A stretch of DNA of 64,000 bases from Sulfurimonas sp. HSL3-7 (lineage in GTDB: Bacteria; Campylobacterota; Campylobacteria; Campylobacterales; Sulfurimonadaceae). How positions within the stretch are numbered: position 1 is the first letter of the stretch; each line of letters begins with the position of its first letter. Positions 1-64,000 of this stretch are shown piece by piece. The notes below the pieces were generated by a model that saw only the letters and a program-made list of their open reading frames with translations, did not search any database and was not told where the DNA came from. The stretch covers positions 682,001-746,000 of the forward strand of contig NZ_CP147919.1 in the NCBI RefSeq assembly GCF_039645985.1. Reading direction: 5' to 3'. A program made the translations under genes and the position numbers.

Positions 1-351
1 CTTCCCCTCTTCGGGCTCAAAATCCTCTTCCATGATGCCGAAAATCTGACGGTCATTGACCGTAACCCAGACCCCTTTGACATTGCCGAGCGTCGAAGGC
101 ACTGCTTTGACCTCGTAACGCTTCTACCCGACGGGGATCGCCTTGATCTTCTTTGTGGCTTCGTCGATACGGTCGCCGACACTGTGACTGCGGTAGGGAA
201 TCTGAAAGGTGACGATGGTGTCACCCCAGATAGTGAGCGGCTGCGGTGTATGTTCCTCGGTCGCAGAAAAAAGCGGTAAGACAAAGGCCAAAGAGAAAAT
301 GAACGGTAGGATGAGGTAGCGAAATAGAGGATTAAAAAAACATGTAAACAC
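1..351 (-). pseudogene. 5' part of an exported, possibly MscS-family gene with an in-frame stop
   Basis: The gene starts at 351 on the minus strand and runs off the left edge. The first about 30 residues form a signal peptide or membrane anchor (hydrophobic run ending LPLFSA). After residue 75 there is an in-frame TAG (bases 124-126). The same frame then continues open to the window edge with coding-like sequence (KRYEVKAVPSTLGN, then FGIMEEDF). The segment around IWGDTIVTFQIPYRS and DRIDEATKKI resembles the N-terminal domain in front of some MscS mechanosensitive channels, but this is a weak family call. Either the gene is broken or the stop is a base error. The rest lies outside the window. 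Confidence 0.4.
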
Positions 352-440
352 TCCGCACTGGTGTCACCTATTGTATCGCTGACGACGACACTTTGTCAAC
401 CGTTCCATAGTGCAACTGCAGGCTGAACCAGAAGCCTATA

Positions 441-469
441 TTCCAATTTTTACCTCCAAAGGGTATAAT
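441..469 (+). promoter_or_regulatory. putative sigma70 promoter of greA
   Basis: A perfect -10 TATAAT (464-469) lies 17 bases after a weak -35 TTCCAA (441-446), about 45-55 bases before greA. The -10 is seen; the -35 is inferred from spacing. The same TTCCAA-17-TATAAT arrangement occurs at 35974-36002. Confidence 0.45.
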
Positions 470-525
470 ACATCTTATTACGATGTACAGCGCAGCATGC
501 TGCAGCGATAAAAATGGAGAATCTT

Positions 526-1029
526 TTGGAAAATAATGTAGAACCGATGACAAAATTCGGGTATGAGCGTCTTCAGGCGGAGGCGAACCACCTGAAACTG
601 GAGGTACGTCCTGCGGTGATCAAGGCGATCGAAGAGGCAGCTGATATGGGTGACCTGAAAGAGAATGCCGAGTATCACGCGGGCAAAGAGCAGCAGGCCA
701 ACATCGACCGCCGTCTTCAGGAGATCAGCGATCTGCTGAGCAATGCTCAGATCGTTGACCCGAGTACGCTGGAACATGCCCGTGTCAGTTTCGGTTCGAC
801 GGTGATCCTTGAAGATATCAACAGCGGCGAGGAGGTGACCTACACCATCGTCGGCGGCTGTGAGAGTAACCCGGAAATGGGACTGATCTCGTTCAACTCG
901 CCGCTGGCCAAACAGATCCTCGGCAAAGAGGAGGGCGACGAGGTCAAAGTCCGTCTACCGGGCGGTGTCAAAGAGTTTGAAGTAGCCGAGGTGAAATACC
1001 AGGAGATCGTCTTTGAGTGCCATGATTAA
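526..1029 (+). CDS. greA: transcription elongation factor GreA
   Basis: GreA binds the secondary channel of RNA polymerase and stimulates cleavage of backtracked RNA. The N-terminal coiled-coil hairpin carries the family signature MGDLKENAEYHAGKEQQ, with the acidic tip residues that hold the catalytic Mg. The C-terminal FKBP-like domain follows from about residue 80. Length (about 167 aa) is normal for the family. Start choice: a TTG at 526 has GGAG six bases upstream. The ATG at 514 has no ribosome site, and the ATG at 547 would trim the usual residues before MTKFGYERL. The 3' end overlaps argC by 17 bases if argC uses its TTG, so the two are probably cotranscribed. Confidence 0.95.
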   Translation: MENNVEPMTKFGYERLQAEANHLKLEVRPAVIKAIEEAADMGDLKENAEYHAGKEQQANIDRRLQEISDLLSNAQIVDPSTLEHARVSFGSTVILEDINSGEEVTYTIVGGCESNPEMGLISFNSPLAKQILGKEEGDEVKVRLPGGVKEFEVAEVKYQEIVFECHD

Positions 1030-2020
1030 TGTCGCCGTTATCGGGGCGAGCGGGTACACCGGCCTCGAACTTATCAAGATGATCGTCAAACACCCTGTTT
1101 TCAATCTTGCCTATGTCGCGACGAGCGAAGGGAACATCAGGCTTAGCGAACTGCATCCCTCGTTGCTGGGGGTGGCCGAGTGTGATGTCGAGAAGGCGGA
1201 TGCCGCCGAGGTTGCCAAAAGCTGCGAGCTTGCCTTTCTGGCCCTGCCGCACAAGACGGCGATGGGCTTTGTCAAGGAGCTGATAGCGCGAAATGTCAAG
1301 GTGGTCGACCTCTCTGCAGACTACCGTCTTGAACAGGCGCGCTACGAGCAGCACTATGTCCCGCACATCGATACCGAAAATCTTAAACATGCCGTTTACG
1401 GCCTGCCGGAACTCAACCACGAGGCGATCAAAAAGGCCAAGCTGGTGGCAAACCCGGGCTGTTATCCGACCGCTTCGATCCTGGCGGCGTTGCCGTTTCT
1501 GAAGTACCAAGTCAAGGGTTCGGCACTGATCGTCGATGCCAAGAGCGGGGTGAGCGGTGCGGGCAAGAAGCTCTCAGAGACAACACACTATGTGACGATC
1601 AACGACAACGCCTTTGCCTACAACCCTCTGTTGCACCGCCACGGTCCCGAGATTGCCGAGAAGCTTCAGCTTGATGAGAGTTCGGTCAACTTCGTGCCGC
1701 ACCTTCTGCCGCTGACAAGAGGAATGCTCTCATCAGTTTACATGCAGGTCGAGGGCGATTTCGATGTGATGGAAGTGCTTAAAACGTACTACAAGGATGA
1801 ACCGTATGTCCGCGTCCGGGAGAACCCGGTCGACATAAAAAGCGTTGCCGGCACCAACTTCTGCGACATCTTTGCACGACGCAACGGTTCGACGCTCTTT
1901 ATCAATGCAGCCATTGACAACCTGATGCGGGGTGCAAGTTCGCAGGCGATCGTCAATGCCAACCTGATGATGGGTCTCGCTATGGAAACCGGAGTCCCCG
2001 ATATCGCCTATGTCCCGTAA
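1013..2020 (+). CDS. argC: N-acetyl-gamma-glutamyl-phosphate reductase
   Basis: ArgC catalyses the third step of arginine synthesis, NADPH reduction of N-acetylglutamyl phosphate to the semialdehyde. The NADP-binding loop GASGYTG is near residue 10. The catalytic cysteine sits in NPGCYPT near residue 149, and HRHGPEI follows in the catalytic domain. At 335 aa it is full length. TTG at 1013 has AGGAG seven bases upstream, inside greA. The alternative ATG at 1022 would sit 16 bases from that site. Overlap with greA upstream and with the phosphatase downstream (11 bases) points to one operon, though the functions are unrelated. Confidence 0.96.
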   Translation: MSAMINVAVIGASGYTGLELIKMIVKHPVFNLAYVATSEGNIRLSELHPSLLGVAECDVEKADAAEVAKSCELAFLALPHKTAMGFVKELIARNVKVVDLSADYRLEQARYEQHYVPHIDTENLKHAVYGLPELNHEAIKKAKLVANPGCYPTASILAALPFLKYQVKGSALIVDAKSGVSGAGKKLSETTHYVTINDNAFAYNPLLHRHGPEIAEKLQLDESSVNFVPHLLPLTRGMLSSVYMQVEGDFDVMEVLKTYYKDEPYVRVRENPVDIKSVAGTNFCDIFARRNGSTLFINAAIDNLMRGASSQAIVNANLMMGLAMETGVPDIAYVP

Positions 2021-2747
2021 TCCGCTTAAGCTTCTTGAGGGGGCTATCTTTCTTAGCGATGCCCACTACTCTTTTAAACATAAAGAGCTTTACGATTTTT
2101 TAAAAGCGATCCGTTCACAACATATCCAGACGCCGCAGCTCATCTTGATGGGCGATATTTTCGATCTGCTTTTCGGCGGCATCCCCTATACGGTTGAGCG
2201 TAACAAAGAGGTCGTTGATCTCATCAATACCCTCAGCGATAACATCGAGATCGTCTATCTTGAGGGTAATCATGATTTCAACCTCGCTCCTATCTTCCCC
2301 GGTGTCAGGATCTTTTCCATCAATGAACAGCCGGTTGCGTGTGAATTGGGTGGTCAGCCGGTCGCTTTGGCCCACGGGGATTTTGACGGGCCGCTGGGGT
2401 ACCGCCTCTATACGGCCGTCATCCGAAACCCGTTCATGCTGCGGTTTTTAAGCCTGCTCGATACCATCGGAAGACATTTCATTATCAACGCTCTGGACAA
2501 GAAACTGGCACGTAAGAACGACTGCCACAGTATGCACACCTTTGAGCAGTATGTCACGAAACACCTCTCAAAAAAAGATCTAAGCCGCTATACGATGTTC
2601 ATAGAGGGGCATCATCACCAAAACCACGCGTTCAATATCGGTGAATGCCGCTATGTCAATCTTCCCGCTTTCGCCTGCGGACGGGGGTATATGTCGGTAG
2701 GCAGAGGGAGCTTGCAAAGTATTAAATTTGTAAGTGAGAAGGTATAA
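2010..2747 (+). CDS. LpxH-like UDP-2,3-diacylglucosamine pyrophosphatase
   Basis: Calcineurin-fold metallophosphoesterase of 245 aa with all metal-binding motifs: SDAHYS (residues 16-21), LMGDIFD (about 49), EGNHDFN (about 85), AHGDFDG (about 119) and EGHHHQN near the C-terminus. LpxH-type enzymes hydrolyse UDP-2,3-diacylglucosamine to lipid X in lipid A synthesis, at the inner face of the inner membrane. The neighbouring Mla-type genes fit an outer-membrane lipid role. I prefer LpxH-like to a firm lpxH name because related phosphoesterases share these motifs. The start overlaps argC by 11 bases. Confidence 0.75.
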   Translation: MSRNPLKLLEGAIFLSDAHYSFKHKELYDFLKAIRSQHIQTPQLILMGDIFDLLFGGIPYTVERNKEVVDLINTLSDNIEIVYLEGNHDFNLAPIFPGVRIFSINEQPVACELGGQPVALAHGDFDGPLGYRLYTAVIRNPFMLRFLSLLDTIGRHFIINALDKKLARKNDCHSMHTFEQYVTKHLSKKDLSRYTMFIEGHHHQNHAFNIGECRYVNLPAFACGRGYMSVGRGSLQSIKFVSEKV

Positions 2748-2750
2748 GTC

Positions 2751-3881
2751 ATGGGAGCCCGAACGCAAGTCGCACTGCACGTCACAAAAGGGACGCAGAC
2801 GCTTACGTTCAAAATCCAGGGTACACCGACGATTGAACGGCTTGCCCCTATCGAGCAGAAGCTTGCCGCCTCGGCAAAAGAGGCAAAAGTCAAAAAGATA
2901 ATTTGGGACCTTTCTGACCTTGACAGCATGGACTCCGCTTTGGCTCTGCTGATTGCAAAACATATTCATCAGGCCGAGAAGAGTGGCCAGGAGGTGACTT
3001 TCAGTGTAATGGGAAGCGAGGTGAAAAGGATGCTCTCTATGGCGCAGGAACATGCCCATTTCGACAGCAGTTTTGAATCGCCCAAAGAGAGTGTTCTGCA
3101 GACTGTCGGTGCAGACAGTATTGATCGGCTTAAAAAACTTGCGGACTTTCTCGACTTTTTCGGGCGGTTAAGTCTCACCTTCTTCTACTCGTTTTACCAT
3201 TTGCGTCATATCCGGTGGAAAGAGATGTTTTTCGAGATCAATGAGAGTGGTATCAAGGCCCTGCCGATCATCGCGCTGACCACCTTTCTGATCGGTGTGG
3301 TCGTGGCGTACCAGTCGGCGGCGCAGTTGAAACTCTACGGGGCCAACATCTTTATCGTCGATATGCTCGGTATATCGATTTTGCGAGAGCTTGCTCCGAT
3401 GCTGGCCGCTATCATCGTCGCCGGCCGCAGCGGCTCGGCCTACGCGGCGCAGATCGGGGTCATGAAGATCACCGAAGAGCTCGATGCCATGCGCACGATG
3501 GGGTTTGATCCTTATGCCTTTCTGGTATTGCCGCGTATGTTTGCGCTGGTCATCATGATGCCGATACTGATCTTTTTTGCCGACATAGCCGGCCTTATCG
3601 GAGGGATGTTGATCGCCAAGATCGATCTCGGTCTGAGTACGACACTTTTTATGGAGCGTTTCGTCGAAGTGATCAATGTCAAACATTTCTGGATCGGTCT
3701 GATCAAGGGGCCGTTTTTTGCCGTTTTGATTGCCAGTATCGGAATCTATCGCGGCCTGCAGGTAAAAAATGACACCCAAAGCATCGGCTTCAATACCACC
3801 AAGGCGGTGGTGGAGTCGATCTTCGCCGTGATCATTTGCGATGCCTTCTTCTCGATCATCTTTACGAACCTGGGGTATTAG
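2751..3881 (+). CDS. MlaE-type ABC transporter permease with N-terminal STAS domain
   Basis: 376 aa. Residues 1 to about 115 are a soluble STAS-like domain (IWDLSDLDSMDSALALLIAKHI). From about residue 135 to the end is the MlaE permease with several membrane spans and conserved segments LREL-PMLAAIIVAGRSGSAYAAQ and ITEELDAMRTMG. MlaE permeases work with an ATPase and an MCE protein to move phospholipids between inner and outer membrane. In E. coli the STAS subunit (MlaB) is a separate protein; here it is fused, as in many other bacteria. The next gene starts on the base after its stop codon. Confidence 0.93.
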   Translation: MGARTQVALHVTKGTQTLTFKIQGTPTIERLAPIEQKLAASAKEAKVKKIIWDLSDLDSMDSALALLIAKHIHQAEKSGQEVTFSVMGSEVKRMLSMAQEHAHFDSSFESPKESVLQTVGADSIDRLKKLADFLDFFGRLSLTFFYSFYHLRHIRWKEMFFEINESGIKALPIIALTTFLIGVVVAYQSAAQLKLYGANIFIVDMLGISILRELAPMLAAIIVAGRSGSAYAAQIGVMKITEELDAMRTMGFDPYAFLVLPRMFALVIMMPILIFFADIAGLIGGMLIAKIDLGLSTTLFMERFVEVINVKHFWIGLIKGPFFAVLIASIGIYRGLQVKNDTQSIGFNTTKAVVESIFAVIICDAFFSIIFTNLGY

Positions 3882-4637
3882 ATGTCGAATAGCAACAAGA
3901 TCATGAAAGTCAGCAATGTGATTACGAAGTTTGGTGACAAGCTCGTGCACAACGGGATTAATCTGCATGTGAATGAGGGCGAGATCTACGGACTGCTGGG
4001 ACCGAGCGGATGCGGCAAGTCGGTTCTGATGCGCGAGATGATCATGCTTGAACAGATCCGCAGCGGTTCGATAGAACTTCTCGGTCATAAGATAGAGTCT
4101 ATCGGCATGAGAGCGGCGCAGAAACTAAGGTTGCAGTGGGGTGTTCTTTTTCAGTCCAATGCTCTTTTTACCTCACTGACCGTGGCCGAAAATATTGCCC
4201 TCGCACTCCAGGAGTACACCCGACTCTCTCAAGAGAGCATTAATGACATCGTTGCCTTCAAGATCGATATTGTGGGGCTCAAGCAGTCCGATGGGATGCT
4301 CTATCCTTCGCAGATCAGTGGGGGGATGAAAAAGAAGGCAGCTTTGGCCCGCGCCTTGGTGATGGACCCTAAAATCGTCTTTTTGGACGAGCCGACGTCG
4401 GGCCTCGACCCTATTTCCGCACGGGAATTTGATACACTTATAGTAAAGTTACGCGATCTGCTGAACCTGACGGTGGTGATGGTCTCGCATGACCTCACCT
4501 CGATCAATACCACGCTTGACAGAATGGCGGTCATTGACAATAAGAAGATCGTGGCAGAGGGGACTTTAACAGAGGTCAAAATGATCGAAAGTCCCTTCAT
4601 CGAACGTTTCTTCGAGATGGATAAAGGAAAAGGATGA
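3882..4637 (+). CDS. MlaF-type ABC transporter ATP-binding protein
   Basis: 251 aa ATPase with Walker A GPSGCGKS near residue 37, Q-loop VLFQSNALFTSLTV, signature ISGGM followed by KKKAALARAL, Walker B IVFLDEPTSGLDP and switch histidine VSHD. It would power the permease encoded directly upstream for lipid transport across the envelope. Its ATG follows the permease stop without a gap, and its last bases overlap the MCE gene in an ATGA junction, so translation is probably coupled. Confidence 0.94.
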   Translation: MSNSNKIMKVSNVITKFGDKLVHNGINLHVNEGEIYGLLGPSGCGKSVLMREMIMLEQIRSGSIELLGHKIESIGMRAAQKLRLQWGVLFQSNALFTSLTVAENIALALQEYTRLSQESINDIVAFKIDIVGLKQSDGMLYPSQISGGMKKKAALARALVMDPKIVFLDEPTSGLDPISAREFDTLIVKLRDLLNLTVVMVSHDLTSINTTLDRMAVIDNKKIVAEGTLTEVKMIESPFIERFFEMDKGKG

Positions 4638-5593
4638 ACGCAAAAACGAATTACACCCTGGTCGGTCTCTTTGTGATCCTCTCAATTGTGCTGACCTTTG
4701 TGTTTGTGATATGGCTGGTCAAACCGAGTGATGAAAAAGTAATGACACTCTTCAGGATCTATTTCACGGAGTCGGTCTCGGGTCTCAATATCGATTCTCC
4801 GGTTAAGTATAGAGGGGTGACCATCGGCAAGGTAACCAAAATGCATATCAATCCGGCTAATGTCGAAGAGATAGAGGTCGATATTCTGGTCGATAAGGAA
4901 GCGCCGATCAAAATCGATACGGTTGCCAAATTGAAAGCACAGGGGATCACGGGTCTCAGTTACATCGATTTGAGTGAAGGCAGCAAGCAGGCGCCGCTGC
5001 TCTATAAGGGTGATAAAGAGGCCCCTGTTATAAAGTCTGTTCCCTCATTTCTTGTGAAGGTGGAAGAGTCTTTCGGATCGGTCTCTGTTAACCTTTCACA
5101 GACCCTGGACTCGACACGGAAACTGCTGCGTGATGAGAACCAGGCAGAGATTACCAAGATTTTGCAACATGTTTCGGAAACGATGGGCAAGCTGGATAAG
5201 GCACTGGACGAAGAGAGTGTCAATAATTTTAAGAAGCTGCTGAACGCGTCGAGCGGTTCATTTGAAAAGATAGAGAAAATGGTACCGAAGATCGGTGCCT
5301 TGGTGGATAGAACGGTCCTGTTCGAAGAGCGCTTTGAAGCTGCACTGGCGTCATACGATGAGAGTGCGAAAAAAGTCGGCTCCTCCATGGCTGTTTTTGA
5401 AGAGCGCAATGCCAACGGGGATTATTCGGTCAAGGAAGGCGTCAAGGAGCCGATGAAGCAGTTTGCCGTTACTATGAAAGAGCTGGAATCGACGCTTGCG
5501 CAGATCAAGATGTTGCTTGCTGATTATCGCGACAGCCCGTCCGATATCTTTTTGCGCAGTGAAGAACCGGATATTGGACCAGGAGAAAGATAG
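4634..5593 (+). CDS. MCE-domain (MlaD-like) lipid-binding protein
   Basis: 319 aa with one N-terminal membrane anchor (about residues 8-28) and an MCE domain at about 38-115 (VSGLNIDSPVKYRGVTIGKV and ITGLSYIDL). A long, probably helical and coiled-coil C-terminal part follows. MCE proteins form hexameric rings in the periplasm that pass lipids to or from the ABC transporter. It is longer than E. coli MlaD (183 aa), which suggests a longer helical extension into the periplasm. It overlaps the ATPase gene by four bases and is followed directly by the lipoprotein gene. Confidence 0.92.
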   Translation: MNAKTNYTLVGLFVILSIVLTFVFVIWLVKPSDEKVMTLFRIYFTESVSGLNIDSPVKYRGVTIGKVTKMHINPANVEEIEVDILVDKEAPIKIDTVAKLKAQGITGLSYIDLSEGSKQAPLLYKGDKEAPVIKSVPSFLVKVEESFGSVSVNLSQTLDSTRKLLRDENQAEITKILQHVSETMGKLDKALDEESVNNFKKLLNASSGSFEKIEKMVPKIGALVDRTVLFEERFEAALASYDESAKKVGSSMAVFEERNANGDYSVKEGVKEPMKQFAVTMKELESTLAQIKMLLADYRDSPSDIFLRSEEPDIGPGER

Positions 5594-6208
5594 ATGTTGA
5601 GAAGAAAACTGATCATAGTCGTTACCGCCGTAGTGGGGATTTTACTGGGAGGCTGCTCTCTTCAGACCAAGGTACCGCCGACGTCAAAATATCTGTTGAA
5701 CGTACCGACTTCCTATGACGTTTCATCGGCAACTGCCTGCCGGGACAAAGTACTGCGCATCGGGTTGGTTGAGAGTCCGGATATTCTGACCACGCGTGAT
5801 ATTGTCTATAGGACGGACAGCGGGCGCAGTTACAGTTATACCAAGGCACGCTGGATGAGCAGTATCAATGCCCAGTTGGGTAATCTGCTTGCAGGTGCGG
5901 TCACCCGTTATGGGACTTTTGGGAATGTTATTTCACTCAAATCTTTCGCCGACAATGATCTTCTGCTCGAAACGGAGATCCAGGAGTTTTCGCAGACAAT
6001 CCATCCAGACGGTACATCAACGTTGAAGATTGCCGTCCAATTTGTCTTGTTGGAGCAGTACCATCGTAATATTATTGCTTCCTCATTGATAGAGATAGAA
6101 CGAGACGGTGTCGGCGGTAATGTGGACAGTGCCGTAGAAAATTATTCCGCGATGATCGCTGAACTGCTGCAGCAGGTCAACGCTTTTTTGGGTGCAAACT
6201 GTCTGTGA
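5594..6208 (+). CDS. ABC-type transport auxiliary lipoprotein (PqiC/YmbA-like)
   Basis: 204 aa lipoprotein: signal peptide with lipobox LLGGC, lipidated Cys21, then YLLNVPTSYDV, the start typical of the ABC_trans_aux (DUF330) family. These lipoproteins accompany MCE transporters and probably link the periplasmic MCE part to the outer membrane; here it is the last gene of the Mla-like operon. It starts directly after the MCE stop codon. Its TGA (6206-6208) abuts the stop of the convergent gene, so there is no spare terminator sequence between them. Confidence 0.85.
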   Translation: MLRRKLIIVVTAVVGILLGGCSLQTKVPPTSKYLLNVPTSYDVSSATACRDKVLRIGLVESPDILTTRDIVYRTDSGRSYSYTKARWMSSINAQLGNLLAGAVTRYGTFGNVISLKSFADNDLLLETEIQEFSQTIHPDGTSTLKIAVQFVLLEQYHRNIIASSLIEIERDGVGGNVDSAVENYSAMIAELLQQVNAFLGANCL

Positions 6209-6391
6209 TCAGCTTTTGCACCCGGTGTTGATACGAAAGATCGTATAGAGCGGACAAAATCCGAAAAGTCCGGTCAGTAAGGGAATAAGACCGATATAAC
6301 CCCACACCCAGCCCGTAAAGACGGCGATAAAAACAAAAAGTCCTCCGACAAAGACGCGTAGAAAACGGTCAAAAAATCCTGTATTACACAT
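6209..6391 (-). CDS. DUF2892 (YgaP-like transmembrane) small membrane protein
   Basis: 60 aa with two hydrophobic spans (FLRVFVGGLFVFIAVFTGW and YIGLIPLLTGLFGFCPLY). The FDRFLRVFVGG start and the TGLFGFCPLY segment match the DUF2892 family, an inner-membrane module also found fused to rhodanese in YgaP. The cysteine in GFCP is typical. Function is unknown. It converges on the lipoprotein gene with adjacent stop codons. Confidence 0.8.
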   Translation of the reverse strand: MCNTGFFDRFLRVFVGGLFVFIAVFTGWVWGYIGLIPLLTGLFGFCPLYTIFRINTGCKS

Positions 6392-6634
6392 TGCAGATCC
6401 TTTTTAATATCGGCTTTTTGAAGAGACCGATTAGTTAGATTATAATATAAGTATATACTATTTTTAACACTTCTGTATGTGACAAAGCCATATCAGAAGG
6501 ACGGATCGAACATAGAGGCGATAACGGCTTTCATACAAAATACGATGTAAGGTTATCTCCTGTTTCAGACAGGGTTTCAACCGGAAGATCGGCAATGACA
6601 CCTGAAGTAGAAAGATTTTTGTTACAATAGCGCC

Positions 6635-7939
6635 ATGAATGAAACAGTATATAAACAACGCCGTGACCGGCTACTTGAGATGATGAACGACGGCGTCGCC
6701 GTACTTTCGGCAGCACGTCTGCAGACACGCTCCAACGATACCGAGCACCCTTTCCGGCAGGAGAGCAACTTCTATTATCTCTGCGGGTTCGAAGAGGATA
6801 ACAGCGCACTTGTGCTCGTCAAGAGCGGCGATATCGCGAAGGTACTGCTTTTCGTCCAGCCCAAAGACGAGACGATGGAGCTGTGGACCGGGAAGCGTAC
6901 CGGGGTCGATGCGGCAAAAGAACGTTTCGATCTGGATGAGGTGCACAGCATCGAGGCGTTTGAAAACGTTGTCAGGGAGGAGCTCAAGAACAAGAAACGG
7001 CTCTATCTTGATCTCTTCAGCGAAGATCCGAGGTATGGTGTGGTCAAACAGCAGTGCCGCCACCTGGTACATGACCGAAGCAGCACCGTGTCGCCGAGAA
7101 CCTTTATCGATATCACCGAGATGATCCAGACGATGCGGCTGATAAAGGACGGACATGAGATCGCCCTGATCGGAGAAGCGCTGGCGATCACAAAAGAGGC
7201 GCATCATGCGGCGATGCGTTCGGCGCACCCGGGTGTACATGAGTTTACCCTGCAGGCGGATATTGAATACGTATTCCGGCATCGCGGGGCACACAGCAAC
7301 GCCTACATGACCATCGTCGCCGGCGGCAACAACGCCAATACGCTGCACTATATCAACAACAGCGACGTCTTCGGAGAAGAGGACCTCGTTCTGATCGATG
7401 CCGGATGCGAATATAAGATGTATGCCAGCGACATCACCCGCACCTTTCCGGTCAGCGGCACTTATACCCGGCCGCAGCGGGAGGTTTACGAGATGGTGCT
7501 TGACGTGCAGCTGCGCATCATCGAAATGATCAGACCCGGCGTAACGAAAAAAGAGCTTCAGCAGATGAGCGAGCTATGGCTGACCGAAGGGTTGGTCAAA
7601 CTCGGCATTCTCAAAGGGGAGGTCGATGCTCTGATAGAGACGAAAAAGCATAAACAGTACTATCCTCACGGCATCGGCCACTGGCTGGGCATAGACGTGC
7701 ACGATCCGTGCCCCTACGTGGACGGAAACGGCAATGAGATACCTTTCGCGCCGGGCATGGTAATGACGATCGAACCGGGGATCTACATCCGTGCCGATGA
7801 CATGGAGGTCCCGGAACGCTACCGCGGTATCGGTATTCGTATCGAGGATAACATCCTTGTGACGCAAGAGGGGCGAGAGAACCTTTCGGAGGGGATTGCG
7901 AAAAGCGTTGAAGAGATCGAAGCGGTCTGCCGGGGGTGA
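6635..7939 (+). CDS. pepP: Xaa-Pro aminopeptidase (aminopeptidase P)
   Basis: 434 aa metallopeptidase that removes an N-terminal residue followed by proline. The N-terminal aminopeptidase P domain is about residues 1-135. The M24 pita-bread domain shows the metal ligands: IDAGCEYKMYASDITRTFP (two Asp), HGIGHWLGIDVHD (His), TIEPGIY (Glu) and GIRIEDN (Glu). All five ligand positions are present, so it should be active. It has its own upstream region (TACAAT about 10 bases before the ATG) and no tight partner gene. Confidence 0.94.
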   Translation: MNETVYKQRRDRLLEMMNDGVAVLSAARLQTRSNDTEHPFRQESNFYYLCGFEEDNSALVLVKSGDIAKVLLFVQPKDETMELWTGKRTGVDAAKERFDLDEVHSIEAFENVVREELKNKKRLYLDLFSEDPRYGVVKQQCRHLVHDRSSTVSPRTFIDITEMIQTMRLIKDGHEIALIGEALAITKEAHHAAMRSAHPGVHEFTLQADIEYVFRHRGAHSNAYMTIVAGGNNANTLHYINNSDVFGEEDLVLIDAGCEYKMYASDITRTFPVSGTYTRPQREVYEMVLDVQLRIIEMIRPGVTKKELQQMSELWLTEGLVKLGILKGEVDALIETKKHKQYYPHGIGHWLGIDVHDPCPYVDGNGNEIPFAPGMVMTIEPGIYIRADDMEVPERYRGIGIRIEDNILVTQEGRENLSEGIAKSVEEIEAVCRG

Positions 7940-7945
7940 GGCCCT

Positions 7946-8374
7946 TTAGTTGTAGCTGTAACTCCAGCCGGTCGAACCGCTCTTTGCCTCTTTGAAATCT
8001 TCCGAATCGGCTTCAAAGTCGATGATATGCATAAAGGCGTGCGGCAGGTTCTTTTTGTCATCGTCTTTGAAAAGGTGCATCGGCATCGGCGTGTCCTGAT
8101 TGGTTACGGCAAAAGCCACGGCATCGATCTGGCTGAAGAGATCACTGATGTTGAAAAGCTTGTACTGCGCGGCAAATTTTTCGAGGACAGCCTGCTGGAT
8201 CTGCGGCGGAAGATCGTCTATCGTGTTTAAGAAGATAGTGATGTGAATAGGGGCCTGTGCATCCTGACGTGTCGATGGCGCGGCCATAATAATGTATTCA
8301 ACACCTTCAAGATGCGCGGCGATCTCCGCCTCGTCAAAATAGCGTTGCGTCTTTAAAGCTTCATGTGTCTGCAT
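7946..8374 (-). CDS. uncharacterised 142-aa acidic protein
   Basis: I do not recognise the family. It is a soluble, acidic protein without signal peptide or membrane span. It begins MQTHEALKTQRYFDEAEIAAHLEGVE in character and ends in a Ser/Gly/Tyr-rich tail (SGSTGWSYSYN). It converges on pepP with six bases between the stop codons and is divergent from the YjbR gene. The coding frame is clean and typical of the neighbourhood. No function can be assigned. Confidence 0.7.
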   Translation of the reverse strand: MQTHEALKTQRYFDEAEIAAHLEGVEYIIMAAPSTRQDAQAPIHITIFLNTIDDLPPQIQQAVLEKFAAQYKLFNISDLFSQIDAVAFAVTNQDTPMPMHLFKDDDKKNLPHAFMHIIDFEADSEDFKEAKSGSTGWSYSYN

Positions 8375-8431
8375 TTTTCTCTTCTTTTTATTATTTATGG
8401 CATTATAAACAATAGAAAGTAAGAGGTGCCT

Positions 8432-8791
8432 ATGACAAAAGCGAGTTTGGAAAAATACTGCCTCTCAAAACACGGTGCCGTCAAAGAGTACCCTTTCGAC
8501 AAGATGACGGCGGTCTATAAGGTAGGCGGGAAGATGTTCGCGCTCAGCAGTGACAGCGCTGCTGAACTGCGTATCAACCTGAAATGTGATCCCCTCTATG
8601 CGGCAGAGTTACGTTCGATCTACGCCTGTGTCGAACCCGGTTACCATATGAACAAGAGGCATTGGAATACGGTCGTCTGCAATCAGGAAGCGGATGACAG
8701 GCTTGTTCAGGAGTGGATCGATGATTCGTACGATCTCGTCTTCGCTTCTCTGCCAAAAAAGCTGCAACATGAGATCAAGGCCAGGGTCTGA
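8432..8791 (+). CDS. MmcQ/YjbR family protein
   Basis: 119 aa protein of the YjbR (CyaY-like fold, DNA-binding) family. Seen: start KASLEKYCLSKHGAVKEYPFD, central VGGKMFALSS, and GYHMNKRHWNTV, the usual conserved core. The molecular role of the family is not settled. The ATG at 8432 is preferred over the GTG at 8426, because AAGAGG at 8421-8426 lies five bases upstream. The next gene follows after two bases, so it is probably cotranscribed with the lipoprotein genes. Confidence 0.85.
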   Translation: MTKASLEKYCLSKHGAVKEYPFDKMTAVYKVGGKMFALSSDSAAELRINLKCDPLYAAELRSIYACVEPGYHMNKRHWNTVVCNQEADDRLVQEWIDDSYDLVFASLPKKLQHEIKARV

Positions 8792-8793
8792 AT

Positions 8794-10224
8794 ATGATTG
8801 AAAATAAAATTAAAATTATCGTATCGGCCGCTGCCGCGCTTCTTTTTTTGAGCGCCTGTGCCCCGAAAGAGGCGATGCTCAACAATGATGTTCTGGTGGC
8901 TCAGGGTCATTACGGCAAAGCGGCAGTGGCATCTGAAAAGGAGATCGACCGCTCCGACCGCACACAGCGCAACAATCTGCTGTGGTACCTGAATGCCGGG
9001 CTTGCCTACCGCTTTGATCACAACAACAGCGCAAGCATTAAAGCCTTCGATGAGAGCGAATGGCTGATCAAACATTTCCAGGAACAACTTTTAAATGCCG
9101 ATATTTCACAGGGTACAGCCAGCCTTTTTGTCAATGATACGACCGCGCCGTATAGAGGGACACAGTACGACGGGGTGATGGCCAATACCTATAAAGCGAT
9201 CGACTATCTGGCGATGGAGGATAATGAAGGTGCACGTGTCGAATTCAACCGTGCTGTTGATAGGCAGCGGCGGGCAAAGGCCTACTATGCGAAGCTGATC
9301 GAAAAAAACAGAGAAGCGATAGAAGAGCAGCAGCGAAACGATAATAAAGGGGTCGATGTTGATAGTTCGATGCCGCGGGCCAAGCAGGTCTTGAACGAGA
9401 AGTACCCTTCATTGTACAGTTTTGAGGCCTACCCCGATTTCATCAACCCTATGGTGAGCTACCTGGCCGGTATTTTTGCCTTAAGCGAAGGGGACAATCA
9501 AAAAGCTTTCACGCTTTTAAAAGAGGCCTACGGGATGAACCGGGAGAATGCGTATATTAGAGAGGACCTTGCCTATGTCGACGCGCTTCTGGACGGATCG
9601 GCTTTGCGCAGAGAACCCTTAGTCTGGGTGATCATCGAAGACGGTCTGGCCCCGGTTAAAACCGAATGGCGGCTTGATGTGCCGGTCTGGATATTTTCAA
9701 ACAATCTGAATTATGTCTCTTTGGCGCTGCCGCGCATGCAGACACGGATGCGTGCTTTTGAAAGCTATTCGATCGCGCTTGAAGACGAGGTGTTCCCGTC
9801 AAAACTGCTCAGCGATATGGACCGGGTGGTGATGACGGAGTTTAAAGAGGAGTATCCGGCTATTTTGCGCCGGGCACTTTTTTCGGCAATGACAAAGGCT
9901 TTTATTCAGTACCAGACACAGCGCCAGATGCAAAATTCCGAAGGAAACGCACAGGCGCTCTGGGCTCTGGCTTCTATTGCGACGACGGCCTATACAATCG
10001 GTTCAGCACAGGCCGATACCCGCAGCTGGAGAAGCTTGCCGAAACGTTTTGACCTCATACGTTTACATCAGCCCGAAAGCCGAAAGTTCAATATTAAAAC
10101 GTCGAGCGGATTGATATTGACCCAGGTCGAACTGCCATCAAGGATGCCTACTTTAGTTTATGTTAAAATGACTACAGCAGGTGCAAAACCCTCCGTGTCA
10201 ATAATACCTTTAGGGAGAAAATAG
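8794..10224 (+). CDS. COG3014-like outer-membrane lipoprotein, TPR-type
   Basis: 476 aa. Lipobox FLSAC with Cys22. After that come helical, TPR-like stretches (GHYGKAAVASEKEI; LNAGLAYRFDHNNSASIKAFDESE; YKAIDYLAMEDNEGARVEFNRA). A beta-rich C-terminal half ends in an LPSRMPTLVYVK segment. This pattern fits the uncharacterised COG3014 lipoproteins that sit next to LpoB in other proteobacteria. It is followed after one base by the YcfL-like gene and then by the LpoB-like gene, so a role in regulating cell-wall synthesis is inferred from context. Confidence 0.7.
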   Translation: MIENKIKIIVSAAAALLFLSACAPKEAMLNNDVLVAQGHYGKAAVASEKEIDRSDRTQRNNLLWYLNAGLAYRFDHNNSASIKAFDESEWLIKHFQEQLLNADISQGTASLFVNDTTAPYRGTQYDGVMANTYKAIDYLAMEDNEGARVEFNRAVDRQRRAKAYYAKLIEKNREAIEEQQRNDNKGVDVDSSMPRAKQVLNEKYPSLYSFEAYPDFINPMVSYLAGIFALSEGDNQKAFTLLKEAYGMNRENAYIREDLAYVDALLDGSALRREPLVWVIIEDGLAPVKTEWRLDVPVWIFSNNLNYVSLALPRMQTRMRAFESYSIALEDEVFPSKLLSDMDRVVMTEFKEEYPAILRRALFSAMTKAFIQYQTQRQMQNSEGNAQALWALASIATTAYTIGSAQADTRSWRSLPKRFDLIRLHQPESRKFNIKTSSGLILTQVELPSRMPTLVYVKMTTAGAKPSVSIIPLGRK

Positions 10225-10225
10225 C

Positions 10226-10585
10226 ATGAAAAAATGGATATGGCTTATCGCTTTGACGCTCTTTTTGGTCGGATGTGCCGATAAAACATCGTATGTCAAG
10301 GTTGTGGACGATTCGATCGAAGATGATATTTCCATCGAGAAGATCAATGAACGCATCAACAGCGAAAGCGGGCTTAAAGAGCTGCAGGTCTTAGGTGAAA
10401 ACGAGACGGACGAGTATATGAAACTGCGCTACCGTGTGGTCTGGTTTGACAAAGACGGTTTTGAGATTGACTCTATAAGCAAGAACTGGACAGAGCTGCC
10501 GGTGTATAAAAATGCCAATTTCACCATTCATATCGTCGCACCGAATAAGAAGGCGACAGACTACCGCCTCTTCATCAACAAGTAA
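10226..10585 (+). CDS. YcfL-like (DUF1425) lipoprotein
   Basis: 119 aa lipoprotein with lipobox FLVGC (Cys17) and a beta-sandwich-like domain. The segment LRYRVVWFDKDGFEID followed by hydrophobic strands and a TDYRLFI end is typical of the DUF1425 family. In E. coli ycfL lies next to lpoB (ycfM), and the same adjacency is seen here. The molecular role is unknown. Start: ATG one base after the upstream stop, with GGGAGAAAATAGC as the ribosome-binding region. Confidence 0.8.
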   Translation: MKKWIWLIALTLFLVGCADKTSYVKVVDDSIEDDISIEKINERINSESGLKELQVLGENETDEYMKLRYRVVWFDKDGFEIDSISKNWTELPVYKNANFTIHIVAPNKKATDYRLFINK

Positions 10586-10594
10586 AGGAATATC

Positions 10595-11209
10595 ATGAAA
10601 TATATAGTGACCATCACACTCTCTTCGCTGCTCGCAGCAGCCTTTATGAGCGGTTGTGCTCAGAAAACGGAACGTATCGATATGCATGAGGATAAGGGTG
10701 CCCAGGTCATGGGGCTGGATTACCGCGATTTCAATGAAGCCGCAGCCGAGGCGGTACAGTCGATGCTGCAGTCGGGTGCGCTCGATAAAAAGACAGGAGA
10801 CCGTTATGTTTTGGCTATTTCGCGTGTGACCAATGACACGATGCAGCATATCGACACCGATCAGCTGGTCAAAAAGATCCGCGTGGAGCTGCTGAGAAGC
10901 GGCAAAGTGGTCGTGACGACCGCGGTCGGCGCGAACGGGCCTGAAGACAGGATGAGCAAGCAGGCACGCGAACTGCGCGAAGACGAGGAGTTCAACCAGC
11001 GTACTGTTCAGGAGAAAGGGCAGATGATCGCGCCCGACATGAGTCTTTCGGGCAAGATCCTGCAGCGCAATGTCCGAATGGACGACGGCAAACAGCAGGT
11101 GGAGTATTATTTTATGCTCAGTCTGACCGAGATCAAGACGGGGCTTGCATGGTGGGAAGGGGAGACCATCATAGGAAAGCGGGGTTCCGGAAAATCCGTC
11201 TCCTGGTAA
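10595..11209 (+). CDS. penicillin-binding protein activator LpoB-like lipoprotein
   Basis: 204 aa lipoprotein (lipobox FMSGC, Cys21) with the LpoB core: LDYRDFNEAAAEAVQSML, RYVLAISRVTNDTMQHIDTD, LVKKIRVELLRSGKVVVTTA, then LSGKILQR and WWEGETIIGKRGSGKSVSW at the end. In E. coli LpoB reaches from the outer membrane to activate PBP1b. A PBP partner is not in this window. It lacks the long disordered linker of enterobacterial LpoB, so the reach across the periplasm must differ. Last gene of the lipoprotein trio. Confidence 0.85.
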   Translation: MKYIVTITLSSLLAAAFMSGCAQKTERIDMHEDKGAQVMGLDYRDFNEAAAEAVQSMLQSGALDKKTGDRYVLAISRVTNDTMQHIDTDQLVKKIRVELLRSGKVVVTTAVGANGPEDRMSKQARELREDEEFNQRTVQEKGQMIAPDMSLSGKILQRNVRMDDGKQQVEYYFMLSLTEIKTGLAWWEGETIIGKRGSGKSVSW

Positions 11210-11320
11210 GTAAAAGTTCCAGCTTCGGCACATCTTGCACAAAAGTTTAGCTCTCGGCGCATAGCAGTGCGCAGTCGGCTAAACATTTTGCACAATCTGC
11301 ACCAAATCTGAAACTTTTAC
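11210..11320. repeat. 111-bp imperfect foldback repeat
   Basis: Directly after the lpoB-like stop. The outer arms GTAAAAGTTCCAG (11210-11222) and CTGAAACTTTTAC (11308-11320) pair with one mismatch. Inner arms CACAAAAGTTTAGC and GCTAAACATTTTG pair around a loop that contains its own GCGC-AGTGCGC stem. The RNA would fold into one long rod. It may terminate or process the operon transcript, or be a small mobile palindromic repeat. Confidence 0.6.
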
Positions 11321-11334
11321 AAGTTCAGACTTTT

Positions 11335-11358
11335 GAAAGATGCGCTGCGCTATCTTTC
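11335..11358 (+). terminator. hairpin, possible terminator or attenuator
   Basis: GAAAGAT-GCGC and GCGC-TATCTTTC form a near-perfect stem with almost no loop, followed by TTAACGCTT rather than a clean T-run. It lies 15 bases after the 111-bp foldback and about 40 bases before the next gene. Termination is inferred only from shape and position. Confidence 0.3.
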
Positions 11359-11399
11359 TTAACGCTTAATACGCATAATTGCTTCGCTATAATTCCTCC

Positions 11400-11762
11400 A
11401 TGAAAGTAATTATAGATCTAATAGAAGATATCCGTACGGCCATCAATAACGACAGCAGTTTTTCACTTTTGGCTATGGGGCTGAAAGAAGAGGAGAGCGG
11501 AGAGTTTTCCCCTTCCTGGGAGAGTCCTATCTGCAGTATGAAGATCGACGATGAGAAAAATCGGCTCTTTTTGTTCCTTGGGAAGGGGAAAGCCTTGGGT
11601 GTCGGGCAGTTTTTGACGGTTCTCCATGCCCTGCCCAATGCCGCGATGATGTATGAGGTCTGTGTATCCTACTCCAAAGAGCGGGAACGTGTGGACAGTT
11701 CATTGATGGGGTTCGGCGAATCTGTCAGAGACAAGAAATATCTTCTGTTTGTCCCGGCATAG
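11400..11762 (+). CDS. uncharacterised 120-aa protein
   Basis: Not recognised. A soluble protein, begins MKVIIDLIEDIRTAIN, with hydrophobic beta-like stretches (NRLFLFLGKGKALGVGQFL and KYLLFVPA at the end). No signal peptide, membrane span or catalytic motif. The ATG at 11400 is chosen over an upstream in-frame TTG at 11379, since the latter lies in the hairpin region, but no strong ribosome site is visible for either. It is isolated from the lpoB operon by the foldback repeat. Confidence 0.6.
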   Translation: MKVIIDLIEDIRTAINNDSSFSLLAMGLKEEESGEFSPSWESPICSMKIDDEKNRLFLFLGKGKALGVGQFLTVLHALPNAAMMYEVCVSYSKERERVDSSLMGFGESVRDKKYLLFVPA

Positions 11763-11794
11763 TTTTTGACAGTTTCGGAATGGAACTTAACGGA

Positions 11795-12268
11795 TCAAAG
11801 CAGTTTTTTGATGATGTCGCCGACACCGATATGGACGTTGTAGTGGGCAATCGGAAAATCCAGCCATTCGTCTTCGAGATTGACGACATAGCCGCTTAGA
11901 TAACCTGCCAGTTCACCCAGTTCAATTGATTGGTACTTCCCTGCATCTTCTTCACTGTATTTCGTGCGTTGAAGCGAACCCGCATCATTACTCTTCTGCA
12001 GGGTGAAGGCGAGCCATTTCAGGTTGGCAAGGTCGGTGTAGCGCAGGAAAAGCTCCGGCGTCAGGGCCTCATAGGGCTTGCCTTCGGGGTTGAAGAGAAG
12101 ATGCTGTTCGCGCAGCGGGATGAGAACGGAAAGAATCACCTTGACGAGAGGCGTCACCTTTTCAGCCCAAAAAGGGGATTCGTTTTTTGTAGCAAGGTTG
12201 GCATCGATGAGCTTGACGATCTCTTCCGAAGCGGCTGTGTTTAAAATCTGTTCGATGGTACGTATCAT
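11795..12268 (-). CDS. uncharacterised 157-aa protein
   Basis: Not recognised. A helical, soluble protein beginning MIRTIEQILNTAASEEIVKLID. The segments FWAEKVTPLVKVILSVLIPLREQ and LTPELFLRYTDLANLKWLAFTLQ are amphipathic, and it ends VGDIIKKLL. The start at 12268 has GGGAAG three bases upstream; an ATG 48 bases earlier would add an unlikely basic Tyr/Lys tail. It converges on the gene before it and is divergent from the DUF445 gene. Confidence 0.65.
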   Translation of the reverse strand: MIRTIEQILNTAASEEIVKLIDANLATKNESPFWAEKVTPLVKVILSVLIPLREQHLLFNPEGKPYEALTPELFLRYTDLANLKWLAFTLQKSNDAGSLQRTKYSEEDAGKYQSIELGELAGYLSGYVVNLEDEWLDFPIAHYNVHIGVGDIIKKLL

Positions 12269-12355
12269 GTTCTTCCCGTATTTTTTCGTACTGTAACCTT
12301 TCTTGTATAATTCCACCCTTATTAACGCAACAAACCGTTATGATTAAGGAATGCA

Positions 12356-13069
12356 ATGCAGATCAACAAAAGTCTTTTGACCAACACCGTCGCCGTAGCG
12401 CTGATACCCCTCTCCTACCTGATACCCGAGCCAACCCTTTCAAAAGCGTTGCTTTACGGCGGTATCTTTGCCTTTTCCGGGGCGATCACCAACCTGCTGG
12501 CGATCCATATGCTTTTTGAGAAGGTGCCGCTGCTTTACGGCTCGGGCGTCATCGTCAACCGCTTCGAGAGTTTCAAAGCGGCGATCAAAGAGCTGATGAT
12601 GAGCCAGTTCTTCACCAAGGAGCAGCTCGACAACTTTTTTGCCAACGAAGAGAAAAAGATTGACCTCGCACCGATGATAGAGACGACCGACTTCTCGCCC
12701 GCCTTCGATGCCCTGAGCAAAACGGTGATGGAGTCCTCCTTCGGCGGGATGCTGGGGATGTTCGGCGGCGAGAAAGCACTGGAAGGGCTGCGCGATCCTT
12801 TCACACGCAAGCTCAAAAGCGCGGTGACCAGGATCGTCGTCAGCGAGAGTTTCGAGAAACAGCTGCAGGCGTACCTGAGCGGTTCGACGCTGAGCGAAGA
12901 CATGCTTGAAAAGATCGAAGAGGTGATAGAGGCGCGCCTGAACGAACTGACCCCGCAGATGGTCAAAGAGATGGTGCAGGACCTCATACGCGAACACCTC
13001 GGCTGGCTGGTCGTCTGGGGCGGTGTATTCGGCGGACTGATCGGGCTGGGAAGCTCGTTCGTCCTGTAG
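12356..13069 (+). CDS. DUF445 family membrane protein
   Basis: 237 aa. N-terminal hydrophobic spans include YLIPEPTLSKALLYGGIFAFSGAITNLLAIHMLFEK, whose AITNLLAIHMLF pattern is the DUF445 signature. A long soluble helical middle follows, and a C-terminal span LGWLVVWGGVFGGLIGLGSSFVL. Function of the family is unknown. The last about 235 bases are present again, degraded, at 15561-15782 on the far side of an AT-rich cassette. Confidence 0.85.
   Translation: MQINKSLLTNTVAVALIPLSYLIPEPTLSKALLYGGIFAFSGAITNLLAIHMLFEKVPLLYGSGVIVNRFESFKAAIKELMMSQFFTKEQLDNFFANEEKKIDLAPMIETTDFSPAFDALSKTVMESSFGGMLGMFGGEKALEGLRDPFTRKLKSAVTRIVVSESFEKQLQAYLSGSTLSEDMLEKIEEVIEARLNELTPQMVKEMVQDLIREHLGWLVVWGGVFGGLIGLGSSFVL
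12830..13063 (+). repeat. direct repeat copy 1: 3' end of the DUF445 gene
   Basis: From GGATCG to AAGCTCGTTCGT this stretch is repeated at 15561-15782 in the same direction. The pair differs by scattered substitutions, and the second copy lacks about 14 bases near GCGGTG. The two copies bracket the AT-rich three-gene cassette. Confidence 0.9.
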
Positions 13070-13110
13070 CAGTCCAAGAAGGGATTGCCCCCAAGCCTAG
13101 AAGACAAACA

Positions 13111-13830
13111 TTATTTATTCTTTTTGTCGAAACTGATATTCAAGACATGACCGCGTAAGTTGGTTCCCGAATAAAGATTTTCATAGAAATATGATTCAAA
13201 GCCACTCTTTTTCATATGATTAGCGATCATATCGATATCGTATTCAAGACGGATCAATTCGATGGTACCATCAGTTATAATAGCGTACGCCGCTCTCTTG
13301 TCTCCATCTCTTGGCTGTCCTACGGAACCGGGATTGCAAAAAAGCCTGTTATTGTCTAAACCGATGACAGTCTGGACATGGGTATGCCCAGCAAAAAAAT
13401 ATTGTTCTTTAAATGGTGCAAACATCTCATTATTGATCGTATATAAATAAGTATCAAGACCATTTTCTGAAAATGAACCGTGAACCATGTAATATGTTGA
13501 ATCTTTGTAAAAAGGGATACTTTGTGTTAACCATTTAAAGTTCTCTTCGGTTATTACTTGTCGTTGAAAATCCAAACTCCTATTGACACTGATGGAACGT
13601 TCACATTGTTCATTCTCAATCATATAGTTATCATGATTGCCTCTGATATTAATGACATTCATCTTTCTTAGCAGTTCAATACTTTCATTGATCATGCTGT
13701 AATAACCGCACACATCTCCTAATGAGAATATTTTCTTGATCCCTCGACGTTGTATATCATCCATTACTGCTTTCAGGGCAGGGTAGTTCGCATGGACATC
13801 AGAAATTATCGCTGTCATATTGAATAACAT
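13111..13830 (-). CDS. calcineurin-like metallophosphoesterase (YfcE/MJ0936 type)
   Basis: 239 aa with the full metal-site set: ISDVHANYPALKAV (DxH), SLGDVCGYY (GD), IRGNHDNY (GNHD), MVHGSF, FAGHTHVQT (GHTH) and the NPGSVGQPRDG loop typical of MJ0936/YfcE-type phosphodiesterases. All residues look intact, so it should be an active hydrolase; the substrate is unknown. It is the last gene of the AT-rich cassette, and its start overlaps the ATP-grasp gene by 32 bases (an inner ATG at 13818 is possible). This suggests it acts on a product or by-product of the other two enzymes. Confidence 0.85.
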   Translation of the reverse strand: MLFNMTAIISDVHANYPALKAVMDDIQRRGIKKIFSLGDVCGYYSMINESIELLRKMNVINIRGNHDNYMIENEQCERSISVNRSLDFQRQVITEENFKWLTQSIPFYKDSTYYMVHGSFSENGLDTYLYTINNEMFAPFKEQYFFAGHTHVQTVIGLDNNRLFCNPGSVGQPRDGDKRAAYAIITDGTIELIRLEYDIDMIANHMKKSGFESYFYENLYSGTNLRGHVLNISFDKKNK

Positions 13831-14779
13831 CCTTAAGATATCGAATAGCGGATCCTCTTTTTTGCTTACACTTTTGCGGAACCTTATTTAAGAGAAAATA
13901 CTCAATACACATTTCTGCTTCATTAACGCCAAACTTTGTACGTATGGAAGTGGATGCAGATACTCTTGCATTTACTTCAAGAAGAAGATATTTGCTGCCA
14001 TCTTTTATTAACTGTATATTCGTTGGACCAATAGGTTTAATTAGGTTGCATAACTGGTTTACGTAGTCAATCATATCGTCATCTGCATTGATACACTTCG
14101 CTTTTACAGTTATGCCATTTCCCAATTTTCTCCAAAAAACTATCATATTTGCATAGTCACCGTTTTGGGTTCCGAATACAGAAATCGTATACTCATTATC
14201 ACCTTGAATCTTTTTTTGACAAATGTAACCATCTGAATACCGATATTTCCAATAGTCGAAATCTTTTTGGTCATTTATGGTCACAACGCCTTGTGAAGCA
14301 TAGGAGATATTTTTTTTCAATATAAAAGGTACACCTAATTTGGCAGCAACATAATCATAATCGAAATCTGTTCTTCCTATAAGCGTCGGTATTTGCTCTA
14401 TTTTGCCATTTAAAAAATCATACGTTTTAGCTTTGTTATGTAAATGAGGATAGACCTCTTCGTTGTTCAATACCAATTTAACATCTAACTTATCATAGAG
14501 CTTTTTGTGCCTCATCAGAACTTCCAATTCCGGTTCGATACAAGGTATCACTAAATCTATATTGTATTTGATGATCGTGTCATATAAAAATGTCGGAAAG
14601 CGTTCACTGGAGGCCATCACACCTTTTTCAAAAACATCACACCAAAATTGCCCTACAGCATCATCATATATATCAATACCAATAATATTGCAATTATATT
14701 TGGATGATTTCAAAGATTTAACAATTCCATAACCTATGATGCCACTGACTCCCGTGACTAATATATTGAATTTGTTCAT
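13799..14779 (-). CDS. ATP-grasp protein with N-terminal Rossmann-like domain
   Basis: 326 aa. The N-terminus NILVTGVSGIIGYGIVKSL looks like the preATP-grasp Rossmann region of carbamoyl-phosphate-synthase-like ligases. The central and C-terminal part carries ATP-grasp features: LGVPFILKKN (ATP lysine), EYTISVFG, and TNIQLIKDGSKYLLLEVNARVSAS with the Mg ligands Glu and Asn of EVNAR. Such enzymes form an amide or similar bond through an acyl-phosphate. The substrate is unknown. It overlaps the WbqC-like gene by an ATGA junction and the phosphoesterase gene by 32 bases. Base composition is strongly AT-rich compared with genes outside the cassette. Confidence 0.85.
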   Translation of the reverse strand: MNKFNILVTGVSGIIGYGIVKSLKSSKYNCNIIGIDIYDDAVGQFWCDVFEKGVMASSERFPTFLYDTIIKYNIDLVIPCIEPELEVLMRHKKLYDKLDVKLVLNNEEVYPHLHNKAKTYDFLNGKIEQIPTLIGRTDFDYDYVAAKLGVPFILKKNISYASQGVVTINDQKDFDYWKYRYSDGYICQKKIQGDNEYTISVFGTQNGDYANMIVFWRKLGNGITVKAKCINADDDMIDYVNQLCNLIKPIGPTNIQLIKDGSKYLLLEVNARVSASTSIRTKFGVNEAEMCIEYFLLNKVPQKCKQKRGSAIRYLKDVIQYDSDNF

Positions 14780-15477
14780 ATTAATCTATACCTATTTAAC
14801 ATCTCTCTGACTTCATCTTTTGAATTGAACATCATAATATCTATAATTGACAAATAGGGTACAAACTCATTTTGAAATTGTCGATACTCGACTATTTCAT
14901 TTTCAATAAAATGCAATTTTATATCATACTCTTTGAACTTTGCTTTGCTATATAATGCTTGGCCACCTATCAAATTGATATACACTTTGGCATTTAATAT
15001 CTCACATATATTTATTATCTTATCTTGTCCTCTTAAACTATTGTCTTTCTCAATAGCACTTGAATAAATAAATTTTGTATTCAATTCTAAATAGTTGGAA
15101 ATTTCTTCAAGTGAGTTGCCAATGAACTTGGCCAGATTTTTTTCTGAAAATTCTAATATGGATTTAATGAGTGGAAAAATATCTTGAAAATAGGGAGCTC
15201 TTTTATAGACTATTGCGATAGATTTTAAAATATTTACAGAATTGTTTCCAATGTCAATTTCGTTAATTAACTTATTTTGACTTAGTGCTTTAAGATGCAG
15301 TGTAATCTTGTGTGCTTTACCGTCAATCAAAATACTATTTCTGTTAATGTAGCCTTTTTTTTTATAGTGTACATCATCCAGAATCACAAATGTATCTACA
15401 CTCTTAATCAACTGCCAATAACCAATATACGAGAAAAGATAGGGTTGCATTATTGCTGTGACCATAGGTTTAGACAT
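14776..15477 (-). CDS. WbqC-like family protein
   Basis: 233 aa. The start VTAIMQPYLFSYIGYWQLI and the following VDTFVILDDVHYKKKGYINRN are the hallmark of the WbqC family (the QPxxFPxxGYxxLI and fDDVQYxKxxWxNRN patterns). Family members were first noted in O-antigen gene clusters; their chemistry is not established. It is the first gene of the cassette, with a strong purine-rich ribosome site (AGGAGGAGG) upstream and a TATAAT at 15504-15509 (minus strand). No glycosyltransferase gene is nearby. AT-rich, so probably acquired. Confidence 0.85.
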   Translation of the reverse strand: MSKPMVTAIMQPYLFSYIGYWQLIKSVDTFVILDDVHYKKKGYINRNSILIDGKAHKITLHLKALSQNKLINEIDIGNNSVNILKSIAIVYKRAPYFQDIFPLIKSILEFSEKNLAKFIGNSLEEISNYLELNTKFIYSSAIEKDNSLRGQDKIINICEILNAKVYINLIGGQALYSKAKFKEYDIKLHFIENEIVEYRQFQNEFVPYLSIIDIMMFNSKDEVREMLNRYRLI

Positions 15478-15503
15478 AACAACGCCTCCTCCTCTTCATT
15501 AAG

Positions 15504-15509
15504 ATTATA
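15504..15509 (-). promoter_or_regulatory. putative -10 element of the cassette operon
   Basis: TATAAT on the minus strand, about 27 bases before the WbqC-like start, next to a short inverted pair AAGTA/TACTT at 15514-15528. No clear -35 at the correct distance, so this is weak. Confidence 0.35.
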
Positions 15510-15560
15510 GCTAAGTATAACGTACTTATATCTGCTTTAAGCGCCAATTATTCAATACAA

Positions 15561-15782
15561 GGATCGGACGTCTCTGATGAGAGTTTCGAGAAACAGCTGC
15601 AAGCGTACCTGAGCGGTTCGGCGCTGAGCGAAGAGATGCTTAAAAAGATCGAAGAGGTGATAGAAGCGCGCCTGAACGGACTGACCCCGCAGATGGTCAA
15701 AGAGATGGTGCAGAACCTCATACGCGAACACCTCGGCTGGCTTGTTGTCTGGTGCGGTGATCGGGCTGGGAAGCTCGTTCGT
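15561..15782 (+). pseudogene. direct repeat copy 2: truncated DUF445 3' fragment
   Basis: Reads in one frame as SFEKQLQAYLSGS, then MLKKIEEVIEARLNGLTPQM and HLGWLVVW, very close to residues of the intact DUF445 protein (12356-13069). It then shifts frame through a deletion of about 14 bases and loses the last membrane segment and stop codon. There is no 5' part and no start site. It is a relic of duplication or recombination at the cassette edge. Confidence 0.85.
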
Positions 15783-15884
15783 ACTTTAAAAAAAGCACAG
15801 GTTTGTGGGATGCCAGCGCTCATACGAACAGTGGCGCATATAATGAAAAAATCAAGGGCGGCGAATTGAATCTCTTGCGCTTAT

Positions 15885-16613
15885 TTACGGATGAAGATAA
15901 GCATCGACCTCGTTTAATAGTTCCTGCATGGAAGGTTGCAGTTCAGAACTGGAAAACGCCGTCTGGAACGCTTCGATCTGCGCTTTGGTCTGCATCGCTG
16001 CAAAACGTTTTGCCGAGGGGGATTTCGTGTCGATGAAGGCGGCGTAGCTCTCTTTTATCTCTTCGGCTTTGGCGACTTCGTCGGCCAGAGCACTCTTCTT
16101 CTGCCAATATTTTTCATACGCTTTCAGCTTCGCATCGTCCGGGTAGGCGACTCGTGCTTCTTTGACTTTGGCGTAGGCTTTTTTTGCATCAAGCCCCTCA
16201 TCATCGAAAAGTGAATAGAGGATCTCTTTCGTATCGCCCAGGACGATCCCGTACCAGTTGTTATGATAGAAGAGCTCCAATACGTGACCGGGAAGGATTT
16301 TGTCGTAAGAGGTGTGGTAGATGTCCTGGGTGTACGAGACCTTCTCGGTGTACTCGGTGACGGTGTAGTTGTACTGCGTCACGCCGATGGTGGCAAACCG
16401 GGTGTTGGCGTGACGGTGGTTGAGCTCTTCGCCGACGGACTCCAGGTAGAGCTCTTTGTCGTAGCTTTTGAGCTGGGGCAGGGTGTCGAGTGTCTTGAAA
16501 TCGATCTTGCCGCTTGGCATCGGTGCCAGCTTGACGCGTTCATTTGCGGAAACGATATAGAAGTCGGCCGAGAGCTGGGAGAGGAGGAGCCCCAAAAGCA
16601 GTAAAAGACGCAT
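15885..16613 (-). CDS. uncharacterised exported protein, 242 aa
   Basis: Signal peptide (LLLLLGLLLSQLSA, cleavage after about residue 16), then a domain with FYIVSANERVKLAPMPSG and many tyrosines (TQYNYTVTEYTEKVSYTQDIYHTSYDKI). The C-terminal third is helical and rich in Ala, Lys and Glu. Family not recognised. It is likely periplasmic. Its ATG overlaps the TAA of the S4-domain gene by one base, so the two form an operon, though the pairing gives no functional hint. Confidence 0.75.
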   Translation of the reverse strand: MRLLLLLGLLLSQLSADFYIVSANERVKLAPMPSGKIDFKTLDTLPQLKSYDKELYLESVGEELNHRHANTRFATIGVTQYNYTVTEYTEKVSYTQDIYHTSYDKILPGHVLELFYHNNWYGIVLGDTKEILYSLFDDEGLDAKKAYAKVKEARVAYPDDAKLKAYEKYWQKKSALADEVAKAEEIKESYAAFIDTKSPSAKRFAAMQTKAQIEAFQTAFSSSELQPSMQELLNEVDAYLHP

Positions 16614-16816
16614 TAGCGGACCTCGATGGTGACATCGGCGATCTTGATCGTCTCGCCGGCACGGATCTTGGCCCGTTTGCGTGTCTCGACCTCGCCGTTA
16701 CGGATGACATGCCCGTGTTCTACGATCAGTTTTGCTTCGGCCCCACTGTCGACAAGATCAAGTAGTTTGATAAGTTTATAGAGTTCAATGTACTCTTCGG
16801 TGAGTTGATAGATCAT
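16613..16816 (-). CDS. small S4-domain RNA-binding protein (YbcJ-like)
   Basis: 67 aa single S4 domain: IKLLDLVDSGAEAKLIVEHGHVIRNGEVETRKRAKIRAGETI in pattern, with the conserved G-x-V-x-V-N/R-G-x-x-E-x-R-x-x-x-K core. YbcJ-type proteins bind RNA; the exact target is unknown. First gene of a two-gene operon with the exported protein. Confidence 0.85.
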   Translation of the reverse strand: MIYQLTEEYIELYKLIKLLDLVDSGAEAKLIVEHGHVIRNGEVETRKRAKIRAGETIKIADVTIEVR

Positions 16817-16902
16817 ACTTTTCCTTTTTCGTATAGTAGCGAAGGTGCTGTTAAAGAGGGATATAAGATCTGGAATAAATTAAGAGGCAAAGATGAAAAG
16901 GC

Positions 16903-16923
16903 ATCAGGTGCCTGATCATCAGG
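16903..16923. promoter_or_regulatory. overlapping palindromes, possible operator
   Basis: ATCAGG-TG-CCTGAT-C-ATCAGG: three half-sites forming two overlapping inverted repeats, about 90 bases upstream of the S4 gene and downstream of ackA. The remaining 285-base gap (16817-17101) is AT-rich and shows no gene. An operator role is inferred only from symmetry. Confidence 0.3.
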
Positions 16924-17101
16924 ATATCTGTTAGATCTCGAGTGATTCCAACGTTTTTGTCGAGAATGATATAGAGATCAACTGCATACAGAAAGTTGAA
17001 AAATAAAATCTAACGGAAATACATTATAAGGAATATAATGATTTAGAGATTTTAGCATGATTATCTTATTTGAATATTAAAAAATATGATATCTACCTAT
17101 T

Positions 17102-18295
17102 TTATTTTTCTGAAATAAGTCTGCCGCACTCCCTGGCAATCTCGAGTTCTTCATCCGTGGGCACGACATAGACCCCGATCCTGCTGTTTTTTGCGTGAAT
17201 AGCCTCCGTCTCTCCGCTCTCATGCCGGTTGAGAAGAGGGTCAAGCATAATGCCGAACGCCGTGTCGAGACCTTCGAGTACCAGGGTTCGTATCAGTGCT
17301 GCATGCTCGCCGATACCGCCGGTAAAGACGATGGCATCGACTTTTCCCAGAACAGCGACATAAGAACCGATATATTTTTTGATGCGGTAGGCAAACATTT
17401 CGAGGGCAAGCCGGGCCTCTTTATCGCCGCCGTTGGTCCTTTGGACGATGGTTCGTAGATCGTTCTCGTTGCAGATACCCTTAAGGCCGCTTTCGCGGTT
17501 GAGCAGATCATTGATTTGGGCCGTATTCAGGTTGAGCCTGTCCATCAGATAGGTAACGATGGCAGGGTCGATATCGCCGCTGCGCGTACCCATTATAAGC
17601 CCCTCAAGCGGCGTAAAACCCATGGAGGTATCGACACTTTCACCCTGTCTGACAGCGCAGGCACTCGCGCCGTTGCCGAGGTGCAGGGTGATCAGGTTGA
17701 GTGCTTTGAGCGGCCGGCCGAGTGTTTTTGCCGTCTCTTCTGCCACAAAACGGTGCGAAGTACCGTGAAAACCGTAGCGGCGGATATGCTCCCTTTTGTA
17801 GAGCTCCGTGGGCAGCGCATAGCGAAAAGCATATTCGGGTATGCTATGGTGAAAGGCCGTGTCGAAGACAGCCACATTGGGGATCTGCGGTGCCTCTCTG
17901 AGGGTGATTTCGATGCCGAGTATGTTGACCGGGTTATGCAGCGGGGCAAGAAGATGAAGTGTTCTGAGGTCGCCAAGAATCTTTTCATTAATGATGGTCG
18001 GTTTGTAAAACCGTTCTCCGCCGTGGACAACACGATGGCCTATTATGTCCAGGTCTTGTTTGATATTGATGATCTGCTCTTTCTCAAAACTGTCAAATAG
18101 CATTGAAAAGGCGCTTTGGTGATCGGGGGTGGTCTGTGTGAGCTCGAGCTCTTTAGCGCCATGGTAAAGATGGAAGAGACTGCGCTCTTCACCGATACCT
18201 TCGATCAGTCCGGAGGCAATCTCTTTTTCTCCCTCCAGTTCGAAAAGTTTCCACTTAAGCGAGGAGCTTCCGGCATTTAAAACAAGTATTGTCAT
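17102..18295 (-). CDS. ackA: acetate kinase
   Basis: 397 aa, full length. Converts acetyl phosphate and ADP to acetate and ATP in the cytoplasm (reversible). Seen: N-terminal LNAGSSSLKWKLFELEG, HRVVHGGE, the catalytic-site segment FDTAFHHSIP, and HLGNGASACAV with following TGGIGEH. Its start overlaps the end of pta by an ATGA junction, the usual Pta-AckA pairing in the order pta-ackA. It links acetyl-CoA to substrate-level ATP formation. Confidence 0.97.
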   Translation of the reverse strand: MTILVLNAGSSSLKWKLFELEGEKEIASGLIEGIGEERSLFHLYHGAKELELTQTTPDHQSAFSMLFDSFEKEQIINIKQDLDIIGHRVVHGGERFYKPTIINEKILGDLRTLHLLAPLHNPVNILGIEITLREAPQIPNVAVFDTAFHHSIPEYAFRYALPTELYKREHIRRYGFHGTSHRFVAEETAKTLGRPLKALNLITLHLGNGASACAVRQGESVDTSMGFTPLEGLIMGTRSGDIDPAIVTYLMDRLNLNTAQINDLLNRESGLKGICNENDLRTIVQRTNGGDKEARLALEMFAYRIKKYIGSYVAVLGKVDAIVFTGGIGEHAALIRTLVLEGLDTAFGIMLDPLLNRHESGETEAIHAKNSRIGVYVVPTDEELEIARECGRLISEK

Positions 18296-20385
18296 TTACT
18301 GCCCTGGGCCTGGATAGCGGTGACGGCTACGGTGTTGACGATGTCGTCGACGCTGCAGCCGCGGCTGAGGTCATTGAGCGGTTTTTTGAGCCCCTGCAGT
18401 ACAGGGCCTATGGCGATAACGCCGGCACTCCGTTGTACGGCTTTGTAGGTGTTGTTACCGGTGTTGAGATCGGGGAAGATAAAGATGGTCGCCTGTCCGG
18501 CGACGCTGCTTTGGGGCAGTTTTGTTCTGGCAACATCGGCATCGATCGCGGCGTCATACTGGATCGGCCCTTCAATAAGGAGCTCAGGGTGGCCTGACTT
18601 GACGATCTCGGTTGCTTTGCGTACCTTTTCTACGGTGGCGCCTTGACCCGATCGGCCGGTGGAGTATGAGAGCATGGCGATACGCGGTTCGATCCCGAAA
18701 AGTAACGCCGTTTCGGCTGATGAGATGGCAATCTGTGCCAGTTCTTCGGCATTTGGCTCCAGATTGATCGCACAATCACCATAGACCAGAACACGGGTTT
18801 CCAGACACATAAAGAAAACACTGGAGACGATCTGGGCGGTTTCTTTTGTTTTGATGATCTGAAGGGCAGGGCGAATCGTATCGCCGGTGGTATGCATGGC
18901 TCCGGAGACCATGCCGTCAGCCTTGCCTAGGTGTACCATCATCGTCGCGAAATAGTTGGGATGGACCATGGCGTCCCTTGCCGCATCGAGACTAAGCCCT
19001 TTTGCCCGGCGGAGTTCAAAAAACTTTTGGGTGAACTTCTCCTTTAACGGGGAGTCTTCAGGATCGATGATCGTTGCCTTGGAGAGGTCAAGCCCTAACA
19101 GAGAGACATGGTGTTCGATCTCCTCTCGGTTTCCGAGTAAAATGATATCGACGATATCGCGCCGCAGCAAGATCTCTGCCGCACGCAGGATTCGCTCATC
19201 GCCGCTTTCAGGCAGGACAATGCGTTTGCGGTGCTGTCGCGCCCGCTCAAATAGAGTGTAGGTGAACATCATCGGGGTAGTCACACTGCTGTGCACCTCT
19301 TTTAAGCCCTGCACGATATGTTCGCTGGAAACACAGCTTTCAAAGATCCCTTTTGCCAGGGCGATCTTTCGGGTACTTTTGGCTGTAATGCGGGCGCGTA
19401 CATTATGGACTACCGTAGCCGTCTCATAGGTATCGGAATCGACACTTATGATCGGCAGTTCGATCATATGGAAGTTTTCCAGGAGCTGCATCATGGTCGT
19501 ATTCGGGGTGAGGCCCCCTGTAAGGATAATCCCGGCGATGTTGGGGAAGTCTTTGGCATAAAACGAGACGAAAGAGGCGAGAATAATATCAATACGGTCG
19601 GCTGGAACGATGACCAACGAACCCTCTTTCAGGCGGGGAAGATAGTGTTCCAGACTCATCGCGGCGATCTTGCTCTGTTTGACGACATTGTTCAGTGCCT
19701 TTTCATCGCCAAGCAGCATCTCGGCATTCAGGGCCTTTTTTATCTCCCGGAGCGAGGGGGTATCGAGTTCGCTGTTCTCAGGCAGCAGATAGTTTGCCAC
19801 GTTTGTCGGATGGTCGTTGAGAAGTTGCTTCAGGGCTTTTAGCTGTGACGTTTCAATGCGGTTGATAAAGGTGGCAAAATGGCTGACCCCTTCATTGTGG
19901 ATAATATCCTCTTCGATCTTGATCTCGTCATAGAGTTCGCGGCTCTTTTTATTTTTGGCATTGAATACCGGGATAAAAGGGGCGTTGAGATTTTTGGCCA
20001 GAAAGAGGTTGATATCAAAGTCAAGCGTCTTGCTGAAAAGGGAACGGGGAAGCCCCTGGATAAGGATGAAATCATACTGTTTTTCCAGGGTCCTGCAATG
20101 CGAAATAAGCGTTTCTACCAGGGTGTCCAAGCGCTCTTCGGCGATCAGTTTCTCGACCTCTTCAACAGAATAAAGTAAGCTCTCTTCATAGGACTGTTTC
20201 AGTCTGAAGTGTTCGCGCATAAAATCGATGTCGTCATCGTTTTTCTCTTTGTTGATAATGACGGGACGGAAAAAAGCGACCTTTGCATAACGGCTTTTAA
20301 GCAGTTCCATCAAACCCATACTGACAATAAGACTGCCGGCTGAAGCTTCGAGTGAAGCGAGATAGAGACTGGACGTTTTAGACAT
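18292..20385 (-). CDS. pta: phosphate acetyltransferase, long form
   Basis: 697 aa. Interconverts acetyl-CoA and acetyl phosphate. Three parts: an N-terminal P-loop-like/AAA_26 region (about 1-190; the start YLASLEASAGSLIVSMG has a degenerate nucleotide loop), a DRTGG domain (about 200-330), and the catalytic PTA_PTB domain (from about 370: RIVLPESGDERIL, then MVSGAMHTTGDTIRPALQII and SYSTGRSGQG). Start at 20385 is chosen because GAGGAA lies five bases upstream; the upstream in-frame ATG has none. Coupled to ackA by a four-base overlap. Confidence 0.96.
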   Translation of the reverse strand: MSKTSSLYLASLEASAGSLIVSMGLMELLKSRYAKVAFFRPVIINKEKNDDDIDFMREHFRLKQSYEESLLYSVEEVEKLIAEERLDTLVETLISHCRTLEKQYDFILIQGLPRSLFSKTLDFDINLFLAKNLNAPFIPVFNAKNKKSRELYDEIKIEEDIIHNEGVSHFATFINRIETSQLKALKQLLNDHPTNVANYLLPENSELDTPSLREIKKALNAEMLLGDEKALNNVVKQSKIAAMSLEHYLPRLKEGSLVIVPADRIDIILASFVSFYAKDFPNIAGIILTGGLTPNTTMMQLLENFHMIELPIISVDSDTYETATVVHNVRARITAKSTRKIALAKGIFESCVSSEHIVQGLKEVHSSVTTPMMFTYTLFERARQHRKRIVLPESGDERILRAAEILLRRDIVDIILLGNREEIEHHVSLLGLDLSKATIIDPEDSPLKEKFTQKFFELRRAKGLSLDAARDAMVHPNYFATMMVHLGKADGMVSGAMHTTGDTIRPALQIIKTKETAQIVSSVFFMCLETRVLVYGDCAINLEPNAEELAQIAISSAETALLFGIEPRIAMLSYSTGRSGQGATVEKVRKATEIVKSGHPELLIEGPIQYDAAIDADVARTKLPQSSVAGQATIFIFPDLNTGNNTYKAVQRSAGVIAIGPVLQGLKKPLNDLSRGCSVDDIVNTVAVTAIQAQGSK

Positions 20386-20494
20386 TAAAATTCCTCGGTA
20401 GGCCACTGTATTTGGCTTATGTTACTTCAATCTTCATTGTGATAGCCTTACGGCATATTTAATCGATACAAGACGTATCAAAAAAAGGTTCAAA

Positions 20495-20932
20495 ATGTTT
20501 TGCCCGTGCGGTTCGAGAAAACAATATTCCGAGTGTTGTGAACCGTTGCACAGGGGTTTGCAAAAAGCACAAACCCCCGAACAGCTGATGCGTTCACGTT
20601 ACAGTGCCTTTGCCCTGGGAGAGGCGGCGTATCTGCTCAAGACGTCGATGCCAAAACATCATGCTGCAGATGAGCTTGAGCAGCTTAAGGCACAGATGGG
20701 ACAGGTTGAATGGCTCAAGCTCGAAGTACTGGATGCACATGACGACATTGTCGAGTTCAAGGCCTATTACCGTGATGAAATCGGCATCCATCTTCTGCAT
20801 GAGAAGAGCCGATTCGTTTTTGACGGTTCTCGGTGGCTCTATGACGAGGGCACGCTTTTCAACACAAAGATCGAGCGCAATGAACCGTGTCCCTGCGGCA
20901 GTGGAAAAAAATACAAAAAGTGTTGCGGGTAG
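20495..20932 (+). CDS. YchJ-like protein with two SEC-C zinc motifs
   Basis: 145 aa. N-terminal [15 protein letters not shown] and C-terminal [13 protein letters not shown] are SEC-C zinc-binding motifs (CxCx8CC). Between them lies a YchJ-type, NTF2-like domain ([19 protein letters not shown]). The role of the YchJ family is unknown, although SEC-C motifs bind metal and partner proteins, as in SecA. Stands alone between the divergent pta operon and the ABC-F block. Confidence 0.9.
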
Positions 20933-21083
20933 AGAGAAAGACTTTGCAAACGCGTTTTTTTTGCGAGGCCCCCTCTGAAGGAGGCATAAGCCCTGTTCAC
21001 CATTACTAACCACTTTTTGGGTATAATTCCAAAAAATATTTTAGGTACTTTGATAATAGTATTGCCTGAAGAAGAGAAGAATT

Positions 21084-22688
21084 ATGGTTAGAACACAAAA
21101 CTTAACGATGCGTTTCGGCAGTCGTATCCTATTTGAAGATATCAACATTAAACTTGACCAGCACAAACGCTATGGTCTGATCGGTGCCAACGGCGCCGGA
21201 AAAACAACTTTTTTGAAAATTTTAAGTGGCGAGATCAAAGAGTATGAAGGCGAAGTGATCATCGGCAGCGGCCTCAAAGTGGGCGTTCTGGGGCAGAACC
21301 AGTATGCCTTTGAAGATTTCACGATCATGGACGCGGTACTGTACGGTAACAAACGTCTTTATGATGCGGTCAAAGAGAAGGAAGAACTCTATACGACGGG
21401 CGATTTCGAAGATGACAAGGTCAATGAGCGCCTGGGCGAACTGGAAATGATCTGTGTTGAGGAAGACCCGACTTATGAGTATGAGATCCAGATCGCCAAG
21501 ATCCTCGAAAACGTCGGTATCCCGGCGGAAGAGCATTACAACCTGATGTCGTCGCTAAAGACCTCCGACAAGTTCAAGGTACTGCTTGCGCAGGTCCTCT
21601 TCCCGAAACCTGATGTCCTCTTCCTCGATGAACCTACCAACAATCTCGATATCGAGAGTATCGGCTGGCTGGAGAATGAACTGCAGCGCCATGAAGGGAC
21701 GATGGTCGTCATCTCACACGATAGACACTTCCTTAATGCCGTTGTGACCAATATCCTGGATGTCGATTACCAGAAGATCCGCGAGTTCACTGGTAACTAC
21801 GACGACTGGTATATCGCCTCGACCGTAATGGCGAAACAGCTCGAAAACGACAACGCCAAAAAGCTCAAAGAGAAAGCGGACCTCGAAGCCTTCGTCCGCC
21901 GTTTCTCTGCGAATGCGTCGAAAGCAAAACAGGCGACATCCCGCCAGAAACAGCTTGATAAGCTCAATATTGAAGATATCAAGCCCTCTTCGCGCCGTGA
22001 CCCGAGCATCGTCTTTAAAGCGAAGCGCCAGATGGGGGACGAAGCACTCTGGCTTGAGGGCGTTTCACACGCCTACGGTGACCTTGAAGTCTTGAAAGAT
22101 ATGACGATCCGTGTTGAACCGGGCGAGAAGATTGCGCTTATCGGTGCCAACGGTGTGGGGAAGACAACATTCTGTAAGATTATCATGGAAGAGATGAAGC
22201 CGACGGCCGGTTCGGTCCACTGGGGTGCAACGATCGAAAATTCATACTTCCCGCAGGATACGACGGACCAGATCAAAGGCGACGGTACACTCTATGAGTG
22301 GCTGCGCGGTTTTGATCCTAAACGCGACATCGCAGAGATCCGTAACTGCCTGGGGCGTATGCTCTTCAACGGCGAGCAGCAGGAAAAATCGGTCGAGAAA
22401 ATCTCGGGTGGTGAGAAACACCGTATGATGCTCTCCAAAATGATGCTTGAAAACGGTAACTTCCTGGTATTGGATGAGCCGACCAACCACCTTGACCTTG
22501 AGGCTATCGTCGCACTGGGTGAGGCCCTTTACAACTTCGAAGGCAATGTGATCTGTGTCTCGCATGACCGCGAGCTGCTCGATGCGTTCGCCGACAGAGT
22601 CATCGAACTGCACAGTGACGGAAGCTATATCGACTTCAAAGGAAGCTACGAAGAGTTCGCCGAGGCAAAAGCGAATGGCTCTCTTTAA
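21084..22688 (+). CDS. ABC-F family ATPase, YbiT-like
   Basis: 534 aa with two ABC domains and no membrane spans, joined by a charged helical linker (about residues 240-310). Domain 1: Walker A GANGAGKT, Walker B VLFLDEPTNNLDI; its signature is degenerate (MSSLKTSDKFKVLLAQ). Domain 2: GANGVGKT, ISGGEKHRMMLSKM, LDEPTNHLDL. The degenerate first signature fits the YbiT subfamily. ABC-F proteins act on ribosomes. A TATAAT (about 21021) precedes the gene. Its last 14 bases overlap the DUF5718 gene. Confidence 0.92.
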   Translation: MVRTQNLTMRFGSRILFEDINIKLDQHKRYGLIGANGAGKTTFLKILSGEIKEYEGEVIIGSGLKVGVLGQNQYAFEDFTIMDAVLYGNKRLYDAVKEKEELYTTGDFEDDKVNERLGELEMICVEEDPTYEYEIQIAKILENVGIPAEEHYNLMSSLKTSDKFKVLLAQVLFPKPDVLFLDEPTNNLDIESIGWLENELQRHEGTMVVISHDRHFLNAVVTNILDVDYQKIREFTGNYDDWYIASTVMAKQLENDNAKKLKEKADLEAFVRRFSANASKAKQATSRQKQLDKLNIEDIKPSSRRDPSIVFKAKRQMGDEALWLEGVSHAYGDLEVLKDMTIRVEPGEKIALIGANGVGKTTFCKIIMEEMKPTAGSVHWGATIENSYFPQDTTDQIKGDGTLYEWLRGFDPKRDIAEIRNCLGRMLFNGEQQEKSVEKISGGEKHRMMLSKMMLENGNFLVLDEPTNHLDLEAIVALGEALYNFEGNVICVSHDRELLDAFADRVIELHSDGSYIDFKGSYEEFAEAKANGSL

Positions 22689-23505
22689 AGACTGTCTCGG
22701 GCTGGGGATCGCCGGAAACTTCGCGCTTCATCTGGAGCAGGCCGGTGAACTGGCGGACTTCAAGGATGTCATAACGGAAGACCCCAACGGGCCGAAGGGG
22801 ATCTTCCCTTTCTATATTCCGGGTTTTGAGAACCGGCTCGGGGTCTACCCGATCTCCGGCGACACGATTATCCTGCCTGACGAAGAGTCGAACGTCCAGG
22901 CAGAACCCGAAGTCGCTCTGATCTGCGAGATAAGCTACGAGAACGGCAGCGTCAGTGCGATCACACCGAAGCAGTTTGCTGCCTACAACGACTGTTCCAT
23001 CCGAAAAGAGGGGGCCAAGAAGATCTCGGAAAAGAAGAACTGGGGCCCTTCAAGCAAGGGATTGAGCCCGAAGCTGATCGATATCGATACCTTTGAGGAA
23101 GGAAGCATGCTTGACCACTGGCGTATCTGCAGCTTCCTTCGCCGCGGCGATATGATGATGCGCTACGGTGAGGATGTCGAACTCAGCGGTTACAGCTTTT
23201 TCTACCAGAAACTGCTTGACTGGATGCGAAACCAGATCAATGAACAGGTCGACAAGGGTCCGCTTGAACCGCTGATCGAGTACATCGAAAAAGCCGGCTA
23301 TCCCGAGAGAGCCGTTATCAGCATCGGTGCGACACGTTATACGACGTACGGTGAGACGACTTTCCTTGAAGAGGGCGACGAGGTGATTGTCGTTGTCTAT
23401 GACAATGACCTCTACTGCAAAAATCCGATCATGATGATGGCCCAGAAGGGCGAGTTGGACGCGCCGGGTGTCAGCGCGCTTGTCCAGAAGGTCAAGCGTG
23501 CTTAA
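22675..23505 (+). CDS. DUF5718 family protein
   Basis: 276 aa, soluble. Starts MALFKDCLGLGIAGNFALHLEQAGE; contains GIFPFYIPGF, EPEVALICEISY, LIDIDTFEEGSMLDHWRICSF and a C-terminal FLEEGDEVIVVVYD. I associate it with DUF5718; the LGLGIAGNFA and PEVALICE segments resemble the fold of fumarylacetoacetate-hydrolase-like proteins, but I cannot confirm a catalytic site. The ATG at 22675 lies within the end of the ABC-F gene. Upstream in-frame sequence is only the ABC-F gene in another frame. Overlaps the DUF1653 gene by 8 bases. Confidence 0.75.
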   Translation: MALFKDCLGLGIAGNFALHLEQAGELADFKDVITEDPNGPKGIFPFYIPGFENRLGVYPISGDTIILPDEESNVQAEPEVALICEISYENGSVSAITPKQFAAYNDCSIRKEGAKKISEKKNWGPSSKGLSPKLIDIDTFEEGSMLDHWRICSFLRRGDMMMRYGEDVELSGYSFFYQKLLDWMRNQINEQVDKGPLEPLIEYIEKAGYPERAVISIGATRYTTYGETTFLEEGDEVIVVVYDNDLYCKNPIMMMAQKGELDAPGVSALVQKVKRA

Positions 23506-23713
23506 AGCAGGGCTTTATCAGCACTATAAAGGCAATCGATACGAGGTGATCGAGATCGTACGCCACTCGGAAACGGAGGAAGAGCTGGTGCTCTACCGCG
23601 CCCTTTACGGCGAAAGGGGCCTGTGGGTGCGTCCTTTGGCGATGTTTACGGAGAGCGTGAAAGTCGACGGACTTACTGTGCCGCGTTTTGCGCATATCGG
23701 GGAGCAAGCATGA
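23498..23713 (+). CDS. DUF1653 family protein
   Basis: 71 aa, single DUF1653 domain: KAGLYQHYKGNRYEVIEIVRHSETEEELVLY, then LWVRPLAMFTE and VPRFAHI at the end. The family is a small beta-barrel-like domain of unknown role. Start: GTG at 23498 with AGAAGG six bases upstream. Overlaps the gene before it by 8 bases and the next gene by an ATGA junction. Confidence 0.85.
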   Translation: MLKAGLYQHYKGNRYEVIEIVRHSETEEELVLYRALYGERGLWVRPLAMFTESVKVDGLTVPRFAHIGEQA

Positions 23714-24048
23714 GCAGAGGCAAGAAACTTGATCTTCAGATCGGCGCTGAATTTGACGAAGGGTGGGCCCAGGTTACTGAGAAACGGGCAAGTGTGATAG
23801 TGGAGAGTCTGGAACCTTCCAGGCACCAGCTTGTTTTTCACAAAGAGAAACGCAGGGGCAAGCCCGTGACACTGGTGGGGCCTTTCTCCGTCTCCAAGGA
23901 TGAGATGAAAGAGCTGCTCAAAACCCTGAAAAAGAGGTTGGGCTGCGGCGGAACGGTCAATGAAGTGTTTCTTGAGTTTCAGGGGGATATCCAGACGAAA
24001 CTCAAAGGGCTTCTAGAAGAGATGGAGTATCGCTTTAAACGCAGATAA
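23710..24048 (+). CDS. SUI1/YciH-like translation factor
   Basis: 112 aa. C-terminal SUI1 domain: LLKTLKKRLGCGGTVNEVFLEFQGDIQTKL (GCGGT and QGD are the family hallmarks). Eukaryotic eIF1 and bacterial YciH affect fidelity of translation initiation. Start by ATGA overlap with the DUF1653 gene. Being coupled to an ABC-F ATPase suggests a small translation-related operon, which is inference. Confidence 0.9.
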   Translation: MSRGKKLDLQIGAEFDEGWAQVTEKRASVIVESLEPSRHQLVFHKEKRRGKPVTLVGPFSVSKDEMKELLKTLKKRLGCGGTVNEVFLEFQGDIQTKLKGLLEEMEYRFKRR

Positions 24049-24129
24049 GACTCAACACGACCTTTGTATCCCCTCCCTCTCGATAAAGCCGCTTTGGCTA
24101 AAATACAGAAAAACTATCAGGAATAACAG

Positions 24130-24447
24130 ATGGCAAAACGTGTCGTAAAAGATGAGCGTATAAAGACAATCATCAAAAATATTGCGGAAGATTTTCGATT
24201 TACCCAGGAGATGACCGACAAGGCGATGCTCTTCTACAATGCTGAGAGCAGCGGGGTGATCAAGGGACGGGATATCGACGATATGATCGAGTATGTCGAG
24301 ACAGGGCTTGTTGAATTGGTCAACAACATCGCCTGGAAACAGCAGTTTCTTAATGAAAATGCCGGTATCGACGAGATGAAGCTGCTCGACAATATGAAGA
24401 CGATCGAAGAAGAATATATTGATCTTCTGCGTTTTTTGAAAAAGTAA
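24130..24447 (+). CDS. uncharacterised 105-aa helical protein
   Basis: Not recognised. Basic N-terminus (MAKRVVKDERIKTIIKNIAED), then helical, acidic segments (IDDMIEYVETGLVELVNNIAWKQQFLNEN; LLDNMKTIEEEYIDLLRFLKK). No signal or membrane span. Start has AGGAATAACAG upstream (AGGAA eight bases before the ATG). Possibly a lineage-specific regulator or adaptor; no function can be stated. Confidence 0.65.
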   Translation: MAKRVVKDERIKTIIKNIAEDFRFTQEMTDKAMLFYNAESSGVIKGRDIDDMIEYVETGLVELVNNIAWKQQFLNENAGIDEMKLLDNMKTIEEEYIDLLRFLKK

Positions 24448-24556
24448 TTACTCACAAACCAACTGCAAATGAGACCCCGCTTAGGCGACCGAAGAAGACA
24501 TCTTCAGGTTGAATGTGGTGTTTAAGTAGCCCAGCAGGCTGTGTTCGCTTGGCGTT

Positions 24557-24670
24557 TCAATAGAGTATCCAATAGAGCAGAGCCCAAAATAGGAAAACGA
24601 CAAGCGCGATCAGGCTGAAGACAATGACGATCCGCAAGAAGATCGTAAAGAAGATCTTGAGAAGTTTTAT
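24557..24670 (-). CDS. candidate 37-aa membrane protein with ATA start
   Basis: Directly after the rhodanese TAG an open frame of 37 codons runs to TGA, encoding KLLKIFFTIFLRIVIVF and then SLIALVVFLFWALLYWILY, a basic start and one long hydrophobic span. The only codon at a good distance (six bases) from the GAAGGA ribosome site is ATA, directly abutting the stop. A TTG 11 codons later is an alternative. The hydrophobic pattern is typical of a real small membrane protein, but the non-standard start keeps confidence low. Confidence 0.35.
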   Translation of the reverse strand: MKLLKIFFTIFLRIVIVFSLIALVVFLFWALLYWILY

Positions 24671-25069
24671 CTATTGTCCTTCGTAAGGCACTACAGGCAC
24701 ATTGCGTTGTCTGGCATCAAGCATCCCGCCCTGTATATCGATCACCTTGTAGCCAAGTTTGTCCGAGAGATATTTTCCAACCATGTTTGAACGGCTGCCG
24801 CTGCGGCAGATCAGTGCAAACTCTTTTTTGGTGTCGACTTTTGCATTGAGTTCGGCAAGGAATTTTTCCAGGTCGTATTGGCCCTGTTCGTTAAAGAAGG
24901 TGATAGGTATTGCACCTTTGATAATACCTGTCTCTTTCCACTCTCCCTCTGTCCGAATATCGATAAGAGGCACTTTTTTGGCCAGTAACTCTTGAGAGAT
25001 CGGTTCAATGATAATCTCTGCTTGCAGAAGCGTTGTCATAAGCAGCATAAAAGTAATCAGGTATCTCAT
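24671..25069 (-). CDS. periplasmic rhodanese-like protein
   Basis: 132 aa. Signal peptide MRYLITFMLLMTTLLQA, then one rhodanese domain: LIDIRTEGEWKETGIIKGAIPI and the active-site loop CRSGSRS with the catalytic cysteine, then GYKVIDIQGGM. Probable sulfurtransferase or thiol-binding protein in the periplasm; sulfur chemistry fits sulfur-metabolising Campylobacterota but this is inference. Start at 25069 has AAGGAA six bases upstream; longer in-frame starts would hide the signal peptide. Confidence 0.85.
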   Translation of the reverse strand: MRYLITFMLLMTTLLQAEIIIEPISQELLAKKVPLIDIRTEGEWKETGIIKGAIPITFFNEQGQYDLEKFLAELNAKVDTKKEFALICRSGSRSNMVGKYLSDKLGYKVIDIQGGMLDARQRNVPVVPYEGQ

Positions 25070-25139
25070 TTTTTTCCTTGGTGTTTCATTGCTATAATTG
25101 TACTTGCTAAATGTAAATTGACTATAAAGTATATCTGTA

Positions 25140-25514
25140 ATGGCAAAAGTTTCAACAAAACGTGACGAGAACACCAAGCGGCTCCGCTACATCCGTGTTC
25201 TTGAACGCTTTACCCACAGCATCACCAACTATCTTTTTAAAGCGGAAGAGGTGAGTAAAGAGGTGTTTGACAAGAAGGTTGATAATAACAGACGTTATCT
25301 TGACCGAATTGAGAAAGTAGCCCTCTATAAGGGTGAGTTTAACGAACTCGAAAAATTGGTCGAGAAGATATTGGGCTACCGTGATTCGGATGAAGATATC
25401 CAGCAGATAAAGCAGGACATCCTTTACACCGCCAACCAGATCGAAAAAAGTATGAACCAGCGGCAATATAAAAAAGACAAACACTCCTCGTCCAAATTCA
25501 AGGACTGGGAGTAG
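25140..25514 (+). CDS. uncharacterised 124-aa basic helical protein
   Basis: Not recognised. Lys/Arg-rich and largely helical: KRDENTKRLRYIRVLERFTHSITNYLF, KKVDNNRRYLDRIEKVALYKGEF, and a C-terminus KKDKHSSSKFKDWE. No signal or membrane span. A nucleic-acid or membrane-surface contact is possible from charge, without motif evidence. Divergent from the rhodanese gene, sharing a 70-base control region. A GAAAG/CTTTC hairpin follows at 25518-25543. Confidence 0.65.
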   Translation: MAKVSTKRDENTKRLRYIRVLERFTHSITNYLFKAEEVSKEVFDKKVDNNRRYLDRIEKVALYKGEFNELEKLVEKILGYRDSDEDIQQIKQDILYTANQIEKSMNQRQYKKDKHSSSKFKDWE

Positions 25515-25583
25515 GAGAAAGGGCGGTGACTAGCCCACTTTCAAGATAAATAGTTACAATGTTATACAGATTAAAGGAAAAAT

Positions 25584-26471
25584 TTGAAATTTATTATATT
25601 AGATACTGAAACAACAGGAGTCGATGCGGAAGACCGTATTATTCAATTAAGCTATTTGGTTACAGACGCAGAGGGCAATATCTTGGAGATACACGATCAA
25701 TTCTGTAGCGCGCCGGTGCCGATCAAGTTTGATTCGATGGCGATTCACCATATTACGCCCGAGATGCTTGAAGGCAAACCGGCATGTGTCGATACGGAAG
25801 CGTTCAGACGTCTGAATGAACTCAACACGCCTGAAAATGTACTGATCATCCAAAATGCAGAGTTTGATGAGGCAATGCTGGCGAAAGAGGGGTTCACCTC
25901 CAAGATGAAGCTGGTTGACACCTACCGTATCCTGCGCAAAAAGTACCCGCTGCAGACCCCGCACGGTCTTCAGCATAAACGGTATGAACTGGGACTGTAC
26001 AAAAAAGAGCAGGCCTTGATCGATGAGTTGGGCGTTGCCGTGCGTGCGCATGACGCCTTGGGTGATGTTATTGTGCTGAAACTCTTTTTAGACCATCTTT
26101 TGCAAGAACAAGAGTTGGAAGAGATGATGGAACTCTGTTCAGGGCCGATCATGCTCGATATCATGACGTTCGGCAAGCATAAAGGCAAGACCTTTGAAGA
26201 GATCGCGCTCAATGACCGCAATTCACTGCAATATATGATTGATACCTTTGACCTGGACACCGACCTTCGTCATACCATGGAAACGATCATGCAGCAGACG
26301 AAGTCACAGATCAAGATCACCATCCCTTTTGCGAAATACCGCGGTCAAACTCCGGAAGAAGTTGCGCAGATCGATCCTGGTTTCCTGGTCTGGATCCGCG
26401 ACAAGGCGGACCGCATCTCTCCCGAACTTAAAGAGGCGGTCGTTAAAGCCCTCGCCGACATCGGTCGTTAG
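25584..26471 (+). CDS. DEDD exonuclease (DnaQ-like) with two C-terminal DUF3820-like repeats
   Basis: 295 aa. The exonuclease domain covers residues 1 to about 170: ILDTETTGVD (Exo I), IIQNAEFDEAML (Exo II), VRAHDALGDVIVLK (Exo III, with His-5 residues-Asp). Then come two similar short domains: LDIMTFGKHKGKTFEEIALNDRNSLQYMIDT and ITIPFAKYRGQTPEEVAQIDPGFLVWIRDK, as in the C-terminus of exodeoxyribonuclease X and DUF3820. 3'-5' exonuclease on DNA or RNA ends is predicted. The doubling of the end domain is unusual. Confidence 0.85.
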   Translation: MKFIILDTETTGVDAEDRIIQLSYLVTDAEGNILEIHDQFCSAPVPIKFDSMAIHHITPEMLEGKPACVDTEAFRRLNELNTPENVLIIQNAEFDEAMLAKEGFTSKMKLVDTYRILRKKYPLQTPHGLQHKRYELGLYKKEQALIDELGVAVRAHDALGDVIVLKLFLDHLLQEQELEEMMELCSGPIMLDIMTFGKHKGKTFEEIALNDRNSLQYMIDTFDLDTDLRHTMETIMQQTKSQIKITIPFAKYRGQTPEEVAQIDPGFLVWIRDKADRISPELKEAVVKALADIGR

Positions 26472-26483
26472 AAAGAGTCTGAC

Positions 26484-26666
26484 ATGGGTGCATGTGGTTA
26501 TGTTCCGCCCGATGTTCGTTTGAAACAGGAGATCATCGAACTCGTGATCGAGCTTGAAGCGATGGGTGAAGAAGCAGAGTTCTGCCGCCTTGTCCTCGAA
26601 GAAGATATTTTAAACTTTTACAAACTGCAAAACAGTGCCAAGGATATAGACGCTTCGTCCAAATAA
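26484..26666 (+). CDS. small uncharacterised protein, 60 aa
   Basis: Not recognised. Begins MGACGYVPPDVRLKQEIIELVIELEAMGEEAEFCRLVLEED in character; two cysteines, acidic helix, no signal. Lies 12 bases after the exonuclease, with GAAAGAG upstream of the ATG, so it may be the last gene of that operon. Confidence 0.5.
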   Translation: MGACGYVPPDVRLKQEIIELVIELEAMGEEAEFCRLVLEEDILNFYKLQNSAKDIDASSK

Positions 26667-26690
26667 GGACGCGTTCCTTAGCTCTGCCCT

Positions 26691-27065
26691 CTATTGATCG
26701 TTCTCATCCGAATTAATAAAAATATCCCATACAATCGAACAGCCATACTCTTCATCTAGCACCAACCATTTATAATACTCTTTTTTCGCACGGGAACTGT
26801 AGAGCCGTACCATGACCTGTTCATCTTCGAGCAGGGTACGGATCTCTTTTTCACTGATCGCCTTTTTGTTCCAGCGCAGCAGTGCATTTTGAAAGATGCG
26901 AAACGAACAGGTAGAGTCGTCTGTCAGTTCTGCCATATCATATTCATATGTCCAGCGGGCATTGGAACAGGCATAAAGTTTGAGCGGTTTGCCTTCGACA
27001 CTGATATTTCTGACCTCAATTCGTCCGTCAGGACAGTAAGGACATGCTCCGAGCGTTTTATTCAT
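26691..27065 (-). CDS. uncharacterised protein with N-terminal zinc-ribbon-like cysteines
   Basis: 124 aa. The N-terminus CPYCPDGRIEVRNISVEGKP followed by YACSNARWTYEYD shows CxxC and a later single cysteine, similar to a topoisomerase-type zinc ribbon although the last ligand (CxxxxxC) is missing. The rest is helical with an aromatic C-terminal part (YYKWLVLDEEYGCSIVWDIFI). No known function. Its start faces the 268-bp palindromic element. Confidence 0.65.
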   Translation of the reverse strand: MNKTLGACPYCPDGRIEVRNISVEGKPLKLYACSNARWTYEYDMAELTDDSTCSFRIFQNALLRWNKKAISEKEIRTLLEDEQVMVRLYSSRAKKEYYKWLVLDEEYGCSIVWDIFINSDENDQ

Positions 27066-27091
27066 GGCAAAATTATAGTCAATCTATATGA

Positions 27092-27359
27092 AGGGCACCA
27101 GTAAAAACACCAGTTAGTCTCAGCGATAGAGAGAAATTCACAATCAAGGCGCTCCTTTAAAGCCCTAGCCATAGCTAAGGCGAAAAGGAGCAACGCGGAG
27201 TGTGGACTTCTCTCTATCGCCCGAAGGGAGGGATAAAGAGAGCGATCTTGCACAGAATTTTCTATCCTCATAGCTACGGCTATGATTCAATAAAAGTTCT
27301 GCACCATCTCATCTCTCTTTCTACCCTCTGAGGCGGACTGGGGTTTTTAGTGGTGCCCT
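27092..27359. repeat. 268-bp cloverleaf-like palindromic element
   Basis: The outer arms (27092-27114 and 27337-27359) are inverted copies matching at 21 of 23 bases (AGGGCACCA... / ...TGGTGCCCT). Inside lie two further hairpins: 27123-27135 with 27208-27220 (GCGATAGAGAGAA and its exact complement, enclosing GCTCCTTT/AAAGGAGC) and about 27226-27261 with 27292-27328, with CATAGC/GCTATG at its tip. No gene fits inside. It lies between divergent genes, so it is not a terminator. A MITE-like or REP-derived mobile palindrome is most likely. Confidence 0.8.
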
Positions 27360-27431
27360 AAAGTTGACGATTGCACAAAAAAGAGACAATTTTGTAGCGT
27401 TTTTGTAACGCATAACCGTTATTCTTAGAAC

Positions 27432-27938
27432 ATGCGTTTATTTAGTATACTCTTTTTTATTACTGTTGTTATGCTGACACATTTGATTGCTGATGACGGT
27501 AAGGTGCATGTGAAGCTTCCGCTGTCACAGAGCCTACCTCTGCTGAAAACGATTGAAACGGAGGCGCTTCATCTGGGCAGTGGTCCTGTCAAGGTGCATG
27601 TCTTTATCGACCCATTGTGCCCGCACTCGCGCAATTTTGTCGAGATGGTTGCCGAGAGCGAGAAGATGCGCTCGCGTTACAGCTACAACTTCTATCTCTA
27701 TACCCTTCCGCGTCTGCATTCTGAAGCGATGGTCGCTACGATATTTTCTGCCGAGAATCCTCTGCAGCTGCTGCTCAAAGTCATGGTCAAACGTGAAGAG
27801 GTCGAGACAACCGAGCACAACAGTGCTGCGGTGCGTCAAAAGATAGAAGCGATCGAAGCGGTAGCCAGAAAACTGGATGTCTATAAACGACCCTATATGA
27901 TCATGGTCAAAAAGCCCAAGAAAAAGAGAGGCCAATAG
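27432..27938 (+). CDS. periplasmic thioredoxin-fold protein with CPHS motif
   Basis: 168 aa. Signal peptide to about residue 19 (FSILFFITVVMLTHLIA), then a DsbA/thioredoxin-like domain with KVHVFIDPLCPHSRNFVEMV, where CPHS is in the place of the redox CxxC and has lost the second cysteine. Ends in a basic tail (KKPKKKRGQ). Redox exchange by a disulfide is thus unlikely; a binding or reductase role with one cysteine is possible. The RND transporter gene starts two bases after its stop, so they are probably cotranscribed. Confidence 0.75.
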   Translation: MRLFSILFFITVVMLTHLIADDGKVHVKLPLSQSLPLLKTIETEALHLGSGPVKVHVFIDPLCPHSRNFVEMVAESEKMRSRYSYNFYLYTLPRLHSEAMVATIFSAENPLQLLLKVMVKREEVETTEHNSAAVRQKIEAIEAVARKLDVYKRPYMIMVKKPKKKRGQ

Positions 27939-27940
27939 TT

Positions 27941-30031
27941 ATGTATTACCACACCCCGAAGGTCAGCTCCTATGTGGAGAAAGTGCAAAAACACCGATTG
28001 AAGATCATTCTGGGTTATCTCTTCGTCACGGTTCTGTCGCTCTTTCTATACCGTCCGGAATTCATGACCTCGGATGCCCTTTTCTGGTTAAACGAATCAA
28101 AAGAGATGCAGCGTACCAAGATGCAGTCGTACGAAGCAGATCATATCGGGAGGCTAGTCCTTTCACTGGATACCTTTGATGAAGGGGTCAAAGCGAAACT
28201 CAACCAATTCCAGAAGCGGCTGGAATCTTTGGACGGGGTCCGTCATGTTGAATCCCTCTGCAGTTCGTACCGTATCTATAACGAGAGCAGCGGCGAGGGG
28301 TCTTCACTGGTCAAAGCGACGCATCTGGGAATGATGGATGCAAAAGCGCTGCAGGCGTTTGTAAAAGTCTTTGACGGTCGCTATGAGAACTTTGTCAACA
28401 ACGACTTTACCAAAGTTGCCTACTATATCTATTCAAGCAAGCCTGTGAATCTTGACGGCGTCAAGATACCGTATGCGTACAGCTATTCCGAACCGGATGC
28501 CGATGCGAATCTGAGTGATTATATTCTCTACGCCATGGCAGTGGTCTTTACCATTATACTTTTTTTCCGTCTGCTGTTTCATAACTATATCTCGGCTTTG
28601 GCTGCGCTGATGATCATCACCCTGACCCTGGTTGCAACCTTTACCCTCAGCTTTGTGGTGAGCGGAAGCAACAAAGTGCATATCTCGATGACACTGATCG
28701 TTGTGAGTATTGCACTTGTAGATTATCTCTATTTCTATTACCGCTGGCATGTGTCGCAATATAAGGCGGATACCTCGCGCGCCATGCTCAAAACGATCAA
28801 CAGAAATCTCAGCCCCGCTTTTTGGACAACTTTTATTACATTGATCGGGTTGGGACCGCTTCTCTTTGTCGACTCCATTATTGTGCAGCAGCTGAGCCTG
28901 AGTGTCATTCTGGCCTCTGGGTTTGCCTATCTGCTGAACCTGACACTGCTGCCTGCCGTTTTGAGCTACTTCCGGGTGAAGCATCCGAAAGTCGAGTTCG
29001 CACGTTACTGTTACATCTTTGCCAACCGCGAGATTCATTACAATAAAAACTATCTCAAGTTTTTCCTGGGTGCTTCGACTATTGTATTGATTGCAGGTGC
29101 TTATCAGCTCCTTTTTGTGCAAGAGAAGCTCTTCGCCCAAAATGTAGAGAAGGATATTATCAGCATATCCGTTCCTTATAATGAAGTTGACCTGGATCTG
29201 CTGAAAAAGATCGATGCTTTCGAAACAGCATTGAAAAAAGAGAATGACGGTGTCAAAGAGGTCTACTCATTGCTGAGTGTCATGAAGCTCTTTAATGAGG
29301 CCAGTGGTCAAAAAGATATTTTTAGTGAACAAAACTATATGCAGGCACTTTTTTTCCTGGAACTTTACGGCCTGGAAGAGAATCTGATCAATAATGACAC
29401 CTTGCGGCTGCGCGTCAGTCTGGAAGATATCGATAAGAACAGTGTTATACACTGGCTGCAGAACTATCATAAAATACCTATCTATTTTACGGACATTAAC
29501 AGTATCATTGACAGCGCGAAAATAGATAAGGTGGCGATGCTGGGCATATCGCTGGGAACGGCTTTGATTATGATAGGGGTAATAATGGGGTGGATTTTTA
29601 GAAACAAGGAGATGGTCTTCGTCGGTTTCATCACCAATGCAATCCCGATTATCTGGTTTACCCTCTTTCTGAACATCTTTAATATAGTGCTGAGTCTGGA
29701 GGTGCTGATTGCCATGACGATTACGGTGGGACTTGCTTCAGATGCTACGGTCCACTTTGCCTATAAATATTACCGGAGCCGGTTCTTTGGACGGACGCAG
29801 AAACACGCGCTGGAAATCATGTTCTTCTATGCCGGTGTTCCGGTCATCATCGGCGGCATCGTTCTGACAGGTGTTTTTGTGCTTCTGACGCTGACGGATG
29901 TCCCCTCACTGGAACTGATAGGCGGGTACGGAGCCTCGTTGATGATATTGTCGCTGTTGACCGATCTGTTAATCCTTCCTGTACTGCTCTTGGCCATCGA
30001 TCGCTTTGGCATAAAAAGGGCTCTTCAGTAA
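27941..30031 (+). CDS. RND-superfamily (MMPL-like) exporter
   Basis: 696 aa. One N-terminal span, a periplasmic domain of about 170 residues, five spans (about 195-345), a second periplasmic domain and five more spans (to about 690). This is the half-size MMPL/HpnN-like plan with internal duplication. Conserved segments: LTLVATFTLSFVVSGSNKVHIS and VLIAMTITVGLASDATVHFAYKY, where acidic residues serve proton coupling in the family. Likely moves a hydrophobic compound to the envelope. Cotranscribed with the CPHS protein; substrate unknown. Confidence 0.88.
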   Translation: MYYHTPKVSSYVEKVQKHRLKIILGYLFVTVLSLFLYRPEFMTSDALFWLNESKEMQRTKMQSYEADHIGRLVLSLDTFDEGVKAKLNQFQKRLESLDGVRHVESLCSSYRIYNESSGEGSSLVKATHLGMMDAKALQAFVKVFDGRYENFVNNDFTKVAYYIYSSKPVNLDGVKIPYAYSYSEPDADANLSDYILYAMAVVFTIILFFRLLFHNYISALAALMIITLTLVATFTLSFVVSGSNKVHISMTLIVVSIALVDYLYFYYRWHVSQYKADTSRAMLKTINRNLSPAFWTTFITLIGLGPLLFVDSIIVQQLSLSVILASGFAYLLNLTLLPAVLSYFRVKHPKVEFARYCYIFANREIHYNKNYLKFFLGASTIVLIAGAYQLLFVQEKLFAQNVEKDIISISVPYNEVDLDLLKKIDAFETALKKENDGVKEVYSLLSVMKLFNEASGQKDIFSEQNYMQALFFLELYGLEENLINNDTLRLRVSLEDIDKNSVIHWLQNYHKIPIYFTDINSIIDSAKIDKVAMLGISLGTALIMIGVIMGWIFRNKEMVFVGFITNAIPIIWFTLFLNIFNIVLSLEVLIAMTITVGLASDATVHFAYKYYRSRFFGRTQKHALEIMFFYAGVPVIIGGIVLTGVFVLLTLTDVPSLELIGGYGASLMILSLLTDLLILPVLLLAIDRFGIKRALQ

Positions 30032-30079
30032 AGGATATTTACAAATTTCAAGAAATTTGACAATTCGCGCGAAAAGCTC

Positions 30080-30108
30080 TTGACATAGGGTTTTGATTTG
30101 TCTATAAT
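30080..30108 (+). promoter_or_regulatory. rRNA operon promoter
   Basis: Perfect -35 TTGACA (30080-30085) and perfect -10 TATAAT (30103-30108), 17 bases apart, about 270 bases before 16S. The 26 bases from the -10 on (30103-30128) are identical to those at the tRNA-Lys/Glu promoter. 30109-30379 is the leader and holds the 5' arm of the 16S processing stem. Confidence 0.9.
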
Positions 30109-30182
30109 TCCCGTCCACAAACGATGAGTCGCTTGAAAGAGAGACGAGAAAGACTTCGAGTTGAAGCTTTTTAAAAGTTTGA

Positions 30183-30211
30183 GATCATTGAAAACTAAGT
30201 AAGTTTGACAC
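30183..30211 (+). other. 16S processing stem, 5' arm (partner 31964-31991)
   Basis: The leader GATCATTGAAAACTAAG... pairs with the post-16S stretch at 31964-31991 over about 28 bases with few mismatches. Such stems are cut by RNase III to release pre-16S. Confidence 0.85.
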
Positions 30212-30379
30212 TGACCTTTCGGGGTTGGAAGTTAACTTTATAAGACACAAAAACACAACCGTCTATTTCAGTTGAAGTTTAAATACTTAGATTGAAATTG
30301 ACACTATTTTTTATAGCCAATGATTTTAAAATCTTGGGCATAAGATCAGTAATCTGCTTAGGCAGTCTTTACATAATTA

Positions 30380-31897
<1,518 letters not shown>

Positions 31898-32015
31898 CTA
31901 GAGTAACGAGTTCGCATTCGATTGACGAACTCAAAGAAAATCTCACGTCTTAGAAGAGTTAACGTGTCTACTTACTTAGTTTTCAGTGATCTATGTTATT
32001 TGAACATATTAATTA

Positions 32016-32092
32016 GGGCCTATAGCTCAGCTGGTTAGAGTGCACCCCTGATAAGGGTGAGGTCGGAGGTTCAAGTCCTCCTAGGCCCACCA
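32016..32092 (+). tRNA. tRNA-Ile (GAT)
   Basis: 77 bases including encoded CCA. Acceptor GGGCCTA/TAGGCCC, anticodon loop CTGATAA with anticodon GAT, T-loop TTCAAGT. All arms pair normally. Standard spacer tRNA between 16S and 23S. Confidence 0.98.
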
Positions 32093-32115
32093 TGTAAAGA
32101 TCACGAAGACCGGAT

Positions 32116-32188
32116 GGGGAATTAGCTCTGGGAGAGCGCCTGCCTTGCACGCAGGAGGTCAGCGGTTCGATCCCGCTATTCTCCACCA
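32116..32188 (+). tRNA. tRNA-Ala (TGC) with very short D-loop
   Basis: 73 bases with CCA. Acceptor GGGGAAT/ATTCTCC with the alanine identity pair G3-U70; anticodon loop CTTGCAC (TGC); T-arm AGCGG-TTCGATC-CCGCT is normal. The D-arm GCTC-TGGGA-GAGC has a loop of only five bases where eight (AGCTGGGA type) is usual. A14 and residue 15 seem to be missing. Either a real three-base deletion or an error in the sequence. Confidence 0.93.
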
Positions 32189-32199
32189 TTAGAGGTTAG

Positions 32200-32241
32200 A
32201 AGTTTAATTCAAGTACTAAACGAAGTATTTGAATTAGACTT
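32200..32241 (+). other. hairpin after tRNA-Ala in the 16S-23S spacer
   Basis: AAGTTTAATTCAAGTAC (32200-32216) pairs with GTATTTGAATTAGACTT (32225-32241) around an eight-base loop. Probably separates the tRNA from the 23S precursor; RNase III-type processing is inferred. Confidence 0.7.
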
Positions 32242-32264
32242 TTAGAAGTCTAGATGTTATTTAA

Positions 32265-32361
32265 CTTATTATTGTCAAAGTCAACAAAATTGTAACTACA
32301 ATTAATTCATTGACTGCTTTATTTGATGTATATTGATAAGGTAGTGAATACGCAAATTAGA
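32265..32361 (+). other. 23S processing stem, 5' arm (partner about 35272-35370)
   Basis: Nearly the whole spacer before 23S is complementary to the region after it (for example ATTGTCA, TTGTAACTA, ATTCAT, AAGG.AGTGA, TACGCAA in order on one side and their complements on the other). A stem of about 90-100 base pairs with bulges brings the two 23S ends together for RNase III. Confidence 0.85.
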
Positions 32362-35271
<2,910 letters not shown>

Positions 35272-35393
35272 TCTTTCATAATTGCGTAATCACTGCCTTA
35301 TTCAGTATATATCGAATGAGCAGCATGAATCGATTATAGTTACAAAACCTGTTGACTGACAATAATTAACTACTCCAATATATCCAAGCAGTT

Positions 35394-35425
35394 GGAAGTA
35401 AGATCATCTCGATGCTTTTACTTCC
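35394..35425 (+). other. hairpin before 5S rRNA
   Basis: GGAAGTAA (35394-35401) and TTACTTCC (35418-35425) are exact inverted copies with a 16-base loop, three bases before the 5S start. A likely processing signal. Confidence 0.6.
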
Positions 35426-35428
35426 GAT

Positions 35429-35548
35429 TGTCTAGGTGGCTATAGAGAGAGGGAAACGCCTGGCTCCATTCCGAACCCAGAAGCTAAGCCTCCCTTCGCT
35501 GATGATACTGCACCTTTCAGGTGTGGAAACGTAGGTCGCCGCCTAGTT
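35429..35548 (+). rRNA. rrf: 5S ribosomal RNA
   Basis: About 118-120 bases. TGTCTAGGTGGCTATAG at the start pairs with the end GCCGCCTAG. The conserved CCGAACCCAGAAGCTAAG segment is present. No clear Rho-independent terminator follows. Confidence 0.95.
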
Positions 35549-36113
35549 CTCGGATTTACTTCAACTTTTAAACTTCAATCATCTACAATTATTATAAACT
35601 TTTTCACATCCATATCGGCGGCATTGTAGCTTCGCTTCTATCTATTCTTACTTTACTCATTACAAATCATTCTTCGGGATTATTCTTTATCTGATACCCC
35701 ACTCCTTGGACTTACTTCAATATTCAATGCATTAAAATAAATTATTACTTATAATATACCACCAGCATGCTCCAGGTTATATTTACTTACTTATCGCAAC
35801 AAATCCACCACAGAGACTGTTTCTATTGTTTTTAATCTCACTTCCATCTATCATATAGTAAAAAATACTCAGTATGGCTTCTATATCATCTTTTTAGTAT
35901 TTTACCTTTAGTATCTGTCATAAAAAAGCAGATCCAATAATGAATGATCATGAAATACATGGACATTTTTTAGTTCCAAATTCCAAGCTGCTGTAGTATA
36001 ATGGTTATTGTTCTGACGATATCTTTTTTATTCCAATACAGTTGATAAGAATAGTGACGGATCAGGGTGAAAGAGAATTGACATATTGGCACTAGGTAGA
36101 CAGGATTGTAATA
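35549..36113. other. 565-base AT-rich gap without a recognisable gene
   Basis: No reading frame with coding character on either strand; only short repeats such as TTACTTCAA (35556 and 35714). Possible remains of decayed DNA after the rRNA operon, plus the upstream region of the hydrolase gene. A weak promoter TTCCAA-17-TATAAT lies at 35974-36002. Confidence 0.5.
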
Positions 36114-36752
36114 ATGCGTATTCCTAAACACGAAGCTGTTGTTCTGCTGCATGGTCTGGGTCTTCATGCATATTTTATGGCAAAAGTGGCCAGACGTCTG
36201 AATGAGAACGGCTATGATGTCTACAATATCGATTACCCATCTCGATATCATAATATTGAGACGGTGACGGCATTTATTCACGACCAAATTCAGAATAAAC
36301 AGATAGGCGTATACCGGCACGTTCATCTGATAGGCCATTCTTTGGGTGGAATTCTGGCTCGGAATCTTCTCTATCGGTATTGGTGTCGGAACCAAGGGAA
36401 AGTTATTGCACTGGCCCCGCCGAATAAAGGTTCACTGTTGGTAGACAGGTTGAGAGTATATTCGCCATTAAGATGGTATCTTGGCCCAGCATTTTTGGAA
36501 CTGGGAAGTAACTCTCATTTCCTCAACAATTTACAATACATTCCAAACGATTATCATGTCATTGCAGGGAACAGTTCAAAATGGACACTCTTCGGCCGTT
36601 TGTTCAGCGACGAAAACGACGGCGTTGTAAGTGTTGAAAGTACCCTTGCCGAAGGTATGGAAAGAACACATCACAGTGTATATCCGGTCACACATTTTTC
36701 TATTTTATATGATGAAGATGTTTTTAATTGTATTTTGAAAATTTTAAAGTAG
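36114..36752 (+). CDS. alpha/beta-hydrolase, lipase-like
   Basis: 212 aa, without signal peptide. HGLGLHAYFM (oxyanion region), nucleophile elbow GHSLGG near residue 76, acid residue probably in DENDG (about 166) and catalytic His in YPVTHFSIL (about 194). The closest pattern is that of small triacylglycerol lipases/esterases (PGAP1- or EstA-like). Substrate unknown. It is isolated between the rRNA operon and the convergent tRNA operon. Confidence 0.8.
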   Translation: MRIPKHEAVVLLHGLGLHAYFMAKVARRLNENGYDVYNIDYPSRYHNIETVTAFIHDQIQNKQIGVYRHVHLIGHSLGGILARNLLYRYWCRNQGKVIALAPPNKGSLLVDRLRVYSPLRWYLGPAFLELGSNSHFLNNLQYIPNDYHVIAGNSSKWTLFGRLFSDENDGVVSVESTLAEGMERTHHSVYPVTHFSILYDEDVFNCILKILK

Positions 36753-36757
36753 TGAAG

Positions 36758-36832
36758 TGGTGACTCCAAGGGGATTCGAACCCCTATGGCAAGGATGAAA
36801 ACCTTGAATCCTAACCATTAGATGATGGAGCC
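36758..36832 (-). tRNA. tRNA-Glu (TTC)
   Basis: 75 bases with CCA. Acceptor GGCTCCA/TGGAGTC, anticodon loop TTTTCAT with TTC, T-loop TTCGAAT. Normal arms. Second gene of a two-tRNA transcript. Confidence 0.97.
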
Positions 36833-36841
36833 ACAAAAAAG

Positions 36842-36917
36842 TGGTGTCCCGTGATGGACTCGAACCATCGGCATCCTCATTAAAAGTGAGATGCTCTACC
36901 AACTGAGCTAACGGGAC
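36842..36917 (-). tRNA. tRNA-Lys (TTT)
   Basis: 76 bases with CCA. Acceptor GTCCCGT/ACGGGAC, anticodon loop CTTTTAA with TTT, D-arm AGCTCAGTTGGTAGAGC. Normal. First gene after the promoter at 36955-36983. Confidence 0.97.
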
Positions 36918-36954
36918 GTTTACAAACTTTGAATCTCATCGTTTGTGGACGGGA

Positions 36955-36983
36955 ATTATAGGGAAAACTACAAACAATGTCAA
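36955..36983 (-). promoter_or_regulatory. tRNA-Lys/tRNA-Glu operon promoter
   Basis: Minus strand: TTGACA (36978-36983), 17 bases, TATAAT (36955-36960), both perfect. The following bases down to 36935 repeat exactly the rRNA promoter's -10, discriminator and first transcribed bases (26 bases in all). Confidence 0.92.
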
Positions 36984-37087
36984 TACTTTTTTGAAAAAAA
37001 TGTAAAATTTCTGATATTTTAATAAATCGACGAATTTAGTATTTTTTTTTGCATTAACACTTGCGCTACGTTATGCTAAAATCCGAC

Positions 37088-37984
37088 ATGACTTTTGAGT
37101 ACCCCTATCTCCTCTTACTGTTGTTCCCTCTGTTCTATTGTCTTTACCGCTGTAAAGAGAAAATAGTGCAGGGGTATTTTGTCCACCTGGATTTTTTTAC
37201 GACACATACAAAACTGTTGCGTTGGGAGTGGATACTTAAGATCACTGCTGTTCTCTTCCTGATGACTGCAGTTGCATCACCTATTATCATTGACAAGACG
37301 GATCCGTTAAACCGCAAGGGGATCGATATCGTCTTGTCTATTGACGGCAGCGGCTCAATGAATGCGTCCGGGTTTGATGAAAACTCCCGCGACAGCCGTT
37401 TTGAGATCACGCAAAAGATCGCGCAGGACTTTGTGATGAAACGTTATGAGGACAATGTCGGAGTGGTGCTTTTTGGCGATTTTGCTTTTATCGCATCGCC
37501 GGTGACCTATGAAAAAGAGATCGTCTCCGAGATGATCGGTTATCTTTCACACGGGATGGCGGGACAGAATACGGCAATAGGTGAAGGCATTGTGATGGGG
37601 CTGCGTGCTTTAAAGGAGTCCAAGGCTAAAAGCAGGGTTGTTATTTTGCTGACTGACGGTGAGCATAACAGCGGCCGCATCTCTCCTAAGGAAGCGACTG
37701 AGCTAGCAAAACAAGAGGGGATAAAGATCTACACGATAGGTATCGGCAACAAAGGGGAATTCGACAAAGCCCTTCTGGAAAAGATCGCCGAAGAGAGCGG
37801 CGGCCATTTCTTCGCCGCATATAATAAAGAAGAGCTGCAAAAGGCTTATGAAGAAATCGATGCGATGGAACAGTCCCGCATTAAAAGCCGGGAGTTTCAG
37901 GTCAAAGAGTACTATTTTCAATGGCCTTTGCTGGGCGCTCTGGCCGTACTCCTTTTTATACTTTGGCAGAGGAGCCGTGCATGA
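37088..37984 (+). CDS. BatA-like VWA membrane protein, first copy
   Basis: 298 aa. Two N-terminal hydrophobic segments (YPYLLLLLFPLFYCLY; ILKITAVLFLMTAVASPI), then a VWA domain with an intact MIDAS start (SIDGSGSM), TAIGEGI, LLTDGEHNSG, and one C-terminal span. BatA-type proteins are linked to stress or oxygen tolerance and periplasmic complexes. ATG at 37088 gives the usual FEYPYLLLL start; an in-frame TTG at 37061 lies in the promoter region. Overlaps the next gene by an ATGA junction. Confidence 0.88.
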   Translation: MTFEYPYLLLLLFPLFYCLYRCKEKIVQGYFVHLDFFTTHTKLLRWEWILKITAVLFLMTAVASPIIIDKTDPLNRKGIDIVLSIDGSGSMNASGFDENSRDSRFEITQKIAQDFVMKRYEDNVGVVLFGDFAFIASPVTYEKEIVSEMIGYLSHGMAGQNTAIGEGIVMGLRALKESKAKSRVVILLTDGEHNSGRISPKEATELAKQEGIKIYTIGIGNKGEFDKALLEKIAEESGGHFFAAYNKEELQKAYEEIDAMEQSRIKSREFQVKEYYFQWPLLGALAVLLFILWQRSRA

Positions 37985-39516
37985 TACTGCTGGAACCGCA
38001 CTATTTATGGCTCTTTCTACCGCTGGCACTGCTGCTTTTGCCAAGAGGACCAAAACACGCAGCCACTCTTTTAAGGCAGCATCTTTGGTTGATCCTGTCT
38101 GTTACCTTTATTGTCGTCGCACTCTCTCGTCCGGTGCTTGAGCAGGAGCCTATTGATGTCGAAGAGCGCGGGAGCGACATTATCATTGCACTTGACCTCT
38201 CTTTTTCCATGCAGGCAGATGATGTTAGCCCCAGCCGTCTTGAAGCAGCCAGAACGATGCTTAAAGAACTTATAGAGGCAGAGAGCAAAAACCGTTACGG
38301 GATCATAGGATACACCACCAATGCGATTATTCTTTCACCGTTGAGCAGTGACAGGGAACTCTTACTGCATCTTTTTGAAGGTTTGGACGAGACTATGATC
38401 ATGACCAAAGGCACGGTGCTGATGCCGGCGCTTAAACTCGCCAGAAAGATGTCTAAAAGCAAAAGAGCGATTGTGGTGCTGCTGAGCGATGGAGGCGATG
38501 CACTTAATTACAATGAGGAGGCCTCTTTTGCAAAAGAGAATGGACTTCTCGTCAATGTCGTCCTTTTAGGTACGCATGGTGGAAGCACGCTCAAAGACCG
38601 AAACGGGAAGGTTGTCAAAGATGAAGAGGGCCATATTGTTGTTACATCGCGCAACGATGCCATCGAAATGGTGGCATCAGCGTCCGGCGGCGCTGTTGTT
38701 GAAAGCCTCTCTTCGCTCGAAGATGCCCTCGCTTCGCAAAAGCAGGAGGATTTTATCTCTAACACCAAACTGATGCAGTATAACGAGCTTTTTTACTATT
38801 TCGCTGCTTCAGCACTGCTTTTTGCGATGCTGGCGTTTACTTTTTTAGGAAAAAAGATCTCTAGAGCCCTCTCCGTACTGCTGCTGCTTTTCGGTATTAA
38901 CGCACAAGCCTCATTGTTGGAGGCCTACTATTTTGAGGCGGCAAAGCGGGATTATGCGAAAGAGAACTATCGAAGTGCGGCAGCACTTTTTTCCAAGATA
39001 GAGAGCGATGCAGCACGCTATAATACGGCATCGAGCTACTATAGAAAAGGTGAATATGAAAATGCACTCAACGGCTTTATGCGCATTCGGACGAGTGATC
39101 CGGATTTCAAAGCCAGGCTCTATTTTAATATGGCAAACTGCTATATACGTCTCAAAGAGTTTGCCAAGGCGAGAGAGATGCTGATAAAGTCCTTGACGCT
39201 GAACTATGACAAAGAGGCGGATGAGAATCTGGCTTTTATTGCGAAAGCTGAAGAGCAGGATCATATGCTGACAGGCCGTCAGGAGGGGAAAAAACGGGCC
39301 CAGGATTCACAGAGCGAGAGCTCGCCTGAAAGCGCTAAGAAAAAAGAGGGCGGGGGTTCCAACCAACAGAGTGATGCCGATTCTTCCAAAGGGGCCGGCG
39401 GTAAAAAGACGGAGGGCGAGGAGCGTATCTCCTTTTCAGGCGGAAAGTCAAGACTCTCGTCAAAGCAGTATGAACTGATCAATCAAAGGAGTGTGCATGA
39501 GACAAAACCGTGGTAG
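37981..39516 (+). CDS. BatB/BatC fusion: VWA plus TPR protein, first copy
   Basis: 511 aa. BatB part: two spans, VWA domain with MIDAS DLSFS, LLSDGGDALN, third span at about 260. BatC part: secreted TPR repeats (KENYRSAAALFSKI; ASSYYRKGEYENALNGFMRI; FNMANCYIRLKEFAKAREML), then a Ser/Lys/Gly-rich disordered tail and the last residues TKPW. The second-copy paralogue also ends in KPW. It overlaps batD by 20 bases. The TPR part is likely periplasmic and may bind a partner of BatD. Confidence 0.88.
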   Translation: MILLEPHYLWLFLPLALLLLPRGPKHAATLLRQHLWLILSVTFIVVALSRPVLEQEPIDVEERGSDIIIALDLSFSMQADDVSPSRLEAARTMLKELIEAESKNRYGIIGYTTNAIILSPLSSDRELLLHLFEGLDETMIMTKGTVLMPALKLARKMSKSKRAIVVLLSDGGDALNYNEEASFAKENGLLVNVVLLGTHGGSTLKDRNGKVVKDEEGHIVVTSRNDAIEMVASASGGAVVESLSSLEDALASQKQEDFISNTKLMQYNELFYYFAASALLFAMLAFTFLGKKISRALSVLLLLFGINAQASLLEAYYFEAAKRDYAKENYRSAAALFSKIESDAARYNTASSYYRKGEYENALNGFMRIRTSDPDFKARLYFNMANCYIRLKEFAKAREMLIKSLTLNYDKEADENLAFIAKAEEQDHMLTGRQEGKKRAQDSQSESSPESAKKKEGGGSNQQSDADSSKGAGGKKTEGEERISFSGGKSRLSSKQYELINQRSVHETKPW

Positions 39517-40624
39517 TATCTGGGGTGTTATCTTTCTTTTTATCACCTCTCTTGTCCATGGAAATGAGCCCTATGTGTGGAGCCTCAAAACCAACAAAAG
39601 CAGCGTCTATGTCAATGAAGCGGTCGAGATCGAGTACACCTGTAATTTTAGTGATAAAGCCTATCTCTACGTGATAGAGTTTACTCCCGAGGGTGAGACT
39701 GATGAGTACCGCATGCTCTCTTTGGGTGAGATCGAGAATATCAAAGATGCAAAACGGATCAGTACGTACCGTTATGTTCTCTTTCCGAAAAAGGCGGGGC
39801 AAAAAGAGATACGTTTAACGGCATTGATGCGTAAAACGACCAAAGCCTCGATCGAAAATTCTGTCATCGGCCGCGACAATGTACAGGGGTATGCCTTTAG
39901 TGATAAAGAGGTGGTACTACCTGTTGTCAAACTGGAGGTCCTTGATCATCGCGAGAGGATGACAGGACGCTTTGCGCTTGATGTTACTCTTGATAAGAAC
40001 GAGGTAAAGGCGTATGAACCGGTGCACCTCGATGTACATGTCAGCGGTGAAGGCGATTTTGACCAGATGAGAGATATCAACCTTAGTATCGATGGTGTCA
40101 AGATCTTCAGCGAAGCGGGTGAAAAACATTACCGCCTGACCGAAGAAGGTTTCAAAGGGGAGTGGGAGCAGAAGTTCTCTCTTGTAGGCGAGAAGAGCTT
40201 TACGATCAGACCGATAGAGCTGGCTTATTTTGATATCGGGAGAAAAGAGCGCGTAGTACTCCGCTCAGAAGCCTTTCAAGTCGAGGTGAAAGAGGGGTAT
40301 GCAAGAGAAGAACTGCTTGACAAAGTGATGCAGGAAGAGGCGGCTGTCGGGTGGTCCTGGTCCTATCTCTATTACCTTTTGACCTTTATATCCGGGGTGG
40401 TGATCGGAGGTTTCGCAGCCCGATTCAAACGGGTGAAAAAGCAGCCGAAAGAGTTTGAAGAGGAGATTGAGGCGTGTCGATCGGTGAAGAGCCTCTTGAC
40501 AAAGCTGGTGATGCAGGATGATGAACGGTATGCAGCCCTTATTGAGAAGTATGACGTCTTGGGTGAAAAGGCATCACTTCGTGATCTTAAAAAAGAGCTC
40601 AAAGCACTTTTAAAAAGTAATTAA
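39497..40624 (+). CDS. BatD-like protein, first copy
   Basis: 375 aa. Signal peptide (GSIWGVIFLFITSLVHG), beta-sandwich domains (LKTNKSSVYVNEAVEIEYTCNF; LDKNEVKAYEPVHLDVHVSGEGDF), a span near residue 290 (YLLTFISGVVIGGFAARF) and a helical cytoplasmic tail. This is the BatD plan. ATG at 39497 has AAGGAG six bases upstream, inside the end of the BatB gene. It probably assembles with the two VWA proteins before it. Confidence 0.82.
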   Translation: MRQNRGSIWGVIFLFITSLVHGNEPYVWSLKTNKSSVYVNEAVEIEYTCNFSDKAYLYVIEFTPEGETDEYRMLSLGEIENIKDAKRISTYRYVLFPKKAGQKEIRLTALMRKTTKASIENSVIGRDNVQGYAFSDKEVVLPVVKLEVLDHRERMTGRFALDVTLDKNEVKAYEPVHLDVHVSGEGDFDQMRDINLSIDGVKIFSEAGEKHYRLTEEGFKGEWEQKFSLVGEKSFTIRPIELAYFDIGRKERVVLRSEAFQVEVKEGYAREELLDKVMQEEAAVGWSWSYLYYLLTFISGVVIGGFAARFKRVKKQPKEFEEEIEACRSVKSLLTKLVMQDDERYAALIEKYDVLGEKASLRDLKKELKALLKSN

Positions 40625-40663
40625 TCACTTAAGGATACAATAACCAAATGTTAAAGGGTAGAG

Positions 40664-41611
40664 ATGTTAAGTAAAATCGAAACGATAAAAAGTGAAGTTG
40701 CCAAGGTCGTCGTCGGTCAGGAGAAGATGATCGACGGTCTGCTGATCGGGCTCCTTTGTGAAGGCCATATATTGATCGAAGGTATTCCGGGTCTGGCCAA
40801 GACGACAACGGTCAATGCGCTTGCCAAGAGCCTGGGACTGGACTTTAAACGGGTACAGTTTACACCGGACCTGCTCCCTTCTGATATTTTGGGTGCCGAG
40901 ATCTATGATCCGCAGAAAAACGCCTTCAAGATCAAACACGGTCCCGTCTTTACCAACCTTCTGCTTGCCGATGAAATCAACCGGGCTCCAGCCAAGGTGC
41001 AGTCGGCGCTTTTGGAAGTGATGCAGGAGCGTCAGGTCACCATCGGTGAAGAGAGTTTCGCGCTTGATAAGCCTTTCTTTGTCATGGCGACGCAAAACCC
41101 GGTTGAGCAGGAGGGAGTCTATCAGCTGCCCGAGGCTCAGCTTGACCGTTTCATGCTTAAACTGGTCGTGGGCTATAACACCAAAGAGGAAGAGCTTGAG
41201 ATCGCGCGCCGCATAGCCAACGGCGAGGCACAGGAAATCAGGGCCGTGGCGGACAAAGAGGAGCTGGCCGCCATGAAGGCGCAGGTCAAAGCGATCCATA
41301 TCGATCGGGAAGTGGAGGGCTATATGATCGAACTGGTTGCTGCCACACGTGACCCGGCAGCGTACGGGCTTGAAGAGATAGCCGAGTATATCCAGTTCGG
41401 TGCCAGCCCGCGTGTGAGCATCGATATGTTCAAGGCGGTCAAAGCGATGGCCTTTCTGCGCGGCAAGGATTTTGTGACGCCGGTGGATGTGGCCTATGTG
41501 GCTAAAGAGCTGATGCGCCACCGCATCGTGCTCTCATATGAGGCCGAAGCGGAAGGTATCACGACCGATGAGCTGATCGCGAAGATCCTTGCGGCGGTGC
41601 CGATTCCCTAG
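40664..41611 (+). CDS. MoxR family AAA+ ATPase
   Basis: 315 aa. Walker A GIPGLAKTT (about residue 40), Walker B LLADEINRAPAKVQSALLEVMQE, sensor ATQNPVEQEGVYQLPEAQLDRFML, arginine finger region, C-terminal lid. MoxR ATPases act as chaperone-like partners of VWA proteins. Here it stands between the two Bat sets, 39 bases after BatD1 and followed by the DUF58 gene, so it probably serves the second set and may serve both. Confidence 0.95.
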   Translation: MLSKIETIKSEVAKVVVGQEKMIDGLLIGLLCEGHILIEGIPGLAKTTTVNALAKSLGLDFKRVQFTPDLLPSDILGAEIYDPQKNAFKIKHGPVFTNLLLADEINRAPAKVQSALLEVMQERQVTIGEESFALDKPFFVMATQNPVEQEGVYQLPEAQLDRFMLKLVVGYNTKEEELEIARRIANGEAQEIRAVADKEELAAMKAQVKAIHIDREVEGYMIELVAATRDPAAYGLEEIAEYIQFGASPRVSIDMFKAVKAMAFLRGKDFVTPVDVAYVAKELMRHRIVLSYEAEAEGITTDELIAKILAAVPIP

Positions 41612-41620
41612 GAGGATTGC

Positions 41621-42454
41621 GTGTCAACACTAAACAAGATCCTTGTCAGGGCGCGCCGTCAGGTCTTCAGCGAGATGATCGGCAACAACCCCTCCATTTT
41701 TCACGGCGAGGGGTATGACTTCATCGAGCTGCGCGAGTATATGCCGGGTGATGATATCCGTCACATCGACTGGAACATTTCGGCGAAGATGCAAACGCCC
41801 TATATCAAGATCTTCAAAGAGGAGCGTGAGCTCAATATCGTCATTGCAACGATGCTTAACGGCAGCGTCCATTTCGGCGCTAAAAAATTCAAGCAGGAGC
41901 TCATTGCCGAGATCGTGGCGAACCTCTCCTACGCGATCCTGCATAACGGCGATCTTTTAAGCACCCATATCTATGCCGACAGGCTTTACAGCGAAAGCAG
42001 GCCGACCAAAAAGGTCTCATCGGTCACGAAAAGCGTTGATGAGATATTGCAGTTTGATCCGATCAACAAAGTTGCAGATTACAAGGGGCTGGCCGAGACG
42101 CTGTACAAACGGGTGCGCAGGCGTTCGCTGATTTTGGTGGTGGCCGATTTCTTTGAACTGCCGGACTTCAAGCTTTTGGCCAAGAAACACGAAGTGGTCG
42201 CCATCATCGTTCGTGACAGGCTGGAGGAGAAACCGCCGGTGATGGGCTTTGCCTCTCTTCGCGATCCCGAAACAGGCGTGCAGCTTGAGGGTGATTATTC
42301 GCAGAAGAGCGTTGATGCCTATGCCAAAAAAGTGCATGCACACGACAGAACCCTTTACAGTACACTTCGAAAAGACGGGGTGCGTTTTACAAAGATCTAT
42401 ACCGACGAGAACAGTGCCATCGCACTGCGGCGTCTCTTTGAAGGACAGATATGA
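41621..42454 (+). CDS. DUF58 family protein
   Basis: 277 aa. Typical DUF58 segments: GEGYDFIELREYMPGDDIRHIDWNISAK in pattern and RELNIVIATMLNGSVHFGAKK; the VWA-like fold has lost a classical MIDAS DxSxS (here ATMLNGS). Nearly always next to moxR. GTG start at 41621 with AGGAGG six bases upstream. Overlaps the next gene by four bases. Confidence 0.92.
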   Translation: MSTLNKILVRARRQVFSEMIGNNPSIFHGEGYDFIELREYMPGDDIRHIDWNISAKMQTPYIKIFKEERELNIVIATMLNGSVHFGAKKFKQELIAEIVANLSYAILHNGDLLSTHIYADRLYSESRPTKKVSSVTKSVDEILQFDPINKVADYKGLAETLYKRVRRRSLILVVADFFELPDFKLLAKKHEVVAIIVRDRLEEKPPVMGFASLRDPETGVQLEGDYSQKSVDAYAKKVHAHDRTLYSTLRKDGVRFTKIYTDENSAIALRRLFEGQI

Positions 42455-42855
42455 TTCCCGGTTCGTATGATATCCCGCTGCACGACATAAAGCCGTTGAT
42501 GGAGGTTTCGGACAACTCGTTCGTTCTGTTGAGCGTGATCATCATCATTGCAACTCTCCTGTTTTCGGGCGGGCTCTATCTGCTTTACAGATTCGTAAGA
42601 AGCCGTCAAACACTCAATCTCAGGAAAATCCATTATACGGCGCTTGAGAATATCGACTTTAGCGACCCTAAAAAAGCCGCTTACGCGATCACCGACCACG
42701 GGCGTGTCTTTGCCGATGATTCCGAGCGGCTGCATGAAGCCTATGATAACCTGGTTGTACGTCTCAACCGCTATAAATACAGAAAGAGAGTCGAGGCTAT
42801 AGATGAGGAGAGCAAGAGTTATTACAATATCTATCTCGGGATGATCGATGTTTGA
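42451..42855 (+). CDS. single-span membrane protein of the Bat operon (DUF4381-like position)
   Basis: 134 aa. Short periplasmic start (SYDIPLHDIKPLMEVSDNS), one span (FVLLSVIIIIATLLFSGGLYLLY), basic helical cytoplasmic domain with RLNRYKYRKRVEAI. Position between DUF58 and BatA is where DUF4381 proteins occur in other Bat operons. The sequence match to that family is weak. Overlaps genes on both sides (4 and 8 bases). Confidence 0.65.
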   Translation: MIPGSYDIPLHDIKPLMEVSDNSFVLLSVIIIIATLLFSGGLYLLYRFVRSRQTLNLRKIHYTALENIDFSDPKKAAYAITDHGRVFADDSERLHEAYDNLVVRLNRYKYRKRVEAIDEESKSYYNIYLGMIDV

Positions 42856-43774
42856 AGGGCTCTATTTCGAGTACCCGAAAGTCGTGACTTTTATCTTTAT
42901 CTATATCGCCTGTGAAGCCTACTGCAAGCTCCGTTCTTCGGCGATCTATTTCCCCCGTGCAGCGGTTTTGACCCGCGAGACGGCAAAGGTCTCCACATGG
43001 ATGTGGATCCTGAAATGGCTGAGTATTGTGCTGCTCACCCTCGCCATCATGTCGCCTGTCAAAGATTCTGTTTTGGAACTTTCTCCCGTCGAAGGCTATG
43101 CTATCGCCCTGGTGCTCGATGCCAGCCAATCGATGAAAGCGGAAGGCTTTGACACGACCCGGCCTGAAAAGAGCCGCTTCGATGTCGTCAAAGCGATCGC
43201 CAACGATTTTATCGCCTCGCGCAAGGAGGACAACCTAGGCATGGTGCTCTTTGGCGACTACGCCTTCGTCGCTTCGCCGCTGACATATGACAAAAAGATC
43301 CTCCAGCAGGTCGTGGGCCATCTTGATGTCGGCATAGCAGGACGTTCAACAGCCCTGTATGAAGCGGTTGCACAGGCTGTCAGGCTCTTAAGCGAGTCAG
43401 AGGCAAAAAGCAAAATCGCGATACTCCTGAGTGACGGGCACAACACGGCGAATATAAAGATACCTTTGCACGCGGCAATGGCCCTGGCCAGAAAAGAGGA
43501 GGTCAGGTTCTATACGATCGGCATCGGCGGTGAAAACGAATATGACGGCGCATTGCTGGGGTACATTGCCGAAGAGAGCGGCGGCGAAAGTTTCAAGGCA
43601 ACGAATGCGCAGGAACTTCAGAGTGTCTATGAAAAGATCGATGCGCTGGAAAGATCGGAGATCGAACGTTATGACTACACGTTTAAAGAGTACTTTTATC
43701 TCTACCCCCTCTTTTTAGCCTTTTTTACCCTGCTTCTGTATGTCTATCTGCGTAACAGGAGAGGGTGGTTATGA
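42848..43774 (+). CDS. BatA-like VWA membrane protein, second copy
   Basis: 308 aa with the same plan as the first copy: hydrophobic N-terminus (YFEYPKVVTFIFIYIACEAY), span (WILKWLSIVLLTLAIMSPV), VWA with MIDAS LDASQSM, STALYEAVAQAVRLL, LLSDGHNTANI, then a C-terminal span. It shares with copy one the segments KEDN-GMVLFGDYAFVASPLTY and YTIGIGGENEYD. Four-base overlap with BatB2. Confidence 0.9.
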   Translation: MFEGLYFEYPKVVTFIFIYIACEAYCKLRSSAIYFPRAAVLTRETAKVSTWMWILKWLSIVLLTLAIMSPVKDSVLELSPVEGYAIALVLDASQSMKAEGFDTTRPEKSRFDVVKAIANDFIASRKEDNLGMVLFGDYAFVASPLTYDKKILQQVVGHLDVGIAGRSTALYEAVAQAVRLLSESEAKSKIAILLSDGHNTANIKIPLHAAMALARKEEVRFYTIGIGGENEYDGALLGYIAEESGGESFKATNAQELQSVYEKIDALERSEIERYDYTFKEYFYLYPLFLAFFTLLLYVYLRNRRGWL

Positions 43775-45402
43775 CGTTCCTGTACCCTGAGTTTATCTAT
43801 ATGATGCTGCCGGTCCTGATCGTCCTGTTTGCGCTTCTGCTCACCCAAAGCGAGGTGCAAGAGCAGCTCTTCTCCCCAAAAATACTGGAAAAACTGCGTG
43901 TCGATACAAACAGACTCTCTACGCGGGTCAGAAACTTCTTTTACTTTTTGATGTTCCTTTTTATCATCATGGCACTCGCCGGCCCCGTCATAGAGAAGGG
44001 GATCGCCAAGGTGCAGGTGAAGGACGACGCATTTTTTGTCGCACTCGATATCAGCGATTCGATGCTGTGTGACGATATCTATCCTACCCGGCTTGAACGT
44101 GCAAAGTTGACCCTTCTGGAGCTTTTGCAGGCGGCGCGTTCGAGCCAGATCGGTCTGCTGGCGTTTGCCAAAGAGAGCTATCTGCTTTCGCCGCCTACGC
44201 TTGATCATCGGAGTATTGCTTTTTTTCTCAAAGGTCTGCAGGGAACACACATCAGTGAGCAGGGAACTAATATACTGACGCTGTTAAAAGCGGCTGACAA
44301 ACTTTTTGCTCAGGACGGGGAGAAGAAGCTTCTGATCGTAAGTGACGGCGGAGACAGCGAAGCCTTTTCAAGAGAGATCGCTTTTGCCAAAGAGCGGGGT
44401 ATCAAGGTCTTTGTTCTTGGTGTGGCCACCGACAGGGGAGCGCCTCTGCGTGAATCCGGAGGCGGTTTGCGCAAAGAGAGTGCAGAACGTGTTGTCATAA
44501 GCCGCCTCAATAGGGGGATAAGCCGGCTGGCTGAGGAGAGTGGCGGTACGTTCGTCAGCATCGAAAGTATGGAGATGAATGCATTCCTTCAGAAGATCAG
44601 CGGTGAGAAGTTGAACCCCTCGGAGAAAGAGCAACCGATCTATTTTCATCTCTTTGTCTTTTTTATCGGCATGGCGATGCTGATGCTGCTGATCGCAACC
44701 AGCTCCTTTGGCAAGGGCGAACGTTATCATCTTCCGGCACTTCTGTTATTAGCGGTGAACTTGGTGCAGCCGGCGCAGCTCAAAGCTTCTCTGTTCGACT
44801 ACAGGAATCTTGATGAGGCAAAATCGGCGTATGAAAATGAAGCGTTTCGCGCCAGTGCGAAAGGCTACCACCGCTATGGCATAGAGCACAAAAGTGCGGA
44901 AGCGATCTATAACGAGGCAAATGCCTTGTACAGGCTTGGACGTTATGAAAGGGCGATAGGGCTCTACAATTCTATCCATTTTGTCGAAGCACAAAAGAAT
45001 CACCTCTTGTATCATAATCTTGGCAATGCCCTGGTGAAGCTCGGTGATGAGGCGCATCTGAAAAAAGCGGTGGAGGCCTATAACAAGGCGTTGCGATTTC
45101 AGGAAGATCAAGCGAGCAGGGAAAACTTGGCAATGGTGGAAGAGCTGTTACGAAAGGGAGATAGAAGAGCGCTCAAGCAGCCTGCTGCAGCTGCCGCAGC
45201 ACGATCAGCCAAGATGACCCCGGAAGCTGACGTCAAAAAGGTACCGGGTGTTACTGCCCTGTCGCAAGAGGAAGAGAGGGGGATGAGCGACAGAGAAGCG
45301 AAAAAGTGGCTGAAAATCCTGGGCGAGCATCAAAGCCTGCACCCCTACAAAATAGCAGTCGATGATCCCGATGAGGGGGGCGATGATGAAAAGCCCTGGT
45401 AG
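43771..45402 (+). CDS. BatB/BatC fusion: VWA plus TPR protein, second copy
   Basis: 543 aa. BatB part with spans, MIDAS LDISDSM, IVSDGGDSEAF; then a span at about 295 and a TPR domain (YKSAEAIYNEANALYRLGRYERAIGLYNSI in character; HNLGNALVKLG), an Ala-rich linker and a C-terminus ending DDEKPW. The ATG at 43771 overlaps the BatA2 stop. The last 20 bases overlap the BatD2 start. Confidence 0.9.
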   Translation: MTFLYPEFIYMMLPVLIVLFALLLTQSEVQEQLFSPKILEKLRVDTNRLSTRVRNFFYFLMFLFIIMALAGPVIEKGIAKVQVKDDAFFVALDISDSMLCDDIYPTRLERAKLTLLELLQAARSSQIGLLAFAKESYLLSPPTLDHRSIAFFLKGLQGTHISEQGTNILTLLKAADKLFAQDGEKKLLIVSDGGDSEAFSREIAFAKERGIKVFVLGVATDRGAPLRESGGGLRKESAERVVISRLNRGISRLAEESGGTFVSIESMEMNAFLQKISGEKLNPSEKEQPIYFHLFVFFIGMAMLMLLIATSSFGKGERYHLPALLLLAVNLVQPAQLKASLFDYRNLDEAKSAYENEAFRASAKGYHRYGIEHKSAEAIYNEANALYRLGRYERAIGLYNSIHFVEAQKNHLLYHNLGNALVKLGDEAHLKKAVEAYNKALRFQEDQASRENLAMVEELLRKGDRRALKQPAAAAAARSAKMTPEADVKKVPGVTALSQEEERGMSDREAKKWLKILGEHQSLHPYKIAVDDPDEGGDDEKPW

Positions 45403-46795
45403 ACTAATGTTTTTTCTTCTGATCGGTACGGCGCTGTATGCAAGCGTAACGGCAAGAGTGGATAAGACGACGGTAAAAAAGGGCGAAGCCGTCGCCCTGA
45501 TATTACGGGTTGAAGGCAAGACCTTTTCAATGCCGCCGATGACAACGCTGTGTGGTGTCGGGATAGAGCAGCATGCGCATCGGACGGTGGCCGAGAGTGG
45601 TGAAGGCGGGTTTCAGAAGGCGGAGATTTATCAGTACCGTTTTCGGCCCGAGTCGGATTGCGTGATCGCGCCGATCGCCATTGAGGTGGATGGTGTTGAG
45701 AGCTATTCCCAGCCGATAAAGATCGAGGTTGACGGCAAAGGTGACAGCAGCATCTTCTTTGAACTTCAAAGTGACAAAAAAGAGTTGTACGTCGGAGAAC
45801 TCTTTGAGGTTCAAGCCGTTTTTAAAATAAGAGCGTTAATGGATGAAAGGAATACTTCACTCATCATGCCGGAGACAGAGCATCTTTGGATCAAACAAAT
45901 ATCTGAGACTCTCTACACAAAAGAGGGGCTTTATAGTGTTGCGACAACCCGCTATCTGATGGTGCCGCAGCAAGCGGGCACCTTGCGTATCTATCCGGCC
46001 GAGATGAAGATCGCGGCGGACTATCAAAGAGACGACGGCTGGGGAAACCCGAAAGATGAACGCGTCTGGCAGAGCTACTACTCCAACGCCCTGGAGCTCG
46101 AGGTGAAGGCTCTGCCTGCAGATATTACAATGGTGGGCGATTTTTCAATGGCGCTGGAGCTTGACGCAGACAGGGTGGAGGCGAAGAAGCCGCTGGAGGC
46201 GGAACTCCTCATCCGAGGTACCGGTAATTTTGAGGACATACCTGCGTTCAGGCCGACGGTGCCGGGTGTTGAGGTATTATCAGGTGATCCGAGAGTTGAG
46301 GAGAAGGGTGCCGGCAGGCAGGAACTTTGGCGTCAAAAGCTCACTTTTATCGCAGAGGGCAATTTCACGATCCCTCCAATCACTTTGGACTATTTTGATC
46401 TTGAAGAGAGGCGTGTGAAAAGGGTACAGACGCAGCCGGTATCTATTTATGTGATTGATGCGCAGAAAAGCGAAGAGACGATTGAAGAAGAGCATGCCCT
46501 TAAGCAAAAAGGTGAAGGAATAAATATGGTGCAGGCCGTTGTGATCTATCTTTTGGGCGCGGCGAGTGCGGCACTGCTCTTCATGCTGCCGTGGCGAAGG
46601 TACGTGAAAACGGTTCCCGCTGCAAAGAAAGTCTCTGCTGCGGATTACAGGCGTGTTCTACGCGTACTGCTGATGCATAAAGATGCGCCTGACGTGCAGG
46701 CGATGATCGTAAAACTCGAAGCGTTTCTCTATGAGGGTAAAGATGAGAAGATCGATGAAAGAGTATTGAAAAAATTGTTGAAGAAATATTCTTAA
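45383..46795 (+). CDS. BatD-like protein, second copy
   Basis: 470 aa. Signal peptide (RLMFFLLIGTALYASV), BatD beta domains (VDKTTVKKGEAVALILRVEG; FELQSDKKELYVGELFEVQAVF; ELDADRVEAKKPLEAELLIRGTGNF), a span at about 385 (VVIYLLGAASAALLFML) and a short cytoplasmic tail. Longer than copy one by one beta-domain. ATG at 45383 or 45386 follows a GAGGGGGG site. Ends convergent with tyrA, overlapping by four bases. Confidence 0.85.
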   Translation: MMKSPGRLMFFLLIGTALYASVTARVDKTTVKKGEAVALILRVEGKTFSMPPMTTLCGVGIEQHAHRTVAESGEGGFQKAEIYQYRFRPESDCVIAPIAIEVDGVESYSQPIKIEVDGKGDSSIFFELQSDKKELYVGELFEVQAVFKIRALMDERNTSLIMPETEHLWIKQISETLYTKEGLYSVATTRYLMVPQQAGTLRIYPAEMKIAADYQRDDGWGNPKDERVWQSYYSNALELEVKALPADITMVGDFSMALELDADRVEAKKPLEAELLIRGTGNFEDIPAFRPTVPGVEVLSGDPRVEEKGAGRQELWRQKLTFIAEGNFTIPPITLDYFDLEERRVKRVQTQPVSIYVIDAQKSEETIEEEHALKQKGEGINMVQAVVIYLLGAASAALLFMLPWRRYVKTVPAAKKVSAADYRRVLRVLLMHKDAPDVQAMIVKLEAFLYEGKDEKIDERVLKKLLKKYS

Positions 46796-47625
46796 GAGAA
46801 GATTTCGTCGAGTTTATTGCCTTTGAGCATCTTTTCGCGTACCTCTTGCCACGCATCGTTTTTGATCTCCTTTTTGAACTCTTCAAGTTCGTTTTGAAAG
46901 GTCTCTATTGCATCGAGAAGGTTCGCTTTGTTCTGCTTGAAGATATCCTCCCACATATCCGGAGAAGATTTGGCAAGACGGCTCATTGAGCGGAACCCTC
47001 CGGCTGCCATGGCAAGGATGTTGTAGCGATCTTCCTGGGAAAGGACGGAGTTGGCAATAGAGTAGGAGATGACATGCGGCATATGGCTGATGAAAGCAGC
47101 ATGGCGGTCATGCTCATGGGCATGCATGTAGCTAAGACGCATATGAATGCCCGAGAAGATACGTACGGCTGTCTCCTGCTGCAGGGTGCCTGAATCTTCC
47201 AGGTCGCAAAGTACGACGACCTGATCGTTATAGAGATCGGCGAACGCAGCGCCTGGGCCACTGTGCTCTGTTCCTGTCATCGGGTGCGCGGCAACAAAGT
47301 TTTTGCGTATGGATGGCGGTACCGCTTTGACAATAACCTCTTTGGTACTGCCGAGATCGATGATCGTTGTTGTTTCGGAGATCTTGCCCTCCAGTGCCTG
47401 GAGGCTTTTGATAATGCCGTTGACAGGTATAGCCAAAATGATCAGATCAAGGGTGCAAAGTTCATCAAAACCGATGATCTTCTCAACCAGTTTAAGCCGA
47501 AGCGCCTCTTTTTGGTGCTCCGTGTTATGGTCAAGACCATAGATGTTGGAGACAAAAGAGAGTTTGCGGAGGCTCAGGGCAAGGGAACCGCCCATCAGCC
47601 CCAGCCCGACAATACCGATTTTCAT
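46792..47625 (-). CDS. tyrA: prephenate dehydrogenase
   Basis: 277 aa. Oxidative decarboxylation of prephenate to 4-hydroxyphenylpyruvate in tyrosine synthesis. NAD-binding GLGLMGGSLALSLRK at residues 6-20, then IDLGSTKEVI, AAHPMTGTEHSGPGAA (substrate site histidine) and ISHMPHVISYSIAN. Normal length for the monofunctional enzyme, without a chorismate mutase or ACT domain. Single gene; its 3' end overlaps BatD2 by four bases. Confidence 0.94.
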   Translation of the reverse strand: MKIGIVGLGLMGGSLALSLRKLSFVSNIYGLDHNTEHQKEALRLKLVEKIIGFDELCTLDLIILAIPVNGIIKSLQALEGKISETTTIIDLGSTKEVIVKAVPPSIRKNFVAAHPMTGTEHSGPGAAFADLYNDQVVVLCDLEDSGTLQQETAVRIFSGIHMRLSYMHAHEHDRHAAFISHMPHVISYSIANSVLSQEDRYNILAMAAGGFRSMSRLAKSSPDMWEDIFKQNKANLLDAIETFQNELEEFKKEIKNDAWQEVREKMLKGNKLDEIFS

Positions 47626-47764
47626 AATAAACCTTTATTTAGGTGTGTATTTCAATGCGATTAAGTTGTGATTGTCTGATTAAGCAATTATGTCGAAAAA
47701 AGCAAATCAAACGGGACAAAAGAATGTGAACCCTGTACAGAGCAGTCCCATAGATTTGTTCATT

Positions 47765-47861
47765 TGAGATTTTAACTTAATGTTTGCGTAATGATATCTC
47801 TTAATATGTTAGAAATCCTTGATATTTACCCAGCATTAATGCTTCTGTTGTTAAAATCTCA
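47765..47861. promoter_or_regulatory. long-range inverted repeat and palindrome upstream of bamA
   Basis: TGAGATTTTAAC (47765-47776) and its exact complement GTTAAAATCTCA (47850-47861) flank 73 bases. Within them AGCATTAATGCT (47832-47843) is a perfect 12-base palindrome. They lie 80-180 bases before bamA in the 316-base gap with tyrA. The remainder of the gap shows no gene. An operator pair or a leader-RNA stem is possible. Confidence 0.45.
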
Positions 47862-47941
47862 GCCTAAATTATGATACGAGTATTTCTAAAAAGCGCGGTG
47901 GTGACGAGCCGGTTTTTTAGAGATACTGACGAAAGATATGG

Positions 47942-50194
47942 ATGAAGCTTTTTCAAGCCGCCTCGGCCCTTTTACTTTCTTTGCCACTGTTTGCAACAAC
48001 GATCACCGATATTAAGTTTGTGGGGATGGTCCACATCTCCGAGTCTATTGCCAAAAGCATGTTAAAAGTCGAGGTGGGCGATGAACTTGATGTTGAAAAT
48101 GTTGATAAGAGTATAAAAGCATTCTTTGATCAGGGTTACTTTACCGATATCTGGGCTGATGAGGAGAATGGTGTCCTGACATTTCACTTTGTCGAAAAGC
48201 CGATCATCTCGAAGATCAAGATGAGCGGCTGGAAAGAGAGTGACAAAGAGGTTCAGGACTCCTTGCTGCAGATCAAAAAAGGGGCCCTGTATGATGATAA
48301 ACGTCTTCAGGCCGCTAAAAAACGCATCATCGAAGCCCTCTCGCAAGAGGGGAAGATCGACTCGGTCGTTGAAATAGAGACAGAGTACCTCGATAACGGC
48401 AGTGTCGCGGTCGAGTTCAAAGTCAACGAGGGTGAGACCATCATCATCGAAGCGATGCAGTATGAAGGTGTCGGAGGGTTGGAACCGGACGTTTTTGAAG
48501 CTTCTATCGCTAACAAAGCGCATCAGTGGATGGGATGGTTTTGGGGCCGTAACGACGGGAAGATGCAGCTGGCAGAACTGGGGTACGATCCGCTTCGTAT
48601 GCGTGATGTCTACATGCAGAACGGCTATCTTGATGCCAAAGTCGACGAGCCGTTCGTACGTGTCGATTTCGACTCATACACGGCGCAGATGAGCTATCAG
48701 GTCTCTGAAGGCAATGTCTACCGTACTAGTGGTATCGTGCTCTCTCAAGAGAAACAGGTGATCGATAATGAACTCTTGCGTGAAGTAGTCCAGCTGGAAC
48801 TGCAGGAACCTTTCAATATCAAGACCTTTCGTGAAGATGCTGACCGTATCAAGACAAAGATCGCGGATTTAGGTTATGCCTTTGTTGAGGTCGTGCCGGA
48901 TCTGCGTAAAGACAAAGAGAACAAAACTGTTGAGGTTGTTTTTCGCATTATGCCGGGCGAAAAGGTCTATATTCGCAACGTTGTCATTGCCGGTAACGGG
49001 CGTACTCTCGACCGAATTATCCGCCGTGAGCTCTACCTTGGACCGGGTGAACGTTATAACCTGACCGACCTTCGCGACTCTAAAAATGCGCTGGGGCGTA
49101 CCGGGTATTTCGAGAGTTCGACCATTGAAGAGAAGCGTATCGACGAAAAAACGATGGACCTTATTGTGAAAGTCAAAGAAGCACCGACAGGCAATGTCCA
49201 GCTCGGCGGCGGTTACGGCTCTTACGGCGGTATCTTGTTGAGCGTCGGGGTCAATGACCGTAACATCTTCGGCTCGGGTATCAATGTGGGGATCAAACTG
49301 GAACACTCTGAGCGTACGCAGAACTACTCGTTCAACATCTCGAACCCGCGTCTTAACGACAGTGACTTCAGCGGTAACTTTTCCATCTACAAATCGATCT
49401 ACGAGTATAATGACTATACGGTCCATACGGATGGGGTGACATTGGGTGCGGGCCACCGCTTCACACGTTTTATCTCGGGATATCTCGGTTACAACTACGC
49501 GGCCGTCAGTTACGAGGATATCGATCCGGAGTATTTTATACTCAACCCGCAGCTTGTTCGCTATTTTGAGAGCTATAACAAAAGCTCGGTCACGGTCAGT
49601 GCCAATTTCGACAACACCGATGACTATTATCTTCCGCGAAGCGGATGGGCGATCTCGCAGTCATTTGAAAAATCCGGTATCGGCGGGGATGCCAACTTCT
49701 TTAAAAGCCGTTCTACCCTGAACAAATACAACGGCTTGGAACCTTACCTCGGATTTGATGCTATCTTCCGTTTCAAGGGGCGTTTTTATGCTGCAGCAGA
49801 CACCGGCTTTTTGCCGCAGGCTGAAGGTTTTTATATGGGCGGCCTTGGTTCGGTACGCGGATATGAGTCCTACTCATTGCCGTATATTATAGATGAAGAG
49901 GGTAATGCCGTGCGTGTATCAGCGACACAGACCGCTTCAAGCAACATTGAGGTGAGCTTTCCGCTTGTACCGAAAGCCAAAATGCGTTTTTCCGTCTTTT
50001 ACGACCTGGGGTGGATCAAAACAGACCGTCCTGAGCTTGGCAATGTGCCCGAAATGTTTCGTATGGGATACGGCGCAGGTCTGGAGTGGTTCTCACCGGT
50101 AGGACCTCTTCAGCTGGTCTTCGCGAACCCTGTCAATGCGGACAGCAATGATAATATCTCCCACTTTGAGTTCACCATCGGACAGCGTTTTTAA
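47942..50194 (+). CDS. bamA: outer membrane protein assembly factor BamA
   Basis: 750 aa. Signal peptide (LFQAASALLLSLPLFATT), five POTRA domains to about residue 410 (starting ITDIKFVGMVHISESIAKSML), then the 16-strand barrel with GGGYGSYGGILLSVGVNDRNIFGSG, the lid-loop VRGYE motif (GGLGSVRGYESYSLPY) and a terminal Phe (FTIGQRF). Inserts beta-barrel proteins in the outer membrane; essential. Starts with its own regulatory region. Confidence 0.97.
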   Translation: MKLFQAASALLLSLPLFATTITDIKFVGMVHISESIAKSMLKVEVGDELDVENVDKSIKAFFDQGYFTDIWADEENGVLTFHFVEKPIISKIKMSGWKESDKEVQDSLLQIKKGALYDDKRLQAAKKRIIEALSQEGKIDSVVEIETEYLDNGSVAVEFKVNEGETIIIEAMQYEGVGGLEPDVFEASIANKAHQWMGWFWGRNDGKMQLAELGYDPLRMRDVYMQNGYLDAKVDEPFVRVDFDSYTAQMSYQVSEGNVYRTSGIVLSQEKQVIDNELLREVVQLELQEPFNIKTFREDADRIKTKIADLGYAFVEVVPDLRKDKENKTVEVVFRIMPGEKVYIRNVVIAGNGRTLDRIIRRELYLGPGERYNLTDLRDSKNALGRTGYFESSTIEEKRIDEKTMDLIVKVKEAPTGNVQLGGGYGSYGGILLSVGVNDRNIFGSGINVGIKLEHSERTQNYSFNISNPRLNDSDFSGNFSIYKSIYEYNDYTVHTDGVTLGAGHRFTRFISGYLGYNYAAVSYEDIDPEYFILNPQLVRYFESYNKSSVTVSANFDNTDDYYLPRSGWAISQSFEKSGIGGDANFFKSRSTLNKYNGLEPYLGFDAIFRFKGRFYAAADTGFLPQAEGFYMGGLGSVRGYESYSLPYIIDEEGNAVRVSATQTASSNIEVSFPLVPKAKMRFSVFYDLGWIKTDRPELGNVPEMFRMGYGAGLEWFSPVGPLQLVFANPVNADSNDNISHFEFTIGQRF

Positions 50195-50259
50195 TCAGAC
50201 TCATTGACGCTGTGCAGCTTCGACGTCGCTGCCGATCTCTCTCTGTAAAAAGAGCGGGC

Positions 50260-51726
50260 TCAAAGAGCGAACGCAACCTTTATCGTGTCGTCGCCTAGAG
50301 CAAGAACACTCTCCTTGGCCAAATAGGCCAATCTTTTATTAGGTACTACTACCAGGGTGCTGTTTTCTACTCGCAGTTCAAAATCGATTTTCGAAGGATG
50401 ATCGGTAAGCAACGCATCCGAAAGCGCCAAGAGATAGCTCAGTTTTTTGATGGTATCTATTGACGGAAGCAGGACTTGATACTCTGCGATGTAACTCTTC
50501 TTCGGGCTTTTCCCGAGCTGATAGAGCAGCAGCATGGAGATCAGGGCAATCTCCTGATGGGTATAACCGTACTCAAGGGCGCTCAAGGCAAGATAATGAC
50601 TGTGCTGTTGATAGTGGTAGAAGTTATGCGCGGCCCCGACCTTGGCAAGTTTGGCCGCGATCAGGAGGCTTTTCTCTAATGTCGGATCAAGCGCGAGTTC
50701 CTGATGTAAAAGCATGAAAAGTCTTTTTGTCAGTTTGACACGGAGATTACGCTGCGCGGCATTATGGCTGTGCTGATCCAGCAGATAGGTGAGTGATGGA
50801 TTGAAGTTTTCAGGAAAGACATCTTTGTTATGGCGCAGAAGATCACTAAGATAGAGGCCTTCCCTTAAGCCGACACCGCTTGAAATGAGTCTTTTGGCCC
50901 CTACTTTTTTGATGATGCGCAGCAAAATAAGGGTACCGGGCTTGATGACATCGTAACGCTCTTTTTTAACACCGAGCGCTTTGAGTGCGGCCGTATCTTT
51001 CGCATTGATGATCTTTTCGCCTAAAGCAACCATATCCTCGGCATTGAAAGTAAAACCGTGCAGTTTATCAAGAGGATGGGCTTTCTTTTTCATTATGATC
51101 TGTGCCAACGCACGAAAGGTTCCCCCGACCCCGATGATATCCTCTTGATTACCTGCTTTAAGGCCTTCAAGTACACTGTCGATATAGGCCTTTGCCCCTT
51201 TGATGTCGTTCTTGTCAAAAAAGAGCTCTTTGAGCCTCACGGTTCCCAGGTCCAGTGAATCCGAGGAGAGCACTTTGGCATCTTGCGTACAGGCATACTC
51301 CGTGGAGCCGCCGCCGATATCCAGCGTCATAGCATCCTTCAGCGGAAGCAGATTGGCACAGGCGATCCCGCCAAGATAAGCCTCCCTTTCACCGCTGATC
51401 ACTTTGATATTAAGGCCCAACTCTTTTCGAACCCGCGACAGAAAACTTTTTTTATTGTTTGCATCACGCACGGCAGATGTAGCAACGCAGAGTATCTTAC
51501 GCGCGTCATAGGAGTGGGCTATCTGCATAAAGTCCCTAAGTGCAGAGATGGCACGCTGGATTGGCTCTTCTTGAAGTTCACCGCCGTTCTGGTAGGCGTT
51601 TTCAGAGATGCGTACACGTGATTTGACCTCGTGTAGCAGGTGGAAAGCAAAGCGGCTTGTCTTTTCCATAATGATCATGCGGACAGAGTTGGAACCAATA
51701 TCAATAACTGCGGTGCGTTTTGCCAT
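50260..51726 (-). CDS. Ppx/GppA family exopolyphosphatase / pppGpp phosphohydrolase
   Basis: 488 aa. Sugar-kinase-like ATPase fold: VIDIGSNSVRMIIME (phosphate 1), LCVATSAVRDANN, catalytic Glu in ISGEREAYLGG, MTLDIGGGSTEYA (phosphate 2), then an HD-like helical domain (residues about 310-488). Degrades polyphosphate or pppGpp; which one cannot be told. Start at 51726 (MAKRTAVIDIGS) is preferred to 51741, as the family begins just before VIDIGS. Confidence 0.88.
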   Translation of the reverse strand: MAKRTAVIDIGSNSVRMIIMEKTSRFAFHLLHEVKSRVRISENAYQNGGELQEEPIQRAISALRDFMQIAHSYDARKILCVATSAVRDANNKKSFLSRVRKELGLNIKVISGEREAYLGGIACANLLPLKDAMTLDIGGGSTEYACTQDAKVLSSDSLDLGTVRLKELFFDKNDIKGAKAYIDSVLEGLKAGNQEDIIGVGGTFRALAQIIMKKKAHPLDKLHGFTFNAEDMVALGEKIINAKDTAALKALGVKKERYDVIKPGTLILLRIIKKVGAKRLISSGVGLREGLYLSDLLRHNKDVFPENFNPSLTYLLDQHSHNAAQRNLRVKLTKRLFMLLHQELALDPTLEKSLLIAAKLAKVGAAHNFYHYQQHSHYLALSALEYGYTHQEIALISMLLLYQLGKSPKKSYIAEYQVLLPSIDTIKKLSYLLALSDALLTDHPSKIDFELRVENSTLVVVPNKRLAYLAKESVLALGDDTIKVAFAL

Positions 51727-51832
51727 ACTGTTGTGCCTCAAAGATGAGCCAATTGTTAGGAACTGACTCGAAATAGTTATGGAGATATTATAGGTAAAGG
51801 GGAGTTAAGGGAGGGTAAGAGAGAAGAGGAAA

Positions 51833-52090
51833 TTACTCTTCATACTCTTTAAGGATTTGTGCATATTTGAACTGAAGCTCGGGAATGGTTTCAACATTGT
51901 CTTTATCGAGCTCAAAGCAGTCAACCGGGCAAACGGCGATACAGGCAGGTTCATCATAGACGCCGACACACTCTGTACAACGGTCCGGATCGACGATATA
52001 GATCGGGTCGCCTTCTTCAATAGCCTCAGTCGGGCATTCTTCGCGGCAGGCATCACACGCAATACATTCATCATTAATCAAAAGTGCCAT
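51833..52090 (-). CDS. 2[4Fe-4S] ferredoxin, Allochromatium type
   Basis: 85 aa. First cluster CxxCxxCxxxCP (Cys9, 12, 15, 19); second CxxCx8CxxxC (Cys38, 41, 50, 54) plus an extra Cys58. The eight-residue insertion and the C-terminal helix (LDKDNVETIPELQFKYAQIL) are characteristic of Allochromatium-type ferredoxins with very low and split potentials. Electron carrier for oxidoreductases, for example pyruvate:ferredoxin oxidoreductase in the reductive TCA cycle; that partner is not in this window. Confidence 0.93.
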   Translation of the reverse strand: MALLINDECIACDACREECPTEAIEEGDPIYIVDPDRCTECVGVYDEPACIAVCPVDCFELDKDNVETIPELQFKYAQILKEYEE

Positions 52091-52218
52091 CGTAAACCTT
52101 ATGGAGGACGTTAGTATAAGTCCTGAAAATATTTCTTGCCCGATTTATAACAAAAGAAAGCTTGAAGTAATTTGAAACGAAAAATGAAATCCAGAAGCCT
52201 TAGTTTATCACCTAAAAA

Positions 52219-53520
52219 TTACTTTGATTTGATAGGAAGTATACAGTGGAGTTTTGAGCGCAGCAGCAGCGAAGCAACAGTACCGGAATGATCATCGCGG
52301 TTTCTAAGCTCCAGTTCACCCCCAAGTGCATCCGCTGCACTTTTTGCCAAAAAGAGTCCGAGGCCCGCACCGGATTTGTTCCCCTGGCGTTTAAACGGGG
52401 CAAAGAGATCGACGGTATCATCGATTCCGCACCCCTCATCAATCACTTCGATCAGAAGCCCCTCGTCATTAAGACGGCTCTGCAGCAAGACTTTTTTTCC
52501 CTTCGGGGTGAATTTCAGCGCATTTTGTAAGAGGTTCTGGATGATCTGGTTGAGAAGACTCTCTTGGAGGATCGCCATAAAGGCGTTGGGCTCGAAATGC
52601 ATCTGTAGTTCTTTGCCTTCTGACTCGGCCAGAAGGGCAAAATCATTGGCCTTGCGCCTCAAGATAGCGATGACGTCAGCTTGTATCGGTGTCTCAAGCT
52701 GTGCACCTTCCTGCCGACCGATGTTCAGGATGCTTGCAACAATAGCATTCATCTCGTCTATGGTTTTGTTGTTGACTTTGATCGCGTCGACGTACTCTTC
52801 GGGTGAGCGTTTTTTTATCAAGGTGACCTGGTTTTTGAGTTTCATCACCGCGAGAGGTGTTTTAAGTTCATGGGCGGCTCCGATAAAAAGCTCTTTTTGG
52901 TACTTTACGAAGTTCTGAATTCGGTTGATCAGATGGTTGATGCTTTCACCCAAAGAGATAAACTCATCGGGCAGCTCCTGTACGACAAGAGGGCGTATCA
53001 TATGTTCATTCATATTTGAGAGACGTTTGTTGAGTCCCGTAATCGGTGCGATAAGCATCTTGGAGAAGATGATCGCATAGACAATGACCAGAAGGAAACC
53101 GATAGCATTGATGATAAAGATGGAGTTGAGAATTTTTTTAAGCAGCTGTTTGGTCGGTGTGATGTTCTTGCTTATTTTGATATAACTGTCTTCTATGAGG
53201 TTGAAAGGGTAGAGCAAGATGATTAAAGTCTGTGCATCACTCTCCATCTCGTAAAAATCGATCTGTTGCTGTTCAGTGTGACGGTTGACCAGTTCAACCG
53301 TCAAGCCGAGCATCGCATCATTGCTGTTCTCCTGCGCGTCGACCAGAGATTTGTAGGAACAGATATTTTCTGCAATACCCAAAAGCTCATTGCGTTTTTC
53401 ATCATAGATCGAAGATTGAATGAAAAGATAGAGTATGGAGGAGAATATTATCATCAGGGCAACGGAGGCGATGATCAGTTGAATAAGGAAACGGCTTCGG
53501 ATACTGCGCTGTGAAAACAA
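52219..53520 (-). CDS. sensor histidine kinase
   Basis: 433 aa. Span 1 (about 13-33), periplasmic sensor domain of about 120 residues, span 2 (FIINAIGFLLVIVYAIIFS), HAMP-like segment, HisKA with GAAHELKTPLAVMKLK (phospho-His), N-box LLQNALKFTPKG, G1 VIDEGCGIDD, G2 GAGLGLFLAKSAADALGG. All catalytic boxes present. TTG start with GAGAGG upstream. Lies 189 bases downstream of the HsrA-like regulator on the same strand, so they are a likely pair. Confidence 0.92.
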   Translation of the reverse strand: MFSQRSIRSRFLIQLIIASVALMIIFSSILYLFIQSSIYDEKRNELLGIAENICSYKSLVDAQENSNDAMLGLTVELVNRHTEQQQIDFYEMESDAQTLIILLYPFNLIEDSYIKISKNITPTKQLLKKILNSIFIINAIGFLLVIVYAIIFSKMLIAPITGLNKRLSNMNEHMIRPLVVQELPDEFISLGESINHLINRIQNFVKYQKELFIGAAHELKTPLAVMKLKNQVTLIKKRSPEEYVDAIKVNNKTIDEMNAIVASILNIGRQEGAQLETPIQADVIAILRRKANDFALLAESEGKELQMHFEPNAFMAILQESLLNQIIQNLLQNALKFTPKGKKVLLQSRLNDEGLLIEVIDEGCGIDDTVDLFAPFKRQGNKSGAGLGLFLAKSAADALGGELELRNRDDHSGTVASLLLRSKLHCILPIKSK

Positions 53521-53709
53521 AATGACCTCTCTACGTTGAAGGCGACTCCAGAAATCTTTGCGATGTCAGAAATGCTGTTAGGTTGATTTAATGGTTATAT
53601 TCTAACAAATATAATACTTTTTTTTGATTAGAGTTGATGCCAGAGAAGTAAATAAAAAAAAAGGAGGGAATTGGAGACAAAGGAGAAATTTCCCCTCTGT
53701 TGAAAAAGC

Positions 53710-54381
53710 TTACGCTTCTTTAGGGAAGCAGAAGCGGTAACCGCGGCGACGCACGGTCTCGATTGTCGTGATGTTAAGCGGTTTGTCCATTTTTTGACGG
53801 ATCTGATTGATCGCGACTTCGATAACGTTTGGCGTTACCAACTCCGGCTCTTCCCAGATCGCGTCAAGGAGCTGCTCTTTGGAGACGATCTGATCGCGGT
53901 GACGGGCAAGGTGTGTCAGTACTTCAAAAGGCTTGCCTTTAAGCTCGATCTCGATGTTGTTATAGACGATCTTCTCCTCTTCAGGATTGATGATAAGGTC
54001 GTCGATCTCAATAATGTTGCTGCCGCCGAAACGAAGCTGCGCCTCAATGCGCGCAACAAGGACATCAAAATCAAAAGGTTTGCGAATATAATCGTCAGCG
54101 CCTGCTTTTAATGCTGTGATCTCGCTTTCGTTGTCATCACGGGCCGAAAGTACGACCACTTTTGTTTTTGGCGTGTTTGATTTGATATCAGGGATAATGT
54201 CAACGCTGTTTCCGTCCGGAAGCATCCAGTCCATCAGTACGAGGTCATAATTACGAATGTCAAGGTAATATTCACCATCTTTAAGTGTCTCAACGACATC
54301 GCTTTGATAGCCAAACTCTTTAAGACCTTCTGCCAAAGTTTTATTCAGTGTAACTTCATCTTCAATGATTAAAATGCGCAT
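53710..54381 (-). CDS. OmpR-family response regulator, HsrA-like
   Basis: 223 aa. Receiver: IIEDE (acidic pocket), Asp51 in LVLMDWMLPDG, VLSARD (Thr/Ser switch) and KP lysine (DDYIRKPFDF). DNA-binding winged helix from about residue 125. The stretch GKPFEVLTHLARHRDQIVSKEQ, LLDAIWEEPE, TPNVIEVAINQIRQKMDKPL and TVRRRGYRFC is, from memory, almost the same as in Helicobacter/Campylobacter HsrA (HP1043/Cj0355). Those lack a normal phosphorylation site; this protein keeps it. ATG start with GAGGTAAT upstream. Confidence 0.92.
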   Translation of the reverse strand: MRILIIEDEVTLNKTLAEGLKEFGYQSDVVETLKDGEYYLDIRNYDLVLMDWMLPDGNSVDIIPDIKSNTPKTKVVVLSARDDNESEITALKAGADDYIRKPFDFDVLVARIEAQLRFGGSNIIEIDDLIINPEEEKIVYNNIEIELKGKPFEVLTHLARHRDQIVSKEQLLDAIWEEPELVTPNVIEVAINQIRQKMDKPLNITTIETVRRRGYRFCFPKEA

Positions 54382-54461
54382 GCATTACCTCATAAATTTT
54401 AATTTTGTGGGCGGAATTATAGCATAGTTTTAGGAAAATTTAATATTTTTTTAAATTTATT

Positions 54462-54785
54462 TTAAAAAATGAAACTTTCGGAGAGTGAAACCTCGCAGTT
54501 TGGGAGGATATCCGGTTTAGAAATTTCTAAGGTTAAGTTCTTTATCAGCGGAAATTCTGTTTTTAATGAGTTTTTTAGAGACAAAAGCGCTTCTTCGATC
54601 AATTCGAATTTTTTTTCTTTCATCTCTTTTTGAAGATGTGCTGCGACTTCGGCATAGTTGAGGAACTCTTGGTCGTAGTCGTACTCAATAGTGCAATTGA
54701 TACGGACTTTTTGTTCTTCGACCCGTTCAAGGTCAAGGATCCCGATAATGGTCTCAAATTCCAGATCTTTGATCTTGATCTGCAT
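54462..54785 (-). CDS. folB: dihydroneopterin aldolase
   Basis: 107 aa. Starts IKIKDLEFETIIGILDLERVEEQKVRI, the normal FolB beginning (the G-x-x-x-x-E-R-x-x-x-Q-x-x motif). Later FELIEEALLSLKNSL and LTLEISKPDILPNCEVSLS. Makes 6-hydroxymethyl-dihydropterin in folate synthesis. Two bases after plsY on the same strand, so one transcript. Slightly shorter than usual (about 120). Confidence 0.85.
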   Translation of the reverse strand: MQIKIKDLEFETIIGILDLERVEEQKVRINCTIEYDYDQEFLNYAEVAAHLQKEMKEKKFELIEEALLSLKNSLKTEFPLIKNLTLEISKPDILPNCEVSLSESFIF

Positions 54786-54787
54786 GC

Positions 54788-55402
54788 TTAAACGACCGCC
54801 TTCTCTTCACCTTTGACAAGGCGGACAATATTGGGAATATGTTTGTAGAAAAGAATGATGGTAATGATAACGACAGGGGCGTGTGCCATCTCCGGATGAA
54901 TAAAAAATGATGCAACAAGCAGGGCAATAACACCGGTAAGCGATGAGATGGATGAGATCTTCAGCGTTTTGGCCATGACAGCCCAGACTACGATCCCTAC
55001 CAAGGTCTCCAGAGGCAGCATTACCATCAGTACCCCCATACCTGTTGCGATTCCTTTTCCCCCTTCGAACCAGAGGTAGGGACTGAAACAGTGGCCGATA
55101 ACCGCCAAGACCGCGACACCCCAAAGTGTCGACTCCGGCATGCCTGCAAACATCGCTGCCAGAAGTACGGCGATCCCTTTTAGTGCGTCAAGCAGGAGGG
55201 TCGCGGCTCCCAGCTTTTTAGCCAGTGCCGGGTTGCTCTCTTTGACGACACGCAAAACATTGGTCGCACCGATGCTTTTAGAACCGCTCTCTTTGACGTT
55301 GACACCGGCAAAAAATCTGGCAAGTAACAGCCCGAAGGGAATCCCGCCGACAAGATAGGCGGCAATATAAAACTGTGCGTTGATATTGAAAAGAAAATCC
55401 AT
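54788..55402 (-). CDS. plsY: glycerol-3-phosphate acyltransferase PlsY
   Basis: 204 aa inner-membrane enzyme that transfers the acyl group from acyl phosphate to glycerol 3-phosphate, first step of phospholipid synthesis. Seen: YLVGGIPFGLLLAR, DVKESGSKSIGATNVLR in pattern (the GS-G-NxGATNVLR motif, here with KSIGATNV), HCFSPYLWFEGGKGIATGMGV, and several spans. All three PlsY motifs are recognisable. Confidence 0.94.
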   Translation of the reverse strand: MDFLFNINAQFYIAAYLVGGIPFGLLLARFFAGVNVKESGSKSIGATNVLRVVKESNPALAKKLGAATLLLDALKGIAVLLAAMFAGMPESTLWGVAVLAVIGHCFSPYLWFEGGKGIATGMGVLMVMLPLETLVGIVVWAVMAKTLKISSISSLTGVIALLVASFFIHPEMAHAPVVIITIILFYKHIPNIVRLVKGEEKAVV

Positions 55403-55567
55403 GTTTTTGTTGACCTCAATGTTGAGAAATGTGGGTGGATTTTACTTTAAAGCATGTTACATCTGGATAAATTGACGAAAAAAATAGATTGCTAACTACA
55501 ACTTTGTTATAATCGCGAATCGATATCAATATAAAGTGATATGCGCTTTATTGTACAAGGACTGTGT

Positions 55568-56566
55568 TTGAACTACACAACCGAAGAACTCAAAGAGAAG
55601 ATCAACGATCTTAAAAAACGTCTTGATGTGACTGTTGTCGCGCACTTTTATCAGCGTGACGAGGTCTTCGAGATGGGTGATATTACCGGTGATTCACTGG
55701 AACTCGCCAAAAAAACGATGGCGGATGATGCGGAGTACGTCGTTTTCTGCGGTGTCGCGTTTATGGGGCAGAGTGTCAAGGTGCTCAGTCCGGAGAAACG
55801 GGTACTGATGCCGAAACTTGCCTGTTGTGCGATGGCACGTATGATCGATTCAATGTATTACGATGACGCGGTCAAAGCAATGGAAGAGCAGGGAATTGCC
55901 AAAGAGAACATCCTGCCGATCACCTATATCAACTCCAACGCCGACGTCAAAGCCAAAGTGGGCAAGATGGGCGGCATGGTCTGCACCAGCTCCAATGCGA
56001 AGATGATCATCGAAAAGGCGCTTGAAGAGGGCAAAAAGATTCTTTTTGTGCCGGACCGATGTCTGGGACAGAATATCGCACATATGATGGGCCTGAAATC
56101 AGCGGTGATCGGTGAAGACGAAGATCTCGCAAGCGCCGATATCATCTGTTATAACGGTTTTTGTTCGGTCCATCAGCTTTTCAGTGTTGATGATGTCGCT
56201 TTCTACCGTAAAAAATACCCGGGCATCAAGATCGCGGTGCATCCGGAGTGCGACCCCTCTGTCTGTGCTGTAGCGGATTTTGTAGGCTCAACCTCGCAGC
56301 TGATCAAATACATCGCCGACCTCGATCCCGAACAGAAGGTGGCCGTGGGTACGGAGTTCAACCTGGTCAACCGCCTGCGTAAGAAAAATACCTACGTCCT
56401 CTCTTCGACCAAGCCGGAATGCCCGACGATGAACGAGACGACACTGGAAGATCTTTACCTGACGCTTAAATCGATTGAAGACGGTGAGCCGATCAACGAG
56501 ATCTTTATCGACGAAGAGACCCGAAAATGGGCTAAAGTCGCTCTTGACAGAATGTTGGCGCTATGA
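55568..56566 (+). CDS. nadA: quinolinate synthase
   Basis: 332 aa from the TTG at 55568. Condenses iminoaspartate and dihydroxyacetone phosphate to quinolinate with a [4Fe-4S] cluster. Conserved: VVAHFYQRDEV, ITGDSLELAKK, VFCGVAFM (Cys), MVCTSSNA (Cys), HPECDPSV, GTEFNLVNRL, TKPECPTMNETTL (Cys). TTG has AAGGA six bases upstream and gives the usual start NYTTEELKEKI; an ATG 27 bases earlier has no site. A TATAAT lies at 55508-55513. Four-base overlap with nadC. Confidence 0.95.
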   Translation: MNYTTEELKEKINDLKKRLDVTVVAHFYQRDEVFEMGDITGDSLELAKKTMADDAEYVVFCGVAFMGQSVKVLSPEKRVLMPKLACCAMARMIDSMYYDDAVKAMEEQGIAKENILPITYINSNADVKAKVGKMGGMVCTSSNAKMIIEKALEEGKKILFVPDRCLGQNIAHMMGLKSAVIGEDEDLASADIICYNGFCSVHQLFSVDDVAFYRKKYPGIKIAVHPECDPSVCAVADFVGSTSQLIKYIADLDPEQKVAVGTEFNLVNRLRKKNTYVLSSTKPECPTMNETTLEDLYLTLKSIEDGEPINEIFIDEETRKWAKVALDRMLAL

Positions 56567-57378
56567 TCAGGAAGTTTGTACTCGAAACCCTGGCGGAGGA
56601 TGTCGGACGGGGTGATCTCTACGCATTGGTCTTCGAAGCACAAGCAGCATCGGCCAACATCATGGCCAAAAGTGACGGTGTCTTGGCGGGTGTAAAGTAT
56701 TGTGATGTTCTGGCCAAAGAAGAGGGACTTTCAGTCACCTGGTTTAAAAACGATGGCGATACCTTTGCCAAAGGCGATCAGATAGCGCTCGTGGAGAGCG
56801 ATTCGCACACGCTATTGAAGTGCGAACGCACCCTGCTCAATATGCTGCTGCATGCCTCCTCCATCGCCACGCTGACACGCCGTTTTGCCGATATCGTCAA
56901 ACCCTACGGCACGCGTCTGTTGGACACACGCAAGACCCGTCCGATGCTGCGCGTCTTTGAGAAGTATGCGACGCGCTGCGGCGGTGCCGTCAACCACAGA
57001 ATGGGGCTTGATGACTGCCTGATGCTGAAAGATACGCATCTGAAGACCATTGATGATCTTGACGCATTCATGGCCGAGGCGCGTCTGAAGATCCCGTTTA
57101 CCTCAAAGATCGAGATCGAGGCGGAGACGTTTGCGCAGGCGAAGATGTTTATGGCGGCGGGTGCGGATATCGTGATGTGTGACAACATGACACCGGAACA
57201 GTTGGCGGAAGTGGTCGGCTATAAACAGGCCCATTACCCGGGTGTTCTGCTCGAAGCCAGCGGCAATATCTCTCTGGAGACGATCGAGGCCTATGCTAAA
57301 ACGGGTGTCGACGCGATCAGTTCGGGTGCTTTGATCCATCAAGCCAACTGGATCGATCTTTCGATGAAAGTCAATTAG
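56563..57378 (+). CDS. nadC: nicotinate-nucleotide pyrophosphorylase
   Basis: 271 aa. Converts quinolinate and PRPP to nicotinate mononucleotide, the step after NadA. Conserved: EDVGRGDL, LNMLLHASSIATLT, LDTRKTRPMLR, KYATRCGGAVNHRMGL, LKDTH, IEIEAETFAQA, DIVMCDNM, EASGNISLETI, GVDAISSGALIH. Normal length. Overlaps nadA by ATGA. Confidence 0.96.
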   Translation: MIRKFVLETLAEDVGRGDLYALVFEAQAASANIMAKSDGVLAGVKYCDVLAKEEGLSVTWFKNDGDTFAKGDQIALVESDSHTLLKCERTLLNMLLHASSIATLTRRFADIVKPYGTRLLDTRKTRPMLRVFEKYATRCGGAVNHRMGLDDCLMLKDTHLKTIDDLDAFMAEARLKIPFTSKIEIEAETFAQAKMFMAAGADIVMCDNMTPEQLAEVVGYKQAHYPGVLLEASGNISLETIEAYAKTGVDAISSGALIHQANWIDLSMKVN

Positions 57379-57391
57379 GGTAGCGGCACCT

Positions 57392-58321
57392 TTGTTTCAA
57401 GCTATTGATAATGCCCGTCATATTGTCCTGATTGCCCATATCAACCCTGACGCCGACTCTCTCGGTTCGGCGTCGGCAATGTACACCCATCTGCTTCGTT
57501 TGGAGAAGAAAATAACCCTTTTCTGCGTGACTGAACGTATCAATCCCCATTTGGCGTTTTTACCCTGGTTCGATAAAATACGCCATCAATTTCCGGCCAA
57601 AGCTGATCTAGCGATCAGTTTTGACTGCGGGGCCTATGCGCGTCTCGGTGTCGAGGTGGCATGCCCGATGGTCAATGTGGACCACCACAAAAGCAATGAG
57701 AACTACGGTGATGTCAATGTCATTGATATCTCTGCGATCAGTACGACACAGGTACTGTTTGATGCCTTTAAAAGAGAAGGCATTACGATAAATCCGAAGA
57801 TGGCAACCGCACTTTATGCCGGACTCTTGGATGATTCTCACAGTTTTTTATCACCAAAGACGGATGCGAGAACATTTAAGATGGCAGAGGAGCTGACGCT
57901 AGCGAAAGCTGATACTTCGGAGTGCGCCGATGCTCTTTTTCATCGTCACTCCCTGGCAGCATTGCGTCTTAAAGGCATGATGTTTGAACGGATGCAGCTG
58001 CTCTTTGAGGCCAGAGTTGTTGTGCATCTTGTCTCGGCCCAAATGATGGCGCAGAGCGGTGCCCGCGAAGTGGACTGTGAGGCCGCGCTCGAAGAGAGCA
58101 TGGGCCTGCCGCATGCTGTGTTCGCCTTGATGCTACGTGAGAACAGGGACGGTACGATCAAAGGATCGCTGCGTTCGACCGGTGATATCGATGTTGAACA
58201 GATCGCTAAACGTTTCGGCGGCGGCGGGCATAGCCATGCTGCCGGTTTTGACGTTGAGAACAGGCCGTTGGCTGAGCTTTGTGAAGAAGTGTTGAATATA
58301 ATAAAAGAGGAGTTCATATGA
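57392..58321 (+). CDS. DHH family phosphoesterase (NrnA-like)
   Basis: 309 aa. DHH domain: HINPDADSLGSASAM, DLAISFDCGAY, MVNVDHHKSNENYGDVNVID. The DHHA1 domain ends KRFGGGGHSHAAGFDVEN. NrnA-type enzymes hydrolyse nanoRNA, cyclic dinucleotide products or pAp. TTG start, 13 bases after nadC; its last bases overlap the M23 gene start by four. Confidence 0.9.
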   Translation: MFQAIDNARHIVLIAHINPDADSLGSASAMYTHLLRLEKKITLFCVTERINPHLAFLPWFDKIRHQFPAKADLAISFDCGAYARLGVEVACPMVNVDHHKSNENYGDVNVIDISAISTTQVLFDAFKREGITINPKMATALYAGLLDDSHSFLSPKTDARTFKMAEELTLAKADTSECADALFHRHSLAALRLKGMMFERMQLLFEARVVVHLVSAQMMAQSGAREVDCEAALEESMGLPHAVFALMLRENRDGTIKGSLRSTGDIDVEQIAKRFGGGGHSHAAGFDVENRPLAELCEEVLNIIKEEFI

Positions 58322-59685
58322 GAAAAAAACGAAATTTTGGTTCGATGATGGTCACGGTTGCTCTGTTGGCAATAATCGGGGGTGTGGTCTATCTTTACAA
58401 CTCGGCAATGTTCGAGCGTGACAAACCGACGATTGAAATAGAGAACAGCGGCTATTGGAACCTGCGAGCTCCGCTTAAGATCAAGATCGATGATGCCAGC
58501 GGGCTGCTCTCATACAAAGTGACACTTCTTAGCGGCACCGAGACCTTTGTCCTTTCCGATGAACAGTTCGCGGCGCCTCAAGGTACCCAGCTTCTGGAGA
58601 TCGAAACGCCTAAACGTGCCTATGCGCTAAAAAGCAAAGAGGTCAAGATCATGGTGGAGGCCAAAGACGCCAGTAAATGGAACTTCCTTGCCGGTAATGA
58701 ATCAAGCCGCGAGATCACGCTTAAAGTGGACAAAAAACGCCCTTATGTGGCAACGATCGCTGCTTCGTACCGCATTATGAAAGGCGGTTCCGCAGTTGTT
58801 ATCTTCAAGGCGGAAGATGACAATATGGAAGAGTTTTACGTCGAAAGCAATTTCGGAAAACGCTTTATCGCACAGCCTTTTTATAAAGAGGGATATTATG
58901 TGACCTTGCTTGCCTGGCCTGTGACCGAAGACAAACCCTTTGCCGCGTATATTACAGCTAAAGACAGTGCCGGCAATATAGGCAAAGTGAAGGTTCCGGT
59001 TATCCCGTATAACAAAAGCTATAAAGTCTCGAAGATCAATCTCAGCGACAGTTTTCTTAACGGAAAAGTCTCCGAACTGGCCTACGCTTACGGTGTTGAA
59101 GATGATGCCGATCTTATTTCACGCTTTAAATTCGTTAATGAAGAGATGCGTAAAAACAATGAGGATGTGATTCATAATATCACCTCGAAGGTCAGCGATA
59201 CGATGATCAGCAGTTTCCCTCTCAACAAGATGTACCCGCTGAAAAATGGCCAGGTTGTGGCCCAGTTCGGTGATCACCGCATCTATTCGTATCAAGGCGA
59301 AGTGATCTCCGAAGCTTATCACGTGGGCATTGACCTTGCCAGCAATGCAATGTCGCCCATTAAGACGCAGAACCCGGCTGTCGTTGCCTACGCCGAGGAG
59401 AACGGGATCTACGGCAACATGCCGGTGCTCTACCATGGGCTTGGGCTTTATACGATCTATGGGCACTGCTCAAGCATGATGGTCAAGGAGGGCGATTCGC
59501 TTAGCTCCAATTCAACGGTGGCTAAGACCGGCCTAAGCGGTTATGCCATGGGTGACCACCTTCATTTCGGTGTGCTGGTACAAGGTATTGAAGTCCGTCC
59601 GCAGGAGTGGATGGATCAAGACTGGATCCGTAAAAGTATCACCGACCCGATGCGTCAGGCAAGAAAGCTGATCAATCAACGATAA
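58318..59685 (+). CDS. M23 family metallopeptidase, membrane-anchored
   Basis: 455 aa. N-terminal anchor (MVTVALLAIIGGVVYLY), a large beta-rich region of about 280 residues, then the M23 (LytM) domain: HVGIDLASNA (HxxxD), GLGLYTIYGHCS and GDHLHFGV (HxH). All zinc ligands are present, so an active peptidoglycan endopeptidase or carboxypeptidase is expected in the periplasm; in Helicobacter and Campylobacter such enzymes set cell shape. Which one (Csd-type) I cannot say. Confidence 0.9.
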   Translation: MRKKRNFGSMMVTVALLAIIGGVVYLYNSAMFERDKPTIEIENSGYWNLRAPLKIKIDDASGLLSYKVTLLSGTETFVLSDEQFAAPQGTQLLEIETPKRAYALKSKEVKIMVEAKDASKWNFLAGNESSREITLKVDKKRPYVATIAASYRIMKGGSAVVIFKAEDDNMEEFYVESNFGKRFIAQPFYKEGYYVTLLAWPVTEDKPFAAYITAKDSAGNIGKVKVPVIPYNKSYKVSKINLSDSFLNGKVSELAYAYGVEDDADLISRFKFVNEEMRKNNEDVIHNITSKVSDTMISSFPLNKMYPLKNGQVVAQFGDHRIYSYQGEVISEAYHVGIDLASNAMSPIKTQNPAVVAYAEENGIYGNMPVLYHGLGLYTIYGHCSSMMVKEGDSLSSNSTVAKTGLSGYAMGDHLHFGVLVQGIEVRPQEWMDQDWIRKSITDPMRQARKLINQR

Positions 59686-59747
59686 TTTTTTGCTATAATA
59701 GAGCCAGAATATTTCACACAATGTGAAGCCTTTACTAAAGGATATAT

Positions 59748-60632
59748 GTGACACAGACCACCATTAAAAAAGCAGTAGAACTCGTCGGTATCGGCCTACA
59801 CAAAGGCAGTCCGGTTCGTCTGCGTCTTGAGCCGCTTGAAGCCAACAGCGGTATTATCTTTTATCGCAAAGATGCAGGAGTTTCCATTCCGCTCAAACCC
59901 GAGAATGTGGTTGACACCAAGATGGCAACGGTGATCGGACGAGAAGGGTATTTCATCTCGACGATCGAACATCTGCTTTCTGCTGTTTATGCCTATGGGA
60001 TTGACAACCTCAGGGTCATCGTTGATGCTGACGAAGTGCCTGTCATGGATGGTTCAAGTGCAAGTTTTTGTATTTTGCTTGATGAGGCGGGCACACAGAA
60101 ACTGGATGCGCCTAAAAAGATTATTCGTGTTAAAAAAGAGGTTAGTGTCAAAGAGGGTGACAAATATGTCAAGCTGATGCCTTCGCGCGACCTGAAATAT
60201 GATTTTACGATCAAATTCAAGCATCCTGTCATTGACAAACAGAGCTTTGTGCTGAACTTTAACAAAGTAAACTACAAAAAAGAGATCTCCAGGGCACGTA
60301 CCTTCGGCTTTTTGCATGAGATGCAGTACCTGCAGTCAAAAGGGCTCGCGCTGGGCGCAAGCCTGGACAACGCCATCGGTCTGGATGACAAAAAAGTAAT
60401 GAACCCCGAAGGGTTGCGTTATACCGATGAATTCGTTCGTCACAAAATATTGGACGCCATCGGCGATATGTCTCTTCTTGGACTCAACTTTATCGGTTCG
60501 TATGAAGCCTTTGCCGGCAGCCACGATCTGAACCATAAGCTGACGTTGGCCCTATTAAAAGACCCTGAAAATTTTGAGGTGGTTGAACTCTCCGGCGAAC
60601 AGGAGAAGGAGATGGCAAAAGCCTATGCATGA
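59748..60632 (+). CDS. lpxC: UDP-3-O-acyl-N-acetylglucosamine deacetylase
   Basis: 294 aa. Committed step of lipid A synthesis, zinc-dependent. Conserved: VELVGIGLHKGSPVRL, TIEHLLSAVYAYGIDNLRV (zinc His), MDGSSASF, FGFLHEM, RHKILDAIGDMSLLG (zinc His and Asp), GSHDLNHKL (catalytic His). GTG start at 59748 with AAAGGA five bases upstream; TATAAT at 59694-59699. Its end overlaps the TsaB-like gene by eight bases. Confidence 0.97.
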   Translation: MTQTTIKKAVELVGIGLHKGSPVRLRLEPLEANSGIIFYRKDAGVSIPLKPENVVDTKMATVIGREGYFISTIEHLLSAVYAYGIDNLRVIVDADEVPVMDGSSASFCILLDEAGTQKLDAPKKIIRVKKEVSVKEGDKYVKLMPSRDLKYDFTIKFKHPVIDKQSFVLNFNKVNYKKEISRARTFGFLHEMQYLQSKGLALGASLDNAIGLDDKKVMNPEGLRYTDEFVRHKILDAIGDMSLLGLNFIGSYEAFAGSHDLNHKLTLALLKDPENFEVVELSGEQEKEMAKAYA

Positions 60633-61077
60633 TCTGGTTGTCATCGCACTTACCCCGCCATTGATCATTGGTGTCTATAAAGATAAAAAACTCATAGACA
60701 CAATAAAAAGTGATGAAAGAAGTTCTGAGATCCTGCCCGAGATATTCAAGGAACTGCTCTCTAAATATGAGGTAGGTCATATCATCTATGCCAAAGGCCC
60801 GGGCAGTTTTATGGCCATCAAAGTGAGCTATATTTTTCTTCGCACACTCTGCATCGTCAAAAATATATCCCTTTTGGCTACAGATGCTTTTTACTTTAAC
60901 AACAATGCCCCCATCAAAGCGGTTGGAAAGCTCTATTTTGTTAAAAATAGGGATACAATTGCGACTCAGAGCTTCAGCGAAGTGCCTGTCATGGAATTTG
61001 CTCTGCCCCAAGATTTAATATTAGAAGATTTTAGCGAAGAGACTGCGCCGTTTTACGGTATCGGTGCAGTAGGATAA
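60625..61077 (+). CDS. TsaB-like protein, short form
   Basis: 150 aa, shorter than typical TsaB (about 220). The ASKHA-type core is recognisable from KGPGSFMAIKVSYIFLRTL (normally GPGSFTGLRVG) and the start HDLVVIALTPPLIIGVY in place of LAIDTS. TsaB forms the t6A tRNA-modifying complex with TsaD and TsaE. Loss of the usual first motif and the short length make it a divergent member. Overlaps lpxC; thrB follows after nine bases. Confidence 0.75.
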   Translation: MHDLVVIALTPPLIIGVYKDKKLIDTIKSDERSSEILPEIFKELLSKYEVGHIIYAKGPGSFMAIKVSYIFLRTLCIVKNISLLATDAFYFNNNAPIKAVGKLYFVKNRDTIATQSFSEVPVMEFALPQDLILEDFSEETAPFYGIGAVG

Positions 61078-61086
61078 GGACATATA

Positions 61087-61968
61087 GTGACGATAAGCGT
61101 ACCGGCAACCAGTGCAAATTTAGGACCTGGATTTGACTCTTTAGGATTGGCTGTAAACCTGCGAAATCGTGTAGAGTTTAAACCTTCACGGTTTTTTAGT
61201 GTCAGCATCAAAGGTGAAGGGGAAGGTAACCCACGTCTTAAGGGCAATAACCTGTTTATCAGTATCTTTAATGACCACTATAAACGGCTGACAAGCAAAC
61301 GCCAAAACTTTAAATTTACCTTTTATAATAACATTCCGCTTTCACGCGGACTTGGCAGTTCGTCTGCCGTTATTGTCGCGGCGATTGCAACTGCGCATGA
61401 AGCAGCAGGTGTACGCGTCTCAAAACGCCGTATCTTAAACCATGCGCTGGTCTATGAATCACACCCGGACAATATAACTCCTGCCGTAATGGGTGGTTTT
61501 AATGCGGCTACAGTGGAAAAACAGAAAGTCTTTTCGCAGAAGAAGCATCTGCCTGACTATATTAAGGCAGTGGTTGTTATTCCAAACAAGCCGATCTCAA
61601 CGGCTAAGTCGAGAACAACGCTGCCGCGTTCGTATTCCAAAGAGAATGCTATTTTCAATCTGTCCCATACGGCGTTGACCGTCGCCGCATTTTTTAACGA
61701 AGACTGGGAGATGCTGCGTCTTGCGACTCAGGACCGTTTTCACCAAAAAATACGGATGAAGATGCTTCCCGAGCTTTTTGCGATACAGAAAACAGCGTAT
61801 GAACAGGGTGCGCTGATGAGTACGCTTTCAGGCTCCGGTTCAACCTTTTTCTCTATGGTATATGATGAAGATGCTTCAAAATTACAGGATATCTTTACAA
61901 AACAATATCCGGAATACATGGTGAAGACATTGGATTTTGACAATAATGGAATCATTACCGAACGATAG
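61087..61968 (+). CDS. thrB: homoserine kinase
   Basis: 293 aa GHMP kinase that phosphorylates homoserine in threonine synthesis. Start [22 protein letters not shown] loop [17 protein letters not shown], and C-terminal [17 protein letters not shown]. All GHMP motifs intact. GTG start at 61087, with AAGGA 7-8 bases upstream. Confidence 0.95.
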
Positions 61969-62018
61969 TGCATCGGAATTTTGTAAGAGTCCCTATGTTG
62001 AAGGAAGATTAAGGTATA

Positions 62019-62282
62019 ATGGCGCCCAAAGTAAATTATCCCCAACGAATGTGTGTCGTTTGCCGCGAACGTTTTGAACAAAAGGCATTGTTTCGCTTAC
62101 AGTGCAAGGAACAGCAGCTAAGTTCTCACAGTGGGGTCGGACGGAGTTTTTATCTCTGTTCGACCTGCATAGATGATGAGAAAAAAGTCACGCGGGCTTT
62201 AGCCCGAATATGCAAGAGCGGGGATATAAAGTACCTGTCTACCCAATTAAAGGAGATCATCGCTGATGTCAGACAAAGTTAG
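62019..62282 (+). CDS. YlxR-like RNA-binding protein (DUF448)
   Basis: 87 aa. Conserved [33 protein letters not shown]; the usual YlxR fold with four cysteines. In most bacteria ylxR lies just before infB, as here, and the product binds RNA or ribosomes. Its end overlaps infB by 17 bases. Confidence 0.9.
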
Positions 62283-64000
62283 AGTGCACGAGATTGCTAA
62301 AGAGCTCGGTATCAATTCAAAAGAGGTTGTTGAAAAAGCTGCAGAGATGGGCTTGGATGTAAAAACAGCCTCATCTACTGTTTCGATGAATGATGCAGAA
62401 CAGATCATGAATTATATTATGAATGGTGCACCCGCTCCTACACCTGAGCAACCAAAAGTAACCGTTAAAAAAGCAGCGAAAACAGAGGAGCAGGCTCCTG
62501 CTGAAGAGAAACTTGCACAAGAAGAGAAAAAGCCTGCTGCCGAAGAGCAAGAAAAAGAACCCGTTATTGAAAGTCAGCCTGCAAAAAGTGCTGATAAAAA
62601 ACCTGAACCGGCAGCCGAGACACCAAAGGCTGAAGCAAAAGAGACTGAGCCTGGGTCTGAAGGAGGACCGAAAGTGGTGGCGCCGATCAAACGTTCAGGT
62701 CTGAAGATCGTCAAAAAGAAAAAGCCGAAAATCGACACGAATACCGATGCGGCTACGGCTTCTGCAGCCGCTTTGAAACTTTCGTCGTACGGCAAGCTGG
62801 GTGAAGATGTTTTAAAAGAACTGGCAGAGAAAAAGTCGAAGAAAAAACAGAAAGGTGCACCGACAGGTAAGAAGTCGACGGGACAATCCCTCGATATTTT
62901 CGGTGGCAGCATGTCTGATGTTTCGATGGATTATGAGGAAGATGAGGTCGTTCTTCTTGACTTGAGCGAAGTCAACAAAGAAGAGCTGAAACCAGAAGAG
63001 CCTCGCAAACCACGTCAACCACGTCCTGCAGGTCGCAGCGGCGGTCAGAAAAAGCCGGGCGGAAACCGTCCTCGCCAGGTCTCACGCGGTAAACGGAAAA
63101 AGTATACCAAAGTGGTTGAAGATGAGGTCATTACACACGTAGAGATCCCTGAAGATATCCGTGTCTATGAGTTTGCAGAAGCACTCAACAAGAGCATGTC
63201 TGAAGTCATCAAGGTTCTGTTTGAACTTGGCATGATGGTCACGAAAAATGACTTCCTGAAAAAAGATGAGATCGAGATCCTTGCCGAAGAGTTCGGTGTT
63301 GAAGTAACGACGATCGACCCTAGAGATGCCTTCAACTATGAAGAGGAGTATGACGAAGCTGAGGTTCTTGAAGATGAGAACCTTGAAGAACGTCCACCGG
63401 TCATTACGATCATGGGTCACGTTGACCACGGTAAGACCTCACTTCTTGATGCGATCCGTAATACACGTGTTGCTACAGGCGAAGCCGGCGGGATCACGCA
63501 GCATATCGGTGCCTACTCTATTGAGAAAAACGGCAAACAGATCACCTTCCTGGATACTCCGGGTCACGCGGCGTTCTCTGCAATGCGTAAACGCGGTTCA
63601 GAAGTAACAGACATTATTATTATCGTTGTTGCTGCGGATGACGGTGTCAAGCCGCAAACAGAAGAGGCGATCAAACACGCTCAAGAAGCGGGTGTCCCTG
63701 TGATCGTTGCTGTTAATAAAATGGATAAAGAATCAGCGAATCCTGAACTGGTCAAAGGTCAGATGGCTGAGCGTGGCATGACACCGGTCGACTGGGGCGG
63801 GGATATTGAATTCGTTCCTGTCTCTGCAAAAACAGGCACCGGAATCGATGATCTGCTTGAAAATATCTTGTTGACAGCAGAAGTTCTTGAATTAAGAGCG
63901 AATCCGAATGCCAAAGCCAAGGCAGTCGTTGTTGAAAGCTCTGTTGAAAAAGGACGTGGTCCGGTTGCAACGGTTATCGTTCAAAACGGTACGCTGAAAG
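62266..64000 (+). CDS. infB: translation initiation factor IF-2, 5' part
   Basis: The gene starts at ATG 62266 with AGGAG ten bases upstream and runs off the right edge (578 codons seen). N-terminal IF2_N ([21 protein letters not shown]), long Lys/Glu/Pro/Ala-rich linker, a second IF2_N-like part ([20 protein letters not shown]), then the G domain: [14 protein letters not shown] (G1), [19 protein letters not shown] (G3), AVNKMD (G4), SAKTGTG (G5), and the start of domain II. Delivers initiator tRNA to the 30S subunit. Confidence 0.98.

Follow-up and report, generated by a model that had tools for sequence, protein, structure and literature searches.

In the genome of Sulfurimonas sp. HSL3-7, three overlapping genes lie directly beyond the 3' end of a DUF445 family gene, and a damaged copy of that gene end lies on their far side. 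We examined this cassette within a window of 64,000 nucleotides (GCF_039645985.1, contig NZ_CP147919.1, positions 682,001-746,000); except where another locus is named, positions below are coordinates of that window. The features of the site are as follows:

12356..13069, plus strand: DUF445 family gene (PF04286, by Pfam), intact, the insertion-site gene, with orthologues in the other genomes of the genus
12845..13068, plus strand: direct repeat copy 1, the 3' end of the intact DUF445 gene, from repeat comparison
13111..13830, minus strand: calcineurin-like metallophosphoesterase (Metallophos_2, by Pfam) with intact catalytic motifs; probable true start 13818
13799..14779, minus strand: ATP-grasp carboxylate-amine ligase-like protein (PRK12767/PylC-like; Pfam, nearest solved structures 2pn1 and PylC)
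14776..15477, minus strand: WbqC family protein (PF08889, by Pfam), with a predicted class I aaRS/BshC-like fold
15478..15578, no strand assigned: AT-rich leader 5' of wbqC and proximal junction of the insert, from composition and sequence
15579..15788, plus strand: direct repeat copy 2, a DUF445 3' end truncated on its 5' side and 94% identical to copy 1; a short deletion inside it shifts the frame

All three frames are open, and the ORF coordinates agree with an earlier note on this DNA, which had described three minus-strand genes overlapping head to tail by 4 and 32 bases. The phosphoesterase probably starts at the internal Met5 (13818), because the alignment of its homologues begins at the position matching that residue; its overlap would then be about 20 bases. 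These start/stop overlaps suggest translational coupling within the trio. A promoter scan gave matches that fall in AT-rich DNA, none of them immediately 5' of wbqC. Elsewhere in the window, 30032-34725 is a probable rRNA operon without a long ORF and with tRNA-Ile and tRNA-Ala inside, and at 10226-11209 a DUF1425 gene and an LpoB-like lipoprotein gene form a possible peptidoglycan-synthase activator pair.

The composition of the cassette is foreign to its surroundings. GC contents of the phosphoesterase, ATP-grasp and WbqC genes are 0.36, 0.34 and 0.28, respectively, against 0.49 +/- 0.034 for the rest of the window genes, and in 500-base windows GC dips to 0.27-0.37 over the trio. By codon-usage distance the three genes rank 1st, 2nd and 4th of 46. 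The marked AT richness reported in the earlier note is borne out gene by gene, and the GC and codon-use profiles that it had called for are both atypical.

The flanking direct repeat, which the earlier note overlooked, amounts to 181 + 31 bp. In it, the terminal ~220 bp of DUF445 (12845-13068) appear again beyond the cassette at 15579-15788 with 94% identity. The 5' part of the gene is missing from this second copy, whose frame is broken by the short internal deletion; the two are the only DUF445 matches in the genome. They are 94% identical to each other versus 66-75% identical to other species of the genus, and derived bases occur in both. At two sites the remnant holds the base common to all relatives and the intact gene has changed, whereas at other sites the reverse applies, with the intact gene ancestral-like and the remnant changed. 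Because of the two-site pattern, we do not favour plain decay of the present intact copy as the origin of the remnant. Judging from these bases, either an old DUF445 duplication or the arrival of one copy with donor DNA from a near relative would account for the repeat. Single-crossover-like integration at the gene end would yield the observed layout, as would homology-assisted illegitimate recombination. By reading, no integrase or transposase was found among the ORFs at the insertion site, and there is no tRNA near it. Carriage by a mobile element was considered and set aside, relatives of the ATP-grasp protein being absent from phage records and IMG/VR. The plasmid collection held one distant (31%) ATP-grasp match, in a 2.6 Mb record.

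Comparison within the genus supports insertion of the cassette at a variable site. DUF445 is present in 7/7 other genus genomes, all of which carry other genes after it, and the insertion is therefore seen only in the HSL3-7 genome. From their translations, the genes that follow DUF445 include a PAS-domain-like protein, an antiporter-like protein, an AT-rich pair and others, so that this gene end is a variable spot in the genus. The AT-rich pair is oxidase-like with 32-35% GC (sites in L110-L116). Relatives of the ATP-grasp protein are scarce in the wider group: 8 matches at 1e-15 in 397 genomes of the phylum, the window's own included, and 1 match at 1e-30 besides the window's own in 399 genomes of the order. 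The earlier note had seen hallmarks of transfer here, with the proviso that a segment present at this locus in all close relatives with normal phylogeny would be a chance neighbourhood or an old native region; 0/7 genus genomes carry the cassette there. Horizontal acquisition is well supported by the combination of atypical composition and codon usage, flanking target duplication and empty site in relatives.

Two of the encoded proteins belong to enzyme groups with clear active-site residues, and the conserved metal-site and ATP-site residues uphold the earlier description of intact motifs for both. The phosphoesterase matches Metallophos_2 at 6.4e-22 (78.7 bits against 27), retains the DxH, GD, GNHD and GHTH motifs, and scores 39.7 against TIGR00040 (yfcE), below the cut-off of 56.25. 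The ATP-grasp protein matches ATPgrasp_Ter (PF15632) at 4.3e-10, with 39.9 bits against a gathering threshold of 29.1, and reaches 195.7 bits against NCBIfam PRK12767.1-1, below the equivalog cut-off of 218. It has the ATP-grasp fold and residues, with K116, K155, E196, E268 and R272 invariant. Among solved structures, its model (pLDDT 77.7) is nearest to a CPS-like protein (2pn1, Z 26.2) and PylC (4ffl, Z 23.8), and the amino-acid ligase RizA is among its Foldseek matches; all three are of the carboxylate-activating type.

The third protein is a clear WbqC by sequence (PF08889, 1.7e-63, 214.8 bits against a gathering score of 21.3, residues 11-224 of 233), and searches of the PDB with the single sequence and with a profile gave chance-level matches only. 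The AlphaFold model carries very high confidence (pLDDT 95.9, pTM 0.92). The best structural match is BshC (4wbd; Z 15.4, rmsd 3.3, 225 of 233 residues), followed by class I LysRS (1irx_B; Z 12.5, 180 residues), with most others at Z ~8. Foldseek also ranked BshC first, but at E 0.014. The predicted fold has the HUP/Rossmann core, the helical insert and the near-full-length superposition of the BshC/class I aaRS-like type. Profile comparison of 61 WbqC with 12 BshC sequences (hhalign) was negative, with a probability of 0.6% and E 0.097; we therefore claim similarity of fold alone and do not class WbqC as BshC. PF10079 (BshC) has no match in the window's genome or in 20 relatives. WbqC lacks the HIGH signature of class I aminoacyl-tRNA synthetases, and the equivalent loop reads QPYxxxYxGY in 61/61 sequences. 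In the last step of bacillithiol synthesis, BshC couples cysteine to an amine on a sugar conjugate. For the class I-related MshC, the group that receives cysteine is a glucosamine NH2 (PMC2922099). The literature that we searched held no paper linking WbqC to a function or describing the chemistry of PF08889.

The genomic company of these families points to surface glycans. A DegT aminotransferase occurs in 69/80 WbqC loci and lies directly upstream in 34/80. Glycosyl hydrolase family 32/43/130-like proteins recur near WbqC, in L101, L043 and L075 and in 26/80 of the WbqC loci. A phosphoesterase of the present type was found in one of the 80 (860 kb in all), L043, which also carries a closely related ATP-grasp gene. 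The ATP-grasp gene adjoins a phosphoesterase gene, usually with an SDR and in shuffled order, in loci L043, L101-L105, L123, L132, L153-L155, L159 and L173, which come from at least four phyla: Campylobacterota, Kerfeldbacteria, Bacteroidota (Flavobacterium) and Pseudomonadota (a gammaproteobacterial symbiont). On the tree of ATP-grasp proteins, the members with a linked phosphoesterase cluster together, with 4 changes against 12.8 in shuffles (0/500). Neighbours across the related loci include Wzx-type/polysaccharide flippase-type proteins, formyltransferase, NeuB, nucleotidyl transferase and sugar transferase, and on this basis we place the trio in surface-glycan metabolism. The literature searched contained no paper joining ATP-grasp, metallophosphoesterase and O-antigen.

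On the ATP-grasp tree, the window protein groups with those of L101, L043 and L155 at 100/99, and all three loci also have WbqC upstream. In L101 and in L179, a longer stretch around L155, the order is DegT, WbqC, methyltransferase, SDR, ATP-grasp, phosphoesterase; in L043 it is DegT, methyltransferase, WbqC, SDR, ATP-grasp, phosphoesterase. Co-occurrence of the three families in the same order, proposed earlier as a check on the trio, is thus found in three other loci. Together with the ATP-grasp/phosphoesterase pair in at least four phyla, this supports the joint function suggested in the earlier note. Its picture of a compact self-contained pathway is not supported: the relatives sit in larger surface-polysaccharide clusters with DegT, SDR, methyltransferase and glycosyltransferases, partners that are missing here.

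WbqC itself falls in a different subfamily. Its closest proteins, from Arcobacter and Sulfurimonas, are 66% identical, and the loci obtained for them hold no closely related ATP-grasp gene. On the WbqC tree, the window protein falls with those of Arcobacter, Sulfurimonas, Francisella and others, apart from the other ATP-grasp-linked WbqCs. An inherited WbqC/ATP-grasp/phosphoesterase operon was rejected on this separation, although the branches of L179 and L103 are long. Given the missing DegT, SDR and methyltransferase genes and a WbqC of another subfamily, we therefore regard the cassette as a mosaic, in which a different WbqC appears to have been joined to the ATP-grasp/phosphoesterase pair. 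Joining of this kind, repeated independently, fits a functional link, and could also mirror the abundance of WbqC in clusters of this kind.

With middling confidence, we suggest that the cassette is an acquired mosaic fragment of surface-polysaccharide genes whose three proteins tailor an activated amino sugar, by N-acylation or aminoacylation. A piece of ~2.5 kb from a surface-polysaccharide cluster would have recombined into the 3' end of DUF445, leaving a second copy of the gene end beyond the insert. In relatives, the amine would be supplied by the DegT aminotransferase, and WbqC would then form an amide on it with an acyl or aminoacyl group; this would be its most likely role because its predicted fold is BshC-like and DegT makes sugar amines. 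The ATP-grasp ligase may add a further amide or peptide-type bond via an acyl-phosphate. The phosphoesterase, whose role is the least certain of the three, is assumed to take phosphate off an intermediate or by-product. Here the trio stands alone, without DegT, SDR and methyltransferase, and its activity, if the genes are expressed, would therefore depend on host enzymes. The cassette may draw on the host's own amino-sugar enzymes; elsewhere in its genome two further WbqC genes occur, both beside DegT. One of these loci (L109:9512-13554) has a GDP-mannose/dTDP-glucose dehydratase-type gene next to it and a polysaccharide export gene close by. The other (L108:9517-11341) is near an IS200-like transposase.

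The absence of the relatives' DegT, SDR and methyltransferase, the decay of the second DUF445 copy and the isolation of the cassette away from glycan genes would fit a displaced, non-functional remnant of an O-antigen or capsule cluster, brought in by recombination and decaying without its partner genes. We consider this conceivable and rather improbable: the three frames have stayed open, the catalytic motifs are intact, and the overlaps suggest genes still arranged for coupled translation. A second alternative concerns the chemistry. WbqC could be a sugar nucleotidyltransferase, or some other enzyme with a HUP fold, and not an amide ligase; the trio would then activate a sugar head group instead of acylating it. 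CTP:glycerol-3-phosphate cytidylyltransferase and phosphopantetheine adenylyltransferase do match the WbqC model at Z 7.6, but this is half the Z of BshC, over ~106-128 residues against 225, and HxGH is replaced by YxGY in 61/61 WbqC sequences. Moreover, WbqC comes after DegT, and at the DegT step the sugar is normally already nucleotide-bound. We think this alternative unlikely. A small-molecule pathway apart from surface glycans (secondary metabolite or defence), for example of the Ter-type ATP-grasp kind, is very unlikely, for although PF15632 is matched above threshold (39.9 against 29.1), PRK12767 scores far higher (195.7 bits), the relatives examined sit among glycan genes, and PADLOC returned no match for any trio protein, which likewise led us to reject an anti-phage defence system.

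Returning to a mosaic cassette acting on amino sugars, the BshC-like fold of WbqC is to us the most interesting outcome, as it lets the chemistry of this widespread family be tested. PF08889 is spread over many phyla in surface-sugar loci, and the predicted fold together with the DegT link yields a concrete hypothesis for it, namely amide formation on an amino sugar. More broadly, and tentatively, the WbqC family may be a tRNA-independent ligase of the BshC/class I aaRS-like type that places acyl or aminoacyl groups on the DegT-made amino sugars found in surface polysaccharides; joined by SDR, ATP-grasp and phosphoesterase, it could form an undescribed, cassette-mobile route to glycans with peptide-like decorations. 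A further unit that can be tested is the recurrent SDR/ATP-grasp/phosphoesterase module. The insertion, for its part, shows short pieces of glycan clusters spreading beyond those clusters and leaving a readable scar.

Set beside known systems, each part of the cassette is familiar in some respects. The ATP-grasp protein resembles the PylC and PRK12767 ligases in its whole fold and conserved ATP-grasp residues, but falls under the PRK12767.1-1 and PylC cut-offs and has a different gene context. The phosphoesterase has all the metal-binding motifs of YfcE/Metallophos_2 enzymes (3rqz, E 3.8e-23), yet does not reach the TIGR00040 cut-off. WbqC differs from BshC and MshC in having no detectable sequence homology to them, no HIGH motif and no thiol pathway; it is like them in a predicted fold that resembles BshC along nearly the whole protein, in a loop conserved where HUP enzymes have their active site and in a family-wide genomic link to amino-sugar synthesis. 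It is a clear PF08889 member like the DegT-linked WbqC proteins of O-antigen and capsule clusters, although DegT is not adjacent here. As a whole, the trio departs from the glycan loci L101, L043 and L179 in lacking DegT, methyltransferase and SDR, in a WbqC of a different subfamily and in its position outside a glycan cluster, but it shares with them the same ATP-grasp clade, an upstream WbqC and the order WbqC, ATP-grasp, phosphoesterase.
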